DNA of 64,000 nucleotides from Akkermansia sp. (GTDB lineage: Bacteria; Verrucomicrobiota; Verrucomicrobiia; Verrucomicrobiales; Akkermansiaceae), in the NCBI GenBank assembly GCA_017521405.1, contig JAFXCP010000023.1:1-64000 (forward strand), given 5' to 3'. The notes under the pieces are model-generated. The model was not told the DNA's origin. It made no database searches and saw nothing but the letters and a program-made list of their open reading frames with translations. The translations under genes and the position numbers were made by a program. This document shows, one piece after another, positions 1 through 64,000 of the stretch. Within the stretch, counting starts at the first letter, position 1; every line of letters begins with the position of its first letter.

Positions 1-189
1 GCGCATGGGGTTGCCATCGCGGAGGGCTTCCAATTCGTATTCCAGAGGGGAATCTCCCAGTTCCGGCCAGGATTGCAAGCAGGCAAAGCCGCCGTTATCG
101 CCGCGCAGCAATACGCCTTCGCGAGGCTGGGCGGCCGCACGGGCACTGAGTGCGCCTACGGGATAGAGTGTGTACGGATAATAGTGCAT
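1..189 (-). CDS. o-Succinylbenzoate synthase-like protein (MenC/enolase superfamily), 5' part only
   Basis: This is the first 63 codons of a gene that runs off the left edge of the window. The peptide contains a GDNGGFACLQSWPELGD stretch followed by a leucine-rich segment. That resembles the N-terminal capping domain of o-succinylbenzoate synthases and related enolase-superfamily enzymes (a glycine-rich turn, then PWPELGD). In that family the enzyme dehydrates SHCHC to o-succinylbenzoate in menaquinone synthesis. The catalytic barrel lies outside the window, so the specific reaction cannot be confirmed; a dipeptide epimerase is the main alternative. The start is the only ATG in frame before stops, and no Shine-Dalgarno sequence is seen upstream. 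A menG/ubiE gene at the far end of the window fits a menaquinone-making organism. Confidence 0.5.
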   Translation of the reverse strand, partial: MHYYPYTLYPVGALSARAAAQPREGVLLRGDNGGFACLQSWPELGDSPLEYELEALRDGNPMR

Positions 190-483
190 AGGGGTAATTT
201 AATATGCAGAGGTGCTTTTGTCACGCCCATTCTGTGTTTTATGGCATCATTTAGGCTCTTCTGCAATAATTGTGGAATAAGTCCGGCAAGGAAGAAACGG
301 CAGAGGAGAAAAGTATTAGTAAGCGCAGAAAACATTGAGCATGGAGGAGAAAACTCCTACCATGCCCGGTGTTGTGTTCTTGAAAATTACAGGAGTGGGC
401 ACGGATAGTTGAGGCATATTTGAATATACTGAGTGTACTGAGATAAAAAAAGGCAGTACCCTCATTGCCAAGGGTGCGAGCTT

Positions 484-690
484 TACGGTCATGGTGTGTA
501 CCGGCACAAGCTCAGCTCACAGGGTCGCTATTGCGCTCGTGAACGACTAAAATTAGGAGATAAGGCGAAAGTGGTTTGCATGGATTTATGTTCACCTTTT
601 CGGAATCTGGTGATGCGTATTTTCCCCAATGCTAAGATAGTTGCAGGCCGATTTCATGCGATGTGGCTCGGACTTGAAACACTCCCCAAA
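484..690 (+). pseudogene. Decayed ISL3-family transposase fragment
   Basis: A short reading frame contains KVVCMDLCSPFRN, then FPNAKIVAGRFHAM. This matches the core of ISL3-family DDE transposases, in which a first catalytic Asp in a 'v.mDms..y' context is followed by 'FPnA.iVaDrFHv'. The second Asp is replaced by Gly (VAGRFH rather than VADRFH). The similarity ends near CAMWLGLETLPKFCR-type sequence, and no full-length frame or terminal inverted repeats were found. It is best read as a dead remnant of an insertion sequence. The boundaries are approximate. The rest of 190-740 shows nothing recognisable. Confidence 0.5.
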
Positions 691-739
691 TTCTGCCGGG
701 CTTGCCTCCTTTCCGATGTTCTGATGGGGGCGAAACGCA

Positions 740-767
740 AAAAGCCGCAGGTTTTCCTGCGGCTTTT
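740..767 (-). terminator. Intrinsic terminator downstream of tRNA-Val
   Basis: The hairpin has arms AAAAGCCGCAGG and CCTGCGGCTTTT around a TTTT loop. It has A/T tracts on both sides, so it could work in both directions. It lies 7 nt beyond the 3' end of the tRNA on the minus strand. Confidence 0.8.
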
Positions 768-774
768 CGGGGGA

Positions 775-846
775 TACGAAGTATAAGATTCGAACTTATG
801 ACCCCATCCGTGTGAAGGATGTGCTCTACCACTGAGCTAACTTCGC
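775..846 (-). tRNA. tRNA-Val (anticodon CAC)
   Basis: The reverse complement folds into a 72-nt cloverleaf. The acceptor GCGAAGT pairs with ACTTCGT (one G-U pair), the D arm is GCTC/GAGC, and the anticodon stem CATCC/GGATG closes a TTCACAC loop. The variable loop is GGGTC and the T arm ATAAG/CTTAT holds TTCGAAT. Positions 34-36 of the loop read CAC, which decodes GTG valine. The 3' CCA is not encoded. A promoter lies at 877-905 and a terminator follows at 740-767, so it is a single-gene transcription unit. Confidence 0.93.
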
Positions 847-876
847 ATGGGTTTGCTGCCTCGCGGCTGCGGCGGG

Positions 877-905
877 ATATTACCTGAATCCGCACGCGGA
901 TGCAA
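877..905 (-). promoter_or_regulatory. Sigma-70-type promoter of tRNA-Val
   Basis: On the minus strand, TTGCAT is followed by a 17-bp spacer and TAATAT. This is close to consensus and sits about 30 nt upstream of the mature tRNA 5' end. Confidence 0.7.
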
Positions 906-1046
906 GTCTTTTTTTTATTTTTCTTGCTTTTTTTTCGGCAGCTTCCGTGGTTGTTTCCTCTTGCTGATTGATTTCTGCATCGTTAGGGGTTATTCCGGCG
1001 GGCGGATGCGTTTTTGGCAGGAGCTTTTTCTTTTGTTTCATGCACT

Positions 1047-1101
1047 GCGGCATTTTTACGCACCACCGCGCGGCATTTTGCCGCATGTGCGGCATTTTGC
1101 C
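1047..1101. repeat. Three copies of GCGGCATTTT upstream of dnaK
   Basis: GCGGCATTTT occurs at 1047, 1070 and 1089. The middle copy extends to the inverted repeat GCGGCATTTTGCCGC (1070-1084), and the third reads GCGGCATTTTGCC. The group lies about 105-160 bp upstream of the sigma-54-like site, where an activator would be expected to bind. No function is assigned. Apart from this repeat and the flanking promoters, 847-1295 holds no gene that I can support. Confidence 0.4.
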
Positions 1102-1204
1102 CCACATTATCGTATGTCAGGCGCAGAAGGAGTAAGAGCTTCCTCGGCGCCATTTAATGTTTATTGTGAGATGGTTATAAGATTAGCACACGAAAAATGG
1201 CGTA

Positions 1205-1221
1205 TTGGCACGCGGTTTGCA
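1205..1221 (+). promoter_or_regulatory. Sigma-54 (RpoN) type -24/-12 promoter of dnaK
   Basis: TTGGCACGCGGTTTGCA matches the -24/-12 consensus YTGGCACG-N4-TTGCW at essentially every conserved base (GG of -24 and GC of -12 correctly spaced). It predicts a transcript starting near 1233, about 60 nt before the dnaK start. No CIRCE inverted repeat (TTAGCACTC-N9-GAGTGCTAA) is present, so HrcA-type control is not supported. Whether the organism has RpoN cannot be seen in this window. Confidence 0.55.
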
Positions 1222-1268
1222 AGGTATGTAAGTAGACGCGCTGCTTTTCGCAGCCACGAACATCTTAA

Positions 1269-3221
<1,953 letters not shown>

Positions 3222-3233
3222 AAATTCTCCTAT

Positions 3234-3273
3234 CTGCGGCTCCTGCCGGGCTATCCTTCCACAGGAGCCGCAG
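3234..3273 (+). terminator. Hairpin between dnaK and groES
   Basis: The arms CTGCGGCTCCTG and CAGGAGCCGCAG pair perfectly over 12 bp around a 16-nt loop. No U-tract follows, so it is more likely a partial terminator or an mRNA-processing or stability element that sets dnaK against groESL levels than a full stop. Confidence 0.5.
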
Positions 3274-3316
3274 TATAACAACTCTTATAAACAACAAACC
3301 AAACATACATAATACC

Positions 3317-5289
<1,973 letters not shown>

Positions 5290-5325
5290 CACCTCCACCC
5301 CAATTTGCTATACAGCTTAATACCG

Positions 5326-5358
5326 GCGGCGGATTCCCCATGGAATCCGCCGCTTTTT
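5326..5358 (+). terminator. Intrinsic terminator of the dnaK-groESL cluster
   Basis: Perfect 12-bp arms GCGGCGGATTCC and GGAATCCGCCGC enclose the loop CCAT and are followed by TTTTT. The site also lies at the 3' end of the convergent gene ending at 5386. Confidence 0.9.
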
Positions 5359-5385
5359 CCGTTCCGAGCTAAGGGAAGAAGAGTA

Positions 5386-5949
5386 TTAAAGCCTCGCCTC
5401 AGATTCAGGTTCCTCTCCGCTACGCCCCATCACAAACTCTGCGAAAGAGGGAAAACCTTGAGACATGGCTTTCTCCTCCATCCCGGCGATGATGTGGTAC
5501 AGGTCTCCGCTCGGGCAAGGTTCACTTAAATACGAGTACAATGCCAAACGCAACACTGAGCTTGTGCTTATGTCCTGGGATTTCGCCCTACGGTTAATGA
5601 GCCTATATAATAGCGGATTCACACGAAGACTAAGGGTTCCCGGGATGTTCTCCTGCCCCGCGAAATGATGTACATAAGGCTTTAAACCGCAGGGATAAGC
5701 TGTATGTCGCGTCAACTCTTTTTGAAATTGCTCAAGTATTTCTTCCACTTTATCGGGATTGGCGGCCAATGTTTCTAATATGAGGTCGCGCACCCGAAGT
5801 GCTGCCTCTCGAGCCGCTTGAGACGACCCATATGCCTTGTCCGCAAAATACTGTTGAAAAATTTTCTTCTGACGCGTGATCGTCACACGCCAACCCTGAA
5901 AAGCTGTATCCTGATACGTCAACCGATAGAGATTGGTGGGCGTTTCCAT
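5386..5949 (-). CDS. AP2-domain protein with a C-terminal ribbon-helix-helix-like region
   Basis: A 187-residue protein of unknown specific function. Residues about 8-60 (YRLTY...GWRVTITRQKKIFQQYFADKAYGSSQAA then a helix with REAALRVRDLIL) match the AP2/ERF DNA-binding fold: three strands with a G-W-R-V-I-R core, then an amphipathic helix. Residues about 105-140 (TLSLRVNPLLYRLINRRAKSQDISTSSVLRLALYSYL) look like a short strand and two helices, as in Arc/CopG ribbon-helix-helix proteins. In bacteria AP2 domains are best known from homing endonucleases, but no HNH or other nuclease motif is visible here. It stands alone on its strand, converging on groEL. The most likely role is a DNA-binding regulator, which is inference. 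Confidence 0.55.
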   Translation of the reverse strand: METPTNLYRLTYQDTAFQGWRVTITRQKKIFQQYFADKAYGSSQAAREAALRVRDLILETLAANPDKVEEILEQFQKELTRHTAYPCGLKPYVHHFAGQENIPGTLSLRVNPLLYRLINRRAKSQDISTSSVLRLALYSYLSEPCPSGDLYHIIAGMEEKAMSQGFPSFAEFVMGRSGEEPESEARL

Positions 5950-6130
5950 AATTATTTGTAATGCGGTTTATGCTCATTGTACAGAAATCTACCTAAGAGC
6001 TCTACAACTATTAGAGTATTACAATATAATTTTTGAAAAAACAAGGCCGAAAGTTTCGGATAAGGGGTTAGGACAGAGAATGCACTTCACAGAGGTCCGA
6101 AAAAATGGCAAGATAAGCGCAGGAGTAAAT

Positions 6131-6688
6131 ATGCGATTCACACCGGCACTACACAAAATCGTGGCAGGCATAGCAGTACTGCTCTGCGCGAGCTGTGGAG
6201 AGTCTGAAGAGGCTAAGAAGGTACGCGCCGCCCAATTTACCACAGCCCCCCGCCCTGCCCCGAATCCGCAGAGAGAAGCACTGGAATCCTTGGTTCGCAC
6301 GGATTTGGCCATGCCTACCTTCCACAGTGGAGTACCTCGTTTTGAGTTATACAGTGAATATGCCGGGGCAGATATGCGCCAGGTAACGGGCGTATCCGGG
6401 CGCACATTATTGCTCTGTTTTACGGCACCATGGTGCCGGCACAGCGAGGCCATGCGGCACTCTCTGCAAGAGCTGGCCAAGGCGGAAAAAGGGCGGGTGC
6501 AAGTGGTGGAGATAAATGCGGATGCGTATCCGGCCATTGCAGAGGATTATGGATTAAGTAAAGTGCCGACCACAGTTTTCTATACCGAAGGAATACGATT
6601 GCGGACGATAGAGGGGGCATATACGGCAGAGAGTTTGCGGCGGTATCTTCATGCGCTGCTAACCCAGGAAGAGGAGCAACCGGAATAA
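6131..6688 (+). CDS. Thioredoxin-fold lipoprotein with a CxxS active site
   Basis: The chosen start has a clear AGGAG six bases upstream. It gives a lipoprotein signal peptide ending in the lipobox LCASC, so the mature protein should be tethered to a membrane facing the periplasm. The C-terminal half has a thioredoxin fold: LLLCFTAPWCRHSEAM contains the active-site tryptophan and first Cys, but the second Cys is Ser (WCRHS). It is followed by VVEINAD and the cis-proline motif KVPTTVFY. A CxxS site implies monothiol or isomerase-like chemistry, or client capture, rather than general disulfide reduction. A longer upstream extension in frame lacks a signal peptide and was not used. trpS follows 35 nt downstream and is probably co-transcribed. 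Confidence 0.75.
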   Translation: MRFTPALHKIVAGIAVLLCASCGESEEAKKVRAAQFTTAPRPAPNPQREALESLVRTDLAMPTFHSGVPRFELYSEYAGADMRQVTGVSGRTLLLCFTAPWCRHSEAMRHSLQELAKAEKGRVQVVEINADAYPAIAEDYGLSKVPTTVFYTEGIRLRTIEGAYTAESLRRYLHALLTQEEEQPE

Positions 6689-6723
6689 CATTCAACCAAA
6701 TAATACAATCACAAAAATCAGCT

Positions 6724-7698
6724 ATGCGTTTTCTTACAGGACTCCAACCAAGCGGGCAACTCCACATAGGCAACTATTTCGGCGCCATTGAACCGGCCGT
6801 GCGCCTTCAGGAAAAGGGCGAGGGCTTTTACTTTATTGCCAACTACCATGCGATGACCACCATGGAGAGTGCGGAAGCGCTGCGCACCAACACGAGAGGC
6901 TTAGCCGTGGATTTCCTCGCCTGTGGTTTGGACCCGGAAAAATCTGTATTTTTTGCCCAATCCGCCGTACCGGAGGTGAATGAGCTGGCATGGATTCTCT
7001 CCACCGTATGCCCGATGGGTCTGTTGGAGCGTTGCCATTCATATAAAGAAAAGGTGGCCAAGGGAATAGCCTCCAACCACGCTTTGTTTGCCTACCCGGC
7101 GCTCATGGCAGCAGATATTTTGCTGTACGATGCCGATGCAGTCCCCGTGGGCAAGGACCAGAAACAGCATTTGGAAGTAACCAGAGATTTGGCCGGCAAA
7201 ATGAACGATACCTTTGGTGCAGATTTGCTGAAACTGCCGGAGCCCATCATCAACGAAAGCACAGCCGTGGTTCCCGGGCTGGATGGTCAAAAGATGAGTA
7301 AGAGCTACGGCAATACGCTTCCCATCTTCGGGGAGGAAAAAGCACTCCGTAAGCTGATTAACAAAAAAGTAGTAACAGATGCCACTCCGCTGGAAGCACC
7401 CAAGCCCACGGAGGGTTCCATTATACTGGCACTCTATAAACTTTTTGCCACCGGGGAGCAATATAATTCCATGGTGGCTGCACACCATGCAGGTGGTGTG
7501 GGCTATGGCCAATTCAAGAAGGATTTGTTTGAATGCTACTGGGAATATTTCCGTGCAGCCCGGGAACGACGGGATTGGATTCTTGCCCATCCCGAATACG
7601 TGGACGATGTGTTGAACACCGGTGCCACACGCGCCAGAGAGGAAGCCGGCAAGGTGCTTTCCCGAGTTCGCACGGCCGTGGGGCTGGGCTGGGTATAA
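6724..7698 (+). CDS. trpS: Tryptophanyl-tRNA synthetase
   Basis: This enzyme charges tRNA-Trp with tryptophan in a class I aminoacyl-tRNA synthetase reaction. The 324 residues match the compact bacterial enzyme. The Rossmann-fold signature appears as GLQPSGQLHIGNYFGAI near residue 6 (HIGN for HIGH), and the second signature as GLDGQKMSKSYGN near residue 187 (KMSKS). Conserved MAADILLYDADAVPVGKDQKQHLEVTRDLA lies between them and forms the Trp/ATP pocket. It follows a thioredoxin-like lipoprotein gene and ends in a strong bidirectional terminator. Confidence 0.97.
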   Translation: MRFLTGLQPSGQLHIGNYFGAIEPAVRLQEKGEGFYFIANYHAMTTMESAEALRTNTRGLAVDFLACGLDPEKSVFFAQSAVPEVNELAWILSTVCPMGLLERCHSYKEKVAKGIASNHALFAYPALMAADILLYDADAVPVGKDQKQHLEVTRDLAGKMNDTFGADLLKLPEPIINESTAVVPGLDGQKMSKSYGNTLPIFGEEKALRKLINKKVVTDATPLEAPKPTEGSIILALYKLFATGEQYNSMVAAHHAGGVGYGQFKKDLFECYWEYFRAARERRDWILAHPEYVDDVLNTGATRAREEAGKVLSRVRTAVGLGWV

Positions 7699-7721
7699 AT
7701 CCTTTACTATTCCTCTTTAAC

Positions 7722-7756
7722 AAAAAGCCTGCCTTCTTTGCGAGGCAGGCTTTTTT
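7722..7756. terminator. Bidirectional intrinsic terminator between trpS and rsmB
   Basis: The hairpin arms AAAAAGCCTGCC and GGCAGGCTTTTT carry a T-tract on both strands and separate two convergent transcription units. Confidence 0.9.
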
Positions 7757-7759
7757 ATA

Positions 7760-9004
7760 TCACCGGCAGCGGCGGAGCAAAGCGGCATAAGCTCCATCCG
7801 CCTCTTCTCTATGAGGAAGAGCCAGATAATCCCGTTCCAAGGAGAACTCCGGGTGCCGGGCAAGGAAAGAATCCACCACATCCCTATCCTCCTCCCTATC
7901 GATGGAGCAAGTGGAATAAACTAAGCGTCCCCCGGCACGCACCGCGCGACATGCACTCTCCAGAATTGCTCTTTGCAGGGTTGCCAGTCGGGAAATCTCC
8001 TCCGCAGAAAGGCGCCAACGTGCATCCACGCGCCGCTGCAACACACCGGAATTGGAGCAAGGCACATCCAAAAGAACCGCATCAAACTTCCCTACCCATT
8101 TCTCCGGGCAAGGATTTTGCCAATCATGCAGCTGGACCAATGCATTGGGGGCTCCGGCACGTGCCAGATTTTGGCGCAGGGAAACTAAACGATGCGGCTC
8201 TGCATCCGTGGCTACCAGTTCTAAATCGCCACCGGCAGCGGCTAGCATAGCCGCAGATTTTCCTCCCGGTGCTGCACAGGCATCCAGAATACGCTCCCCG
8301 GCTTGCGGTGCCAGCATCTGTACGCAATAGCGGGTGGAAGGATCGGCAATATATAACTGTCCCGCCTTAAGCTCCGGCAAAGGTAAGGAGCCCTTCAGCC
8401 GGAACCAGCCGGGAAGCTCGGGAAGCGGCTCCCAATCTGCCGGAATAAGGGTGGGAGGATTCAGAGGATTCACACGTGCATACACCGGAGGAGTGCCGAT
8501 ATTCCACGCCAGCATGGAAAGTGTTTCCTGTTCTCCGAACTCTTGCATCCACCGGCGAACCAACCATGAAGGAGTGGAGAAGCAAACGGAAGGAGAAAGT
8601 GTATGGCGTCCCGTTTCAAACTCCTGCCTCCTCCGAATAGCATTCCGCAGTACGCCATTCACCAGACCTTTAGCTCTTGCGGGAGCCAGCCGCACAGTCT
8701 CGCTCACGGCGGCATGTTCAGCCTGTTTCAAGATGAATAACTGGCAAAGGCCCAGCAAAACAAGCCAGCGAAGTTTTTCCTCCAAAGCCCCGGGGCGCAG
8801 CTGCAAGCGCAAGTAATCCAGCCATGCCATATGGCGCAGCGTATCGTACAACAGAGCTTGGAGCAAGGCTCTATCTGCCCTGCTCAATGCATGAGCCGCA
8901 GACTCTCGGGATACAAGGGTTTCTGCAAAGATTCCGCCTTTACCCCAGCGGCATAGGCTATTCCACGCAAGAAGGCGCACATTCGGAGAAGCGGGGCTAC
9001 TCAT
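7760..9004 (-). CDS. rsmB: 16S rRNA (cytosine-967-C5)-methyltransferase
   Basis: RsmB transfers a methyl group from SAM to C5 of a cytosine in 16S rRNA. The N-terminal 125 residues form a NusB-like helical RNA-binding domain (DRALLQALLYDTLRHMAWLD; VNGVLRNAIRRR). The C-terminal Rossmann methyltransferase has the SAM loop DACAAPGGKSAAMLA. It also has LLDVPCSNSGVLQRR, which holds one catalytic Cys region, and YSTCSIDREE, which holds the second conserved Cys. The 414-residue length fits. Its start overlaps the stop of the inositol monophosphatase gene by an ATGA junction, so the two are translationally coupled. It is the last gene of a six-gene minus-strand operon. Confidence 0.93.
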   Translation of the reverse strand: MSSPASPNVRLLAWNSLCRWGKGGIFAETLVSRESAAHALSRADRALLQALLYDTLRHMAWLDYLRLQLRPGALEEKLRWLVLLGLCQLFILKQAEHAAVSETVRLAPARAKGLVNGVLRNAIRRRQEFETGRHTLSPSVCFSTPSWLVRRWMQEFGEQETLSMLAWNIGTPPVYARVNPLNPPTLIPADWEPLPELPGWFRLKGSLPLPELKAGQLYIADPSTRYCVQMLAPQAGERILDACAAPGGKSAAMLAAAGGDLELVATDAEPHRLVSLRQNLARAGAPNALVQLHDWQNPCPEKWVGKFDAVLLDVPCSNSGVLQRRVDARWRLSAEEISRLATLQRAILESACRAVRAGGRLVYSTCSIDREEDRDVVDSFLARHPEFSLERDYLALPHREEADGAYAALLRRCR

Positions 9005-9798
9005 ACGGATGATGTGAGTGTAGAATTAAGAAGTTGCTCCTTCAATGGGATACGACCATTCCAAGCAAGCACGGCACCCTTACGACCGGAAGCCTCGTGC
9101 GGGGTATATTCCAGCACTCCGCCCGCCATTTCCAGAATGAAGCCGGCCGCCGCAAAATCCCAGAGGGAGATGCGGTCCTCCACATAAGCATCCATGCGCC
9201 CGGCGGCTATATAGCAGAGGGACAATGCTGCAGAACCCAATATACGCATCTTGCGAACCCGAGAGGATATATACCCAAAGCGGTGCAGACCGGCTGCACC
9301 GGAGCCATCGTGTGTACCATGCCCCACAAAGACCACAGCCTCCGCCATACGGGTGCGGTTCGATACTGCAATAATCTGCCCATTACAACGGGGAGCATCC
9401 CCTAACACCGCCGTGTAACACTCCTGCTGCATGGGGTCATACACGCAGCCCAGCACTGTGCGTCCGGCATGTTGCAAGGCTATGCTTACACAGAATATGG
9501 GGAGTCCATAAAAGAAATTCACTGTCCCATCCAAGGGGTCCACCACCCAGCAAAGCGATGAATCTGCGGCACCGGCATCACCTTCCTCCCCAAGTAAAGA
9601 CGTTTCCGGGAAGGCTGCAAGCAGAATGGCTGTAATATGGCTCTGCAACTCCTCGTCCAGCCGCAATTTGAGATCGTGCGCGGCTTCCGCAGATACGGCA
9701 CGAGCCCCGGCTCCCTCGGCAAAAGCACGGCGAAGGATGTTTCCGGCGGAGCGAGCTGCGGTCTCCGCTACCTCTAGGTATGGTTGATAATTCATCAT
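9001..9798 (-). CDS. Inositol monophosphatase family protein
   Basis: A Mg2+-dependent sugar-phosphate phosphatase of the IMPase superfamily, 265 residues. It shows the metal-binding Glu in LLGEEGD (about residue 70), the DPLDGTVNFFYGLP motif (about 88-101) and the C-terminal WDFAAAGFILEMAGG motif. The substrate may be inositol-1-phosphate, histidinol phosphate or another polyol phosphate; sequence alone does not decide. It overlaps both neighbours by four bases (ATGA junctions with the PBP gene before it and rsmB after it). Confidence 0.88.
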   Translation of the reverse strand: MMNYQPYLEVAETAARSAGNILRRAFAEGAGARAVSAEAAHDLKLRLDEELQSHITAILLAAFPETSLLGEEGDAGAADSSLCWVVDPLDGTVNFFYGLPIFCVSIALQHAGRTVLGCVYDPMQQECYTAVLGDAPRCNGQIIAVSNRTRMAEAVVFVGHGTHDGSGAAGLHRFGYISSRVRKMRILGSAALSLCYIAAGRMDAYVEDRISLWDFAAAGFILEMAGGVLEYTPHEASGRKGAVLAWNGRIPLKEQLLNSTLTSSV

Positions 9799-11729
9799 GC
9801 AGCAGATTGTTGTGCCTGCTTTTTCCTCTCCTTCTCCCGCGCCATTTCCTTGCGAAGTTCTGCGCGAGCGCGATCAAACACCTCGTGTGCCAGGTTTGCT
9901 GCAGCCTTCACCAGCAGGGGCTGCATCTCCTTTGCCTTAGCCGCAGGGGATGCGCTATCATCAAAGCCCATCCAAACTAAAACACATACTGCTTTATCCC
10001 GGCGAATCAAGGCCCATTGACCTCCCTTCTCCGGCAAGCTCACATCCAGCGTGAGTGTTCCCTTCTCCTGCACAACAAAGGGGGGCAACTTGGAGACAGC
10101 CACCGCGCTTTCCCGCAGAATATACTCAGGAGCCTTCCCGGGTTCATTGGCATATATGAGCTGCTTATCCCTATTCCACACGCTGTTAATAATGCTAAGT
10201 CTGTATCCTTTACCTTGGTTCACCAAGCTAAAGAGCATGCGAGCCAGCTCCAATTTTTGCACCGGGAAAAGACCGTTGTACAACTCCTTTTCCTGCCGCC
10301 GGGATGGCAGCTTACCTTCCAATTTCAGGGTATCGTAGAACGAGCGTACCACATCGTACCCCATGCGCATTCCCGTCACCTCCATACTCCGGGACTCAAT
10401 GTGCATATCTTTTCCCCCGGGCATGCAAGCACGGCAGAACAAGAACGGAGCAAAGGCTTTACCGGGTTTCACCCTATCCAACCAGCGGTCCCGACCATCC
10501 GCCACACTGCGGCCTCCCACCACTGCCAGTACCTGCCCCTTCGTCTCATGGCGAGTATCCACCACTAAAGCGCAGCATTGCAGCAAGCCGGAAAGCTCAT
10601 TATCCGCCCCGCGCACCTTGAGCGCAGCCGGACGGCGCATGCGAACATATGTACGCTGCAACTCTTCCAAATCCGCCTTTGCTTTCTCCTCCAGATTCAG
10701 CCAAGCCTCGGGGTATTGAGCGGGATTTTCTACGGAGGCAAGTGCTGTTTCCACCGCCTGTTCGAGATACTGTTGAATGGGCAAGCGCAAGGTGGAGACC
10801 ACTGATACCCCACCACTGTTTTCTGCAATCTCGGAGCGAATGGCATCCAGTTCCCTACGGCTCCACATCACCGCATAGGAAGGGTTCTCAGCCATGCGGC
10901 CAGCTTTACGCAGCTCCAATGGGGCGGCCACAGCAGCCTCAAATTCCACGGGGGTAATATAGTCGCATTCCAGCATGCGCTCCAATGTTTCCCGTTTTAC
11001 CGCCATGGCAGCCTCCATGCTGCGTACCGGATTGCACAGGGAAGGAGCCCGCACTAAACCGGCCAATGTTGCGCTTTCTGCCAAACTAAGCTGATTCACC
11101 TCTTTACCGAAATAATATCCGGCAGCCGCTCGCAGTCCATAGCAATTCTGTCCGTAAAAAATACGGCTAAGGTATTGTTCCATAATGGTACGCTTATCGT
11201 ACCGGCGCTCAATACGCTGGGCTAAGACAGCCTCCAGAATCTTTCTATCCAGAGATTTTCCATGCAGCTCGTACACATGCCGGGTAAGCTGCATGGTAAT
11301 CGTGGACGCCCCTTGCTTATAGCGCATGGAGGCCAAATTGCTGAGGACAGAACGCAGGACAGACGAAAAAACCACGCCGCTGTGAGAAAAAAAATCATCG
11401 TCCTCGCGCGCCACAAAAGCCTCCACCAAGTGCGGGGGCAATTCCTCCCAGCGCACCGGGCGTGTTTCCTCCCCGGAAAGTGCGGCGATGGGTTGATTCG
11501 CCAAATCATATAGCATGCTTGTCCCCGAATCCCGCACCACTCGTTCCAAATCGTACTCCATGGAGCGGTATGTGTACACGCCCAGCACACTCAGCAGGGC
11601 AATCAGCACAACACCAATCCCCATAGCCAGCACAATGAGTTTCTTCTGGCCAATACTCAGCACTCTGTACCAATGCTTGCGGCGGTTGGGAGAAGGTGCG
11701 TAAAACATGGGGGGATAATGCAGTAGCAT
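9795..11729 (-). CDS. Bifunctional-type penicillin-binding protein with a degenerate transpeptidase domain
   Basis: A membrane-anchored class A PBP of 644 residues. A cytoplasmic N-terminus and one transmembrane helix (about 31-53) precede a GT51 peptidoglycan glycosyltransferase domain. That domain has the catalytic Glu region AREDDDFFSH (about 108-116), GASTITMQLTR and the EQYLSRIFYGQNCYGLRAAA segment. The transpeptidase-like C-terminal half keeps the fold landmark PG-AF-PF, but the normal SxxK active site (PGSTFKPF) reads PGKAFAPF (about 422-429). Both the nucleophilic Ser and the Lys are therefore missing, and KTGT is replaced by EKGTLT. It should polymerise glycan strands but not crosslink. 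ATG at 11708 is an alternative start. Confidence 0.85.
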   Translation of the reverse strand: MLLHYPPMFYAPSPNRRKHWYRVLSIGQKKLIVLAMGIGVVLIALLSVLGVYTYRSMEYDLERVVRDSGTSMLYDLANQPIAALSGEETRPVRWEELPPHLVEAFVAREDDDFFSHSGVVFSSVLRSVLSNLASMRYKQGASTITMQLTRHVYELHGKSLDRKILEAVLAQRIERRYDKRTIMEQYLSRIFYGQNCYGLRAAAGYYFGKEVNQLSLAESATLAGLVRAPSLCNPVRSMEAAMAVKRETLERMLECDYITPVEFEAAVAAPLELRKAGRMAENPSYAVMWSRRELDAIRSEIAENSGGVSVVSTLRLPIQQYLEQAVETALASVENPAQYPEAWLNLEEKAKADLEELQRTYVRMRRPAALKVRGADNELSGLLQCCALVVDTRHETKGQVLAVVGGRSVADGRDRWLDRVKPGKAFAPFLFCRACMPGGKDMHIESRSMEVTGMRMGYDVVRSFYDTLKLEGKLPSRRQEKELYNGLFPVQKLELARMLFSLVNQGKGYRLSIINSVWNRDKQLIYANEPGKAPEYILRESAVAVSKLPPFVVQEKGTLTLDVSLPEKGGQWALIRRDKAVCVLVWMGFDDSASPAAKAKEMQPLLVKAAANLAHEVFDRARAELRKEMAREKERKKQAQQSAA

Positions 11730-11755
11730 CTATACCGAAAGCGGTCTCCCGGCGT

Positions 11756-14272
11756 TTATGCCGCAGGCGGAGTAACCGGCTGCACCGGTGCGGGGGGGAC
11801 CGAATTCGTTTTGCCCCCCTGCTCCATCATACGCTGCACCCCGGAAGGCGGCGACCAGTTTGCAAATTCGGAACGCAGGCTCTGCTCGTACTGATTTGCC
11901 TCTCCGTCTTTACCGCAGCGTTTCAGGGCGCAGATAATTTTGTAAAGGGAAAGTGGCTTCAGTTCCTTATCACTCACCACATTAGCCGTACGCCCGTAAA
12001 ATTTCGCCGCTTCGCTGTACTGGGCATCCGTATAGCACGCATCCCCCAATGCTAAGAAGAGAGCGGATTTAATGGGACCGTCTATCCCCATGGAGATTGC
12101 ATCCTCGCATACTTTGCGAGCCTCGGAGCAACGGTTCAGCCCAATCAGCAGCAACGCACGATCGCGCATACCCTCCGCCTTGCGGTACGGCTGCTTTTCC
12201 ATGTTCACATAATGATCAGCAGCTTCCAAGCCACGGGAGTACAACTCCAGCTCCAGGCGGCAGCGGGCAAGTGTTTTCCATACAATGGGTTCCACCTTGG
12301 GGCGCTCCTGCTCGCTGCCATCTGCCGCAGTGTACTTCTCGCGAGGCTCGCGCTCCAAAGCATCGGTCAAATACTTATTGGCAGCAAAATATTTCTGGTT
12401 CTGGAAGCACATCCACCCGCACCAGCGCAAAATGGCCGGGGGCAAGCCCTTGTAAGAAGCCGCATTGCTCTGCTCCAGTTTTTCGAGCGAGAGGCGGAGA
12501 TTCTCCGCATCCTTCATCTTGAAGAAGCACTGCACCAAGCGCTGGTCTACCAAGGCGGCGTACTGCTCCGGGTACATTGCGCGCGCATTCTGAAACTGCT
12601 GCACAGCTTCGGCGGGCGCACTTTCATACAAAGCACAGCCGATGTTGTAATGAGCCTCGGCCAAAGCCGCCGGCTTAGCAGCCACGCCGCGCCCGGCCCG
12701 CTCGCTAAAATATTGAATAAAACTCTTGTAATAATTCACCATGCGCGGGGCATCCTTCCCGGCACAGAGCTGCGCTGCCCGCTGCATACATACCGGCACT
12801 GCGGGAGACTGTGGGAAATCCCGAATCACCCTATCGTAATCCGCCAAGGCCTCCTGCACCTTTTCCATTTTACCATGAACCGTAGCCCGGAGAGCCAAAG
12901 CCTCCGCCACGCGGGAATCATTCGGGTACGTCTCGATGAAAGTACTCAATGTGGATAAGGGCTCATACCCGGGAACCCGGGCAAAACACCAAGCCTTCTT
13001 ATAGGTGGCATCCGCCCGAACGGCTTCCGGCAGCTGGGAAAGTTCTATCTCGTTGTACTGGGCAGCAGCCTTGGCCTCCTCCACCAGCATCAATCGGTCC
13101 GCATACATGAGCCGCACCAAATCCACGCAGGGCAAGCCGGCCGTTGCACAACCGCCCTTATCGTAGGCATTCACATAAGCATCTGCATGCACAAAGAAAT
13201 TCTCCCCGGGAATTTGCTGCACGCAAATCATACGGCGGTAGCCGGCATCCGCAGCAAGCGGGGTACCGGGCTGCGCCTTCTCTGCCTGCTGAAAATAATC
13301 CGCAGCATCCCGGTACTGTTTAAGCTCCATGGCGGACTGCCCCGCAATCACTGCTCTCCGGGCAATCAGCGCCGCATCATCCATGTGTACATGGCGGGCT
13401 TTAAGCAACGACAATACCTCCTTGTACTTCTTGTCCCGGAACAAAGTAACGAGGCTTTCCATCTGGGCCTCTCCCGCATACTTCCCCATATCCGGCATGG
13501 AAAGAAGCTGCCGGTAATACTTCTGGGATTCCTCCGGCTTTTCAAGGCGAGCCGCCAAACGGGCAGCCTGCAAGGTAACCGTACCGCGCAGCCGGGGGTC
13601 CAAAGCCGCATCCTTCTGCAAGCTCTCAAACATTCCGTAGGCATCGGCATACTGGCCGGCCTCCGTTTGCATCTGGGCCAAAGCCAGCGTGGCGGATTGA
13701 GTAATGAGTATATTTCCCCCCTTCATTCCCAACAGTTCCCGGAAGGATGCCTCCGCATCCGACTTCTTACCCAACTGCTGCTGAGCGCGAGCCTTGCGAT
13801 ACAGGGCATCCTGCTTCAACTCCGTGCGCTTAGTCTTGGAGTATGCCGTTTGGTAATAATTCAACGCCGTTTCCCAGGCTTGGCGCCCGGCAGCTTTTGT
13901 TGCGAGCTTGTAAGCAGCCACGGCGCCATACTCCTCTCGGGATTGCTTGGCTAATGTGGCCAAAATGCGGTCGGACGCAGCAGCATCCCCCGCTTCGTCC
14001 AAGCACACAGCCTGCAAATAAAGAGCCTTATCCCGCTTTGCGGATTTGGGAAACTTCTTCACAAAATCCCGGAATAACTCCGCCGAGCGGCGAAGCACCA
14101 TAATGCGGGTAGTGGGCTCCGGGGACTGCCTCCCCTGCGCGTATAAATGCTCCGCTATGGCAAAGGAATCCTCCTCGGCATTAGCCACGAGGGGAGCATC
14201 TGCCGCTTGCTGAGCCACGGCGGAACATGCGGCTAAACTAGTGAGTAAAAAAGCTATGGACTTACTGTTCAT
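11756..14272 (-). CDS. Large secreted TPR-repeat protein of the envelope operon
   Basis: An 838-residue protein with a signal peptide (MNSKSIAFLLTSLAACSAVAQ, cleavage likely after AVAQ), then many tetratricopeptide-like helical pairs. Examples are ELFRDFVKKFPKSAKRDKALYLQA, ALNYYQTAYSKTKRTELKQDALYRKA and YSEAAKFYGRTANVV. The spacing of about 35 residues and the phrases 'FPKSAKRDKA' and 'YPNDSRVAEALAL' resemble YfgL/YbgF/BamD-type periplasmic TPR proteins. It lies between exbD/tolR and a PBP gene, so it probably acts as a periplasmic scaffold linking the energised inner-membrane complex with wall or outer-membrane work. The exact function is unknown. The C-terminus is Pro/Ala-rich. Confidence 0.75.
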   Translation of the reverse strand: MNSKSIAFLLTSLAACSAVAQQAADAPLVANAEEDSFAIAEHLYAQGRQSPEPTTRIMVLRRSAELFRDFVKKFPKSAKRDKALYLQAVCLDEAGDAAASDRILATLAKQSREEYGAVAAYKLATKAAGRQAWETALNYYQTAYSKTKRTELKQDALYRKARAQQQLGKKSDAEASFRELLGMKGGNILITQSATLALAQMQTEAGQYADAYGMFESLQKDAALDPRLRGTVTLQAARLAARLEKPEESQKYYRQLLSMPDMGKYAGEAQMESLVTLFRDKKYKEVLSLLKARHVHMDDAALIARRAVIAGQSAMELKQYRDAADYFQQAEKAQPGTPLAADAGYRRMICVQQIPGENFFVHADAYVNAYDKGGCATAGLPCVDLVRLMYADRLMLVEEAKAAAQYNEIELSQLPEAVRADATYKKAWCFARVPGYEPLSTLSTFIETYPNDSRVAEALALRATVHGKMEKVQEALADYDRVIRDFPQSPAVPVCMQRAAQLCAGKDAPRMVNYYKSFIQYFSERAGRGVAAKPAALAEAHYNIGCALYESAPAEAVQQFQNARAMYPEQYAALVDQRLVQCFFKMKDAENLRLSLEKLEQSNAASYKGLPPAILRWCGWMCFQNQKYFAANKYLTDALEREPREKYTAADGSEQERPKVEPIVWKTLARCRLELELYSRGLEAADHYVNMEKQPYRKAEGMRDRALLLIGLNRCSEARKVCEDAISMGIDGPIKSALFLALGDACYTDAQYSEAAKFYGRTANVVSDKELKPLSLYKIICALKRCGKDGEANQYEQSLRSEFANWSPPSGVQRMMEQGGKTNSVPPAPVQPVTPPAA

Positions 14273-14332
14273 ATAAGGGAAAAAAGGGGGAGGTGAAAAG
14301 AAAGAAGAAAACGCAGCGTTCCCACAGCCCCA

Positions 14333-14764
14333 TTACTTCTTACTTTCCGGCATTTTCTTGGAGAAGGACACATTCCACACACCGGCTTGAGAGCAGGTGG
14401 AAATCACATCGGCCATTTTCTGCCAGCTCATCTGGGCATCCCCGCGAATTCGCACAGGCTGATTCGGATTCACCTTCACCATACGCGCCAGCATTGCCGC
14501 CAGCTTCTCTCGTGTAAACACCTCACGGTCAATGGTAATCACCAAATCACCATCCTCCTCTCGAGCATTGATGATAATCTCATCAATAGCGCGGGATGTT
14601 TCCTCTGTTGTCTTCGGAGCGGTGGGTACCTTTACCTTCAAATCCTGCTCGTTCAGAATAAACTTCTGCGTTACCACAAAGAAAATGAGCAGCAGGAACA
14701 CTACATCCAGCATGGGAGCCAGCTGGAATCCGATGGGCTCGGGAATCTTAGTGCTTAATTTCAT
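14333..14764 (-). CDS. ExbD/TolR-family biopolymer transport protein
   Basis: A 143-residue protein with a short cytoplasmic N-terminus, one transmembrane helix and a periplasmic domain. The helix near residues 17-37 (LAPMLDVVFLLLIFFVVTQKF) contains the conserved membrane Asp (LDVVFLLLIFF) that carries protons in the ExbD/TolR family. The periplasmic part includes NPNQPVRIRGDAQMSWQKMADVISTCSQAGV, the typical 'v.i.aD....y..v..v...~~' fold. It lies 21 nt after the exbB/tolQ-like gene. Together they use the proton-motive force to drive a periplasmic or outer-membrane task; TonB or Tol type cannot be told apart because neither tonB nor tolA/pal is in the window. Confidence 0.85.
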   Translation of the reverse strand: MKLSTKIPEPIGFQLAPMLDVVFLLLIFFVVTQKFILNEQDLKVKVPTAPKTTEETSRAIDEIIINAREEDGDLVITIDREVFTREKLAAMLARMVKVNPNQPVRIRGDAQMSWQKMADVISTCSQAGVWNVSFSKKMPESKK

Positions 14765-14785
14765 GGAAGATTCCGCTGCTAGCTA

Positions 14786-15646
14786 TTAATAATCGTCGTC
14801 ATCATCCAACGCCTCGGCGCGCGTGCCGCGACGGTGCGTATTACCCAAGCGATGCTCGCGGTCCATCTGCACGCCAAGCACACAGAGAATGTGAGTAATA
14901 GCCACATCCAAATCCGCAATGCGTTTCTGAATACGGCTGCGGAAAAACACATAAGCTGCCATGCTGGGAATAGCCAGAACAAGGCCACCGGCAGTGGTAA
15001 TCATAGCCTCCGAGATACCGAGAGCCATCTGCATCTGCTTCACACCCTCGAAGTTTCCCTGAGCCATCTCCATAAAGGTCTTCATCATACCCACCACAGT
15101 ACCCAACAGGCCAATCATCGGGGCAATAGCACCTATATCGCTCAGCCAGTTCACTTGGCGGGTCAACACATCCGCATGGCGGGAACCTTCGGCATTAGCA
15201 ATCTCGCGCACCTCATCAATGTTAGAGCGGGGATTGCGCTGCAAATACACCACAATGGAGCGTACCGTCAGAGCAAAAATAGAAGGATCGCGCTCGCAAA
15301 TGCCGATAAGCCCCGCATAATTCATTCCCCGAATGCAGGACTCAACCGAAGAAGGCAGACGCGGCGGCAACACGGCATTAACACGAGTGGTCCACAAACA
15401 CACGAAAGCCACCATCAACGCCACCACGGAAAGAACCAGCAGCGGCCACATAAGGGGGCCACCCTTCTCAAAAAGCTCCATAACGCCCCAATTCTCTGCT
15501 GCTTTGGAAACCGCAGAAGGAAGAATGGACGCAAAAGTTACAGACATCATCACGAACGCATTATACAACAGCAGCCCCACCATAGCAAGAGAGATACCTG
15601 TCTGCATAAAGTTTTTTCCGCTACCGCAGCGCAATAAGTATTGCAT
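14786..15646 (-). CDS. MotA/TolQ/ExbB proton-channel family protein
   Basis: A 286-residue integral membrane protein. An N-terminal hydrophobic segment is followed by a second helix (GPLMWPLLVLSVVALMVAFVCLW) and a large cytoplasmic loop. The family core includes DIGAIAPMIGLLGTVVGMMKTFMEMAQ, then GISEAMITTAGGLVLAIPSMAAYVFFRSR. The C-terminal tail is acidic (ALDDDDDY). It pairs with the ExbD/TolR gene downstream. An alternative start at 15607 would remove 13 residues and put the first helix at the N-terminus. It is divergent from alr, whose promoter overlaps this 5' end. Confidence 0.87.
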   Translation of the reverse strand: MQYLLRCGSGKNFMQTGISLAMVGLLLYNAFVMMSVTFASILPSAVSKAAENWGVMELFEKGGPLMWPLLVLSVVALMVAFVCLWTTRVNAVLPPRLPSSVESCIRGMNYAGLIGICERDPSIFALTVRSIVVYLQRNPRSNIDEVREIANAEGSRHADVLTRQVNWLSDIGAIAPMIGLLGTVVGMMKTFMEMAQGNFEGVKQMQMALGISEAMITTAGGLVLAIPSMAAYVFFRSRIQKRIADLDVAITHILCVLGVQMDREHRLGNTHRRGTRAEALDDDDDY

Positions 15647-15669
15647 TCAGCAGCATGGGGGGCTAAAAT
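15641..15669 (+). promoter_or_regulatory. Promoter of alr placing the start codon at +1
   Basis: TTGCAT, 17 bp and TAAAAT are followed after only 6 nt by the alr ATG. Transcription should begin at or within a base or two of the start codon. Confidence 0.7.
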
Positions 15670-15675
15670 ACCCCT

Positions 15676-16782
15676 ATGCAGGACACCTCTCTCTACCGCG
15701 CCTGGGCCGAAGTGGATACCCATGCCATGCGGCATAATCTGGGCGTTGTACAGCGTTTTCTCCCCACGCACAAACGCATGGCCATCGTTAAGGCCGAAGC
15801 CTATGGGCACGGATTGGAAGGCGTGGTTCGGGCATTGGATGATGCGGATATCGAATTTTTCGGCGTAGCCACCCCGGCAGAAGCCCGGCGAGTGCAAGCC
15901 TGCGGCTGCCGCACCAGTCCATTCATTCTGGGTCCATGCTTCCCGGCGGAGCGAGAAGCCATCGTGCAAAACGGCTGGCGTGCAGCACTTTGCAGTCTGG
16001 AAGAAGCGGAACACTTCAACTCCCTCGGGGCATTATACGGCAAAAAAGTAAACCTGCACATCAACGTGGACACCGGCATGGGGCGTGCCGGGCTCCTGCC
16101 TCAGGACCTCCCCGGTGTAGGTGAAAAGCTCCGCCAAATGGAGAATCTGCACATCGAAGGAGTGTACTCCCACCTCTCAGCGGCGGCGGAGGACATCTCC
16201 TTTACCCACCGCCAAATCCAGAGCTACGAACAAGCCGTAGCAGAACTGACGAACAGATTAGACATCCCCTACCGCCACCTTTGCAGCAGCTCCGCCGTAT
16301 TCAACTACAACGTGCCCTGCACCAATATGGTGCGCCTTGGGCGTATCCTATATGGGTACTCCCCCATGCCCTCCCCCTACAACAAGGAACTCCGCACCAG
16401 CCTTACCTTATACAGCAGAGTAACCCTGCTGCGTACCCTACCCAGCGACCACGGAGTATCCTATAACCACACCTATATTACCGACCGCACCACCAAAGTG
16501 GCCACCATCGGCATCGGCTTTGGGGATGGCTACCTGCACTACCTTTCCAACACCGGAGCCCGCGTATACCTTAACGGCTCGTACTGCCCCGTACTGGGTC
16601 GCATCACCATGGATCAAATCATGGTGGATGTAACTCACATGCGCGGCGTGCAACCGGGAGATGTGGCAGAAATTATGGGGCCGCACGTTCCTTGGGAAGA
16701 ACTCACCGCAAGAGCAAAAACCATCCCGAGCAACATCATCACCAGCATCACCGGGAGAGTTCCACGCATTTACCTCCCCTAA
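15676..16782 (+). CDS. alr: Alanine racemase
   Basis: Alr interconverts L- and D-alanine with PLP and so supplies D-Ala for peptidoglycan. The 368-residue protein has the PLP-binding lysine in [12 protein letters not shown] (Lys39), a TIM-barrel N-terminal half and [14 protein letters not shown]. The catalytic Tyr region is [10 protein letters not shown], and the C-terminal beta domain carries [10 protein letters not shown] and [14 protein letters not shown]. Its mRNA is predicted to be leaderless. It is monocistronic and diverges from the exbB/tolQ-led envelope operon, which also contains a peptidoglycan synthase. Confidence 0.96.
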
Positions 16783-16790
16783 ACTCTTTT

Positions 16791-16840
16791 CAAAAAAAAC
16801 ATAAAGCAGCCCCGGCATAATACCGGGGCTGCTTTATGTT
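16791..16840 (-). terminator. Intrinsic terminator of lysS
   Basis: An 18-bp perfect stem (AACATAAAGCAGCCCCGG with its complement) surrounds a 7-nt loop. On the minus strand it is followed by a run of T, so it ends the lysS transcript. On the plus strand it can also shield alr. Confidence 0.88.
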
Positions 16841-16868
16841 ACTCAGCTCAATCAAGAAGCACCACCAC

Positions 16869-18356
16869 TCAGGAGCGATTCTTTAACTGTGGGAAAAGAA
16901 TAATATCGCGAATAGAGCCGGCACCCGTCAGCAGCATGCAAAGGCGGTCGATACCAATACCGATACCACCCGCACTCGGCATACCGGATTCCAAAGTCTC
17001 CACGAAATCATAATCAATCTTCTGCGTCTCCTCACCGGCTTGGTGCTGCAAACGCTCCAACTGTTCCACGGGGTCATTCTGCTCGGAATAACCGGGGCAA
17101 AGCTCCTGACCATTCATCACCAGCTCGAACACATCCACAACTTCCGGATTTTCCGGATTAGCCTTAGCCAGCGGCACCAAATCGCGCGCCACATGGCACA
17201 CAAAAAGCGGATTTGCCTGTTTTTCCTCCACCAGCTTTTCGTATACCTGTTGGGTCACCCCGGTATCATCCAGCTCCTCACCAATCTGCACATGCAGCTC
17301 ATTTTCCGCGCGGTTGCGGCGTTGCTCCGGAGTAAGCTCGAACCAATCGGTCCCGGCCACCTCCTTTACCAAATCGTTATAATCCGCCCGCCGCCAAGGA
17401 CGCGTCAAATCCACCGTCCAGCGCAAGTTCCCCTCATCATAATACTGGTCGAACTTGAGCGTACCAAACACCTTCTCCGCAATCGTGGTAATCATCTCCT
17501 CCATCATTGTTGCCATGGATTCATAATCGCCACCTGCCTCGTACACCTCCAGCACCGTAAACTCCGGATTGTGGCGACGATCCACCCCCTCGTTGCGGAA
17601 GTTGCGGTTCAACTCAAAAACCTTCGGGAAACCGCCCACCAAAAGACGCTTCAGGAAAAGCTCCGGAGCAATACGCAGCGTCACAGGCTTCTTCAGCGCA
17701 TTATAATAAGACTCAAACGGTTTTGCAGAAGCACCTCCTGCAATATCTTGCAGCATAGGAGTCTCCACTTCCAAAAAACCACGCTCCGTCAAATACCGGC
17801 GAATCTCCTGAATAATGAGAGAACGCTTCACAAAACGATCGGCACTCTCCGGATTACTCATCAAATCCAAGTGGCGGCGGCGATATCGCAAATCCATATC
17901 CGCCAAGCCATGGAACTTATCCGGCATAGGCCGCAGCGCCTTGGAAAGTACCTTAAAGGACTCCACTCGCACAGAAGGCTCCCCCGTACGGGTAATAAAA
18001 GTCTCGCCCTCAATACCAACCCAATCTCCGCGTTCCAGCAACTTCCACAGAGCCCATGCCTCCTCACTCACAGCCTTGCGCGTAAGCATGCACTGAATAC
18101 TCCCCCGCACATCTGCCACAGTGAAGAACTGCGTACGCCCCATATCGCGCAAAGCATTGATACGGCCAAGGAATTTCACCTGTTTTCCCTCCTCGAAATT
18201 CGCCTTAATCTCTGCCGGATTTGTGGAAACATCGTAACGTCCGCCATAGGGATTAACCCCTAATTCGCGAATTATTCCCACCTTCTCTCGGCGCACAGCA
18301 ATCAGCTCCTCCTCGGAGGAACCCGGAGCGGTATTAGCAGGTTGGTTTTCTGACAT
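16869..18356 (-). CDS. lysS: Lysyl-tRNA synthetase (class II)
   Basis: This enzyme charges tRNA-Lys. Starting at the MSENQPAN methionine it has 495 residues, the usual length. An N-terminal OB-fold anticodon-binding domain (VKFLGRINALRDMGRTQFFTVAD) is followed by the class II core. Motif 2 is FRNEGVDRRHNPEFTVLEVYEA and motif 3 is GIGIGIDRLCMLLTG; FLEVETPMLQ precedes them. A ten-residue upstream extension is possible but would begin inside the promoter, since a perfect TATAAT lies 9 nt before this ATG. Transcription should therefore start almost at the start codon. Confidence 0.95.
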   Translation of the reverse strand: MSENQPANTAPGSSEEELIAVRREKVGIIRELGVNPYGGRYDVSTNPAEIKANFEEGKQVKFLGRINALRDMGRTQFFTVADVRGSIQCMLTRKAVSEEAWALWKLLERGDWVGIEGETFITRTGEPSVRVESFKVLSKALRPMPDKFHGLADMDLRYRRRHLDLMSNPESADRFVKRSLIIQEIRRYLTERGFLEVETPMLQDIAGGASAKPFESYYNALKKPVTLRIAPELFLKRLLVGGFPKVFELNRNFRNEGVDRRHNPEFTVLEVYEAGGDYESMATMMEEMITTIAEKVFGTLKFDQYYDEGNLRWTVDLTRPWRRADYNDLVKEVAGTDWFELTPEQRRNRAENELHVQIGEELDDTGVTQQVYEKLVEEKQANPLFVCHVARDLVPLAKANPENPEVVDVFELVMNGQELCPGYSEQNDPVEQLERLQHQAGEETQKIDYDFVETLESGMPSAGGIGIGIDRLCMLLTGAGSIRDIILFPQLKNRS

Positions 18357-18365
18357 AGCGCGGGC

Positions 18366-18371
18366 ATTATA
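18366..18371 (-). promoter_or_regulatory. -10 box (TATAAT) of lysS, 9 nt from the start codon
   Basis: A perfect TATAAT lies on the minus strand, with a weak -35-like CTGGAT 17 bp upstream. Spacing to the ATG implies a leader of at most a few bases. Confidence 0.6.
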
Positions 18372-18737
18372 CGCCCTTTCCTCCAAATATCCAGCCTAAA
18401 AATTTATTTTCCGCGTAATATGGGGGCCAGTTCAAACCTGCCGGGAGTAAAAACGAGAATTCTTTTGCTTTCTTCATTGGTTCAAGATATAAGAAGGAAG
18501 GTATTTCAGGAAACGGCGAATCTAATCGGACTCATGATTTTTATTACTCCCAAGCGATAACCACTTGCCTATATGAATCAAACCGACTTTTACGCATCAG
18601 CACCTTGCCTGCGAGAGCGGAAGCGACGCCAATAGCTATCAAACAGTATTCTCTGCTTCGGGAGAAGAAGATTCGCGCGCTGATTCCCGGAGTTGAGGCG
18701 GTAGATTAACTCCGCCTCGCCGGAGAGAAGACCCTGC

Positions 18738-18758
18738 GTTCCACAAAGTTTGTGGAAC
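18738..18758. promoter_or_regulatory. Perfect palindrome just upstream of the parB promoter
   Basis: Arms GTTCCACAAA and TTTGTGGAAC surround a single central G. The palindrome ends 13 bp before the parB -35 box and has no T-tract on either strand, so it looks like an operator rather than a terminator. Its outer halves GTTCCAC/GTGGAAC recall parS half-sites (GTTTCAC/GTGAAAC) but are 7 bp apart. The remaining 18372-18737 holds no gene that I can support. Confidence 0.45.
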
Positions 18759-18771
18759 AGAAAAAAAGGGG

Positions 18772-18800
18772 TTGCCAAAGGGAGGCAAATCATGTAGAAT
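18772..18800 (+). promoter_or_regulatory. Promoter of parB
   Basis: TTGCCA, 17 bp and TAGAAT, with the ATG 13 nt after the -10 box. This fixes the parB start at 18814 and gives a leader of about 5-7 nt. Confidence 0.65.
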
Positions 18801-18813
18801 CCCCCGCACACTT

Positions 18814-19695
18814 ATGGCCAGGCAAGCATTAGGAAAAGGGCTCAGCGCTCTCATCATGAAGAAAAACGAGGCGGTTAACCCCGTGGATACGGTGGTGGAT
18901 ACGGACCGCGTCATTCTTGCAAATGTGGGGGATATTAAGCCCTCCCCCTTCCAGCCTCGTCGGCACTTTGATGAGCAACAGATTGAAGAACTGGCCTCAT
19001 CCATCCGGGAGCGCGGGCTGGTGCAGCCTCTCATTGTCCGCAAGGTGGATGGCCAGTTTGAGTTGATTGCCGGTGAGCGCCGACTGCGTGCCGTTACCAG
19101 CTTAGGGCATTCCACGGTCAAAGTTGTGGTACACGAGGCAAGCGACCAAGAGGTAGCCGAGCTTGCGCTTATTGAGAACTTGCAGCGTGCAGACCTCACC
19201 CCCCTGGAAGAGGCGGAGCAATACCGTCTGCTGCAGGAGCGCTTTGGGATGAAGCAGGAAACCATAGCCAAGCATGTGGGGAAATCCCGAGCAGCTATTG
19301 CCAACATGGTGCGGCTGCTGGAACTGGCGGAACCCGTGCGCGGACTGTTGGAGCAAGGTCAGATTACCGTGGGGCATGCGAAAGTGCTGCTCATGCTCAA
19401 GGATGGGGAGCAGCAAACCTATGCCGCCCGCAAGGTGGCACGCGGTACCCTCACCGTGCGCCAAACGGAACAGCTTGTGCGTAATATGCTGAACCCGGAG
19501 CCGGAAACCAAGCCCGAGCCCCCCGCCCTGCCCCCGGCTTATGCCCGGGTATGTTCCCAGCTTTCCCACGATTTTGGCACCCGTGTCAACATTTCCATGA
19601 AAGGCAAGAACAATGGCATTATCGAAATTCCTTATGCCGGGCGTGAGGATTTGGTGCGTATTCTGCAAATTTTCGGTATCAGCGAAAACATTTAA
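18814..19695 (+). CDS. parB: ParB/Spo0J-family chromosome partitioning protein
   Basis: ParB binds centromere-like parS sites and works with a ParA ATPase in chromosome segregation. From the chosen start (MARQALGKGLSALI, the classic ParB N-terminus) it has 293 residues. The nuclease-like/CTPase domain shows IKPSPFQPRRHFDEQQIEELASSI, PLIVRKV and the GERRLRA motif. NLQRADLTPLEEAEQYRLL and the helix-turn-helix QETIAKHVGKSRAAIANMVRLLEL follow, then a C-terminal dimerisation region. An upstream in-frame extension would start inside the -35 box. No parA lies next to it, which is unusual. A palindrome lies just before its promoter. Confidence 0.92.
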   Translation: MARQALGKGLSALIMKKNEAVNPVDTVVDTDRVILANVGDIKPSPFQPRRHFDEQQIEELASSIRERGLVQPLIVRKVDGQFELIAGERRLRAVTSLGHSTVKVVVHEASDQEVAELALIENLQRADLTPLEEAEQYRLLQERFGMKQETIAKHVGKSRAAIANMVRLLELAEPVRGLLEQGQITVGHAKVLLMLKDGEQQTYAARKVARGTLTVRQTEQLVRNMLNPEPETKPEPPALPPAYARVCSQLSHDFGTRVNISMKGKNNGIIEIPYAGREDLVRILQIFGISENI

Positions 19696-19701
19696 TTTCC
19701 C

Positions 19702-20631
19702 ATGCAGTTACGGCATGTTCTCCTCCCCTTGGCCGCAGCATGCCTGCTTGCCGGCTGCGGTAAGGAGGATGCCGCTTCCCGGCCTCTTCCCCGCAAGGAG
19801 CCTCCCACACAACTAGTGGAGCAAGAGTCCTATTGCGGGGAGAATGCCTACATCCATTGTGCGGCCATTTGCTCCTTGGGACCGCGCATAAGCGGCACCC
19901 CTGCATACGAAGCCCAGTTGGATTACCTGCAAAAGCATTTGGAAAGCGCGGGCTGGACGGTTTACCGCGATGTCTTTAGTGTCCGAGGGGTGCGGATGAC
20001 AAATTTGCGTGCGATATGGGGGGATGCCTCCGCCCCTCGCCCCATGCTGCTTAGCTGCCACATCGATACCAAGCGCAACGTAGCGCCGGATTTCATCAGT
20101 GCGGATGATGGTGCCAGCGGAGCTGCCTGCCTACTGGAGTTGGCACGCGTACTCTCCGGGAAAGCAGAAACAGCCAAACAAACAGAACTGATTTTTCTGG
20201 ATGGGGAAGAATCTTTTGCGCCGCGCATGAGCAGCAGCGATGGGCTTTATGGCTCCACTTACGATGTGGCACGCCGCAAGGGCGCACTGCCCCGCTGGCA
20301 GCTCAATCTGGATATGGTGGGAGGAAGAAATAAAATCATCGCCATTCCCGGGTTGGATACTTCGCAGTACATGTACGACCAGTACGAACGAGCCAGAAAA
20401 GCATTGCGCTTTCCGGAGACGCGCTGGACAGCTTGGCCGGACAGCTATTTGGATGACCACCGACCCTATCTCGAAGCGGGGGTAGATTCCCTCAACCTCA
20501 TTGCCCACTTTGTGGGCTCCGATTGGTGGCACACCACCCGGGACAATATGGAGCGCATCTGCCCCCGCTCACTCCGCGAGACGGGGGAAATGGTGCTGCA
20601 ACTTCTGCGGCAGATTTTGCCCTCAGCGTAA
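19702..20631 (+). CDS. M28-family metallopeptidase / glutaminyl-peptide cyclotransferase-like lipoprotein
   Basis: A 309-residue lipoprotein with signal peptide and lipobox LLAGC, so it acts outside the cytoplasm. The M28 zinc aminopeptidase fold is evident: SLGPRISGTPAYEAQLDYL, then metal ligands in LLSCHIDTKRN (His), ADDGASGAACLLELAR (Asp), FLDGEES (Glu), NLDMVGG (Asp) and WWHTTRDN (His). The DDHRPYLEAGVDSLNLI and WHTTRDN contexts are closer to glutaminyl cyclases, which form N-terminal pyroglutamate, than to general aminopeptidases. It starts 6 nt after parB and is probably co-transcribed. It converges with the PDZ gene, overlapping its 3' end by nine bases. Confidence 0.83.
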   Translation: MQLRHVLLPLAAACLLAGCGKEDAASRPLPRKEPPTQLVEQESYCGENAYIHCAAICSLGPRISGTPAYEAQLDYLQKHLESAGWTVYRDVFSVRGVRMTNLRAIWGDASAPRPMLLSCHIDTKRNVAPDFISADDGASGAACLLELARVLSGKAETAKQTELIFLDGEESFAPRMSSSDGLYGSTYDVARRKGALPRWQLNLDMVGGRNKIIAIPGLDTSQYMYDQYERARKALRFPETRWTAWPDSYLDDHRPYLEAGVDSLNLIAHFVGSDWWHTTRDNMERICPRSLRETGEMVLQLLRQILPSA

Positions 20632-21405
20632 GCTTTGCAAGCGTTTCAGCAGAGCCTCCGGCAGGGCATTTCTTTGCTCCGGAGTGTCCAAACCACCCTG
20701 AAAACCTACCTTTCCTTCCTTATCGTACACATACAGGGTGAGCTTTTTGTTAGCCCCATGCAGTACGATAATGCCCTCCGCATCCCGGAACTGCACCGTA
20801 GCTTCCCCGGCTTCGCCCAGCATCCAGCCCCGACCGGTGGGATTCGCATCCCGCGCTAAATTACGGATAGCCTGCAACTCCTCCGTCACAGCAAGCGGCT
20901 GCATATCCCCCGGCAGGGAGGCAAGCAAATCGCAGAGTTTCCGGCGGTGTTCTTCCATACGGCGGCGTATTTCCGGAGAAATCACAAGGGGACGCAGCAT
21001 GCGGTCTCCCCCCACAGCCTCATCCGGGCGGGAAGAACCGGAGAAACGAGCTTGCGGGCGTACACGCAGTACCACCTCCCGCCGCAAGCGTTCCCCTTTG
21101 CGTACAAACTCCACAGGCAGAGCATCCCCGGGCTTTGCAGCCAGAAGTATGGCTCTCAAATCGCTTTTACAGCGCACGGGTTTACCGGCTGCGGAGAGCA
21201 GGATATCCCCCGTGTGCAAACCGGCTGCATGGGCGGGGCTACCGGGGCGCACAGCACGCACCGCCACACCCTGCTCCACGGAGGCATGCTCACACATAGC
21301 GGGGGAAAGCTCCTCCGGCACCACGCCAAAAAGCACGCCGGGGCGTTCCTGAGCATGGAGCAAACTCCCGGCCAATAAAAGGCTTGCTAAGGTTCTGAGC
21401 ATCAT
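20623..21405 (-). CDS. Secreted PDZ-domain protein of the sigma-factor operon
   Basis: A 260-residue protein with an N-terminal signal peptide (MMLRTLASLLLAGSLLHAQ). A PDZ domain spans roughly residues 40-115 and includes VRAVRPGSPAHAAGLHTGDILLSAAGKPV and VEFVRKGERLRREVVLRV. The C-terminal half has no recognisable protease triad, so it is not an HtrA protease. The start is set by the ATGATG junction, in which the anti-sigma stop TGA lies inside the overlap. It is third in an ECF sigma / anti-sigma / PDZ operon, suggesting that it senses or modulates an envelope signal, as PDZ proteins do in sigma-E-type systems. This role is inference. Confidence 0.75.
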   Translation of the reverse strand: MMLRTLASLLLAGSLLHAQERPGVLFGVVPEELSPAMCEHASVEQGVAVRAVRPGSPAHAAGLHTGDILLSAAGKPVRCKSDLRAILLAAKPGDALPVEFVRKGERLRREVVLRVRPQARFSGSSRPDEAVGGDRMLRPLVISPEIRRRMEEHRRKLCDLLASLPGDMQPLAVTEELQAIRNLARDANPTGRGWMLGEAGEATVQFRDAEGIIVLHGANKKLTLYVYDKEGKVGFQGGLDTPEQRNALPEALLKRLQSLR

Positions 21406-21950
21406 AACACTTCCTCCTCTATCTCCACGCAAGTACGATTCGGGACACGCACCACAATCGTGGCCTCGTCCCCGGCGGATTCCAGCACAAAAGCATCCTC
21501 GTACACCACCTCGTAGCTACGAGTAGGCACACCATCCGCCTCCCAGCGCACCCCATTATCCAAGCAGCGAGCCTCGATAATGTTCCGGCTTACTAACCCA
21601 CGTGCAGGCGTATCTGCCACAGCATTCCCGGAAAAAAACAATCCCCCGCCGGCGGCACAAAGCGCAAGAGCCGCCGCAGCAGCACCCCAGCGATTCGACC
21701 ACCTGCGATAAAAGGGGCGCCGCCTATCCTCCGCCGCTTGCAGGCACATGCTTACATTGAGATTGCGCTCCATACGAGCGGGCATGGGAGCAGGTGTAAG
21801 CATACGGAGCTTATCCTCCATTTTGCGAATCTCCGTTTCCTCTGCAGAGGCAGCATTCATTGCCTCCAGCAAGCGAGTCTTGAGCCCCGACGGCATGGGA
21901 GTCGCATCCAGTTGAGTAGGAATAACAGAATCTTTATCGGTAGGCATCAT
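21402..21950 (-). CDS. Probable membrane anti-sigma factor
   Basis: A 182-residue protein with a cytoplasmic N-terminal part rich in charged helices (AMNAASAEETEIRKMEDKLRML). One transmembrane helix (WGAAAAALALCAAGGGLFFSG, about residues 88-108) precedes a periplasmic C-terminal domain of about 70 residues. This topology and the one-base overlap with the sigma gene directly upstream (shared base 21950) are typical of anti-sigma factors cognate to ECF sigma factors. No zinc-binding ZAS motif (HxxxCxxC) is evident. The PDZ gene downstream overlaps it by four bases. Confidence 0.65.
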   Translation of the reverse strand: MMPTDKDSVIPTQLDATPMPSGLKTRLLEAMNAASAEETEIRKMEDKLRMLTPAPMPARMERNLNVSMCLQAAEDRRRPFYRRWSNRWGAAAAALALCAAGGGLFFSGNAVADTPARGLVSRNIIEARCLDNGVRWEADGVPTRSYEVVYEDAFVLESAGDEATIVVRVPNRTCVEIEEEVL

Positions 21951-22516
21951 CAGCTTTCTAAAGGGTTTTGCGCTAATTCCTTCCGCATTGCATTCAATGC
22001 ATAACGGTATCGGGAGGTAATGGTAGCCAGTTTATTATCGGTCATGTCGGCAATTTCCTGAAAACTATATTCTCCCCATATACGAAGAATGACCACTTCC
22101 GCAAACTCCGGAGAGAGCTTGCGCAGCAGTTTTTCAACACGAACCCGCATATATTCACTATCCGCAGCCGCACTCAGCCAAGGCGTTTCCTCCTCCCCTT
22201 CCTTGAGTGTTTCCTGCTGCCGGGCTGCATAATGGCGGCGTACATCCTCGCGGCGACCTAAATCCATGGCCTTATGGCGGATGGCGGTGTACACATAGGC
22301 CGGCCACTGCTCCTGCGTGCCGCTAAACGAGCCGGATTCCACGGCATGCACCAGCTGCACCAAAGCCTCCTGCAACACATCCTCGGCATCGGCCTCGCGG
22401 CGTGTTTGCTGGCGGGCATAGAGCAACAAGCGCGAGCCGTACTCCTCCAACCAAGCCGTCCAATCCGGCGCAGAAGGGCGGCGATACGCTGTTGCGTGGG
22501 AATTCATGTCTTTCAT
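21950..22516 (-). CDS. ECF-type RNA polymerase sigma factor
   Basis: A 188-residue sigma-70 family protein with only regions 2 and 4. Region 2 is YARQQTRREADAEDVLQEALVQLVHAVESGSF followed by WPAYVYTAIRHKAMDLGRRE. Region 4 is LRKLSPEFAEVVILRIWGEYSFQEIADMTDNKLATITSRYRYALNAMRKEL, with a clear helix-turn-helix. It starts a three-gene operon with a membrane anti-sigma factor and a secreted PDZ protein, so it probably responds to an envelope condition. Which promoters it uses cannot be told. A start three codons later (22507) is possible. Confidence 0.9.
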   Translation of the reverse strand: MKDMNSHATAYRRPSAPDWTAWLEEYGSRLLLYARQQTRREADAEDVLQEALVQLVHAVESGSFSGTQEQWPAYVYTAIRHKAMDLGRREDVRRHYAARQQETLKEGEEETPWLSAAADSEYMRVRVEKLLRKLSPEFAEVVILRIWGEYSFQEIADMTDNKLATITSRYRYALNAMRKELAQNPLES

Positions 22517-22565
22517 CTCTGAGGCGCGCTAAAAGTCTTGTTTTATTTAATGGAAAAAGAAAATC

Positions 22566-22597
22566 GGTGCGTATACGCAATTTTACGCATACGCACC
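22566..22597 (-). terminator. Probable terminator of aspS
   Basis: The arms GGTGCGTATACG and CGCATACGCACC pair with one wobble. On the minus strand the hairpin is followed by the T-rich GATTTTCTTTTT. It separates aspS from the sigma-factor operon. Confidence 0.65.
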
Positions 22598-22629
22598 AAA
22601 GAAATCGGATTCAACCGAGGCTTACATAC

Positions 22630-24477
22630 TTAGGCCTGCTGCTCCGCTGCGGCTTTTTCAGCCTCCAGCTTTTGGCGGAGTTTCTCCGGGAGTTTCACCT
22701 GAATATGCACATCGCGCAACTGGTTCGGCTCTGCCGGTGCAGGAGACTCGCTCATGAGGTCCGCACCACGGTTGTTCTTCGGGAAGGCGATTACCTCGCG
22801 GATGGATTCGCACTTGCCGATGAGCATCACCACGCGATCCAAGCCCAACGCCAAGCCGCCATGGGGAGGTGCACCGAAGGAGAATGCGGCCAGCAAGTGC
22901 CCGAACTGCTCCTGAATGGTGGCATCGTCCAGCCCGAGCGCACGGAAGGTCGCATCCTGCAATTCCTTCTCGTGGATACGGATGGAACCGCCGCCCAGCT
23001 CATTACCGTTGAAGATGACATCGTATGCCTCGGCGCAGATGTCGGTGGAAATCTCGCCTTTGAGTACCTTTTCCACATCCTCCGGCACCGGGCGGGTGAA
23101 GGGGTGGTGAATGGCGCAGAAGCGCTGCTCCTCCTCATCCCAGCCAAAGAGCGGGAAGCGGTTCACCCAGAAGAGGTCCACCTCGTCGTTGCCCTTGAGG
23201 ATTTCCATGAAATCTGCACAGGCAAGGCGCACTCGCCCCAAAATGGTGCAGCTTTCTTCCCACGGGCCTGCGGCGAAGAAGATGCAGTCCCCGCTCTCAA
23301 TGTTGAGGCGTGCTTTAAGTGCATCGATTTCGGCATCCGTAAGGCGCTTAGTGATGGGGCTCTTCCAGCCATCGCGGTCATTCACATCGCGCACCTTAAT
23401 ATAAGCCAAGCCTTTAGCGCCGGCCTCCACGGCCGTCTGAGTCAACGAATCCACCTGTCCCACGGAGGGATTAAAGCCCTTGGCATTGATGGCCTTCACC
23501 ACACCGCCATTTGCAATGGCAGAGGAGAACACGCGGAAATCACTCGTAGCGAAAATATCGGAGCAATCCGTCAGCTTCATCTCGAAGCGGCGTTCCGGCT
23601 TATCGGAACCGTATTGGTCCATGGCCTCGCGCCACGTCATCCGCGGGAAAGGAATGGTAATATCGCGCCCCACGGATTCCTTAAACACGCGCTGGAGCAT
23701 ATTCTCAATCCACGAGTACACATCCTCCGGGGTGATGAAGGATGCCTCAATATCAATCTGAGTGAACTCCGGCTGGCGGTCTGCGCGGAGGTCCTCATCG
23801 CGGAAGCAACGAGCCACTTGGAAGTACTTCTCCATACCGGCCACCATCAACAGCTGTTTGTACTGCTGGGGAGCCTGCGGCAGCGCATAAAAAGCACCGG
23901 GGGAAAGGCGGCTGGGCACCAAGAAGTCGCGTGCGCCCTCCGGGGTACTCTTGGAAAGAATGGGCGTCTCAATCTCCAGGAAGCCTTGCTCATCGAGGTA
24001 ATCGCGCATCGTCTTCGTGATACGGTGGCGCAAAATCATATTGCGCTGCATAGCCGGGCGGCGCAAATCCAGGAAACGGTACTTGAGGCGGATATCCTCG
24101 TTAGCAATGTTGCGATCCAGCTGGAAAGGCAGCACCGCCGCCGGGTTAAGCACTGTAAGCGCAGAGGCTTCCACCTCAATCTCACCGGTAGCCAAATCGG
24201 GGTTTGTGGCATCCACCTCATCCGTCTTAAGACGCCCCACTACCTTACCCTGCACCCGGATGACACTCTCCACACGAAGAGCCTCTGCACGGCGGGCAAG
24301 CTCGGCATCATTCTCGGGGTGGAACACTACCTGAGTTTTGCCGGCACGGTCGCGAAGATCGATGAAGATTACACCGCCGTGGTCGCGCACGGTGTCCACC
24401 CAGCCCACAAGGGAAACAGATTTGTCCACATCGCCGAGCCGCAATTCATCGCAGGTATGAGAACGATAACTATTCAT
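22630..24477 (-). CDS. aspS: Aspartyl-tRNA synthetase
   Basis: This enzyme charges tRNA-Asp. The 615 residues fit the long bacterial-type AspRS. It has an N-terminal OB-fold (SVSLVGWVDTVRDHGGVIFIDLRDRAGKTQVVF), motif 1 near FLEIETPILSKSTPEGARDFLVPSR and motif 2 RCFRDEDLRADRQPEFTQID. A bacterial GAD insertion lies in the middle, and motif 3 is GGLALGLDRVVMLI. A C-terminal extension rich in Lys, Glu and Ala is seen. An asparaginyl-tRNA synthetase gene is also present in this window, so the enzyme need not make Asp-tRNA-Asn. The promoter lies about 60 nt upstream at 24540-24567. Confidence 0.96.
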   Translation of the reverse strand: MNSYRSHTCDELRLGDVDKSVSLVGWVDTVRDHGGVIFIDLRDRAGKTQVVFHPENDAELARRAEALRVESVIRVQGKVVGRLKTDEVDATNPDLATGEIEVEASALTVLNPAAVLPFQLDRNIANEDIRLKYRFLDLRRPAMQRNMILRHRITKTMRDYLDEQGFLEIETPILSKSTPEGARDFLVPSRLSPGAFYALPQAPQQYKQLLMVAGMEKYFQVARCFRDEDLRADRQPEFTQIDIEASFITPEDVYSWIENMLQRVFKESVGRDITIPFPRMTWREAMDQYGSDKPERRFEMKLTDCSDIFATSDFRVFSSAIANGGVVKAINAKGFNPSVGQVDSLTQTAVEAGAKGLAYIKVRDVNDRDGWKSPITKRLTDAEIDALKARLNIESGDCIFFAAGPWEESCTILGRVRLACADFMEILKGNDEVDLFWVNRFPLFGWDEEEQRFCAIHHPFTRPVPEDVEKVLKGEISTDICAEAYDVIFNGNELGGGSIRIHEKELQDATFRALGLDDATIQEQFGHLLAAFSFGAPPHGGLALGLDRVVMLIGKCESIREVIAFPKNNRGADLMSESPAPAEPNQLRDVHIQVKLPEKLRQKLEAEKAAAEQQA

Positions 24478-24539
24478 AGTAAAAAGCTTATAATAAAATG
24501 GGAACGCCGGGGCACAGAGCTACCGGCGGAGCGGCGTCA

Positions 24540-24567
24540 ATTCTACCCATTCTACGTTAATTGTCAA
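24540..24567 (-). promoter_or_regulatory. Promoter of aspS
   Basis: Consensus TTGACA, a 16-bp spacer and TAGAAT on the minus strand, about 63 nt upstream of the aspS ATG. Confidence 0.7.
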
Positions 24568-24592
24568 GCCTGTTTTATGAGAGTTCCCGGCA

Positions 24593-27058
24593 TTAGCCGC
24601 GCGAATGAGGAGCGGCAGAAAAGAAACCGGGGAGAGGCGGGCCGGCATAAGTAATTCGGCCGCCCTCGGCACCGGCGCCGGGGCCAAGTTCCACCACATA
24701 ATCAGCCCGGGAGAGAAGCCCCTCGTTATGCTCGATGCAAAGGATAGTATGCCCGGCTGCACGGAGGCGGAAAAGAGCCCGCAGCAAAAGCTCCAATTCA
24801 GCAAAATGGAGGCCGGTGCTGGGTTCATCCAAAATAATCAGATATTTTTCTCCCGTCTGGCGCCCGCGCTTGGGGGAGGTTTTCGCCAAATAGGTGGCTA
24901 ATTTCACGCGTTGAGATTCGCCGCCGGAGAGCGTGGTAACGGAGCGGTCCAAAGGCAAATACCCCAGACCCAGCTCCTGCAAAGCACGCAAGATGGCTGC
25001 GGCCTGCGGTATGGATTCCAGCAATTCCAGTGCCTCATCCACCGAAAGGGAAAGCAACTGTGCAATGGAACGGCCGCGCCAAGTAACTTCCAAGGTTTCG
25101 CGATTATAACGGGCTCCGCGGCAGGCATCGCACTCGGTGTGTAAATCCGCCAGAAAATTCATATCCACTTGCAAGCTGCCGGTACCGCCGCAGCGCTCGC
25201 AGCGGCCGCCGCGTACATTCAGGGAAAAGCGGGCAGCCGTATATCCACGCTGTCGGGAAAGCGGCAAAGCTGCGTAAAGGGGGCGCAGCACATCCAGCAG
25301 CCCGGTGGCTGTGGCCGGGGTGGAACGCGGAGAGCTGCCCAGCGGGCTCTGGTCCACCAGCACAGCACGTGCAATTTCCTCTGCTCCCTGCACTTTTCCT
25401 TCTCGGAAGGCAGGTAGCAGGCACTCATGTACCAGAGTGCTTTTTCCCGAGCCGCCGGGGCCGGATAAGCAGCTAAGCGTGCCCAAGGGAATACGAAAAT
25501 CCACATTCTTCAGGTTCCGAGCGGAGGCATGGGGCAAGTGCAGCCATGGGCAAGCAGAGAGATTCCGGGGTTCCACCTCCGGCAAGGCACGCCTACCGGA
25601 GAGCCAAGCCCCCGTGGGAGAATGCGGGTGTTGCAGCAATTCCCCGTAACTTCCCTGGGCCAATATACAACCACCGGCGGGGCCACTGCCGGGGCCCATC
25701 TCCACGAGATAATCCGCCGCAGCCAGCAGCTGGGCATCATGCTCCACCACAAGAATTGTGTTTCCCTTATCGCGCAGGCGAAGCAGAGCCTTTATTAGGC
25801 GGGAGGTCTCGCGCGGGTGCAGTCCTATGGTGGGTTCGTCCAGAATATAAAGCACGCCGGAAAGCCCCCCGCCAATTTGTCCGGCAAGGCGGGCACGTTG
25901 CAATTCTCCCCCGGATAGGGTATTCGCCGCGCGGGAAAGGCTCAGATACCCCAAGCCGAGTTCCAGCAGGCACTCCATGCGGTGGCGCAAACTCCCCAAA
26001 GGAGCCTGCAAGGCCTCCCGAAAGGCCGGAGGAATGACCAAATGCTCCAGCATGGCGTAATTTTCCTGCACCGGGAGGTCGCAAAAGGCTCCCAAGTTCC
26101 ATTCCTGTTTGCCGAAGAGAAGAGTTACCGCAAGAGCTGTCGGATTCAGGCGCATGCCGTGGCATGCAGGGCAAAGTTCCGTCTGCCGGGCTCGCGTTTC
26201 CACCGTACCCAGGCCGGCACAATGCGGGCATGCCCCGGCGGAGGAGAAATGGGAAAACATGCTTGGTGATAAATCCGGCAGGGTAAAGCCGGTTTCCGGA
26301 TTACGATAGCGCGTATGGTAAGCAAGCAGCTTCTCCTCCTCCCCGCGGGCTTGCACCAGCACCCTGATTTCCTCCGGGCTTAGGCGCAAAGCCGCCTGCA
26401 CAGAATCCGCCACGCGGGATTCCACCCCGGTTCGCAATACGATGCGGTCCACCACCAGCTCGCACACGGACTCCGGCGCGGGGGGAGCCTGTTCCAGCTC
26501 ATCCAGTTCGCGAATAACGCCATCCACCCGCACGCGAAGGTAGCCCTGTTTACGGAGCATCAGGATGGAGGATTCAGCCTCCTGCGCGAAAGCCGCTTGG
26601 AGGGGAGCCAAAAGGGTTAGGCGCGCATCCGGCGCCAAGGAGCATATTTGTGTGGTGATTTCTTCCGGGCTCAGGCGGCTCAAAGTCTCGCCGGTATGCG
26701 GATCGTGCGGCACGCCAATGGCGGCGTATAGGATGCGCAGGTAATCCAAGGTTTCCGTAAGGGACCCCAACACCGTGCGGGATTGCCCGGGCGGCAGGTG
26801 CTGCTCTAGGCATAAGGCCGGGGGCAAGCCCTCGATACTCTCCACGCGCGGTTTTTCCGGGCGAGCCAGCAGGCGCCGGGCACCGGGAGAAAGGCAATCC
26901 AAAAAGCGCCGCCGACTTTCGGCAAACAAGGTATCGAAAGCCAATGTGCTTTTGCCGGAGCCACTGGGTCCCACCAGAGCAATCAGCTTCCCTGCGGGTA
27001 AATCCAAATCTACATGGCGCAGGGTATTTTGGGAAGCTCCGCGAATGCGTATATCCAT
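24593..27058 (-). CDS. Shortened UvrA paralogue (UvrA2-like ABC ATPase)
   Basis: An 821-residue protein with the UvrA double-ABC layout. It has Walker A GPSGSGKST (about residue 31), signature LSGGELQRARLAGQ, DEPTIGLHPRE, a second Walker A GPGGSGKST, signature LSGGESQRVKLATYLA and DEPSTGLH. Two zinc modules are intact: CPHC...CPACHG and CERCGGTG...CDACRGARYN. Canonical UvrA is about 940 residues and has a further zinc site in the UvrB-contact region, PHCPxCG. Here that reads PHDPHTG, so the ligands are lost. This points to a specialised UvrA2-like protein (drug or lesion tolerance) rather than the main excision-repair UvrA. No uvrB or uvrC is nearby. Confidence 0.82.
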   Translation of the reverse strand: MDIRIRGASQNTLRHVDLDLPAGKLIALVGPSGSGKSTLAFDTLFAESRRRFLDCLSPGARRLLARPEKPRVESIEGLPPALCLEQHLPPGQSRTVLGSLTETLDYLRILYAAIGVPHDPHTGETLSRLSPEEITTQICSLAPDARLTLLAPLQAAFAQEAESSILMLRKQGYLRVRVDGVIRELDELEQAPPAPESVCELVVDRIVLRTGVESRVADSVQAALRLSPEEIRVLVQARGEEEKLLAYHTRYRNPETGFTLPDLSPSMFSHFSSAGACPHCAGLGTVETRARQTELCPACHGMRLNPTALAVTLLFGKQEWNLGAFCDLPVQENYAMLEHLVIPPAFREALQAPLGSLRHRMECLLELGLGYLSLSRAANTLSGGELQRARLAGQIGGGLSGVLYILDEPTIGLHPRETSRLIKALLRLRDKGNTILVVEHDAQLLAAADYLVEMGPGSGPAGGCILAQGSYGELLQHPHSPTGAWLSGRRALPEVEPRNLSACPWLHLPHASARNLKNVDFRIPLGTLSCLSGPGGSGKSTLVHECLLPAFREGKVQGAEEIARAVLVDQSPLGSSPRSTPATATGLLDVLRPLYAALPLSRQRGYTAARFSLNVRGGRCERCGGTGSLQVDMNFLADLHTECDACRGARYNRETLEVTWRGRSIAQLLSLSVDEALELLESIPQAAAILRALQELGLGYLPLDRSVTTLSGGESQRVKLATYLAKTSPKRGRQTGEKYLIILDEPSTGLHFAELELLLRALFRLRAAGHTILCIEHNEGLLSRADYVVELGPGAGAEGGRITYAGPPLPGFFSAAPHSRG

Positions 27059-27073
27059 AGCCGGAAGCGTGCT

Positions 27074-27712
27074 TTAATATGAATCGTTCCCGACATAGCG
27101 CCCACCGGGGCGCACCTCAATATCCGGGCATTTACAATTCCCTTCCAGCACAGCCCCGCGATACACCGTTACCTTCTTTTTTGCCTGCAATATGCCGGAG
27201 AGTTGCCCGTACACCTCCACCTCCTCAGCCGCAGCACCGCTTCCAAGCTCCAACTGTACCCCTTTATCCACCACAAGGCGCCGCGCACTGATGGTGCCGC
27301 CCACACGGGTGGATTCGCAAAAACGCAAGGTGCCGGAGCAACGAAATGAGCCGGAAACGCGCCCCTCCACCTCCATATGGCGGCACACCACGGAAAGATG
27401 GGACAACACCGTATCCGGCTGCACATGCACATCCCCGAGAGTCCGTACCGTCAGCCGGCGGGAACCGGGGCGAATCTCTACGTCCGCCATGTTCAAATGA
27501 GCATGGCAGTGGATACAATTAGCAGACAGTGCTGCGGAAGGCACTCGGGATTTACTGCCGCACTCGTAGCAAATTACCTCCCGCGTGGGTACCTGCACTC
27601 GGGAGTCCCCCCCCCGAAACGAGGTGAGCGCCACCCTGCGGTCGCGCTCACCTGCCGGCAGCAAACCGGAATCGGACGGAACGACAATGGGTTCTGTCTT
27701 GAACTCCGGCAT
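27074..27712 (-). CDS. Bactofilin-like protein with an N-terminal zinc ribbon
   Basis: A 212-residue protein. After a basic N-terminal tail, residues about 48-70 contain CYEC...CIHCH, a treble-clef or zinc-ribbon pattern. The rest is a repetitive beta-rich domain (VEGRVSGSFRCSGTLRF, VGGTISARRLVVDKGVQLELG, VEVYGQLSGILQAKKKVTVYRGAVLEGNC). These short hydrophobic repeats with Gly turns are typical of the bactofilin beta-helix. It lies downstream of a second bactofilin gene on the same strand (gap 29 nt), so the two probably copolymerise or partner. A zinc ribbon fused to a bactofilin is unusual. It may help recruit the polymer to a partner, which is inference. Confidence 0.72.
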   Translation of the reverse strand: MPEFKTEPIVVPSDSGLLPAGERDRRVALTSFRGGDSRVQVPTREVICYECGSKSRVPSAALSANCIHCHAHLNMADVEIRPGSRRLTVRTLGDVHVQPDTVLSHLSVVCRHMEVEGRVSGSFRCSGTLRFCESTRVGGTISARRLVVDKGVQLELGSGAAAEEVEVYGQLSGILQAKKKVTVYRGAVLEGNCKCPDIEVRPGGRYVGNDSY

Positions 27713-27741
27713 ACGCTGCGCTCACAAATTCCGGCACGGAA

Positions 27742-28356
27742 TCAACCCAGAAGGTTGGCATCCGATGCGGGAGATACATTCTTCTTGGAAGCGCCGGACT
27801 TGCGGGAAGCCGTGGGCACCGGAGCGGAGGCGGGAGACCCCACACTGCAATGCCCCACAAACACGGCACCTTCTTCAATGGAAATGCGGGCAGCCGTCAC
27901 ATCGCCCACCAGCTCGGCAGTGGAAGCCAGCACCACACGGTCCGTCACCTCAATATCGCCAATCACCTTACCATGGATGATAGCGCTCTTGGTACGCACA
28001 GCCACTTTGTTTTTATCGCTAGCCTGAATGCTGGCATTGGCACCCACCGTCAGCACACCATCGGAGGTAATTTCACCCTCCACGGAGCCATCCACCAGCA
28101 AATCATCCGTAAAGCGGAGAATACCCACCACGGATACATCGTAATTCAGCACGTTGCGGGAAGCCACGGGAGCGGCAGAGGGGACGGGGGCATCAAAGGG
28201 AGAGGTGGTATCCTCCGTGTAGTAACTCGGATCCGCCACGGGAGTTTCCGCAGCGGGAGCCACGGGAGAAGCCCATTCCTCCGGAATATCGTTCGGAGCA
28301 AAAGGAGAGGGAGCAGCAGGAGACGGCACTTCGGGCTTTTTGGGATACTTGAACAT
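27742..28356 (-). CDS. Bactofilin (polymer-forming cytoskeletal protein)
   Basis: A 204-residue protein with a Pro/Ala-rich disordered N-terminus (about 1-70). A bactofilin core beta-helix spans about residues 75-175 (DLLVDGSVEGEITSDGVLTVGANASIQA, AIIHGKVIGDIEVTDRVVLASTAELVGDVTAARISIEEGAVFVGHC). A Ser/Ala/Lys-rich tail follows. Bactofilins form nucleotide-free filaments that organise cell shape, wall enzymes or appendages. It is the first gene of a pair with the zinc-ribbon bactofilin. The gap of about 200 nt to maeB contains only the maeB terminator. Confidence 0.87.
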   Translation of the reverse strand: MFKYPKKPEVPSPAAPSPFAPNDIPEEWASPVAPAAETPVADPSYYTEDTTSPFDAPVPSAAPVASRNVLNYDVSVVGILRFTDDLLVDGSVEGEITSDGVLTVGANASIQASDKNKVAVRTKSAIIHGKVIGDIEVTDRVVLASTAELVGDVTAARISIEEGAVFVGHCSVGSPASAPVPTASRKSGASKKNVSPASDANLLG

Positions 28357-28496
28357 AATTGTATTATTTTAAGAGTATTAGGTAAAACTTTCGACCACCA
28401 ATTCCGGTGTTGCCCTTATGGTATCCTTTTATCCCTGCTTTGTCCACCTGAAAATCTGCCATTGGCAGTTTTTTTTGGCGGCGGGAAGAAGCGGGC

Positions 28497-28537
28497 AAAA
28501 AAAAGGCTCACCCGGACGCATTCACATCCGGGTGAGC
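28497..28537 (-). terminator. Intrinsic terminator of the malic enzyme gene
   Basis: Arms GCTCACCCGGA and TCCGGGTGAGC surround a 10-nt loop, followed on the minus strand by a run of T. It ends the transcript 18 nt past the maeB stop. Confidence 0.9.
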
Positions 28538-28554
28538 TGGAATTATCCCAAAAT

Positions 28555-29865
28555 TCAGGCCTTGTAACTATCCACGAGGGCGTGTGTACGCTGGTGTACG
28601 CGGGCCACGCGAGCCTTCAACTCAGCCTTGTAAGCCTCCGTCTCCGGCAGCTCTCGCCGGGCCACGCCGGAGATGACGGCAGCCTCCGCAATAGCCGGGC
28701 AGAGGTACTCAATCATGCGGGAATCGAAGGGCTTCGGAATCACATAATCGCGGCCAAATTCCAACGGCACACCGCCATTGGCCTCCACCACTTCCTGCGG
28801 CACAGGCTGGCGAGCCAAATCGGCCAAGGCGCGAGCAGCGGCAATCTTCATCGCCTCGCTAATGCTGGTAGCGTGCATATCCAAAGCAGCGCGGAACATA
28901 TACGGGAAGCAGCTCACATTATTCACCTGATTGGGCCAATCACTGCGGCCGGAACCCATAATGCAATCCGGGCGGGCAGCCTTAGCCTCCTCGTAGGTAA
29001 TCTCGGGGTCCGGATTCGCGCAAGCAAAGATAATGGGGTTGGGGGCCATGCTCTTTACCATCTCCGGCTTCAACAAGCCTTTTTTGGAGAGACCCAAGAA
29101 AATATCGGCACCTTGCAGAGCCACCTCAAGCGTGCAATCCTCACTCTGGGCAAACATGGCCTTCGTGGGATGCAAATCCAGACGCCCCGTATGAATGAGC
29201 CCCTTGGAATCAAACATAAAGATATTCTCGCGGCGGATACCCAAAGCCATGTAGAACTTGGCGCAGGCAATACCGGCAGCCCCTGCACCGCACACCACGC
29301 AGCGCATATCCTGAAGTAGGCGCCCCGTAAGGTGAGCCGCATTCAGCAATGCCGCGCCGGAAATCACCGCCGTACCATGCTGGTCATCGTGGAACACGGG
29401 GATATTCATTTCCTCGCGCAAACGCTGTTCCACAATAAAGCATTCCGGAGCCTTAATATCCTCCAGATTGATGGCACCGAAGGTGGGCTCCATCGTTTTA
29501 ATCACCTCAATCAAAGTCTCCGGCTTCTTGATATCCAGCTCGATGTCGAACACATCCACATCGGCGTAAATTTTGAAGAGGAGCCCCTTGCCCTCCATCA
29601 CCGGCTTGGATGCGTGAGCCCCGATGTTTCCGAGCCCAAGCACTGCCGTGCCATTACTAATCACGCCCACCAAATTTCCACGGTTCGTGTAGCGGGAGGA
29701 AACTGCGGAATCCTCCGCAATCTCCATGCATGGCACCGCCACCCCGGGAGAATATGCCAGAGTGAGGTCATCAATCGTAAAGCAGGACTTACAAGGAAGA
29801 ACCTCGAGCTTACCGGGACGCGGCTGCTCGTGGTACTGCAAAGCTCTCTCAGCTAAAGGTGCATT
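28555..29865 (-). CDS. maeB: NAD(P)-dependent malic enzyme
   Basis: This enzyme oxidatively decarboxylates malate to pyruvate. From the chosen start ([20 protein letters not shown]) it has 436 residues, so it lacks the C-terminal phosphotransacetylase domain found in long MaeB proteins. The malic domain shows [56 protein letters not shown] and [13 protein letters not shown]. The NAD(P)-binding domain has [24 protein letters not shown] eight bases before the ATG and a promoter further upstream support this start over one seven codons earlier. Together with pckG it links the C4 acids to pyruvate and PEP. Confidence 0.93.
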
Positions 29866-29897
29866 CATAAGCTCAACTCCGCACAAGCGGAGCGGAT

Positions 29898-29925
29898 ATT
29901 ATAATGATTTTCCGATTATGTGCAA
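29898..29925 (-). promoter_or_regulatory. Promoter of the malic enzyme gene
   Basis: TTGCAC, 16 bp and a perfect TATAAT on the minus strand, about 32 nt upstream of the chosen start. Confidence 0.65.
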
Positions 29926-29953
29926 GGGTATTATCCCTGCATGGCAGAAAAAA

Positions 29954-30700
29954 TTATATCCGGCGCGTGAGGCAATACCAAAGGAAGCGGGAATTATGCA
30001 CTAAATAGCGGCGGAAAAGGCGGCGCGGCTCACTGCAAAGGCGGTACAGCCACTCCAAGCCATGGGCTCGAATCCATGCAGGAGCCTGCTTTACCAGCCC
30101 GGCATGAAAATTAAACGCCGCCCCCACGGCAAAATATAAGCCGGCAGGCAGTAATTCTTTATGTGTATAGAGCCAGCGTTCCTGTTTGGGGCAGCCAAGC
30201 CCCACCCAAACACAATTGGCTCCGCTATGGCGGATAGCCTCCACCATAGCCTCATTTGTACCCTCCGGCCATTGACCCATGGGCGGGCAGTAATGCCCCA
30301 CCACTTCCACACCGGGGAAGCGCTCCCCCAAACGCTGCTGCAACAAGGCACATGCCTCCTCCGAGCCCCCCAGCAAGAAATGGCGCACGCCGGCATCCCT
30401 GCCCTTATTCCACATCCATTCCATCACATCCGGGCCGTACAAACGATTGGCCGGGGCCTTCTTCCGCCGCAGCAACCAGACAATGGGCATGCCATCCGGG
30501 CAGATAAAATCGAACTTCTTTAGGCCATCCCCATACTCCGGCTCGTGGAGCATGCGTGTTAGCACATGCACATCGGAATGCGCCATAAGGAGAGGGACGG
30601 AGGTTTCCTGCGCCAAACGAACCCAAGTTTCCGAGGCTTCCTGAAGCGAGGATGCCACATAGGGGATGCCGAAAATCTGCTCTGTGGGAAGGTGTGCCAT
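29954..30700 (-). CDS. WecG/TagA/CpsF-family glycosyltransferase
   Basis: This family (GT26) transfers ManNAc or similar sugars from UDP-sugars to polyprenyl-linked intermediates in enterobacterial common antigen, teichoic acid or exopolysaccharide synthesis. From the chosen start the protein has 248 residues. It shows FDFICPDGMPIVWLLRRK with the catalytic Asp region, RLYGPDVMEWMWNKG, HFLLGGSEEACALL and CVWVGLGCPKQERWLYTHKE. The C-terminus is basic, for membrane association. The ATG follows the promoter -10 box by 11 nt, which rules out the longer GTG-started form. It sits alone between malic enzyme and lpxK, so the polymer it helps build is unknown. Confidence 0.85.
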   Translation of the reverse strand: MAHLPTEQIFGIPYVASSLQEASETWVRLAQETSVPLLMAHSDVHVLTRMLHEPEYGDGLKKFDFICPDGMPIVWLLRRKKAPANRLYGPDVMEWMWNKGRDAGVRHFLLGGSEEACALLQQRLGERFPGVEVVGHYCPPMGQWPEGTNEAMVEAIRHSGANCVWVGLGCPKQERWLYTHKELLPAGLYFAVGAAFNFHAGLVKQAPAWIRAHGLEWLYRLCSEPRRLFRRYLVHNSRFLWYCLTRRI

Positions 30701-30711
30701 AAGCGGGCAAC

Positions 30712-30740
30712 AGGTTACACCCCTCACTTTTATTTGTCAA
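30712..30740 (-). promoter_or_regulatory. Promoter of the WecG/TagA-type gene
   Basis: Perfect TTGACA, 17 bp and TAACCT, 11 nt before the ATG. A nearly leaderless transcript is implied. Confidence 0.55.
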
Positions 30741-30759
30741 GCTCGGATGAAATGTTAGC

Positions 30760-31956
30760 TTACAACACATCCCCCCACTCCGGGGGAGGCTGCGGCGCCC
30801 CCAAACCGCATATGTTATCAATCATGCGGTCCCACTTTTCCTGACCTTGGATAATCTCAATCTGAATGCGGAGGAAATAAATCGGCACATCCATCTCCCC
30901 GGGACGAAGGAAGCGGACGGCATCTTTCTCCGTGGTCACAATCATATCCATGGCGCGGTCGGCACAGCGTTCCACAAAGGCATCCAGCTCATCTTGGTCA
31001 AACCAGTAATGATCCGGGTAACTGCGGCGGATTTCCACATGCGCCCCCAACTGTTCCACCAAGCCCTCGAAACTCTCAGGACGGGCAATACCGGAAAGAC
31101 ATGCCACGTATTTTCCGCGCAAAGCCTCCAGGGGCAAGCGCTCGCCGGTGAAGATGTTTTCCAAGAGGACAGGCGCATGGTTCGTCACAATAATATCTGC
31201 CACGCGGTTGTACTTCCGAATCGTCTGAATGAGTTCATCCTGGGGTTGGCCGCCGCTTTTGGTCAGAATAATATAATCTGCACGAGCCAAGCTGGAACGC
31301 GGCTCTCGCATCGTTCCACGCGGCAGCAAAGCCCCGGTACCGAAGGGGAAACCGCAATCCACCAATACGATGTCAATCTCATGCTTCAGTTTGAGATACT
31401 GCATCCCATCGTCCAGAATCAGCGTATTACGTCCCAGTTGTTCAATGGCAAAAATGCCGGATTTAACGCGGTCCTTATCCACCAGCACAGCCACACCATC
31501 CAAATTCCGAGCCAGCATAAACGGCTCATCCCCGGCGTAGAGCGGCCCCAAGTAGCGAGTAACGCCATCGCTGGCCACCTTTGGAACCTGCTTCACCGGG
31601 TGCCCTTGGGCATCCTTCCACTCTTGGGGGTTCTCCAAATCCGCACTCTTGTACCCGCGAGTCAGGATGGCGCATTTCCGACCACGTGCAGCCAGCGTGC
31701 GGGAGAGTAACTCCACCACAGGGGTTTTTCCCGTTCCTCCGGCGGTGATATTGCCCACACTCACCACAAAGGTACCCAGATAATGCACCGTCTTAATGCG
31801 CCGCAAAAACAGCAGCAAGCGCACCCGCACCAATACCCAGAAAAAGAACGAAGCAAAGCGCAGCACACCTCGCATGACCCACGCACGGAACCCCCTGGCA
31901 CGACCGAAAACCACCTCCGTGCCCCACTCGGCAAATTCCTCCATGCGCGTTTTCAT
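30760..31956 (-). CDS. lpxK: Tetraacyldisaccharide 4'-kinase (lipid A synthesis)
   Basis: LpxK phosphorylates the 4' position of the lipid A precursor on the inner membrane. The 398-residue protein has an N-terminal amphipathic/membrane segment ([20 protein letters not shown]) and a P-loop in [20 protein letters not shown]. Its [21 protein letters not shown] and [12 protein letters not shown] segments match conserved parts of the family. It is about 70 residues longer than the E. coli enzyme, mostly at the C-terminus. Its presence shows that the organism makes lipid A. The promoter reads TTGACA-N17-TAGGAT and lies 6 nt from the ATG, so the mRNA should be leaderless. Confidence 0.93.
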
Positions 31957-31962
31957 GCCTCT

Positions 31963-31991
31963 ATCCTAACAGCTTAGTGCAGATGTGTCAA
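31963..31991 (-). promoter_or_regulatory. Promoter of lpxK, -10 box 6 nt from the ATG
   Basis: TTGACA (perfect), 17 bp and TAGGAT on the minus strand; the predicted start of transcription coincides with the start codon. Confidence 0.75.
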
Positions 31992-32018
31992 GATTGCGAA
32001 ACCGGGGAATAAACTTCC

Positions 32019-33389
32019 TCAGAACTCACAATTACGCGGAGTACGCGGGAACGGCAACACATCGCGGATGTTCTGCACCCCCGTTACAAACATAATAAGA
32101 CGCTCGAATCCCAAGCCGAATCCCGCATGTGGTACCGTACCATAGCGGCGCAAATCGTTGTACCAGTAATAAGCCTCCTTTTCCATGCCAAGGCGCTCCA
32201 AATTACCTTCCAATATATCCAGCCGTTCCTCTCGCTGGCTCCCGCCTATAATCTCCCCGATTCCCGGCACCAGCACATCCATAGCCGTAACCGTCTTACC
32301 ATCGTCATTCAAGCGCATGTAGAAAGGTTTAATTTCCTTGGGATAGTTATAGACAATTACCGGGCTCTTAAAATGCTGCTCCGTCAGGAAACGTTCATGC
32401 TCCGTCTGCAAATCCATACCCCAAATCGGCGGGTACTCAAACTTTCGGCCACTTTTCTGCATAATCTCAATGGCCTCCGTGTACGAGCAACGCACAAAGG
32501 GCTTTTTGCTCACCTCCTCCAAGCGAGCCCGCAAGCCCTTATCCACAAAGCGGCAGAAGAATTCAAAATCCCCGCCATCGTCCGCCAGCATTGTATCCAC
32601 CAAATGTTTAATGAAAGCCTCCGCCACTTCCATATCCCCCTCCAGATTACAGAAAGCCATCTCCGGTTCAATCATCCAAAATTCGGCGGCATGGCGGGCT
32701 GTGTTACTATTCTCCGCACGGAAGGTAGGGCCAAAGGTATAAATATTGCTCAACGCGCAAGCGAAAGTCTCACCCTCCAACTGACCGGAAACCGTCAGAT
32801 TCGCAGCTTTCCCGAAGAAATCCTTTTCATACCCCTTATGTTCCGCTAAAGGATCCAGCGTCGTCACATGGAACATCTCCCCGGCGCCCTCGCAATCCGA
32901 GGCAGTAATAATGGGCGTATGAACCCACACGAAATCACGTTCCAAAAAGAAGCGATGTACCGCAGCAGCCATACGGCTACGCGTGCGGAAAATGGCTCCA
33001 TACAAATTAGTGCGCGGTCGCAAGTGTGCAATGGAACGCAAAAATTCCGGGCTATGCCCTTTTTTTTGCAGCGGGTAACTCTCCGGTGCAGCCCCCACCA
33101 ATTCCACACTTGTGGCCTGAATCTCCCAGCGTTGCTTGCCGGGGCTTTCCACCAAGCGGCCCTGTACCCGCACGGAGGCGCCTGTTGTCATGCGCGGCAC
33201 TGCATCGTATCCGGGGATACCGGCATCTGCCACCACTTGAATGGAAGCCAAACTCGTACCATCATTCACCTCTAAGAAGGAAAAGCTCTTCGAATCCCGG
33301 CGCGTTCGGACCCAACCTTCCACCACAACACAATCCATGGGAGCCTCACTCGCAAGGGCATGCTTTACCAATGTACGTTTTACTGACAT
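32019..33389 (-). CDS. asnS: Asparaginyl-tRNA synthetase
   Basis: A class IIb synthetase of 456 residues that charges tRNA-Asn directly. It has an N-terminal OB-fold ([32 protein letters not shown]) and motif 1 in [21 protein letters not shown]. Motif 2 is [24 protein letters not shown] and motif 3 is [15 protein letters not shown]. The MIEPE and GAGEMF features favour Asn over Asp. A TAGAAT lies 24 nt upstream of the ATG and is a likely -10 box. It is monocistronic and diverges from the uspA operon. Confidence 0.95.
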
Positions 33390-33508
33390 AGCTCAAGATT
33401 TTCTCTACCGCGCATTCTACCACGCCCCCCTTCCGCAATCCAGCCAAAATTCAGCCATGCCCCCGCACAAAACACACGCAGATTGTTCCCGGCGCATTCG
33501 TTTTCTTC

Positions 33509-33537
33509 TTGGCTTTTTACCCGGGGCATGTTAGTAT
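33509..33537 (+). promoter_or_regulatory. Promoter of the uspA-led operon, -10 box 6 nt from the ATG
   Basis: TTGGCT, 17 bp and TAGTAT precede the ATG at 33544 by 6 nt; the operon mRNA should start at the first codon. Confidence 0.65.
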
Positions 33538-33543
33538 GCGTGC

Positions 33544-34047
33544 ATGGTCAGAATCCTTGCAGCAACAGATTTTTCGGAAGAAGGGCAGCCGGTTCTCGAT
33601 TTTGCCGCCAATATGGTACGCATGTGCGGTGGTAAAATGTACTTGCTGCATGCGGTGGAACCGTGCATTATTGATGCAGCGGGCAGTCTCTCCGGCGGCG
33701 CACTCGGCTCGGGGGATATTCCTGCAAGCGTGCCGAATGTGGATTATACCCAAATGGATGCCTGCGAGGCGGTATTAGCCATTGCAGATGCCCGCGCAAA
33801 GCAGCTGGGAGAACAAATTACGCGCAAATGGGGAATTCCCATTTACGCCAAGGCTGAAGAATCGGACGATATTGTGGATTGTGTACACCAATTCTGCAAA
33901 CGCCATTCGGTGGATATTCTCGTCATCGGGAATCGGCATCATTCGTTACTGACTTCGATTCTGCTGGGCAACACAGCGGAAAAGTTGGTGCGTGCAGCCA
34001 GCATCCCGGTAACGGTGGTGCCGTGCGGACCCAAAATTGCTCACTGA
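33544..34047 (+). CDS. Universal stress protein (UspA) family
   Basis: A 167-residue cytoplasmic protein with the Usp alpha/beta fold: an N-terminal RILAATDFSEEGQPVLDFAANMV strand-helix, central HAVEPC and a C-terminal ATP-binding signature. That signature reads VDILVIGNRHHSLLTSILLGNTAEKLVRAASIPVTVVP (G-x2-G-x9-G-S/T type). UspA-family proteins bind ATP or AMP and act in stress survival or metabolic signalling. It is the first gene of a five-gene operon joined by four-base or shorter overlaps, and its TGA overlaps the next ATG. Confidence 0.88.
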   Translation: MVRILAATDFSEEGQPVLDFAANMVRMCGGKMYLLHAVEPCIIDAAGSLSGGALGSGDIPASVPNVDYTQMDACEAVLAIADARAKQLGEQITRKWGIPIYAKAEESDDIVDCVHQFCKRHSVDILVIGNRHHSLLTSILLGNTAEKLVRAASIPVTVVPCGPKIAH

Positions 34048-34838
34048 TGAGGGTACTTTTTCTCGGAGATGTGGTGGGGGAGCCCGGACGCTCTGCCCTT
34101 CAGGCGCTGCTGCCCGGCTTGCAGGAAGAGCTGGAGACGGATGCAGTGGTGGTGAATGGAGAGAATGCCGCAGGCGGACGCGGCATTACCCCCCATTTGG
34201 CACGGGAAATGCTGGAGCAAGGAGTAAGCGCAATGACGCTGGGAGACCACGTATGGGACCAAGCGGAGCTCATTCCGTGGCTGAACGGAGAACAGCGCGT
34301 GCTGCGCCCATTTAATCTGCAAGCCGGCACCCCGGGCTTTGGCAGCTGCATTGTGTCCACTCCGGCAGGAGAGCTGGGGGTTATCTCCCTCATGGGGCGA
34401 ACCTTTATGCGCCCCGGAGCAGAAAATCCATTTATCCACGGAGCTGAGGAAGCAGCGCGAATGCGAGCTGCAGGAGTTCTGCACATCATCGTAGATTTCC
34501 ATGCAGAGGCAACGAGCGAAAAAGTAGCTCTTGGATACCATTTGGATGGACTGGTCTCTCTGGTAGTAGGAACGCATACCCATGTACAAACAGCGGATGA
34601 GCGTGTACTACCCGGTGGTACAGCGTATTTGACAGATGCCGGAATGTGCGGGAGCCTCAATGGAGTCATTGGCCGAGATGCCGCAGCCTCACTTCTGGGA
34701 TACACCAGTGGGTTGCCTTCCAAATTACCAATAGGCGGATACCCTGCCCGTCTGAGCGGCGTACTGCTGGAAACAGAGGCAGGCACAGGCAAGGCTCTTC
34801 GCGTGGAGCGTATTAACCGTTTTTTTGATAAAGTATGA
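34047..34838 (+). CDS. YmdB-type metallophosphoesterase (2',3'-cNMP phosphodiesterase family)
   Basis: A 263-residue member of the YmdB/TIGR00282 family, calcineurin-like enzymes that hydrolyse 2',3'-cyclic nucleotides in Bacillus. The motifs are MRVLFLGDVVGEPGRSAL (metal Asp), AVVVNGENAAGGRGI (Asn-Glu), TLGDHVWDQ, HIIVDFHAEATSEK, VVGTHTHVQTADERVLPGGTAYLTDAGMCG (the HTH metal site). The start overlaps the uspA stop by one base (TGATG). An in-frame upstream extension exists but runs inside uspA and lacks the family N-terminus. The family often accompanies RNase Y, which is not seen here. Confidence 0.9.
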   Translation: MRVLFLGDVVGEPGRSALQALLPGLQEELETDAVVVNGENAAGGRGITPHLAREMLEQGVSAMTLGDHVWDQAELIPWLNGEQRVLRPFNLQAGTPGFGSCIVSTPAGELGVISLMGRTFMRPGAENPFIHGAEEAARMRAAGVLHIIVDFHAEATSEKVALGYHLDGLVSLVVGTHTHVQTADERVLPGGTAYLTDAGMCGSLNGVIGRDAAASLLGYTSGLPSKLPIGGYPARLSGVLLETEAGTGKALRVERINRFFDKV

Positions 34839-35617
34839 GTTTGGATGCAGAGCGTTTTGGCGGCATCGCCCGTCTGTACGGAGCAAAGGAAGCGGAAAAG
34901 CTAGCCGCTTCCCGAGTGGCAGTGGTAGGCATCGGCGGTGTGGGCTCTTGGGCAGCAGAAGCATTGGCCCGCAGCGGAGTGGGCAGCATTGTGCTGCTGG
35001 ATATGGACGAGCTTTGCATTACAAACACAAACCGGCAAATCCACGCCTTGGGGCAGGAGTACGGCCGCGCTAAAGTAGAGGTAATGGCGGAGCGTCTGCG
35101 GCTCATTAACCCAAGCATCGAGGTATTGCCCATTATGGCATTTTACACCGCAAAGCACCCGGAGTACCTGTTCGATACCCGGCCGAATGTGGTGGTGGAC
35201 GCCATTGATTCCATGCGCCCAAAAGCGCACCTTATTGCAGAATGCCGCCGGAGAAAAGTACCGGTGGTTACCTGCGGAGGCGCCGGCGGACGCGTGGATG
35301 CATCGTGCATCACCGTAGCGGATTTGGCACGCACATGCGGGGATAATATGCTTTCACAACTGAGAAAAAATCTGCGCCGGGATTATGATTTTCCTTTGTA
35401 TGACCGCTGCCCGGAGCTGGGAATCCCCTGCGTTTATTCCCCGGAGAAACCGCGATTCCCACGCTGCGACGGCTCCGTAAGCTGCGAGCGGGAGCCACAC
35501 CAGAAAGGCGGCATCGGCTGTGCCAACGGCTTCGGTTCCGCCACACACATTACCGGAACCTTCGGCTTTATGGCAGCCGGAGCCGCATTGCAAATACTTA
35601 CATCTTCCCCATTATGA
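34835..35617 (+). CDS. tcdA: tRNA threonylcarbamoyladenosine dehydratase (TcdA/CsdL, ThiF-like)
   Basis: A 260-residue E1-like adenylating enzyme. TcdA converts t6A37 to its cyclic form in tRNAs reading ANN codons. It shows [10 protein letters not shown] at the N-terminus, the nucleotide-binding [23 protein letters not shown], the conserved Asp-Arg region [16 protein letters not shown] and [13 protein letters not shown]. The C-terminal [19 protein letters not shown] is typical of the TcdA subfamily. It overlaps the previous gene by ATGA and the next one likewise. It thus belongs to a compact RNA-related operon with ymdB and a SPOUT methyltransferase. Confidence 0.9.
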
Positions 35618-36216
35618 GACCAAACGACCGAACAGCGAGACCCAATAAGCACACCGCCCGGACAGAAGCCCGCTTTGAAAAGAAGACTCCGGCAGCCATT
35701 GTGGTCAAGCCACGCCCGGAGGGAGACCTTCTGGACATTCTTGCCGCTTGCCCACAAGGGCTTTACCTAGTACTGGATTGCATTCAGGACCCCCACAATT
35801 TGGGTGCTATTCTACGCACCGCCGATGGTGCCGGCGTAGCAGCAGTCATTGCACCCAAAGATAAATCCGTGGGGATTACGGAAACAGTGCTGCGCGTATC
35901 CGTGGGTGCAGCAGAAAATGTTCCCTTTATCCAAGTAACAAATTTGGCGCGCACAATGAAGCAAATGAAGGAAGCCGGCATTTGGTTTGTCGGCACATCC
36001 GACCACGGGGACAGGGATATATTTGATATGGATTTGACTGGGGGTATAGCACTGGTCATGGGTGCAGAGGGCGATGGTATGCGCCGCCTTACGGAAGAAA
36101 ATTGCGATTTTCTGGTGCGTATCCCCATGCTGGGGAAAGTTCCCTGCCTCAATGTCTCCGTGGCTACCGGGGTATGCCTGTTTGAAGCAGTACGCCAACG
36201 CCAAAGCAAAGCATGA
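35614..36216 (+). CDS. TrmH/SpoU-family RNA 2'-O-methyltransferase (RlmB-like)
   Basis: A 200-residue SPOUT methyltransferase without the L30-like N-terminal substrate domain of full RlmB (about 245 residues); instead there is a basic 45-residue tail. The three SPOUT motifs are [28 protein letters not shown] (motif 1), [16 protein letters not shown] (motif 2) and [20 protein letters not shown] (motif 3 with the SAM knot). The likely target is 23S rRNA G2251 or a tRNA ribose, but this is not decided by sequence. It overlaps its neighbours by ATGA at both ends. Confidence 0.88.
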
Positions 36217-37004
36217 ATTCCTGCATCCGGCATTTAGAACCGGCACCGGGTACACGCGTGCGCGTGGTATCGGATTTGCACTTGGGGCACGAGCGCTGCG
36301 AAGTCCCCCCCTTCTCTCGCTTGGAGAGCCTGCTGGAGGGGACAGACATGCTCATCGTGGCCGGAGACATGGCAGAAACACGAGTTTGCCCATGGCAGGA
36401 ACAGGGCATAGCCCGGCGAGAAGCGCTACGCAATATGTGCCGGGAAAAAGGTGTGGAGCTGGTAGAGGTATCCGGCAACCACGATCCGGATGTACCCACC
36501 CTCTTGCTCCAGATGTGGGGTGGCAGAGTGGCTATAATGCACGGGCATGCTCTATACAAGGAAGTGGCGCCGTGGAGCTGGGAATACCTTCGCAACAAAG
36601 CGGCATGCCAAGAACTTATCCGCCGTTATACAGATGCAGAAACATCCTTGGAGAGCCGCTTGGAACTTTCCCGGGAAATGTGCCAGCTCACGGCTCCCAT
36701 TTTGCGGAGAGAGGGCATCCGCAATCCCCTACTGCGGGGATTTATGCACTGTTTCTGGCCACCGGAACGCCCTTTCCGCATTGTGTGGAGTTGGCTAAGT
36801 TGCGGCCGCCGGGCGGAACAATTTGCACGGCAATACCTCCCCCGGGCAGAAATCCTTATCCTTGGGCATTTCCACCGCTCCGGCTCATGGAGTTTCGCCT
36901 CCCGCCGCATTCTCAACACCGGAGCTTGGTTCCGCCACGCCAGTCCCTACGTGGTAGACATGCAGGATGCCCGAATTCTCCGTTATTACCCTTTTCCCCG
37001 TTAA
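36213..37004 (+). CDS. Calcineurin-like metallophosphoesterase
   Basis: A 263-residue phosphoesterase with all five metal motifs: [35 protein letters not shown] and ILGHFHRSG. The DLHLG-to-GHFH pattern and length recall LpxH-type UDP-2,3-diacylglucosamine hydrolases, but the inserted helical region (about residues 125-190) differs. A general phosphodiesterase is equally possible. It is the last gene of the uspA-led operon and overlaps the methyltransferase gene by four bases. Confidence 0.8.
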
Positions 37005-37071
37005 GTAAACGAAAAAATAGTTGTATCAATATCTAACAACGTATTTTTTTAAAAAAAGACGCATTTACGGC

Positions 37072-37100
37072 TTGCGTAGCCCCTGCCCCCCTGCTATAGT
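37072..37100 (+). promoter_or_regulatory. Promoter of the HU gene
   Basis: TTGCGT, 17 bp and TATAGT, with 29 nt between the -10 box and the ATG. The A/T-rich run just upstream (37040-37060) could act as an UP element. Confidence 0.7.
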
Positions 37101-37129
37101 TCCAGTGCATTTACCACTAACAACATATC

Positions 37130-37399
37130 ATGAATAAAAATCAACTCATCGATGCTATTCAGAAGGAACTTGGCCCGGAGGCCACTAAGAAGTGTGCTGC
37201 GGCTGCGCTGAATGCCACCCTCACGGCCATTACCAAGGCCGTGGCTACGGAAAAAGTACAGCTTGTGGGTTTCGGCACCTTTGAGACTAAAAAGCGCCCC
37301 GCCCGCACCGGCCACAATCCCCGCACCGGCGCTGCCATGACGATTCCCGCTTCCACGGTGGTTACCTTCAAGGCATCCGCTGCGCTCAAGTCCAACTAA
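37130..37399 (+). CDS. hup: HU-family DNA-binding protein
   Basis: An 89-residue nucleoid protein of the HU/IHF fold. The N-terminal helices are MNKNQLIDAIQKELGPEATKKCAAAALNATLTAITKAV. They are followed by VQLVGFGTFETKKRPARTGHNPRTGAAMTIPASTVVTFKAS, the beta arm that wraps DNA. The RTGHNPRTG motif (the Arg/Pro arm tip) is the family signature. A single cysteine lies in helix 2. It is monocistronic, with a clear promoter and a strong terminator. Confidence 0.96.
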   Translation: MNKNQLIDAIQKELGPEATKKCAAAALNATLTAITKAVATEKVQLVGFGTFETKKRPARTGHNPRTGAAMTIPASTVVTFKASAALKSN

Positions 37400-37431
37400 A
37401 GCGGCGCCCTCCTTCCCTTCCCCCTATTCGG

Positions 37432-37467
37432 CAAGGCTCAGGATTTTTCATCCTGAGCCTTGTTTTT
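37432..37467 (+). terminator. Intrinsic terminator of the HU gene
   Basis: Arms CAAGGCTCAGGA and TCCTGAGCCTTG around a 7-nt loop, followed by TTTTT. Confidence 0.92.
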
Positions 37468-37491
37468 CTTTTCGTCCCGGCACGCAGCAGT

Positions 37492-37526
37492 AAAAAAAAA
37501 CGTGGGATGCCATATGGCATCCCACG
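37492..37526 (-). terminator. Intrinsic terminator of gapA
   Basis: A perfect 26-bp palindrome built on CGTGGGATGCCAT is followed, on the minus strand, by nine T residues. It lies about 38 nt past the gapA stop. Confidence 0.92.
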
Positions 37527-37563
37527 ATAATATTAAGAGATGGATTGAATCCACTCGGGACTC

Positions 37564-38586
<1,023 letters not shown>

Positions 38587-38650
38587 AATAGTAGGATAAA
38601 TGGATTTAAGTTCAGACCCGCCCGGCAACCCTGCCCGGCAAGGTGGTGTT

Positions 38651-38679
38651 AGTTTAATCCACCACTTAGCCAAAGTCAA
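38651..38679 (-). promoter_or_regulatory. Promoter of gapA
   Basis: TTGACT, 17 bp and TAAACT on the minus strand, about 64 nt before the gapA start codon. Confidence 0.7.
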
Positions 38680-38714
38680 TACAAATTTGTTTCTATCGGG
38701 GCAAAAAGCACGCC

Positions 38715-39263
38715 TCAAAAGCCGAGTTGGGCAAGCAACGAGACAAAGCTCTGCATGTGGAGTACAGAGGAATGGGAGGACTCGCCCAAGAGAGAAAAAC
38801 CATAGCGTTTGGCGAAGGCGGCACCGGCAGGAGTAACAGTATCCACCAGCACATTGCGGCAATGTTTTAAATGGGGGAGATACGGCTGCACGGCAGCCTG
38901 CAAAAGGCGGCGGGTAAGTCCTTGGGGGCGGTATGCCGGTTCCACAAGTATACAGGAGAGGAACATATCCATGGGGAGGGAGGCAGGAGCCCGCAAGTCC
39001 TCCACATCAGCTGCGCTTAGGTCGTGGTCATTCATTTGCCCGGAGCGCAGCGCCTCAAACACTGAGGCTTTAACCGGGAAGAGATTCACAAAGCCGACTA
39101 CTTGCTCCCTGTGCAAGGCGGCGGTAGTCGTGTAAGGATAACGCCGATACCAAAGCCAAGCCTCCTCCGCCGGAGTAATGAAAGCCTCCTCGTAGTAGCG
39201 GGCTTCCAGCGCAGCCATTTGGCGGAAATGTTCGGGGCACAAGTCGGTGGCTACGTGAGGCAT
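38715..39263 (-). CDS. GNAT-like acetyltransferase of unknown substrate
   Basis: A 182-residue protein with the N-acyltransferase layout. [18 protein letters not shown] is the beta-2/3 region, and [33 protein letters not shown] fits motif A (V-x5-R/Q-G-x-G/L-x-R/L acetyl-CoA loop, here [10 protein letters not shown]). [26 protein letters not shown] is the C-terminal 'A.~~YGF' segment. The AcCoA loop is RPQGLT rather than the usual R/QxxGxG/A, so the family call is probable and the substrate unknown. It lies just downstream of pckG on the same strand, separated by a hairpin. Confidence 0.7.
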
Positions 39264-39274
39264 GGAGAAAGAAG

Positions 39275-39308
39275 CACTGCCTCCCCCTCTACGCGGGGGG
39301 AGGCAGTG
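39275..39308 (-). terminator. Hairpin between pckG and the GNAT-like gene
   Basis: The arms CACTGCCTCCCCC and GGGGGGAGGCAGTG pair over at least 13 bp. On the minus strand only a short T/C-rich stretch follows, and the next gene starts 11 nt later, so termination may be partial. Confidence 0.5.
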
Positions 39309-39340
39309 GAAATGTGTTTACTTACACAGCTTGCAGCATT

Positions 39341-41188
39341 TTAGCTGAACTGAGCGATGAGGGTCTGACGCTGAGCCTCCAGCTCGGCGGGCAGCTTGTC
39401 GCCCACCATGTTGAACAGCTCCGTCTGGGACTCAAGCTCAGCCTTCCACTCGGACTCGGAAAGAGCCATGTTGGTGTTGAAGGTGGCTTCATCGTACCCC
39501 TTGAGGCCTTCGGTATCAAGCTCCTCGAAGGAGGGGGAGATGCCAAGCTTGGTTTCCACACCCTTCACCTCGTCGCGGCAGCGGCGGAGTACCCAGTCGA
39601 GCACACGCATGTTGTCGCCGAAGCCGGGCCATACGAAGTTACCCTCGGCATCCTTACGGAACCAGTTCACATTGAAGATCTTGGGCAGCTTGCAAGCGCA
39701 AGTCTTGGTGCCCATATCCAGCCAATGCTGCCAGTAGTCACCCACATTGTAGCCGATGAAGGGCTTCATGGCCATGGGGTCGCGGCGCACCTGACCAATC
39801 TGGCCGAAGGCGGCGGCGGTCATCTCGGAACCCATGGTAGCGCCCACGTATACGCCGTGGTTCCAATCGCGGGACTGGAATACGAGCGGCATGGTGGTAG
39901 CGCGGCGGCCACCGAAGAGGAATGCGCTGATGGAAACACCCTCGGGGTTGTAGTACTCGGGGTCGAGCGTGGGGCACTGGGAAGCGGGAGCGGTGAAGCG
40001 GCTGTTCGGGTGAGCGCACTTGCGACCGCAATCCGGAGTCCAGTCGTTGCCCTGCCAGTCGATGGCGTGAGCAGGAGCCTCGCCGTCCATACCTTCCCAC
40101 CATACGTCACCGTCATCGGTCAGGCCCACGTTCGTGAAGATGATGTTCTTCTTGATGGTGTCCATGGCGATGGGGTTCGTCTTGTAGGAGGTACCGGGAG
40201 CCACGCCGAAGTAACCGTTCTCGGGGTTGATGGCGTGGAAGGTGCCGTCCTCGTGGGGCCAAATCCAAGCGATATCGTCACCGATGATGCTGGTCTTCCA
40301 GCCCTTCTCAGCAAGAGCGGGGGGAGGAACAAGCATGGCCAGGTTGGTCTTACCGCAGGCGGAGGGGAAAGCACCGGTGATGTAGGACTTGCGACCCTGA
40401 GGATCGGTGATACCAAGGATGAGCATATGCTCGGCCATCCAGCCGTTCTTGCGGGCAATACCCGTAGCGATGCGCAGGGCAAGGCACTTTTTACCAAGCA
40501 GAGCGTTACCACCGTAACCGGAGCCGTAGGAGATGATTTCGCCCGTCTCGGGGAAGTGGCAAATGTACTTCTCCTCGTTGTTGCAGGGCCAGGTCACATC
40601 TTCCTGACCGGGCTCAAGGGGGGCACCCACGGTGTGGAGGCAGGGAACGAAGTCGCCATAGCCATCGCGCTTGGGATTGCCGCCACCCTGGGTTTCGTCC
40701 TCGAGGCGCTTGAGGACTTCAGCACCCATGATGGTCATGATGCGCATGTTGGTCACCACATAAGCGGAGTCCGTAATCTCGATACCAATCTTGGCGAGGG
40801 GAGAATCGAGCGGGCCCATGCAGAAAGGAATCACGTACATGGTACGGCCCTTCATGGAGCCATCAAGGAAGGGGGTGAGGATGGCGCGCATCTCCTCCGG
40901 GGACTTCCAGTTGTTGGTAGGACCGGCATCCTCCTGCTTTTCGGAGCAGATGAACGTACGTTCCTCCACACGGGCTACATCGGAAGGAGTGGAACGAGCC
41001 AAGAAGCAGCCGGGGCGCTTCTCGGGATTCAGGCGGATATAAGTGCCCTTCTCCACCAGCATGTCACACAGCTGGGTGTTTTCTTCTTCGGAACCGTCGC
41101 ACCAGTAGACGGAATCGGGTTTGCAGAGCTGGCGGATTTTCTCCACCCACTCAGCAGCCTTCTTGTGAGTTGTACCAGTAATCTTCAT
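39341..41188 (-). CDS. pckG: Phosphoenolpyruvate carboxykinase (GTP)
   Basis: This enzyme interconverts oxaloacetate and PEP with GTP/GDP, for gluconeogenesis or anaplerosis. The 615-residue length and motifs mark the GTP type. [14 protein letters not shown] is the P-loop with the reactive Cys, and [15 protein letters not shown] sits near the N-terminus. [20 protein letters not shown] and [14 protein letters not shown] carry metal and nucleotide residues, with [14 protein letters not shown] after them. The start at MKITGTTH is supported by a promoter (TTGCAA-N17-TATTCT) ending 9 nt upstream; three more codons would be possible but would begin within the spacer. In gut anaerobes this enzyme often runs toward oxaloacetate in fumarate respiration or succinate formation. 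Confidence 0.96.
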
Positions 41189-41197
41189 GGTGCCCAC

Positions 41198-41226
41198 AGA
41201 ATATCACACAGCCGCATCAGTTGCAA
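41198..41226 (-). promoter_or_regulatory. Promoter of pckG, -10 box 9 nt from the ATG
   Basis: TTGCAA, 17 bp and TATTCT on the minus strand, ending 9 nt before the chosen start. Confidence 0.65.
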
Positions 41227-41297
41227 CACGAATTTTTTGGATTTTTCGGCATAGGCAGCACTTTCTGCAAATGACGTGTTATAGTGCGACAAAAAGC

Positions 41298-41326
41298 TTG
41301 CCAAGGGAAAGAGGGGCTGGTAGGAT
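41298..41326 (+). promoter_or_regulatory. Promoter of tRNA-Arg
   Basis: TTGCCA, 17 bp and TAGGAT, 14 nt upstream of the mature tRNA 5' end. Confidence 0.7.
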
Positions 41327-41340
41327 AGGCGGACATCGCT

Positions 41341-41414
41341 GCTCCGGTAGCTCAGTTGGATAGAGCACGAGCCTTCTAAGCTTGGGGTCCCGCGTTCGAG
41401 CCGCGGCCGGAGCG
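41341..41414 (+). tRNA. tRNA-Arg (anticodon TCT)
   Basis: A 74-nt cloverleaf with a perfect 7-bp acceptor stem (GCTCCGG/CCGGAGC). The D arm is GCTC/GAGC, the anticodon stem CGAGC/GCTTG closes a CTTCTAA loop, and the T arm CCGCG/CGCGG holds TTCGAGC. Loop positions 34-36 read TCT, decoding AGA arginine. The 3' CCA is not encoded. It has its own promoter and terminator. Confidence 0.95.
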
Positions 41415-41421
41415 TGCCATA

Positions 41422-41466
41422 AAAACACACGCACCCTCTGTTTTTTCAGTGGGTGCGTGTTTTTTA
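41422..41466 (+). terminator. Intrinsic terminator of tRNA-Arg
   Basis: Arms ACACGCACCC and GGGTGCGTGT around a 14-nt loop, followed by TTTTTT. A-tracts on the other side make it potentially bidirectional. Confidence 0.88.
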
Positions 41467-41482
41467 TGGCGAAAAAAGGGGG

Positions 41483-41511
41483 TTGCCAGCCCGCAGGAAA
41501 CATGTTACACT
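41483..41511 (+). promoter_or_regulatory. Promoter of the small membrane-protein gene
   Basis: TTGCCA, 17 bp and TACACT, ending 6 nt before the GTG start at 41518. This promoter is what identifies the gene start. Confidence 0.6.
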
Positions 41512-41517
41512 GCGCCC

Positions 41518-41727
41518 GTGCCGAGACTGAAGGAAGAACTTGCTCCTAACGAGGAAGTGGTAGCCGCCCAGCAGCGAGTCAAAATCATCGCCACGCGGGG
41601 CAAAACTACCAACGTCCAGCGCCACATGGTGAGCGCGGGGGCACTTATTGCGTGGCATCTGCTGGCTCTGCTCGGGCTCAACTTATGGTTGTTACGCTTG
41701 CTGGGCGTTATTGAACTTCCCTTCTGA
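41518..41727 (+). CDS. Small single-pass membrane protein of unknown function
   Basis: A 69-residue protein starting at GTG (VPRLKEELAPNEEVV). A charged N-terminal half (QQRVKIIATRGKTTNVQRHM) is followed by one hydrophobic segment of about 25 residues (SAGALIAWHLLALLGLNLWLLRLLG) at the C-terminal end, so it should be a tail-anchored inner-membrane protein. A longer ATG-started frame would begin within the tRNA terminator and was rejected in favour of the GTG, which sits 6 nt after a good -10 box. No family is recognised. Confidence 0.6.
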   Translation: MPRLKEELAPNEEVVAAQQRVKIIATRGKTTNVQRHMVSAGALIAWHLLALLGLNLWLLRLLGVIELPF

Positions 41728-41747
41728 GTAGGCTGCACAATAAAAGC

Positions 41748-42269
41748 TCAGCGGGCGATGGGCATCACCCCGGCATCCGGGGCAGGAGCCACGGGGGGCG
41801 GAAGCGGCAGGGACTCCTCCGTCACACGTTCCACATGGGTAAAGGGGCGCACCGGGAAGGAGCCATTCCCCTCCGTCACGTAGTAATGCTGCTGGGTTAC
41901 ACGCAGGAGTTCTCCCGGGCGTAAAGCCTGAAGCAAAGCCGGCACGGAAGCATCCTGGCCGGGGACATCAGCTCGGGCATCCACTTGCACACAGGCACCG
42001 GGCAAAGCCTTTTCATCCCCATATCGGCCAAAGCGTGTGTACTTGTTATTGGCCACCACTCGGAAAAGAGCCACTTGGCGCGCATGCCCGCAGCGCTCGG
42101 GGCAGAGAGCCGTGCGAAAATGGCAGGGCCGTTCCGCAAGCTGCACAAATTGCAACAGCATTTTATTTTCTGCCAAAAGCTCTGCCTTTTCCGGCAAAGG
42201 CGCAGCAAATGCAAAAGGTAATGCCAACACGGCACCCAACAAGGTAAGAGCGATTTTATTCATTTTCAT
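41748..42269 (-). CDS. Secreted protein of unknown function
   Basis: A 173-residue protein with a signal peptide (MKMNKIALTLLGAVLALPFAFA). The mature part contains four cysteines in the first half (PCHFRTALCPERCG and GACVQ), suggesting disulfides, and a Pro-rich C-terminus (LPLPPPVAPAP). A bacterial SH3-like strand pattern is possible in the middle (LRVTQQHYYVTEGNGSFPVRPFTHVERV), but I cannot assign it. It lies 30 nt downstream of the rRNA methyltransferase gene on the same strand. Confidence 0.65.
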   Translation of the reverse strand: MKMNKIALTLLGAVLALPFAFAAPLPEKAELLAENKMLLQFVQLAERPCHFRTALCPERCGHARQVALFRVVANNKYTRFGRYGDEKALPGACVQVDARADVPGQDASVPALLQALRPGELLRVTQQHYYVTEGNGSFPVRPFTHVERVTEESLPLPPPVAPAPDAGVMPIAR

Positions 42270-42299
42270 ATAGACGAGGTTGAGAGAGTATATGTTGAA

Positions 42300-43202
42300 T
42301 CAAGACTGCGGCATACGGTGCAGCAAACAGCAAAAACCGCCTGCCCCATAGCCATGTTCCGGCAATAGGCGGTACGCAGGGAACGGAACCAAATGAGAGC
42401 GATAGCCCTCCAGCAGCGGCACTTCCACAGCTTCCCAATCCGGCTTGCGCTTAAGGATATACGCCATCACCTTCTCATTCTCTTCCGGGTCATAGGTGCA
42501 GGTGGAATAAAGAATGTACCCGCCGGGAGCCGTACATTGCACGGCGGATAAAAGAATCCCCTTTTGGCGTTTGGCATTCCCATTCACCATGGAAGTGCTC
42601 AAACAACCCGGATTCCGAATTCCTTTAGCCAAAAGGCTTTGCCCGCTGCATGGGGCATCCACCAGCAGGAGGTCGAACAGCTCGCCACTGCGTGCCCATT
42701 GATCCGGGCGCAGCCCGCATACCGTCACATGGGGCAGCCCGCATTGCTCCACATTCTGTTTCAGTATTCCCCGGCGGGAGGGATTTACCTCATTCGCCGT
42801 ATGATTATGCGGCAAGTAGCGAGCCGCCATCAGCATCGTTTTCCCTCCGGGAGCCGCGCATAAATCCAAACTTCGACCGGGAGCGGGCACCACGGAAAGC
42901 GGAGCCGATTCCCAGCAGGAAGACACATCCAAACAATAGTACATTCCTGCCGCATAATCCGGATGCGCTGTGGGTTTTACGCCCGGCTTCGGCAAATACA
43001 CACGCGGAGGTAGCCACGGCACCGGCTCATGACAACAGGCGAACGGGGGCTCGTAATCAGCCGCAGCACGAGGACTCAACACCACGGCTGAGCGAGAGGA
43101 CTCCCCCGCCCGCATAGCGGCCAGCAAATGCTCTGCGGAAGCCCCTTCCAGCCCCAAACGAGAGCAAAGACGCCGCTCACCGGTTGTTATCTCCTGCTGC
43201 AT
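42300..43202 (-). CDS. NSUN/RsmF-type RNA cytosine-C5 methyltransferase
   Basis: A 300-residue SAM-dependent m5C methyltransferase of the NOL1/NOP2/Sun family, shorter than RsmB and lacking a NusB domain. The motifs are SLDLCAAPGGKTMLMAARYL (SAM loop), DLLLVDAPCSGQSLLAKGI (motif IV with catalytic Cys), and ILYSTCTYDPEENEKVMAYIL (motif VI with the second Cys). The size and N-terminus recall NSUN4/RsmF-like rRNA methyltransferases. The target is probably rRNA and its exact base is unknown. It is the second such enzyme in the window, after rsmB. It follows gluQ on the same strand. Confidence 0.87.
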   Translation of the reverse strand: MQQEITTGERRLCSRLGLEGASAEHLLAAMRAGESSRSAVVLSPRAAADYEPPFACCHEPVPWLPPRVYLPKPGVKPTAHPDYAAGMYYCLDVSSCWESAPLSVVPAPGRSLDLCAAPGGKTMLMAARYLPHNHTANEVNPSRRGILKQNVEQCGLPHVTVCGLRPDQWARSGELFDLLLVDAPCSGQSLLAKGIRNPGCLSTSMVNGNAKRQKGILLSAVQCTAPGGYILYSTCTYDPEENEKVMAYILKRKPDWEAVEVPLLEGYRSHLVPFPAYRLLPEHGYGAGGFCCLLHRMPQS

Positions 43203-43253
43203 ACGGCTACGATGCTACCATAAGCATCCTTCAAAAAAAAGCCCAAAAGCACA

Positions 43254-44135
43254 TTAATCCCCGGGGGCGTACCAAATACCGCCCTGCCGAAGCGCCGTCT
43301 GCAAACTTTCCAGTACCTGCCGAGGCGTAAATCCGGCACGGCGAAGGGATTCCAAGGAGCGGGCACCATCCCGCTTAGCCAGGCGTTTACCCGCATTATC
43401 CCGCAGGAGGGAGTGGTGGCAATACTGCGGCACAGGCAAGCCCAAAACTGCTTGCAAGGCACGGTGAATGTGCGTGGCTTCGAACAAATCCGCCCCGCGG
43501 GTCACATGCGTTATCCCCTGCGCCGCATCATCCACCACCACACAAAGGTGATAGCTGGCAGGAAAATCCTTCCGAGCCAGTACCACATCCCCATAGCGGG
43601 TCGGAACGGTACGCTGGGTGCCGCGGTACATATCGTGCCACAAGGGGCAGCCTACCAAATCCTGCACTTTTTGCATATCCAAGCGCCACGTATGCGGCAC
43701 CCCGGCAGCTATGCGCTCTGCCGCAAGCTCCGGCGGAAGATTCCGGCAAGTTCCGGGATACAGATACCCCAGAGTGGCATGCGGAGCCCGCCCCATTTCC
43801 GCCACTTGGGCGCGTATCTCCGTGCGAGTGCAAAAGCAGGGATACAGCAGCCCCCTGCCCCGCAGAGTTTCCAGCACGGCACCATAGATACCAAAGCGCC
43901 GACTCTGCACCATGGGTTCCCCCGGAAAGTTAAGACCAAGCCACTCCAAATCCTCGTATAGCAAGGTGGTGAATTCCGGTTTTTGAGCCCGGGCATCGAT
44001 ATCTTCAATCCGCAGCAGACAAGTTCCCCCATGCCGCTCTGCCAAACGAAGAGCGGAAAGCGCCGCCAGCAAATGGCCCACATGCAGTGGACCACTGGGG
44101 CTGGGAGCAAAGCGGGTACGCACCCCGGGAGTCAT
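43254..44135 (-). CDS. gluQ: Glutamyl-Q tRNA(Asp) synthetase
   Basis: GluQ attaches glutamate to the queuosine at position 34 of tRNA-Asp. It is a 293-residue paralogue of the catalytic domain of glutamyl-tRNA synthetase without an anticodon-binding domain. Motifs are TRFAPSPSGPLHVGHLLAALSALRLA (HVGH), LLRIEDIDARAQ, a zinc-like CFCTRTEI...TC region and KRLAKRDGA (KMSKS-like). The first codon overlaps the stop of the upstream 653-residue protein gene. Full GltX is about 470 residues, so the truncation is functional, not decay. Confidence 0.92.
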   Translation of the reverse strand: MTPGVRTRFAPSPSGPLHVGHLLAALSALRLAERHGGTCLLRIEDIDARAQKPEFTTLLYEDLEWLGLNFPGEPMVQSRRFGIYGAVLETLRGRGLLYPCFCTRTEIRAQVAEMGRAPHATLGYLYPGTCRNLPPELAAERIAAGVPHTWRLDMQKVQDLVGCPLWHDMYRGTQRTVPTRYGDVVLARKDFPASYHLCVVVDDAAQGITHVTRGADLFEATHIHRALQAVLGLPVPQYCHHSLLRDNAGKRLAKRDGARSLESLRRAGFTPRQVLESLQTALRQGGIWYAPGD

Positions 44136-46096
44136 CAGAATTTAGATTTCAGAATCACCTCCGACACACGGCGCGCACCTTTCTCTGCCTGAGCAGAGCG
44201 TGGGTACAGGCACTGAGCGCGATAATAGTTGGCCAAAGCGGAGCCATATTCACCGCGTTCCTCACAGTGGGCACCATCCTCCAACGCTTTCACAAAATCG
44301 TGTGCGCCGAGCGCATAGCGATTCAACGCATCGCGGAAGGCGGAATCATCCGCAAAGCGTTCATCCTGTTCCCTGCGTTCCAGCAGCGTTTCATAAGCCA
44401 TGCAAGGACCCATCACACGGTCCTGCTCTGCCACCTTATCCAGCTGCTCCAGCATACCATCGATGGTGCCGATTAGAGTAATAACCTCCTTGTACTGTTT
44501 TTTGAGATTCGGATCAATAGCCACCACCTCAAAGCGCTCCTGCTCATTATAAATGGTGCGGAAATCCTTGCGAGCCACCAGCGTTTTAAACTCCTCGCGC
44601 ACGGGGTCCTGATTATCCAATTTTTCCAGCCGTTCTCTTCCCTTTTGCAGGTTAGGATTGCGGGGCCAAATCACCCCGGCCTCCGTAATGTGGCGATTAA
44701 AAGCCTCCTCGTCCCCGGCTTGCATGGCCTTCATCGCATTGCGGAGGCACATATCGCTCTGCTGCTTGCGGGCAGTGCAGTAGCTTACCAGCATGGAATC
44801 ATCAAAATCCGGATCCAGCTCCTTCATGCGAGCGGAGATTTGCTCTAAAGTACCGTAATCTCTGGCATTCATGGAAGAGAGTGCCTTTTTACGAAGACTC
44901 CAGTACTCGGCAATACGGCGGCGCCCCTCCACCGGGAACGTGGCCACGCTCTTCATGTATTCCCCGATGGCTACGGCCTGAATCAGATGCTGGGTGGCAT
45001 CCGCCAGACGATTCTGAGCCAAGAGATTTGCCACGGCATCCATATTCTGATCCACATCGTGTCTTGCTCCGGCAGCCATGGATGCAATACTATTCACCGT
45101 GGGAGGGAGACCGGCCGTTCCTTCAAAAAGCTCCGAGGCTTTGGACTCCTTATCCAGCTTCATCATGGTATCACCATCGCGATAAATATGGCGATACGAA
45201 CACGCGCCAATCAGAGCGTGGTCGAAACGCCGATTCATCAGGAAAGATACCAAGACGGACTGGTAATTGATTTTGGAAAGTTCCGTTTGGGTAATGTTAT
45301 CGGCATCGTTTTTAACGGATGTAGCCTCCATACCGGCGATTCGCTTTGTGTTATGCGCCATCAGGAAGGTATTGGTAGGCGGTGTATTGCCGCCGCGAGA
45401 TTCTCCCCGGGAATTCACTGTTTTCCGGTTACGCAAGGCATTCGTATTATGCATAAAATTGGTTTTTTGCACCAATTCATTAATCTGCGCTTCCAGTTTT
45501 TCATTCTTATTTTTGCGGGCTCGATTCGCATACTGCACCGATACGGCACTGGCGATAGCACTGGCCAGAGTACCGGATTGCCCGGCATCTCCGGGGTACT
45601 CATTCATCTCGTACAAGCCGTTGCCTATGAGGAGGAGAGTCTCACTGCCCACCTCCTTGCGAGTACGTGCGGTGCGCTGGGTCACCTTAAGCAGCTCCTC
45701 CATCTTACGCCGATAAGCTCGGGCTGCGCTGCTGTTTTCCGGATTCTGCTGCAAGTATTTCTCGAAACGAGCCCGCACAAGGGCATTATTCCCCACATCA
45801 AACTTGGCACCATTATAACTCACCGTATCAGAAGAAGGATCCAGCAAAGGGATTTCCATGCCGAACATCTGAGGGTTCTGCGGTTCGTTAGGAGAAGCAT
45901 AAGGCTCCTGCACATAGCCAGCCGGCTGGCTCTGCGCAGTCGGCTGTGCGGCAGCAGGTTGGGCGGCGGGTTGGGGTGCAGGCTGAGGCATTGCCGGTGT
46001 TCCGGTCGGTGCTGCGGGGGCTTGAGCCGGAGCTGCTTGCATCCACACACCGCTCCACAGCAGCGGCAGGCATAATAAAATTTTGTTTCTGTTCAT
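44135..46096 (-). CDS. Large secreted protein of unknown function
   Basis: A 653-residue protein. A signal peptide (MNRNKILLCLPLLWSGVWMQA, ending at the Ala-Pro run) is followed by a low-complexity Pro/Ala/Gln region (about 22-80) and a long helical body. TPR-like phrases occur, such as RFEKYLQQNPENSSAARAYRRKMEELL and YGSALANYYRAQCLYPRSAQAEKGARR. The helical, repeat-like body suggests a periplasmic or surface scaffold. I recognise no catalytic motif. It sits in a minus-strand run with a membrane protein and an ABC transporter upstream and gluQ downstream (one-base overlap). Confidence 0.65.
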   Translation of the reverse strand: MNRNKILLCLPLLWSGVWMQAAPAQAPAAPTGTPAMPQPAPQPAAQPAAAQPTAQSQPAGYVQEPYASPNEPQNPQMFGMEIPLLDPSSDTVSYNGAKFDVGNNALVRARFEKYLQQNPENSSAARAYRRKMEELLKVTQRTARTRKEVGSETLLLIGNGLYEMNEYPGDAGQSGTLASAIASAVSVQYANRARKNKNEKLEAQINELVQKTNFMHNTNALRNRKTVNSRGESRGGNTPPTNTFLMAHNTKRIAGMEATSVKNDADNITQTELSKINYQSVLVSFLMNRRFDHALIGACSYRHIYRDGDTMMKLDKESKASELFEGTAGLPPTVNSIASMAAGARHDVDQNMDAVANLLAQNRLADATQHLIQAVAIGEYMKSVATFPVEGRRRIAEYWSLRKKALSSMNARDYGTLEQISARMKELDPDFDDSMLVSYCTARKQQSDMCLRNAMKAMQAGDEEAFNRHITEAGVIWPRNPNLQKGRERLEKLDNQDPVREEFKTLVARKDFRTIYNEQERFEVVAIDPNLKKQYKEVITLIGTIDGMLEQLDKVAEQDRVMGPCMAYETLLERREQDERFADDSAFRDALNRYALGAHDFVKALEDGAHCEERGEYGSALANYYRAQCLYPRSAQAEKGARRVSEVILKSKF

Positions 46097-46539
46097 TTTG
46101 TCTCAACCCTTTCTACCACAAGTACACCCTTTACCTCCGCGCCGGAGGCATCCCGCCCGGTACGGCACACCACATCAAATACAAACTGGTCTCCGCGTGT
46201 CAGGTTTACGCGGCCGGACACTCCGCTCCGCACCAGCAAAGGCAAACGCTCCTGCTTATTCCCTTTCACGGATATGGCCACGATGCGGTCATTCCCCATG
46301 GTTTCAATATGCTCCACCCGGCCCTCGATACGGTATGAATTTCCCGTAAAACGAGAGGCATCCAAGCGATATTCCGGAATGCTGAAATTAGCCCCCTGCG
46401 GATCATTCGCGGAGGAGCCTCCGGGTTTTATTCCCATGGCTACAAACACTGCCAGCAGCAGCAGCAGTACACCTCCGCCCAAAATGAGCGGCAGTGGTAA
46501 TCCTCCCTTGTTCGCTTTCTTTCTGCTTCTTCTCGCCAT
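46093..46539 (-). CDS. Single-pass membrane protein with a beta-rich C-terminal domain
   Basis: A 148-residue protein. A strongly basic N-terminus (MARRSRKKANKGG) precedes one transmembrane helix (LPLILGGGVLLLLLAVFVAMGI) and a periplasmic or extracytoplasmic domain rich in strands (NSYRIEGRVEHIETMGNDRIVAISVKGNKQERLPLLV). The chosen start puts the basic residues directly before the helix (positive-inside rule). An upstream frame of 14 more codons overlaps the ABC gene and was rejected. It overlaps the 653-residue protein gene by four bases, so the two are coupled. The function is unknown. Confidence 0.65.
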   Translation of the reverse strand: MARRSRKKANKGGLPLPLILGGGVLLLLLAVFVAMGIKPGGSSANDPQGANFSIPEYRLDASRFTGNSYRIEGRVEHIETMGNDRIVAISVKGNKQERLPLLVRSGVSGRVNLTRGDQFVFDVVCRTGRDASGAEVKGVLVVERVETK

Positions 46540-46555
46540 ATTTTTTTCTCGTTTT

Positions 46556-48289
46556 TTATTCCCAACGTGTGCGGCGCACACCTACATACGCCAATATCAT
46601 CCCCACCAGCACATGCAACAACAGCACCAAGGCACACAGCCAGTTAGCCGAGAATGAAGTCTGCACAATGCTGCATACCGCTTTATACACCTCCGAATCC
46701 AAACCTCCGGCCACACTGCCGCTCCATGCCCAATAGGCAGAAATGAACGGCTGCGTGAGCCATTCTACCGCCGTAGGCAGTGCCAAAACAGCCCCCGACA
46801 AGGGAAGCTGGAAGCCTACAAGGTATATGCTAAGCAAGGAGGACTGATCCGCCGTTCGGCTATTTGCAGATATGGCTAAGCATATTGCAGTCATGGCGGC
46901 ATTTGCCAGCAGCAGGAAAAGCAAATGATTCATCGTATCCCCGCGTAAGGGCCAGCAATACTGCACAAACGCAAACATCCACAAACTCTGAATCAATACC
47001 AAAACGGACAAATACACCAATTTGGAGGCCATGTATGCCACAGGTCGCACCCCGGCAAATTTTTCTTTCTCCATAATGAGGCGTTCTCCTGCCACCTCTC
47101 GGGAAGCATTATTCGAGCCCATAAGCCCCAAGAGGATAACTTGGAACATAATGATACCCGACACTGCGGAGCCCACCCTGGCCCGCACTTCCGCTTGCGC
47201 CTGCTGGGCCTGCACCTCCGCAGCCAAATCCGTTCCCATGGTATCCGTTAACTGCAAGAGCTGCTCTTGCCCTTTGCTGGAAAAGAGGGCCACCAGCAGC
47301 GGGAAGATAATCACCATGGCTATCTGGAGCCACAACTGGGTCTTATCCCGGCAGAGTATGAGGAAACGACGTTTAAGCAATGTGGAGAACTGCACCAATA
47401 CGGAAGGCTGCGGCACCGACTCCTCATCCGCATCGTGGCGGGATTTTGGTTTAGGCAGAGCTTTCCCTGCTTCCTTGAATTTGCGTATATGGCGTTCCTC
47501 CAGCTCTGCGTAGTATGTACCACGGTGTTTCAACCAGCTGCGGCGCCATTCTTCCGGTTCCCGCAGTGTCAGTCTGGGATACACTTCCTCAAAGTTCTGC
47601 ACGCCAAAATAATGCACCATATGGGCGGGTGCCCCGTGGTAAGAGAGATTTCCCCGCACCATCACCATAATGCTATCGTACAGTTCCATTTGTGCCAAAC
47701 TGTGAGTCACGGAGATAACAATGCGACCATCCCGCATACTCAAACGGTGCAACAGCTCCACAATCTCGCGCTCCGAGCGCGGATCCAGGCCACTCGTCAC
47801 CTCATCGCACAGCAAAACTCTCGGACGAGACACCAATTCCATGGCTAGTGCCAGACGGCGTTTTTGCCCGCCGGAAAGCAACTTCACCTGTCGATCGGCA
47901 ATCTCCTCCAGCCCGGTTTCATCCAACACACTATCAATAATCGCATCCAGTTCGTCCTCATCCGCGCACACGCGCAAGCGAGCAGAAGCCTCCACGCTTT
48001 CCTCCACGGTAAGTTCCTCATAAGCAATACTGAACTGGGGCACATAACCGATTTCGTATGGTTCAAAATCCCCATCCTCTTCCAAATCCCGCCCCTCCCA
48101 GAAGAACGAGCCGGAGGTTGTTGCTTTAATCCCGGCAATTGCCTTCAACAAAGTGGTCTTACCACAACCGGAAGGCCCCACAATGGCCACAAAATGCCCC
48201 CGGGGAACACAAAAATTGACATCGCTCAACAAGAAGAGAGACTCCCCCTCATTCTCCACCTCCAAACAGATATTGCGGGCCTCCAGCAT
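46556..48289 (-). CDS. ABCG-type ABC transporter (ATPase fused to permease)
   Basis: A 577-residue half-transporter. The N-terminal ATPase has Walker A VGPSGCGKTTLLKAIAG, Q-loop YVPQF, signature KLLSGGQKRRLALAMELVSRP and Walker B VLLCDEVTSGLDPRSE. The C-terminal half, after about residue 300, has an ABC-2 type membrane domain with about six helices (LILCRDKTQLWLQIAMVIIFPLLVALF; VLVLIQSLWMFAFVQYCW; LLFLLLANAAMTAICLAISA). ATPase-first fusion and the 'TSGLD' sequence are typical of the ABCG/White type, which exports lipids or drugs in eukaryotes and peptides or polysaccharides in bacteria. The substrate is unknown. The following genes encode a membrane and a secreted protein. Confidence 0.88.
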   Translation of the reverse strand: MLEARNICLEVENEGESLFLLSDVNFCVPRGHFVAIVGPSGCGKTTLLKAIAGIKATTSGSFFWEGRDLEEDGDFEPYEIGYVPQFSIAYEELTVEESVEASARLRVCADEDELDAIIDSVLDETGLEEIADRQVKLLSGGQKRRLALAMELVSRPRVLLCDEVTSGLDPRSEREIVELLHRLSMRDGRIVISVTHSLAQMELYDSIMVMVRGNLSYHGAPAHMVHYFGVQNFEEVYPRLTLREPEEWRRSWLKHRGTYYAELEERHIRKFKEAGKALPKPKSRHDADEESVPQPSVLVQFSTLLKRRFLILCRDKTQLWLQIAMVIIFPLLVALFSSKGQEQLLQLTDTMGTDLAAEVQAQQAQAEVRARVGSAVSGIIMFQVILLGLMGSNNASREVAGERLIMEKEKFAGVRPVAYMASKLVYLSVLVLIQSLWMFAFVQYCWPLRGDTMNHLLFLLLANAAMTAICLAISANSRTADQSSLLSIYLVGFQLPLSGAVLALPTAVEWLTQPFISAYWAWSGSVAGGLDSEVYKAVCSIVQTSFSANWLCALVLLLHVLVGMILAYVGVRRTRWE

Positions 48290-48381
48290 AATCAGAATTA
48301 TCAGAGCACAATCTACCAGAAAAGCAGCCTATTCTCAAGGATAAAAGAAGCGCGTTGCAATAAATACGCCAAAAGCAGGAT

Positions 48382-49017
48382 TCAATCCATATCGACCAAC
48401 CAATGAGCATCCGCATAAGCCGCGAAACACATATGCACCTGCTCTTTTGTTTGTTTACCCACATGAAGTTCCGGCAAGGCCTCCGGAGCGAACCATCCCA
48501 CGGCACAGGTCTCCGGATTTTGCGGTAGGCGGGGTTCGCCTTCCGGCTCGCAAAGCACAAAGGCCTTAATAATGTTATAAGGGTATGGGCGCAGAGCATT
48601 GCGCCGCCCATACTCATGGAGAGCCACCAAACGGCCTACCCTTATCTTTAACCCCGCCTCCTCACTCACCTCTTTAACCAAATTGGAAGCAATTGTTTGG
48701 TCCACATCCACCCAGCCGCCCGGCATAGCCCACAAACCATCCCGTTCCCTCACAAGCAATATCTTACCACCCCTTATGATAGCGGCTCGGGAATCTAATT
48801 TCGGCGTTTGGAACCCTCGTTCATTGCAAAACAAATCCTGCACCTTTTCCAATGGCAAATCGGACATTGCGGCCAGCATCTCCGCCGCCATTTCGCGCAA
48901 GCGCACAAAGCGTTCTTGGTCGAATGGATCCGGGCTATATTCTATCCCGGCTTGAGCTATGAATTGGATTTCCTTAGCCCAAGCCAGCCATTGGGGCTGC
49001 AAAGCGCTTTTCTCCAT
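48382..49017 (-). CDS. Nudix hydrolase with a substituted Nudix box
   Basis: A 211-residue protein. An N-terminal helical region (about 1-60) precedes a Nudix domain: AAIIRGGKILLVRERDGLWAMPGGWVDVDQTIASNLVKEVSEEAGLKI. The Nudix box G-x5-E-x7-R-E-x2-E-E-x-G is kept except that the first Glu is Gln (GWVDVDQ) and Arg is Lys (KEVSEEAG). The length and N-terminal extension resemble ADP-ribose/NADH pyrophosphatases with an N-terminal cap domain. The catalytic EE pair is intact, so it may still be active. It is separate from its ABC neighbour by 92 nt. Confidence 0.85.
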   Translation of the reverse strand: MEKSALQPQWLAWAKEIQFIAQAGIEYSPDPFDQERFVRLREMAAEMLAAMSDLPLEKVQDLFCNERGFQTPKLDSRAAIIRGGKILLVRERDGLWAMPGGWVDVDQTIASNLVKEVSEEAGLKIRVGRLVALHEYGRRNALRPYPYNIIKAFVLCEPEGEPRLPQNPETCAVGWFAPEALPELHVGKQTKEQVHMCFAAYADAHWLVDMD

Positions 49018-49148
49018 GCGAAAAATTTAACACAAGCTCCCCCCGCAGTCCAGATTAAACACCGCAGCCTCCGCAGTAACAAATGGGGGGAAACCACCTC
49101 TTACGGACAAATCGATGCAAAACCAACTTACCGGCTCCATGTTTTTTT

Positions 49149-49218
49149 CGTCACATAGAAAGTAGCAATTTCATCACAACGGAAACATTGAAAATGCGGG
49201 GCGAAGGTGTTTTAGTAT
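49149..49218 (+). promoter_or_regulatory. Candidate Pho-regulated promoter of pstC
   Basis: CGTCACA (49149) and CATCACA (49172) repeat in the same direction, resembling halves of a PhoB box, ahead of TTGAAA and TAGTAT (49213-49218). The pstC ATG follows 12 nt later. The 23-bp spacing is off the 11-bp period of a classical box, so this is a weak call. The rest of 49018-49148 shows nothing recognisable. Confidence 0.35.
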
Positions 49219-49230
49219 GAAGTACACACC

Positions 49231-50157
49231 ATGCAACAAACAGACACCATATTCCGCATAATCTGCCAGATCGGAGCTTTTTTACCATTGCTACTTGTAG
49301 CCGGCATACTCAGCCAACTTTGTGTACATTCCACAGATGCTTGGGAGCATTTTGGACTCTCTTTTTTGTGGGGGAGCAACTGGGATCCATCCGTGGAAGA
49401 TTACGGTGCACTACCACACGTTCTCGGAACTTTACTTACCACTTTCCTTTCCCTGTTTTTGGCCATCCCGCTCTCCTTTGCCGTAGCTCTGCTCATTACA
49501 GAATCCCCGGAATGGCTGAATCGCCCGCTGAGCCATTGTGTTGATTTACTGGCAGCCATTCCCTCAGTAATCTACGGCATGTGGGGACTCTTCGTGCTGG
49601 TTCCCATAATGCAGGAGTATGTGCAGCCGCTACTCACCGATATGTTCGGTCTAATACCCTTACCCGGGACAGCATGGATATGGGGAGAGGATGGAGGCGG
49701 ATTCGGATTCCTCACCGCCGGTATCATTCTTGCGCTTATGGTGCTACCCTATATGTGTGCTGTCATGCGAGATGTTTTTCGTATGACTCCGCCCATGCTT
49801 CGCGAATCCGCCTATGGGCTTGGATGCACACGTATGGAAGTAACTCGCGATGTGGTAATGCGTTATGGCATTCGCGGTATTCTCGGAGGCATTTTCATTG
49901 GGATGGGGCGTGCTCTGGGCGAAACAATGGCGGTACTCTTTGTCATCGGAAATGTGATGGATTTGCCAAGCGGTCTTTTCTCTTGCGGTACCACCATAGC
50001 CGCCACGCTGGCAAACAATTTTGCAGAGGCAACAGGGCTGCAACAAAGTGCCTTATTTGCACTAGGGCTTGTACTGCTGCTCATGAGTTTTAGCATTCAA
50101 CTTCTCACACGTTACTACTTGCATCGAGTCGAAGTAGTTCGAGGGGAAACATACTAA
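49231..50157 (+). CDS. pstC: Phosphate ABC transporter permease PstC
   Basis: An inner-membrane permease of the high-affinity phosphate importer. The 308-residue protein has about six transmembrane segments. It carries IAIPLSFAVALLITE, the AAIPSVIYGMWGLFVL segment typical of PstC, and the ATPase-contact loop ESAYGLGCTRMEVTRDVVMRYGIRGILGGIFIGMGRALGETMAVLFVIGN (EAA motif). It is the first gene of pstC-pstA-pstB-phoU, with 16 nt to pstA. Its substrate-binding partner PstS is encoded on the opposite strand 2.6 kb away. Confidence 0.93.
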   Translation: MQQTDTIFRIICQIGAFLPLLLVAGILSQLCVHSTDAWEHFGLSFLWGSNWDPSVEDYGALPHVLGTLLTTFLSLFLAIPLSFAVALLITESPEWLNRPLSHCVDLLAAIPSVIYGMWGLFVLVPIMQEYVQPLLTDMFGLIPLPGTAWIWGEDGGGFGFLTAGIILALMVLPYMCAVMRDVFRMTPPMLRESAYGLGCTRMEVTRDVVMRYGIRGILGGIFIGMGRALGETMAVLFVIGNVMDLPSGLFSCGTTIAATLANNFAEATGLQQSALFALGLVLLLMSFSIQLLTRYYLHRVEVVRGETY

Positions 50158-50173
50158 ATACAATAATTACAGC

Positions 50174-51025
50174 ATGAAAAGACGTTCTACAATGTTTCGC
50201 AAAGCAGCCAATCAGCTGTTGAATCTGGTGGCATTTCTATCTATTTCTCTGGCAATAGGCGGCATGGGGTGGATTCTTGGCACCGTACTTTGCAACGGAA
50301 GCAATGTGCTAAGCTGGGACTTTATCACAGCAAGCTCAAAACCGTACGGCGAGCCGGGAGCCGGAGTGGGAAACGCGCTTCTGGGTACCATTATAATGAC
50401 TACCGGAGCCACTTTGTTGGCTGTACCTCCTGCGTTGGTCGGGGGTATCTATCTGGCAGAATTCGGCAAACATAGTAAGCCGGCAGACGCTCTGCGATTC
50501 TGTGCTAATGCCATGATGGGCGTTCCTTCCATTCTGGTGGGGTTATTTGTATATGCTCTGCTCGTGATTCCTTCCGGCAATTTTTCCGGTCTGGCAGGCA
50601 CAGTAGCATTGGCCATCATAATGCTCCCTGTCATCATGAGAACGACAGAGGACATGCTGCTAATGGTGCCCAATGCTATGCGAGAATCCGCCTTAGCACT
50701 GGGAATGTCCCGCATGCGTACTACGCTCTGCATCGTAGCGCGCTGTGCACGCAATGGTCTGGCCACAGGGGTGTTACTCTCGCTTGCACGAGTCAGCGGC
50801 GAGACTGCGCCCCTGCTCTTCACCGCTCTTTTTGCGGATTCCTGGCCTGTGAATTTCTTCACCGGGCCTACCGCCAGCACTCCGGTACTCATCACCGAAT
50901 ACACCACTAATTCCCCCTTTGAAAGCATGCATGCCATGGGCTGGGGAGCAGCTCTGCTCATGACCATCTTTATTCTTACGATTAACATAACAACCCGCTG
51001 TATTTTCCATGAAAACAGACATTAA
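50174..51025 (+). CDS. pstA: Phosphate ABC transporter permease PstA
   Basis: The second permease subunit, 283 residues. It has about six hydrophobic helices. The [44 protein letters not shown] segment is typical of PstA N-terminal halves, as is [18 protein letters not shown]. The EAA loop reads [49 protein letters not shown]. It overlaps pstB by 17 bases, so the pair is translationally coupled. Confidence 0.93.
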
Positions 51026-51770
51026 AATATCCGCCCGAAATATCAATTTTTACTACGGGAAAAACCAAGTCCTTTTTAACAACAATCTGGATATCCATGC
51101 CAATCGCATTACTGCGGTCATCGGGCCCAGCGGCTGTGGTAAATCCACCCACCTGCGCATTTACAACCGTATCTTCGAGTTATACCGCAATCAAAAAGCC
51201 ACAGGAGAACTCATACTGGATGGGAAAAACATCCTTGCGCCCGGCATTGATTTATTGCAATTACGCCACCGCGTGGGAATGATTTTCCAAAAACCCACCC
51301 CTTTTCCCATGAGCATTGCCGACAACGTAGCCTATCCTCTGCGTCTGCACTATCATTTAAACCGCAAAGAGCAAGCGGAACGAGTGGAACAGGCTCTACG
51401 CAGCGCCTCGCTATGGGATGAAGTGAAAGACAAACTCCACACCAGCGGCATGGCTCTATCCGGAGGGCAGCAGCAAAGGCTTTGCATTGCCCGGGCTCTG
51501 GCAGCAGAGCCGGAAGTACTACTTATGGATGAGCCCACCAGTGCCATCGATCCTGTAGCCACATTAAGAATTGAAGAGCTGGTACAGAATCTAAAAAAAC
51601 AGTACACCATTGTAATTGTTACTCACAATATGCAGCAAGCGGCTCGTATTTCCGACCGCACAGCCTTCTTCTACAAAGGGCGCATCGTTGAAGAGGGGGA
51701 AACCTCCCGCATTTTCACCAATCCCACACACAAACAAACGGAAGATTACATTACCGGCCGCTTTGGTTAA
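51009..51770 (+). CDS. pstB: Phosphate ABC transporter ATPase PstB
   Basis: The cytoplasmic ATPase of the Pst importer, 253 residues. It has Walker [20 protein letters not shown]-loop [14 protein letters not shown], signature [20 protein letters not shown], Walker [14 protein letters not shown] and H-loop [17 protein letters not shown]-terminal [15 protein letters not shown] and the [10 protein letters not shown] sequence are diagnostic of PstB among ABC ATPases. phoU follows 21 nt later. Confidence 0.95.
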
Positions 51771-51791
51771 CCCTATCCACCAACCATAATT

Positions 51792-52460
51792 ATGAAACAA
51801 CATTTCATTAACGAACTCAATTCCCTTCGCTCCCTCATCACCACACAAGGGAACTTGGCAGAACAAGCCATCCGCAATGCCATCCAAGCCTTTAGCAGTG
51901 GCGATACCGAACAGGCACGCCGTGTTCTGGCGTATGATGAAGTCATCGACCGCGAGGAAATACGCATCGAGGAAGAATGCCTCAAAGCATTAGCCCTCTA
52001 CCAGCCAGTAGCAGGAGATTTACGAACCATCATCTCCTACATCAAAATCAACACCTCACTGGAACGCATGGCGGATTTCGGTTGCCACATTGCCGAGCGA
52101 GCCATCCTTCTTGCCTCCCTCCCCGCTTTCCCGGAACAGGAGTTATTTGATTTTTCACCCATGGAAGAACTCACCATGGGAATGTTACACAACACACTTC
52201 TGGCCATTCAACATTCAGATATTCTATTGGCTCACAAAGTCATCGAGCTAGACGATGCTGTAGATGCCATGCGAAGCAACCATCGAGCCCACGCTCGCAC
52301 CGCTATCCTCCACTGCCCCGATGCCGTGGAATACTACATCTCCTGCATTGGGCTTGCGCGAGATTTGGAACGTATCGCAGATCTTGCCACAGATATCTGC
52401 CAACAACTTGTATACCAACAAAGCGGCTGCATCATTCGCCACCACAATAGCGGGCAATAA
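51792..52460 (+). CDS. phoU: Phosphate transport regulator PhoU
   Basis: A 222-residue all-helical protein with the two PhoU repeats. Repeat one is FINELNSLRSLITTQGNLAEQAIRNAIQAFSSGD...ALALYQPVAGDLRTIISYIKINTSLERMADFGCHIAERA. Repeat two is IQHSDILLAHKVIELDDAVDAM...VEYYISCIGLARDLERIADLATDICQQLVY. The conserved E/DxxxD metal-binding motifs (ERMADFGCH, ERIADLATD) are present. PhoU damps phosphate-starvation signalling through PstB and the PhoR kinase. No phoB or phoR is in the window. Confidence 0.93.
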   Translation: MKQHFINELNSLRSLITTQGNLAEQAIRNAIQAFSSGDTEQARRVLAYDEVIDREEIRIEEECLKALALYQPVAGDLRTIISYIKINTSLERMADFGCHIAERAILLASLPAFPEQELFDFSPMEELTMGMLHNTLLAIQHSDILLAHKVIELDDAVDAMRSNHRAHARTAILHCPDAVEYYISCIGLARDLERIADLATDICQQLVYQQSGCIIRHHNSGQ

Positions 52461-52482
52461 ATAAGAGCCCCGGGCAGTTTTC

Positions 52483-52592
52483 CCGCATGTCTCCTCGGAT
52501 TTCGCGCTCATTGCGAGCGTGTTCAAGTGCGAGCGAGACATGCGTTTATAATGTCCCATTCCTCCGTGGAGGAAGCTACGCACCATAGCTTC
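52483..52592 (+). other. Inverted repeats in the phoU-pstS intergenic region
   Basis: CGCATGTCTC (52483) pairs with GAGACATGCG (52534), and GAAGCTA (52572) pairs with TAGCTTC (52586) around a 7-nt loop. A TATAAT lies at 52546-52551. The region may fold as the 3' end of the phoU transcript or form part of a small RNA ending at the terminator at 52658-52703. It contains no supportable protein gene. Confidence 0.3.
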
Positions 52593-52657
52593 GGGCATGC
52601 TTCTCCCCCCTACCTTGCCATAAGCAGATTCCCATATACATACAGGCACCATATTGC

Positions 52658-52703
52658 AATCATCCCCGCCACGCGAACAGACGTAGCGGGGATGATTTTT
52701 TAT
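52658..52703. terminator. Bidirectional intrinsic terminator between phoU and pstS
   Basis: Arms AATCATCCCCGC and GCGGGGATGATT around a 16-nt loop, followed on the plus strand by TTTTTAT. It lies between convergent genes. Confidence 0.85.
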
Positions 52704-52720
52704 CAACCGGGGGAGAATAA

Positions 52721-53710
52721 TCAAAGACTGGGCTCCACTAGTTTGACCACATCCTGCGGGAGTGCCACATAATTAAGTTTCGTGGCAGTGGAAGCCCCCT
52801 TAGTGTAGCACCAGAGGAAATAATCGCGCAAGGCAGCCTTCTTCTCCGCAGAAGCATCCTTGCGGGTGAGGACATAGGTCACACCGGTAATCGGCCAGCT
52901 TTGGGGACCGGGCACATTGGTGAGCTCCATGTAAAAACCGGAGGCATTCTTCCAATCTGCCGCAGCAGCAGAAGCGGAAAAGCTCCCCTGATTTGGTGCT
53001 ATAAACTTACCATCCGCATTTTCCAGACGGGCACATGCCAAACCGGCTTCCACAGCATAAGTATACTCAGTATAGCCGATAGAACCTCGGGTGCGGGCAA
53101 CATTATTGCATACACCGGGATTTTTCTGTCCGCCAATACCTACCGGCCACTTCACAGTAGAGCCTTGTCCCACCTTCTTCTTCCAAGTGGGGGAAATCTT
53201 GGAAAGATAATTGGTAAAGATAAAGGAGGTACCACTGGAATCTGAGCGGCGCACCACAGTAATCTTTAACTTCGGCAGACGTATTTCGGGATTGAGGGCC
53301 TTAATGGCCGGGTCGTTCCAGCGGGTAATTTCTCCCAGATAAATGCGGGACAGCACATCCTTACTGAGCTTCAGCTGCCCATCCTTTACACCGGGGATAT
53401 TCACAATAACTACTACCCCACCTGTAAGCATAGGCACTTGCACCAATCCGGCTTCCTGCTGCTGCTCTGGAGTAAGCGGATTATCCGAACCCGCAAAATC
53501 CACCGTTCCCTCCTTAATCTGGTTGAGTCCGGCACCGGAGCCCATGCTTTGGTAGATTACCTGCGTATCAGGATTCTCCTTCGAGTAAGTATAGGTCCAT
53601 TTTTGGTATACCGGAGCAGGGAACGAAGCACCGGCACCGGTAAGGGAAATTTCCGCCTCTGCAAGCGTACACAAGCCCACTGCCACAATAAATAACTTCT
53701 TAATCATCAT
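52721..53710 (-). CDS. pstS: Phosphate-binding protein PstS
   Basis: The periplasmic phosphate-binding protein that feeds PstCA. The 329-residue precursor has a signal peptide (MMIKKLFIVAVGLCTLAEA). The family's GAGASFPAPVYQKWTYTYSKENPDTQVIYQSMGSGAGLNQIKEGTVDFAGSDNPL follows, with the phosphate-contacting Ser/Gly residues. Later motifs include ITVVRRSDSSGTSFIFTNYLSKISPTW, ARTRGSIGYTEYTYAVE and the C-terminal LRDYFLWCYTKGA. It lies 37 nt downstream of a porin gene on the same strand and faces pstCAB-phoU. Confidence 0.95.
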   Translation of the reverse strand: MMIKKLFIVAVGLCTLAEAEISLTGAGASFPAPVYQKWTYTYSKENPDTQVIYQSMGSGAGLNQIKEGTVDFAGSDNPLTPEQQQEAGLVQVPMLTGGVVVIVNIPGVKDGQLKLSKDVLSRIYLGEITRWNDPAIKALNPEIRLPKLKITVVRRSDSSGTSFIFTNYLSKISPTWKKKVGQGSTVKWPVGIGGQKNPGVCNNVARTRGSIGYTEYTYAVEAGLACARLENADGKFIAPNQGSFSASAAAADWKNASGFYMELTNVPGPQSWPITGVTYVLTRKDASAEKKAALRDYFLWCYTKGASTATKLNYVALPQDVVKLVEPSL

Positions 53711-53747
53711 CGTATCTTTCTATCAATAAAATGGTTCTGGGTCATCA

Positions 53748-54962
53748 TCAAAAATCGAAACGAACAGCGGACGAAAACTGCCATCCGGTAAAGCCTTTTT
53801 CACCCTTGGCATCCGCCCCCTCGGAATTAAGGTATTCTGCACCAAACATCAATTTGAGCATATGCGGATTGGAGGGGAACACATAGTAATTGGCACCAAG
53901 ATATACCCCCTGCAACAAATCGCTCGTGCCGGAATAGGTAGAATTCGTACTGTAATAGCGGCTATCGGATTTCACGGCATTGCTACCGCTGGCTAACTGG
54001 TAGCGAAGCACGCCTTCCCAATGCGGAGAGAAACGATAGGAGGGCATAAGCACTAAGCCATACACATTTTCTGCGTCCTTAGCACTACTGTACACATTGA
54101 ACCCACCCAGCACCTCCGCCAGGAAGCTCAATTTATCCTGCTTAAGTTCCCAGCTTAAAGCCACCACATCCTGCGCCCCGGGGCCTGCATATTCCGAACC
54201 ACTGTTTACGGCACCATCCTTGCGGAAGCTGTGCATATAATCTAACTGCAACCGGCTATTGCCACCGATGGCTCGGGAAACACTCGCCCCGAAAGTCACA
54301 TTATCATCGCTATTAAACGAGGGTTCCAGCCATGCTGTATCGCGCTGTCCATTCAACCACAGCCCGGCATTCCAGCTCCATTCGGATTTCTGATTCGCAT
54401 TTGCCACAGAAAGACCGTAGAGCTTCTCCGCCTTCAGTTGATTCACCAGCATCGAGCGTTCCATGGTGATTATCTTGGCACTCGAGGTGCGGTATTCTGC
54501 CATGTAGGCCGGCTTATGCTTACCTACCGTCAATGTAATCGGATTCAGAGTTGTGGAAAGGGTCAATTCATCCAGCGTCCCCTCGCTGCGAGAGCGACTC
54601 CACTCACCATCGCCGTACTTATTCCGACCATCCAAGCCACCTATGTTCCATACCCCTTTCAGGGTGATTGCGTGAAACATTTTTGCCTGAGCACCTAAAC
54701 GGAAGCGGCGCCATTCATTATTATCATGACGATTACCCTTCACTCTCGCACTGCCGCCGGCCGGCTCCAAATACCCCCATTGGTACTGTCCCCTCATTTT
54801 AAGCGTCAATTCCTGCAAATAAGGATTCTCTGCCTGCTCTCGCTTCGCATCAAACACCTTGAACGCATCCTTCATGTGTGTTCCGAAATCGAAATCGGCA
54901 GCTTGGGTAACAGAAACAGCTCCCATGGTCAAAGCCAGTGCTACGATGGTATCTTTTTTCAT
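53748..54962 (-). CDS. Phosphate-selective-type outer-membrane porin (OprO/OprP-like)
   Basis: A 404-residue protein with a signal peptide (MKKDTIVALALTMGAVSVTQA) and alternating polar and hydrophobic strands throughout. It ends in FSSAVRFDF, whose terminal Phe is typical of outer-membrane beta-barrels. MRGQYQWGYLEPAGG, MFHAITLKGVWNIGG and MYLGANYYVFPSNPHMLKLMFGAEYLNS-type segments resemble OprO/OprP porins. The gene is followed by pstS on the same strand, which supports phosphate passage. Upstream are two inverted repeats built on GTGTC/GACAC. Confidence 0.75.
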   Translation of the reverse strand: MKKDTIVALALTMGAVSVTQAADFDFGTHMKDAFKVFDAKREQAENPYLQELTLKMRGQYQWGYLEPAGGSARVKGNRHDNNEWRRFRLGAQAKMFHAITLKGVWNIGGLDGRNKYGDGEWSRSRSEGTLDELTLSTTLNPITLTVGKHKPAYMAEYRTSSAKIITMERSMLVNQLKAEKLYGLSVANANQKSEWSWNAGLWLNGQRDTAWLEPSFNSDDNVTFGASVSRAIGGNSRLQLDYMHSFRKDGAVNSGSEYAGPGAQDVVALSWELKQDKLSFLAEVLGGFNVYSSAKDAENVYGLVLMPSYRFSPHWEGVLRYQLASGSNAVKSDSRYYSTNSTYSGTSDLLQGVYLGANYYVFPSNPHMLKLMFGAEYLNSEGADAKGEKGFTGWQFSSAVRFDF

Positions 54963-54979
54963 ATCTCTATTGTTTTGTT

Positions 54980-55006
54980 AAGTGTCGCCTGTTTCGGTCG
55001 ACACTT
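54980..55006. promoter_or_regulatory. Inverted repeat AAGTGTCG/CGACACTT upstream of the porin gene
   Basis: Perfect 8-bp arms with an 11-nt spacer, 18 nt before the porin ATG. It would form a leader stem-loop or an operator. Confidence 0.45.
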
Positions 55007-55069
55007 TCAGTAAACCGCGAACCTGCCTTTTTTTCAAGCTCCCGATGGTGAATGAAACGCCACACAAAA

Positions 55070-55087
55070 TGTGTCCCTTTTGACACA
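55070..55087. promoter_or_regulatory. Inverted repeat TGTGTC/GACACA upstream of the porin gene
   Basis: Perfect 6-bp arms with a 6-bp spacer, sharing the GTGTC/GACAC core with the repeat at 54980-55006. A second binding site for the same regulator is possible. Apart from these repeats and the RADAR terminator, 54963-55309 holds nothing I can assign. Confidence 0.4.
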
Positions 55088-55123
55088 ATAACTCTGTTCC
55101 CCCATCAAAAAATACTATATCGT

Positions 55124-55164
55124 AAAAGCCTGTATTCCGCTCCGCACGGAATACAGGCTTTTTT
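55124..55164 (-). terminator. Intrinsic terminator downstream of the RADAR operon
   Basis: A perfect 16-bp stem (AAAAGCCTGTATTCCG with its complement) surrounds a 7-nt loop. T-tracts flank both sides. It lies about 145 nt past the rdrB stop. Confidence 0.85.
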
Positions 55165-55309
55165 GGGGGAGGGGCACTGTCCAAGGTAATATCATTCAAT
55201 AGCGCTGCTTCAATTTCAAACAGATGAGGGGAGTATACAGCAGGCTGAGAAATCCATAAAACACTCTCGCTGGCATAGATATTTGTATAGAATGAGGTGT
55301 TTCATGATT

Positions 55310-58009
55310 TTATGCGAATGTAGTGAAATTACCGGAAAGAGGGCGGAAAGCATAAAGCTGCCCACACTCGTTAATTTGAATGAGCTTATTGAGAGCCTCC
55401 TGAGAATTCAGCCCACGCTTACAAAGAGAAACAAACAAATGATAAAATTCAGCTTTAATATCGGTGGCAAATACCCCCGGGTCATCCGAGCCTAAAACGA
55501 TAGGAAGATGGCTATCGTTTTCCGGCGTATTGATACCTAACCATCGGAGGGAATGGTGCTGCCCCATTTCCTTATACTGGCTAATCCGCAAATTACTGGT
55601 AGGCAGGGTTTCTATCACCACGCCTCGATCAACAAGGTAACGCATGACCAACTGTTGAATGGCAATAAGCTCCTCCGGAGAGAAATACCCCGTAGGCACT
55701 TCTATGCGGCTTTCGCTGCGTTCCCATACCATCTTGTTCCTATTCCAGTCGATTACTAATTCAAGCACCTCCAGGGACTCCTCACAAAATGCTCTATAGA
55801 CACGAATTCTCTCATCATCACAAGATTCCTCACCATCCGCAAATGATTTTACCTCCTCGGCTATTTGTTGCATGGTAGGAATCACATTGCACCTATTCAT
55901 GAGATTTTGCTGAGCCTTTTTATAAATGTGTAAAAATTCACGAGGTGAGATACTGCGAAGATCAAAGACTCGCTTCAGGATATAAGGCGAAAGGTGTGGT
56001 TTTTGGAACACGGCGTATCCCTGTTCTCGTATATCATAATTCAACTTTTGTACCAGGGCTTGCATGGAACGACCGCTTTGCAAAATATGCCAGGCAAAAA
56101 TGAGATCCTGAAGCCACTCCCCGCGTGTCGGTGCTACTTGGGAAGGCATGGTTCTTATCCATAATACAGGGTCTACCCCCAACGCTGTGGCATGTCCAAT
56201 GCGATCCCCATTGCGGTATTCCAACATCTCTGTTGTCTCGTATACAACCCGAATACCACTAATGAGGTGGTAAAAATCCTCCCCAGCATGATAGGTTACA
56301 TGGGGAATATTCAATTGATAACGAGCCTTTCTGTATGCAGGAGCAAAAATATCCGGGGGGGCATCCATCTCATCGGCAGCGGCATCAATACCGCGCACCC
56401 ATTGGCTGAGTTTAGGGTAGTTCAGAAATAGCTTATGCAGTACAATAAGATTGTTATCATATCCTTCTCGAGCCTCACGATACCGTATTCTGTTTGCGCC
56501 GTTTTCCTTACTATGTTCCCATTCCCTTTTTATAAAATGAAACACAATTACCGGGCGTACCAATCGTACACTTTCAAACTCAAGCTGATTTAATTTGCGG
56601 AGAATTTCTTCCAATGTGCCGCCCTGATTTTTTTTCGCATCATTCACATGGTAAAGGGCATCCTCCCTTCGCTTTTCTCCGGCTCCGAGTTTGTGTTGAT
56701 AGACGTATTCTAAGTACCCGGCAAGTATATCCTTTAGCCTTAATAGTGTGCTATCGTAATCCCCTTTTGGAGCTATACGTAGCTCTGCATAATTCGTCAC
56801 GCTATTGCGTCCTTTTCCATGCATCCGTTCAAATACCCGATAATAGTAATCCGAACGATATACCAAGGCTTTTGCTATATTGGAATATTTTTGGAATTGC
56901 TTAAATCCATAGAAATTATCGCGTTGAACACATTGTGAAAAGAACTCATTGAATAACAATAGGTAGAGATGAAACAAGCGCTCCACATTTTCATCCGGGT
57001 GAATGGATAGAAGGTTAATAACCTTGCGCATCCACCTCATTTCATTAACCACATTCGGCGGACTTTCCGCAAATGTCGGGTGAGTACTCTTCGGCGCTCC
57101 GCTTGTGGCCTCAACATCTTCATCGGTCCACTCTATAGGCGCCTTGTCACACAGAGTGGCTAACCTACTTCGTGTCGGTATCATCTTCCCTTCGTAGGGT
57201 ATCATCCCTTCACTAAAAGCACCCTCTTTCGTTTCACAATCGCCGGCATAGCATATTAGCAAATAACGTACCCTCTTTGCCACTTGCATGTGGTCGTACA
57301 TGACATCCGGAGTAAGGTCGATATGGATTTCCCTGTATAATTCCACCGCCGATGGGTTTCTCTCAAACTCCTCATGCTGAATCGCCCATTCTATTTCCGA
57401 GTAATTCAGGGCGTTAAGCCAACATTCTTCCGCCGCAGCGCAAAGATTGACATGGATATGAGAATCATTCAAGCCGTGCTGGTTAATGTACGTTTCCACG
57501 CTCTCATCATACGGATAAAGAGTCAGCAGGTTGTATTTTATACTCTCCATGGGATCAATATCCCGTTCATTCTTCATGCGCCAGTATGCAAGAGCCTGTA
57601 TCGGCAATGAGGAAATTCGACTAAGCATATTCTGCCACCAGCCAAACTTCTCCGCTTTCACATGCAACTCCTGATGGCGGACCTCCAAATACTCATCAGC
57701 CAAGCATTGGAGAGTCGCCAGCACAATGCTACAACTCACAGATTGCTGCATCCGCATGTTTACAAACTTCCTGCCATAGCGGTTTGATGACTTTTGCTGC
57801 ACATAATCATGCATGAAACACTCCCAGCGATGTCGGAATACATGATCCGGGCAAGTCGGATTCCAGCGGTGAAAATCCACATACGCATATTCTCGCAACA
57901 GGTTTCGGCCATTGTGGAGAAATGGCGTATTCAACGGCTGTTTTAACATCCAGAACAGCAGATTTTCATTTGCCAACACGTAAGCTGGTATAGTAGAAAC
58001 CTCCGGCAT
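55310..58009 (-). CDS. rdrB: RADAR adenosine deaminase RdrB
   Basis: An 899-residue protein of the adenosine deaminase superfamily and the effector of the RADAR antiphage system. The deaminase metal and catalytic motifs are all intact: SHIHVN with the two His zinc ligands (His184, His186), TYHAGED (His574, catalytic Glu577) and GDRIGHATALG (His606). PTSNLR near 803 and GSDDPGVFAT (Asp842/Asp843) complete the set. The length is far beyond metabolic adenosine deaminases (about 350) and matches RdrB, which has large insertions and assembles into a dodecameric shell. In the known system it deaminates adenosine in RNA or nucleotides during infection. It follows rdrA by 63 nt. The A+T content is visibly higher than in neighbouring housekeeping genes. 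Confidence 0.92.
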   Translation of the reverse strand: MPEVSTIPAYVLANENLLFWMLKQPLNTPFLHNGRNLLREYAYVDFHRWNPTCPDHVFRHRWECFMHDYVQQKSSNRYGRKFVNMRMQQSVSCSIVLATLQCLADEYLEVRHQELHVKAEKFGWWQNMLSRISSLPIQALAYWRMKNERDIDPMESIKYNLLTLYPYDESVETYINQHGLNDSHIHVNLCAAAEECWLNALNYSEIEWAIQHEEFERNPSAVELYREIHIDLTPDVMYDHMQVAKRVRYLLICYAGDCETKEGAFSEGMIPYEGKMIPTRSRLATLCDKAPIEWTDEDVEATSGAPKSTHPTFAESPPNVVNEMRWMRKVINLLSIHPDENVERLFHLYLLLFNEFFSQCVQRDNFYGFKQFQKYSNIAKALVYRSDYYYRVFERMHGKGRNSVTNYAELRIAPKGDYDSTLLRLKDILAGYLEYVYQHKLGAGEKRREDALYHVNDAKKNQGGTLEEILRKLNQLEFESVRLVRPVIVFHFIKREWEHSKENGANRIRYREAREGYDNNLIVLHKLFLNYPKLSQWVRGIDAAADEMDAPPDIFAPAYRKARYQLNIPHVTYHAGEDFYHLISGIRVVYETTEMLEYRNGDRIGHATALGVDPVLWIRTMPSQVAPTRGEWLQDLIFAWHILQSGRSMQALVQKLNYDIREQGYAVFQKPHLSPYILKRVFDLRSISPREFLHIYKKAQQNLMNRCNVIPTMQQIAEEVKSFADGEESCDDERIRVYRAFCEESLEVLELVIDWNRNKMVWERSESRIEVPTGYFSPEELIAIQQLVMRYLVDRGVVIETLPTSNLRISQYKEMGQHHSLRWLGINTPENDSHLPIVLGSDDPGVFATDIKAEFYHLFVSLCKRGLNSQEALNKLIQINECGQLYAFRPLSGNFTTFA

Positions 58010-58047
58010 TGGGATACAAGTTGATGAATGTTAATTTTCTCCGGCAT

Positions 58048-58068
58048 GGGTGTACAAGAAATACACCC
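58048..58068 (-). other. Stem-loop between rdrA and rdrB
   Basis: Perfect 7-bp arms GGGTGTA and TACACCC around CAAGAAA, starting 5 nt after the rdrA stop codon. No U-tract follows, so it is not a classical terminator. It may protect the rdrA message end or set the rdrA:rdrB ratio. Confidence 0.5.
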
Positions 58069-58072
58069 GCTC

Positions 58073-60772
58073 TCAACGTTGAGCTGGCGAATTTCCTTGC
58101 TTCTTACTCCGCGCTTTTTTTTGTTTATTCACGCACAATGCCTCCACAGCATCTTCCAATGACTTCGTCAGGGGGAAACTACCAATTAAGCCGAGAAAAA
58201 CATCCGACATTCTATGTTTCTCTTCTGACGTCAAACCAAAGGGTATGCAGAAATGGTGCCGGAAATAGCTAATTGTTTCCTTAAATTTATCTAATAGTTC
58301 CTTGTCCGCAACAACTCTCTCAGCTTTTAGTTCGGTATCTTGCACCCCTCCGACTTGACTAGTCGTCCCGGAATTCCCTTTAGAATTATCTGTTAGCTCT
58401 ACCACCTTCATCGTATGGCTTATTCGACGCAAAGCATAGTAGAAATTGGCCCAAATTTCCCCCATCACCTGCGGAGACAAATCCCACACTCCCTTTGAAT
58501 CTATATTTTTCTCCCAATAACTAACCTCGTCTCTATACCAATTCAAAATATTCTCCGCTATCTTCCCTATTCCCTCCCTATATTGATTCGGCATTGTCGT
58601 CTTACTTGGCTCTTTTTCTTCCCATAAAGAAATCGACTCGGTATTATATGTTTTAACAGGGATTCTGTCTATTTGCCATTCCGGCTTACCGCATGTTTTG
58701 ATAGGAAAATAACTTTCAATAATGCCGATGATGGATTGAATGGCAGCTTGTTTTTTCTTGGCTTTCTCGTTCTCATTCTTAGCTTGCGCATGATTCTGAC
58801 ACGCCTGAAGACAGCGATGTATGAACGCCAAATAACTGAATACAGAAATGAAATAGCTATTATCTCGCTCGTGAGAGCGGCTCATGCAAACCAAAAGAGC
58901 AATTCCCTGGCGGATGTCAGCTTCCGAGGGATTACCTTTTTTCGGAAAGGCTTTTTTTAAAATTACAGAATTTATTTTTTTGATGATTACTTTATATCGA
59001 AGCCTCAATATACCGGAATGTAAGCCCTCAAGCCCGGTATCTGCACACCATATCATATTCGCGTGTCGAGCCCATCGGGAAGCACTATACCAACTGCCGA
59101 CATGGAGATAACTTTCAAATTTCTTACGCAGGTCCGAAAGTGTTTTCAATGTGCGATCTATCGTGGAGCCGGTGTACTGCTCCAAGGCCTTGGCATACAA
59201 TGCCACCGTTGCCGGACCAAAAAGAAGATAGGAAATAAACCCCCGCAAATCTTTAACCCGCTCCTTAAACGAAACAGCCAGCAACATGGTGAGGAACTTA
59301 TCCTCGCTGGTAATCCCCATATCCCCGGAAAGAAAATAACCATGCTCCAAATCGTCCATTTTTTGGCAGTGTTTGAGCATAGAGGCATAGAATATCTTGC
59401 CTTCATCCGTATTAAGATTATCGAACTCGTAATAGGCAGCCGAAAGCTCGTCCTTAAGAACATGCTCAAGAGATATTCTCACCACATATTCCGTTTGGAT
59501 TCTATCATCAGTCAGAATCGAGGTCTTTTCCTGTTTTTTTTCTTCGGCTTCTATTTCTTTTTTCAATATTTTCAGTACCTCTTTTTTATGCCAAAAATGG
59601 ATAATTTGAAGTATGCTTCTCAGCGGCAAGCGCATGAACAAATCCGTATACGGTTTTATTTCGACAGGATTGTTACTAATTGCGTAGTAAAATGCCTTGT
59701 TAATGATTTTTTCTAATTCCAAAATAGTAACGGTATTCTCCTCCGTCATTCTCAGATACACAGTAATAGGAATCCGCTTGCGCGCGAGAGTGAGCAAATC
59801 ACACAGCTCTCGCTGATGAGATATCGGAAAGAGTTTCATGAGGTATTGCCCCGCATGGGAAATAACCGATTTCATGCGGAATTCCTTACCATTTTCATCC
59901 TGTTGATGATATTGGCTGTTAAATTCCGAAAAGTATTTTTCGCGCACACGTTCGATATTGATGGACTTATCCCCTGTTACCAGCACAATCACGCGAGGAT
60001 GTGAGATGTACAGGCGAAGGTTCTCCAAAACCTTGCTGCACTGGGCCGCATTTGTATCCGCATCGTCCACGGCTATAATGTAAGCCTTAATTTGATTTAT
60101 ATGGCAAAGTTTGTCTACTATTTTTGCATAAATCCTTCGGATTTCTTCATCCATGTCCGGACTATCCCTGCGGAGCATCGATGCGTTATGCTCGCTAAGA
60201 TCGCTTAATGGAGCTTTGCCGCGTGAGAGGCGTGCAATGCCCAAATCCAGTCTCTGCATCAGGCTGAGACAGGCGGCCCTCTCAAAATCAAATCTTGGTC
60301 GAGAAGAATCCTGCATCCGTTGGCTGCTTTCCAACTCACTCTTTAATGCAGCCACTACATTCAGGAAAAAGTAATTATCGTCTCCACACGATGCGGAGGG
60401 ATCATACCAGCATAATAACTTGCAGGGCTTATCACCACATTGTTTTGCAGGTCTTTCCAGTTTTGTTACAAGATTCCGCAAAAATGTGGATTTACCACTG
60501 CCTCGACTTCCCGTAATAAGGTAGTTCTTCCCTCGGCTTGCAGATAAAGTATAGTAATCCCGCCCATAATCCACATTCTCAACAGGTAACAGACTTGCTA
60601 GAATTTCATCGCTAAATTCGTTTAATAGTTGCTGATGAATATAGGCCTCTGTGTCGTTCTTGCTATTAAACGTGTCTGAGGGATTTATATAGACATCAAA
60701 CGGTTTATTTTTTATGTAACTCATGGCAGTGGAGAGAAAGGTGTAATTCTGTAAGTTATACAGTATCGTCAT
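58073..60772 (-). CDS. rdrA: RADAR ATPase RdrA
   Basis: An 899-residue P-loop ATPase. Walker A reads TGSRGSGKSTFLRN (residues 87-100) and Walker B AYIIAVDDADTN (230-241). After it come sensor-like residues (PRVIVLVTGD) and a long helical C-terminal half with Lys/Glu-rich stretches. In RADAR, RdrA forms a seven-fold ring that docks on the RdrB dodecamer and is needed for RNA editing on phage infection. The pairing with an 899-residue adenosine deaminase downstream identifies it. The start has GAGGGG five bases before the ATG. A second ATG at 60724 (MSYIKNKPFD) is possible. The C-terminus ends in a basic KKARSKKQG stretch. Confidence 0.9.
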   Translation of the reverse strand: MTILYNLQNYTFLSTAMSYIKNKPFDVYINPSDTFNSKNDTEAYIHQQLLNEFSDEILASLLPVENVDYGRDYYTLSASRGKNYLITGSRGSGKSTFLRNLVTKLERPAKQCGDKPCKLLCWYDPSASCGDDNYFFLNVVAALKSELESSQRMQDSSRPRFDFERAACLSLMQRLDLGIARLSRGKAPLSDLSEHNASMLRRDSPDMDEEIRRIYAKIVDKLCHINQIKAYIIAVDDADTNAAQCSKVLENLRLYISHPRVIVLVTGDKSINIERVREKYFSEFNSQYHQQDENGKEFRMKSVISHAGQYLMKLFPISHQRELCDLLTLARKRIPITVYLRMTEENTVTILELEKIINKAFYYAISNNPVEIKPYTDLFMRLPLRSILQIIHFWHKKEVLKILKKEIEAEEKKQEKTSILTDDRIQTEYVVRISLEHVLKDELSAAYYEFDNLNTDEGKIFYASMLKHCQKMDDLEHGYFLSGDMGITSEDKFLTMLLAVSFKERVKDLRGFISYLLFGPATVALYAKALEQYTGSTIDRTLKTLSDLRKKFESYLHVGSWYSASRWARHANMIWCADTGLEGLHSGILRLRYKVIIKKINSVILKKAFPKKGNPSEADIRQGIALLVCMSRSHERDNSYFISVFSYLAFIHRCLQACQNHAQAKNENEKAKKKQAAIQSIIGIIESYFPIKTCGKPEWQIDRIPVKTYNTESISLWEEKEPSKTTMPNQYREGIGKIAENILNWYRDEVSYWEKNIDSKGVWDLSPQVMGEIWANFYYALRRISHTMKVVELTDNSKGNSGTTSQVGGVQDTELKAERVVADKELLDKFKETISYFRHHFCIPFGLTSEEKHRMSDVFLGLIGSFPLTKSLEDAVEALCVNKQKKARSKKQGNSPAQR

Positions 60773-60869
60773 ACTATCCCCTCAATGGCATGTAAGTCAA
60801 GAAAAAAACCGTCATATGTATTACTTTTAAAAATTTAGGAATCTCATTTGGTGAAAAAGCGGAGCAAAT

Positions 60870-60878
60870 AGTATAGCA
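60870..60878 (-). promoter_or_regulatory. Extended -10 promoter candidate of the RADAR operon
   Basis: On the minus strand TGCTATACT provides an extended -10 element (TGn plus TATACT), about 98 nt upstream of rdrA. A second option, TTGACT-N18-TAGTAT, overlaps the rdrA start codon itself and would require the start at 60724. The remaining 60773-61124 shows no gene. Confidence 0.4.
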
Positions 60879-61124
60879 TGAGGATGCTTGCACACGGCAG
60901 GCATCGCGGTATTTAGCCGGAAGCAACAGAGGAGCGAATCTACTCTAAGCACAGTAAACACGCATCACTCCGCAAAAACAGCACCGGTCGTTTTATTACA
61001 CAGCTCGGGAACACTTCCGGTAGCCGATATACATAGGCTGTGTTGCCTTTAGCGCTCATGCCCTTCTAAAGAGAAATTACAAAATCCCTTACCGATATTC
61101 CCATACATCGGGGATGGATGTAGG

Positions 61125-61739
61125 TTATTCCGGGTTAGCCCCCATAACAAGGCGGTAGAAATTGCAACCGATGAAATTGCCCAGAACTATGCTTACATAG
61201 AACAGAAGAATGCTGCCAAAATGCTCCGCCCAGAATGAGCAGGGAACGGCAAGGTAGTAAAAGGCATCCGCTATGCAGTGGGGAAAGCCGCATACAATAA
61301 AAAGGGGAACGCCAAAGAGCAAAGGAAGATTGTTCCCCTTGCGGGCAAAGGTAACGGCGGTAGTCATAATGAATCCGCAAGCGATGGAAAGTAAGCCTCC
61401 GTGCAGGGGACCCAGCGCAAGGCGAGCAGCCAAAAAGCTCCGGGCATTTTCCTGAATGGGCATGGGGGAAAGGCGAGCTAGCAGAGCTACAAGACCACAG
61501 CCCGCAATGTTCCCCAGAAGGATGACGAAGAGATAAGCCCATTCTCCTTTGCGAATAAATCCTGCTGTGCCGGTGTAGAGAAGTAGTTTGTAGCTGACCA
61601 CGGTAAGCAAGGCAAAGGCAAAGAGGACACTGCCGACAATATCGCGAGTGGCCATGTAGCCGAATCCGGCAATTCCCACGCACACCCCGGACATGACGGC
61701 GGATTTAACAATGCTGCACCAATCCCTAGCCTCGTTCAT
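61125..61739 (-). CDS. Formate/nitrite transporter family channel
   Basis: A 204-residue membrane protein, shorter than typical FNT channels (about 270-290), with about six hydrophobic helices. The FNT landmarks are LLTVVSYKLLLYTGTAGFI (the first pore re-entrant segment), the LLGNIAGCGLVAL glycine-rich helix and GFPHCIADAFYYL, with the central histidine of the FNT pore. A near symmetrical VLGNFIGCNFYRLVMG follows. It would pass formate, nitrite or similar small anions. It lies upstream of rdrA in the same direction with a 350-nt gap. A TAGAAT lies 10 nt before the ATG. Confidence 0.82.
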   Translation of the reverse strand: MNEARDWCSIVKSAVMSGVCVGIAGFGYMATRDIVGSVLFAFALLTVVSYKLLLYTGTAGFIRKGEWAYLFVILLGNIAGCGLVALLARLSPMPIQENARSFLAARLALGPLHGGLLSIACGFIMTTAVTFARKGNNLPLLFGVPLFIVCGFPHCIADAFYYLAVPCSFWAEHFGSILLFYVSIVLGNFIGCNFYRLVMGANPE

Positions 61740-61749
61740 ACGTGGGGGT

Positions 61750-61755
61750 ATTCTA
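61750..61755 (-). promoter_or_regulatory. -10 box (TAGAAT) of the FNT gene
   Basis: TAGAAT on the minus strand lies 10 nt upstream of the ATG; a -35-like TTGATG is 15 bp further on. Confidence 0.45.
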
Positions 61756-61806
61756 ACATATCCGGCAGCGCATCAAAGTTTTTTTTGCGTTCAGAACGGA
61801 ATCTTT

Positions 61807-62478
61807 TCAGGCTTCTGCGGTATAAAGGGAGGCAATTCCCATGCAAAGGGGGAGTACCGTGGGTGCCGTGTATCCGCATTGCTCCAGCAGGGAGCAGAAT
61901 GCAGACCCACGAGGAAAGGCTTCTATGCTGTCTCCCAAGTAATCGTATGCGCTTCCGTTACCGGTCAGGAATCCGGCGATGCGGGGGAGAATATGGTGCA
62001 GGTATAGCCGGTACGGGGGAGCAAGGATGCCCTCCGGCATGCTAAAATCCAGCACAAGGAGATGCCCGCCCGGGCGCAATACACGGCGGAACTCACGCAG
62101 AGCGGCGGGGTAATCCGCCATGTTGCGGAGGCCAAAAGCTACGGTGAGAGCATCAAAAGAGTAATCCGGCAAGGGCAGGTGGAGAGCATCTGCCTCCAAT
62201 ACGTTCTGCAGCCCACGCCGCACGGCCACATCTAACATAGGGCGGCAAAAATCCGTGCCCAGCACCTCCACCTCCGGCAGGGCATGGGCTATGGCCAAGG
62301 CCAAATCGCCCGTGCCGGTGGCAACATCCAACAGGCGCTCGGGTTTCCACTCAGCCACGAGCTGCACGGCTCTTCCGCGCCAGAGGATGTCAGCGCCAAG
62401 GGAAAGAACGTGATTTGCCGTGACGTAGCGTTCCGCAATGGAGGAGAAGGCTGCGTGTACGAAAGCGGGATCCGGCAT
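61807..62478 (-). CDS. ubiE: Demethylmenaquinone / 2-polyprenyl-benzoquinol methyltransferase (MenG/UbiE)
   Basis: The SAM-dependent C-methyltransferase of the last step in menaquinone (or ubiquinone) synthesis, 223 residues. It starts with the UbiE N-terminal FSSIAERYVTANHVLSLGADILWRGRAV. The SAM motif is LLDVATGTGDLALAIAHALP, then EVLGTDFCRPMLDVA, and the UbiE signature DSFDALTVAFGLRNMADYPAALREFRRVLRPGGHLLVLDFS. The C-terminus is DYLGDSIEAFPRGSAFCSLLEQCGY. In an anaerobe menaquinone is the expected product. It lies 6 nt downstream of icd. Confidence 0.93.
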   Translation of the reverse strand: MPDPAFVHAAFSSIAERYVTANHVLSLGADILWRGRAVQLVAEWKPERLLDVATGTGDLALAIAHALPEVEVLGTDFCRPMLDVAVRRGLQNVLEADALHLPLPDYSFDALTVAFGLRNMADYPAALREFRRVLRPGGHLLVLDFSMPEGILAPPYRLYLHHILPRIAGFLTGNGSAYDYLGDSIEAFPRGSAFCSLLEQCGYTAPTVLPLCMGIASLYTAEA

Positions 62479-62484
62479 GGTTCC

Positions 62485-63708
62485 TTACTTAATGTGAGCC
62501 AGCAAAGCATCGCCAAAAGCGGAGGTACTCAGGGCAGTGCTGCCGGGAATCATCTCCGCCAAATCTGCCGTTACTGTCTTCTCCGAGATGACTCCTTCGA
62601 TGGCGGAAACAATGCGGTCTGCCGCCTCTGTCCAGCCCATGTAGCGCAGCATCATCTCCGCAGAGAGGAGGAAGGAGCAAGGATTCACCTTATCCAAGCC
62701 GGCCAATTTCGGGGCCGTGCCATGGGTAGCTTCAAAGACGGCATGGCCGGTGCGGTAGTTGATGTTGGCGCCCGGTGCAATACCTATGCCGCCCACCTGC
62801 GCGGCGAGAGCGTCGGAGCAGTAATCTCCGTTGAGATTCAGCGTGGCAATGACGGAATGCTCCTGCGGGTGAATGAGAATTTCCTGAAGGAAGGCATCGC
62901 AAATGCAATCCTTTATGACGATACCATTGGGCAAACGGCACCAGGGACCATCGCCAATGGGCGTGGCATTGAATTCACGGCGAGCCAGTTCGTACCCCCA
63001 ATCACGGAAGCCGCCCTCGGTAAATTTCATAATGTTGCCCTTGTGAACGAGCGTGACACTCGGGCGATTATTTTCGATGGCGTACTGAATGGCGGAGCGC
63101 ACGAGGCGTTCCGTGCCTTCGCGGGAAACAGGTTTGATACCGAAACCGGAAGTTTCCGGGAAGCGCACCTTATCTGCGCGCTGGGGGAAGTTGGCATACA
63201 ACCATTCGAAGAACTTAGCCGCTTCCGGGCTTCCGCTCTGGAACTCCACACCGGCATAAATATCCTCCGTGTTTTCGCGGAAGATGACCATATCCACTTT
63301 TTCCGGGGATTTCACAGGTGTTTCAATCCCGCAGAAGTAACGCACCGGGCGTACGCAGCAGTACAAATCCAAGCCCTGACGCAGAGCCACATTGAGAGAA
63401 CGAATCCCCCCACCCACCGGCGTTGTCAGCGGTCCCTTGATGCCTACAAGATAGGTACGGAAGGCTTCCATAGTATCCCGGGGCAGCCAAGTCCCCACTG
63501 TATCGTAGGCTTTTTGCCCGGCCAGCACCTCCTGCCAAACAATGGCACGGGAATCACCGTATGCGGCAGTCACGGCAGCATCTATCACCCTCTGAGCAGC
63601 CCGCCAAATATCGGGACCGGAGCCGTCTCCGATGATATGGGGAATAATGGGGTAATTCGGCACGGAGAGCCCCTGCCCGGTCATGGTAATCGGTGTTCCT
63701 TTACTCAT
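62485..63708 (-). CDS. icd: Isocitrate dehydrogenase (NADP-type)
   Basis: This enzyme decarboxylates isocitrate to 2-oxoglutarate in the TCA cycle. The 407-residue protein matches the bacterial homodimeric form. It shows [41 protein letters not shown] (substrate-binding Arg), [45 protein letters not shown] and the C-terminal nucleotide region [11 protein letters not shown]...[15 protein letters not shown]. ubiE follows closely. A small membrane-protein gene lies 48 nt upstream on the same strand and probably shares its transcript. Confidence 0.95.
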
Positions 63709-63756
63709 GGTTTTCTCTTGGATTAAAAACTGGTGCTAGCTAATAGGTGCGGGTGT

Positions 63757-63942
63757 TTATAAACTTACCTTTACGGGGTCCTCCTCCACTCGGAGAGCAT
63801 CGTCCCCGCCCTTGCCCATCATACATATGGCAAAGAGAACAGCCACAAGAAGGGGCGGCAGAATGTAAAAGAAAATGTCCGTCCCCTCTTTTCCTTGGGT
63901 CAGGGAGCGGCGTGCAATGACTCTGGAGGGTTGCTTAGCCAT
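63757..63942 (-). CDS. Small single-pass membrane protein
   Basis: A 61-residue protein. The basic N-terminus (MAKQPSRVIARRSLTQGKEG) precedes one transmembrane helix (IFFYILPPLLVAVLFAICMMG) and an acidic C-terminus (DDALRVEEDP). The charges place the N-terminus in the cytoplasm. No family is recognised. It starts 20 nt after a perfect TATAAT and probably leads the icd-ubiE transcript. Confidence 0.6.
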   Translation of the reverse strand: MAKQPSRVIARRSLTQGKEGTDIFFYILPPLLVAVLFAICMMGKGGDDALRVEEDPVKVSL

Positions 63943-63962
63943 AATTCGTCTGGTGCGCGTGC

Positions 63963-63990
63963 ATTATACCATAAGTAGGCGGCTTTGCAA
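63963..63990 (-). promoter_or_regulatory. Promoter upstream of the small membrane-protein gene and icd
   Basis: TTGCAA, 16 bp and a perfect TATAAT on the minus strand, 20 nt before the ATG at 63942. Confidence 0.7.
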
Positions 63991-64000
63991 TAAAAAACGC

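Follow-up and report, generated by a model that had tools for sequence, protein, structure and literature searches.

The rdrA-rdrB locus

The window analysed here, a stretch of 64,000 nucleotides from the gut bacterium Akkermansia sp., lies at the beginning of contig 17 in an assembly of 1.99 Mb (38 contigs, 99.67% complete). Two adjacent genes of 899 codons each, rdrA and rdrB, were found on its minus strand, each open from ATG to stop and arranged in tandem with 63 nt between them, at the size, strand and order given by the initial annotation. The locus and its neighbours are as follows:

53748-54962: downstream neighbour, Porin_O_P protein
55124-55162, minus strand: perfect 16-bp inverted repeat with a 7-nt loop, 147 nt past the rdrB stop (repeat search)
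55310-58009, minus strand: rdrB, RADAR adenosine deaminase, 899 aa
58010-58072, minus strand: rdrA-rdrB spacer, 63 nt (sequence)
58073-60772, minus strand: rdrA, RADAR AAA+ ATPase, 899 aa
61125-61739: upstream neighbour, Form_Nir_trans protein

The locus had been described as a minimal, two-gene version of RADAR, and this description was borne out by its surroundings. ORFs of at least 25 aa overlapping the upstream gap (60773-61124) and the downstream gap (54963-55309) reached 54 and 95 aa, respectively, and on size and position none was judged to be a gene; among the neighbours and in both gaps, no Csx27- or SLATT-subtype accessory gene was found beside rdrAB. PADLOC matches were obtained for three of 10 other ORFs (five from the window and five from the 9 kb that follow it on the contig), two against general ATPase models and a third, weak, against PDC-S07 (E 6.1e-6). 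The inverted repeat downstream of rdrB is a possible terminator, judging by its sequence; it was missing from the list of the terminator scan, which returned five terminator-like sites in the region as compared to 5.3 in shuffles, i.e., no excess. Promoter-like sites likewise showed no excess over shuffles. No direct repeats of at least 14 nt lay inside either gap, and the weak repeats of the wider region were chance-like. At 58001-58058, a direct repeat of 20 nt, imperfect (85%) and with a spacing of 38, extends across the rdrB start codon. In the window's nearest relative (L022), two paralogous genes, one of them DUF2971, directly precede rdrA at 1151-2899, and one of the pair matches the PADLOC candidate defence family PDC-S31.

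Assignment to RADAR

Pairing, order and size of the genes had been read as RADAR, and sequence, predicted structure and phylogeny all place them there. Searches of PDB sequences with phmmer matched RdrB to 8fnw (E 4.7e-106) and RdrA to 8fnt (E 5.3e-20); at E <= 0.01 each query matched two sequences, all of them RADAR entries. With E values of this size, the assignment is not a matter of chance. Profile searches, which had been proposed as a check, gave a mixed outcome: RdrA and RdrB were the top-ranked models in PADLOC and in NCBIfam, but scores were weak and fell below the NCBIfam cut-offs.

The second proposed check, comparison of predicted structures with the solved RdrA and RdrB, gave a match over nearly the whole length of both proteins. 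The models were confident, and structure alignments used 60 of the 78 available RdrB rows and 52 of the 71 available RdrA rows. Predicted RdrB aligned to 8hr7_M over 766 of 786 residues (rmsd 2.6), as opposed to ~310 residues for plain deaminases, and the insertions around the deaminase core, which form the shell in RADAR, were present; predicted RdrA matched solved RdrA including the C-terminal helical lobe. These results bear directly on whether a metabolic adenosine or AMP deaminase might have come to lie by chance next to a STAND or AAA+ ATPase unrelated to it. The only Pfam match above the gathering score was A_deaminase at the RdrB C-terminus (E 1.2e-9), the ATPase matches of RdrA being sub-threshold, as such a pairing would predict. 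However, the fold matches extend to the insertions of RdrB and the lobe of RdrA, and an RdrA-type ORF was found at 75 of 80 related loci (the best 80 of 331), and in 74 of the 75 it immediately precedes rdrB with the same orientation. The probability of such a chance pairing is negligible, and whole-length fold and sequence matches rule it out. The window pair is thus confirmed as RADAR of the standalone rdrAB subtype, complete but very divergent, in Akkermansia; the family itself is already known, and the window holds a divergent further member of it.

Position within the RADAR family

On the NCBIfam equivalogs, RdrA scored 70.5 bits against a cut-off of 600 (NF041743) and RdrB 130.3 against 800 (NF041744), and the pair falls outside both. 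A 753-aa part of Buttiauxella RdrB reached only 110.9 of the 800 bits; its rdrB DNA is 90.6% identical to that of E. coli W284, whose RdrB matches the solved 8fnw over all 799 residues with 1653 bits. Since Buttiauxella RdrB is also far below the NCBIfam cut-off, this cut-off marks another branch rather than RADAR as a whole. PADLOC RdrB scores were 91.4 bits for the window, 90.0 for E. coli W284 and 965 for an Aliivibrio protein annotated as RADAR. Current RADAR models are therefore weak on this branch and on the solved E. coli RdrB, and surveys with strict cut-offs may undercount the system.

Relatives were collected by an alignment-based contig scan, which gave 331 confirmed loci; the best 80 were kept, so that the sample leans to near kin. 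A scan of genome contigs with a single protein query returned no relative. The five loci without an RdrA-type ORF include three that start at rdrB (L049, L064 and L095), the others being L098 and L112. The RdrB set of 81 rows comprised four named systems and 77 of the 80 loci, three with short frames being omitted, and the RdrA set of 74 rows comprised the four named systems and 70 loci with frames >740 aa. In a quick RdrB tree of the 81 rows, the window grouped with nine other Akkermansia rows (clade I; SH-aLRT 100) inside a set of 36 rows (SH-aLRT 98) that includes E. coli RdrB, and the Aliivibrio type sat on a very long branch; the program warned of several long branches. RdrA and RdrB distances were correlated across 74 systems (Spearman 0.77).

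E. coli RADAR (RdrA, 8fnt/8hr8; RdrB, 8fnv/8fnw/8hr7) shares with the window the tandem order, the catalytic sites, both folds and the common 36-row branch, and is a nearer relative than the NCBIfam type. Compared to the E. coli W284 pair, window RdrB is ~32% and RdrA 17% identical; the host phylum differs, published contact residues are changed, and window RdrB is 100 aa longer than E. coli RdrB. The NCBIfam-type system of Aliivibrio (NF041743, NF041744) has the same gene pair and name, and its proteins each match a PADLOC model, of RdrA and of RdrB respectively, nearly full length; its RdrB, however, is 21% identical to that of the window. Cad1, of type III CRISPR, differs in that a CARF sensor is fused to its deaminase, whereas the window has a separate AAA+ regulator: the PADLOC CARF_ADA model matched window RdrB solely through its deaminase end (485-571 of 605), and Cad1 chains among the structure matches listed aligned only from their residue 226 or a later one.

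Catalytic, ATPase and contact residues

All the motifs quoted in the initial annotation (TGSRGSGKST, AYIIAVDDADTN, SHIHVN, HAGED, DRIGHA and GSDDP) were found in the translations, and the metal and catalytic residues of the deaminase, H184, H186, H574, H606 and E577, are intact, as it had claimed. Their E. coli counterparts are the zinc histidines and the catalytic glutamate named in PMC9994260. The positions are:

56192-56194, minus strand: RdrB zinc ligand H606 (E. coli H530), invariant in 81/81 rows
56279-56290, minus strand: RdrB zinc ligand H574 and catalytic E577 (E. coli H498, E501), invariant in 81/81 rows
57452-57460, minus strand: RdrB zinc ligands H184 and H186 (E. coli H152, H154), H in 81/81 rows
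58118-58945, minus strand: RdrA C-terminal helical lobe, residues 610-885, which seems to be exchanged in relatives
59588-60535, minus strand: RdrA AAA+ core, residues 80-395, with sensor 1 D268 and sensor 2 R385 (alignment to E. coli RdrA)
60062-60067, minus strand: RdrA Walker B aspartates D236 and D237, D in 74/74 rows at both
60482-60511, minus strand: RdrA Walker A, residues 88-97 (GSRGSGKSTF; G93, K94, S95)

The ATPase residues are nearly as constant as those of the deaminase: G93 of Walker A was present in 74/74 RdrA rows and K94 in 73/74, the sensor 1 position (equivalent to E. coli D253) held D in 70/74 and N in 4/74, and sensor 2 (equivalent to E. coli R377) was R in all 74. In contrast, the crown and three-fold contact residues published for E. 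coli are not kept, with RdrA K150, E151 and R162 replaced by R165, A166 and L177, and RdrB E595-E597 by P671, a gap and H672. This loss would be expected of a decayed or repurposed RADAR that no longer assembles, and rdrB remnants at two other Akkermansia loci indicate that the system is lost at times. However, contact residues vary widely throughout the family (K at position 150 in 16 of 74 RdrA rows, E at position 595 in 20 of 81 RdrB rows), so their change speaks neither for nor against assembly. Moreover, both frames are open over 899 codons with all catalytic residues intact, the structure models are confident and relatives show low dN/dS, the window's own pair being saturated at synonymous sites. 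Decay of the window copy thus appears highly improbable.

Occurrence and probable acquisition

Of 77 genomes examined in the genus, 11 encode full-length RdrB and one more holds a remnant alone. A sample of the class (384 genomes, 171 genera) gave five genomes with a match, all in this one genus. RADAR is therefore not rare in Akkermansia. A survey described in PMC9994260 found it in 270 of about 38,000 genomes, and since another method was used there, the contrast in frequency is a rough one. The G+C contents of rdrA and rdrB, 42.3% and 45.1%, are the lowest of the 37 ORFs of at least 250 aa in a window of 53.6% G+C, and for this reason the pair was probably acquired. At E 1e-5, none of 50,697 phage records matched, and plasmid records gave seven matches in 72,556, all <60% identical.

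A clean empty site was absent from the 12 stretches fetched (L118-L129), which come from draft assemblies, so that such a junction may exist elsewhere. Five of them (L118-L122) carry a porin 75-81% identical to that of the window, and next to it, where the window has RADAR, an ORF that we take to be response-regulator-like. The six stretches with a focA-type gene (L123-L128) had varying neighbours, and the porin of L129 was 49% identical.

The same genome harbors a second RADAR, L021, on contig 37 (6026-11464), with an RdrB of 814 aa and an RdrA of 995 aa. It too is an rdrA-rdrB pair with the same deaminase residues, all intact, but it is only 29% (RdrB) and 17% (RdrA) identical to the window pair and belongs to a separate clade (clade II; SH-aLRT 100), shared with other Akkermansia and a Clostridia bin, which joins the window clade only at 94. 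Both clades also occur together in genome G044; co-occurrence in these two genomes was not significant (hypergeometric P 0.065). Close to the L021 pair are genes encoding a class I tRNA synthetase and the signal peptidase II.

A surface-polysaccharide setting in relatives

The nine other clade I loci are L037-L044, from isolates named Lapin, and L036, from sheep rectum. Lapin is French for rabbit, and a rabbit source is suggested by the name. At all eight Lapin loci, rdrAB adjoins surface-polysaccharide-type genes on the same strand; the exceptions in clade I are the window and L036. At four loci (L037, L038, L039 and L043), GtrII and PgpA genes follow rdrB and glycosyltransferase genes lie before or close before rdrA. 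HMGL-like and HAD genes precede the pair in L041, with AlgX- and MBOAT-type genes after it, and L042 has in common with L041 the upstream HMGL-like, HAD and a third gene (90-93% identity). L044 has a cytidylyltransferase gene before and a family 8 glycosyltransferase gene after, and in L040, whose contig ends within rdrA, AlgX-type and acyltransferase genes follow rdrB. In L042, a 908-aa KAP ATPase with weak PADLOC matches to QatA and PDC-S20 follows rdrB (10816-13539).

This setting was compared with the flanks of RADAR in other bacteria. The Akkermansia set took the two nearest ORFs per side and comprised 29 of 45 proteins (all eight Lapin loci and none of the other four), and the control set took the one nearest ORF per side, with 96 of 118 proteins used. 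Among the first 25 of the 111 control families, no glycan family had at least two members, and the commonest family had three. At two further Akkermansia loci, of a similar kind, we found only 3' remnants of rdrB, with frames of 85 and 86 aa (L033, 6946-7203; L034, 6054-6314), and in L033 a caspase-domain gene (7221-8006) occupies the RADAR slot. Judging by these remnants and the caspase-domain gene, RADAR seems to come and go at this slot.

Probable exchange of the RdrA C-terminal lobe

Compared to eight other Akkermansia clade I rows, the window shows identities of 47-55% in RdrB, 39-45% in the ATPase core and 22-32% in the C-terminal lobe. The window has no relative close enough to display exchange of the lobe directly, and the evidence comes from pairs of relatives. 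RdrB of L037 and L043 is 96.5% identical (dS 0.08) while RdrA is 68.3% identical (dS 1.21); for L041 and L042 the values are 91.0% (dS 0.217) and 52.6% (dS 1.43). RdrA differs most in the C-terminal lobe (window residues 610-885). Between L037 (5044-7815) and L043 (7807-10590), which are bins of different samples, rdrB DNA is identical over about residues 100-775 (~2 kb), which points to recent exchange of rdrB as well.

The lobe pairs the loci differently from the enzyme. RdrB supports L037+L043 and L041+L042, both at 100/100, whereas the nearest lobes are L037-L041 (51%), L038-L042 (48%) and L043-L044 (47%), and AU tests on the Akkermansia lobe rejected L037+L043 (p 8.7e-4) and L041+L042 (p 1.5e-5). 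The ATPase core supported L041+L042 (100/100), was neutral on L037+L043 (p 0.36) and rejected L037+L041. A comparable conflict was found within RdrA of the E. coli type. Residues 1-330 of E. coli W284 RdrA group with E. coli MSI001, Edwardsiella and Rosenbergiella (100/99), and from residue 345 the protein groups with Buttiauxella and Enterobacter (100/100). AU tests, from which E. coli 1303 was left out, rejected the first grouping for the second part of RdrA (p 4.2e-6). The second grouping was rejected both for the first part of RdrA (p 1.2e-4) and for RdrB (p 0.027), and RdrB supported the first grouping at 77/77 only.

Conceivably, the lobe is not exchanged at all and merely evolves faster than the rest of the protein. 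It is the least conserved part of RdrA, comparable four-fold sites are few there (4-15 per window in places), its own pairings are supported at 91-97 and were left unstarred by the program, and the 15 DNA pairs compared are not independent, having rows in common. Against this stand the AU tree conflict in both lineages and the course of the DNA match, which in 11 of these 15 pairs disappeared or was interrupted within the 3' part of rdrA and came back 0-12 nt before the rdrB start (6/6 in Akkermansia and 5/9 in the E. coli type, the other 4/9 aligning straight through). The first break lay 34-68% into rdrA, and short matching pieces persisted in some pairs. A lobe that is only fast-evolving is, on this evidence, unlikely.

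Exchange of the lobe with retention of enzyme and motor is the pattern expected of a specificity domain that changes. According to a proposal in PMC9994260, phage is sensed by the C-terminal domain of RdrA, and the apparent exchange in relatives supports, without proving, such a role for the lobe. We somewhat favor the idea that the C-terminal part of RdrA serves as an exchangeable recognition cassette: RdrB and the ATPase core would be kept while the 3' end of rdrA is swapped for others out of a stock of old, diverged types, the boundary being always fixed at the rdrB start, and one and the same enzyme could in this way be aimed at new phage cues. At the many Akkermansia loci lying beside surface-polysaccharide genes, phage-receptor variation and intracellular defence might then travel together. 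Nothing on exchange of the RdrA lobe, and no publication on RADAR defence in Akkermansia, was found among the papers listed in literature searches, which covered few subscription papers; a word search of the PMC9994260 main text likewise gave no passage on RdrA exchange. Lobe exchange and the polysaccharide setting, both seen in relatives, are of specialist interest.

Proposed mechanism

Taken together, a complete, standalone rdrAB RADAR of Akkermansia acting as follows is very probably the right explanation of the locus. By analogy to E. coli, RdrA would form an AAA+ ring whose crown docks on the RdrB deaminase shell. On infection, a phage cue, probably read by the RdrA C-terminal lobe, would turn the complex on, and RdrB would then convert ATP and dATP into ITP and dITP, such that phage replication fails. 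What the locus itself shows is the gene order, intact catalytic sites, a fold match over both proteins and membership of the E. coli-RADAR branch; assembly and ATP deamination are carried over from published E. coli work, and we infer that the window copy is active and that the lobe is its sensor.

RADAR was first proposed to act through A-to-I editing of RNA, as told in PMC7699616 and PMC9994260, and in the latter C. rodentium RADAR gave a weak signal of A-to-G change, about 4% in ssrA. However, PMC9994260 also reports that E. coli RdrB deaminated ATP and dATP and not hairpin RNA, and that >99% of adenosines stayed unedited. Given that the window belongs to the E. coli branch, editing as its main activity is distinctly unlikely, and deamination of ATP and dATP is the activity we favor.

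The cue of RADAR could be approached with natural operons. Those of complete E. coli genomes (W284 and MSI001) resemble each other closely in RdrB and the ATPase core and differ in the RdrA lobe, and the phages that each allele resists would put the cue to the test. In four complete E. coli genomes (L116, L133, L134 and L135), the genes of RADAR bear the labels archaeal ATPase, P-loop NTPase, adenosine deaminase, amidohydrolase or hypothetical. In E. coli 1303, rdrB is annotated as two pieces and is probably broken.
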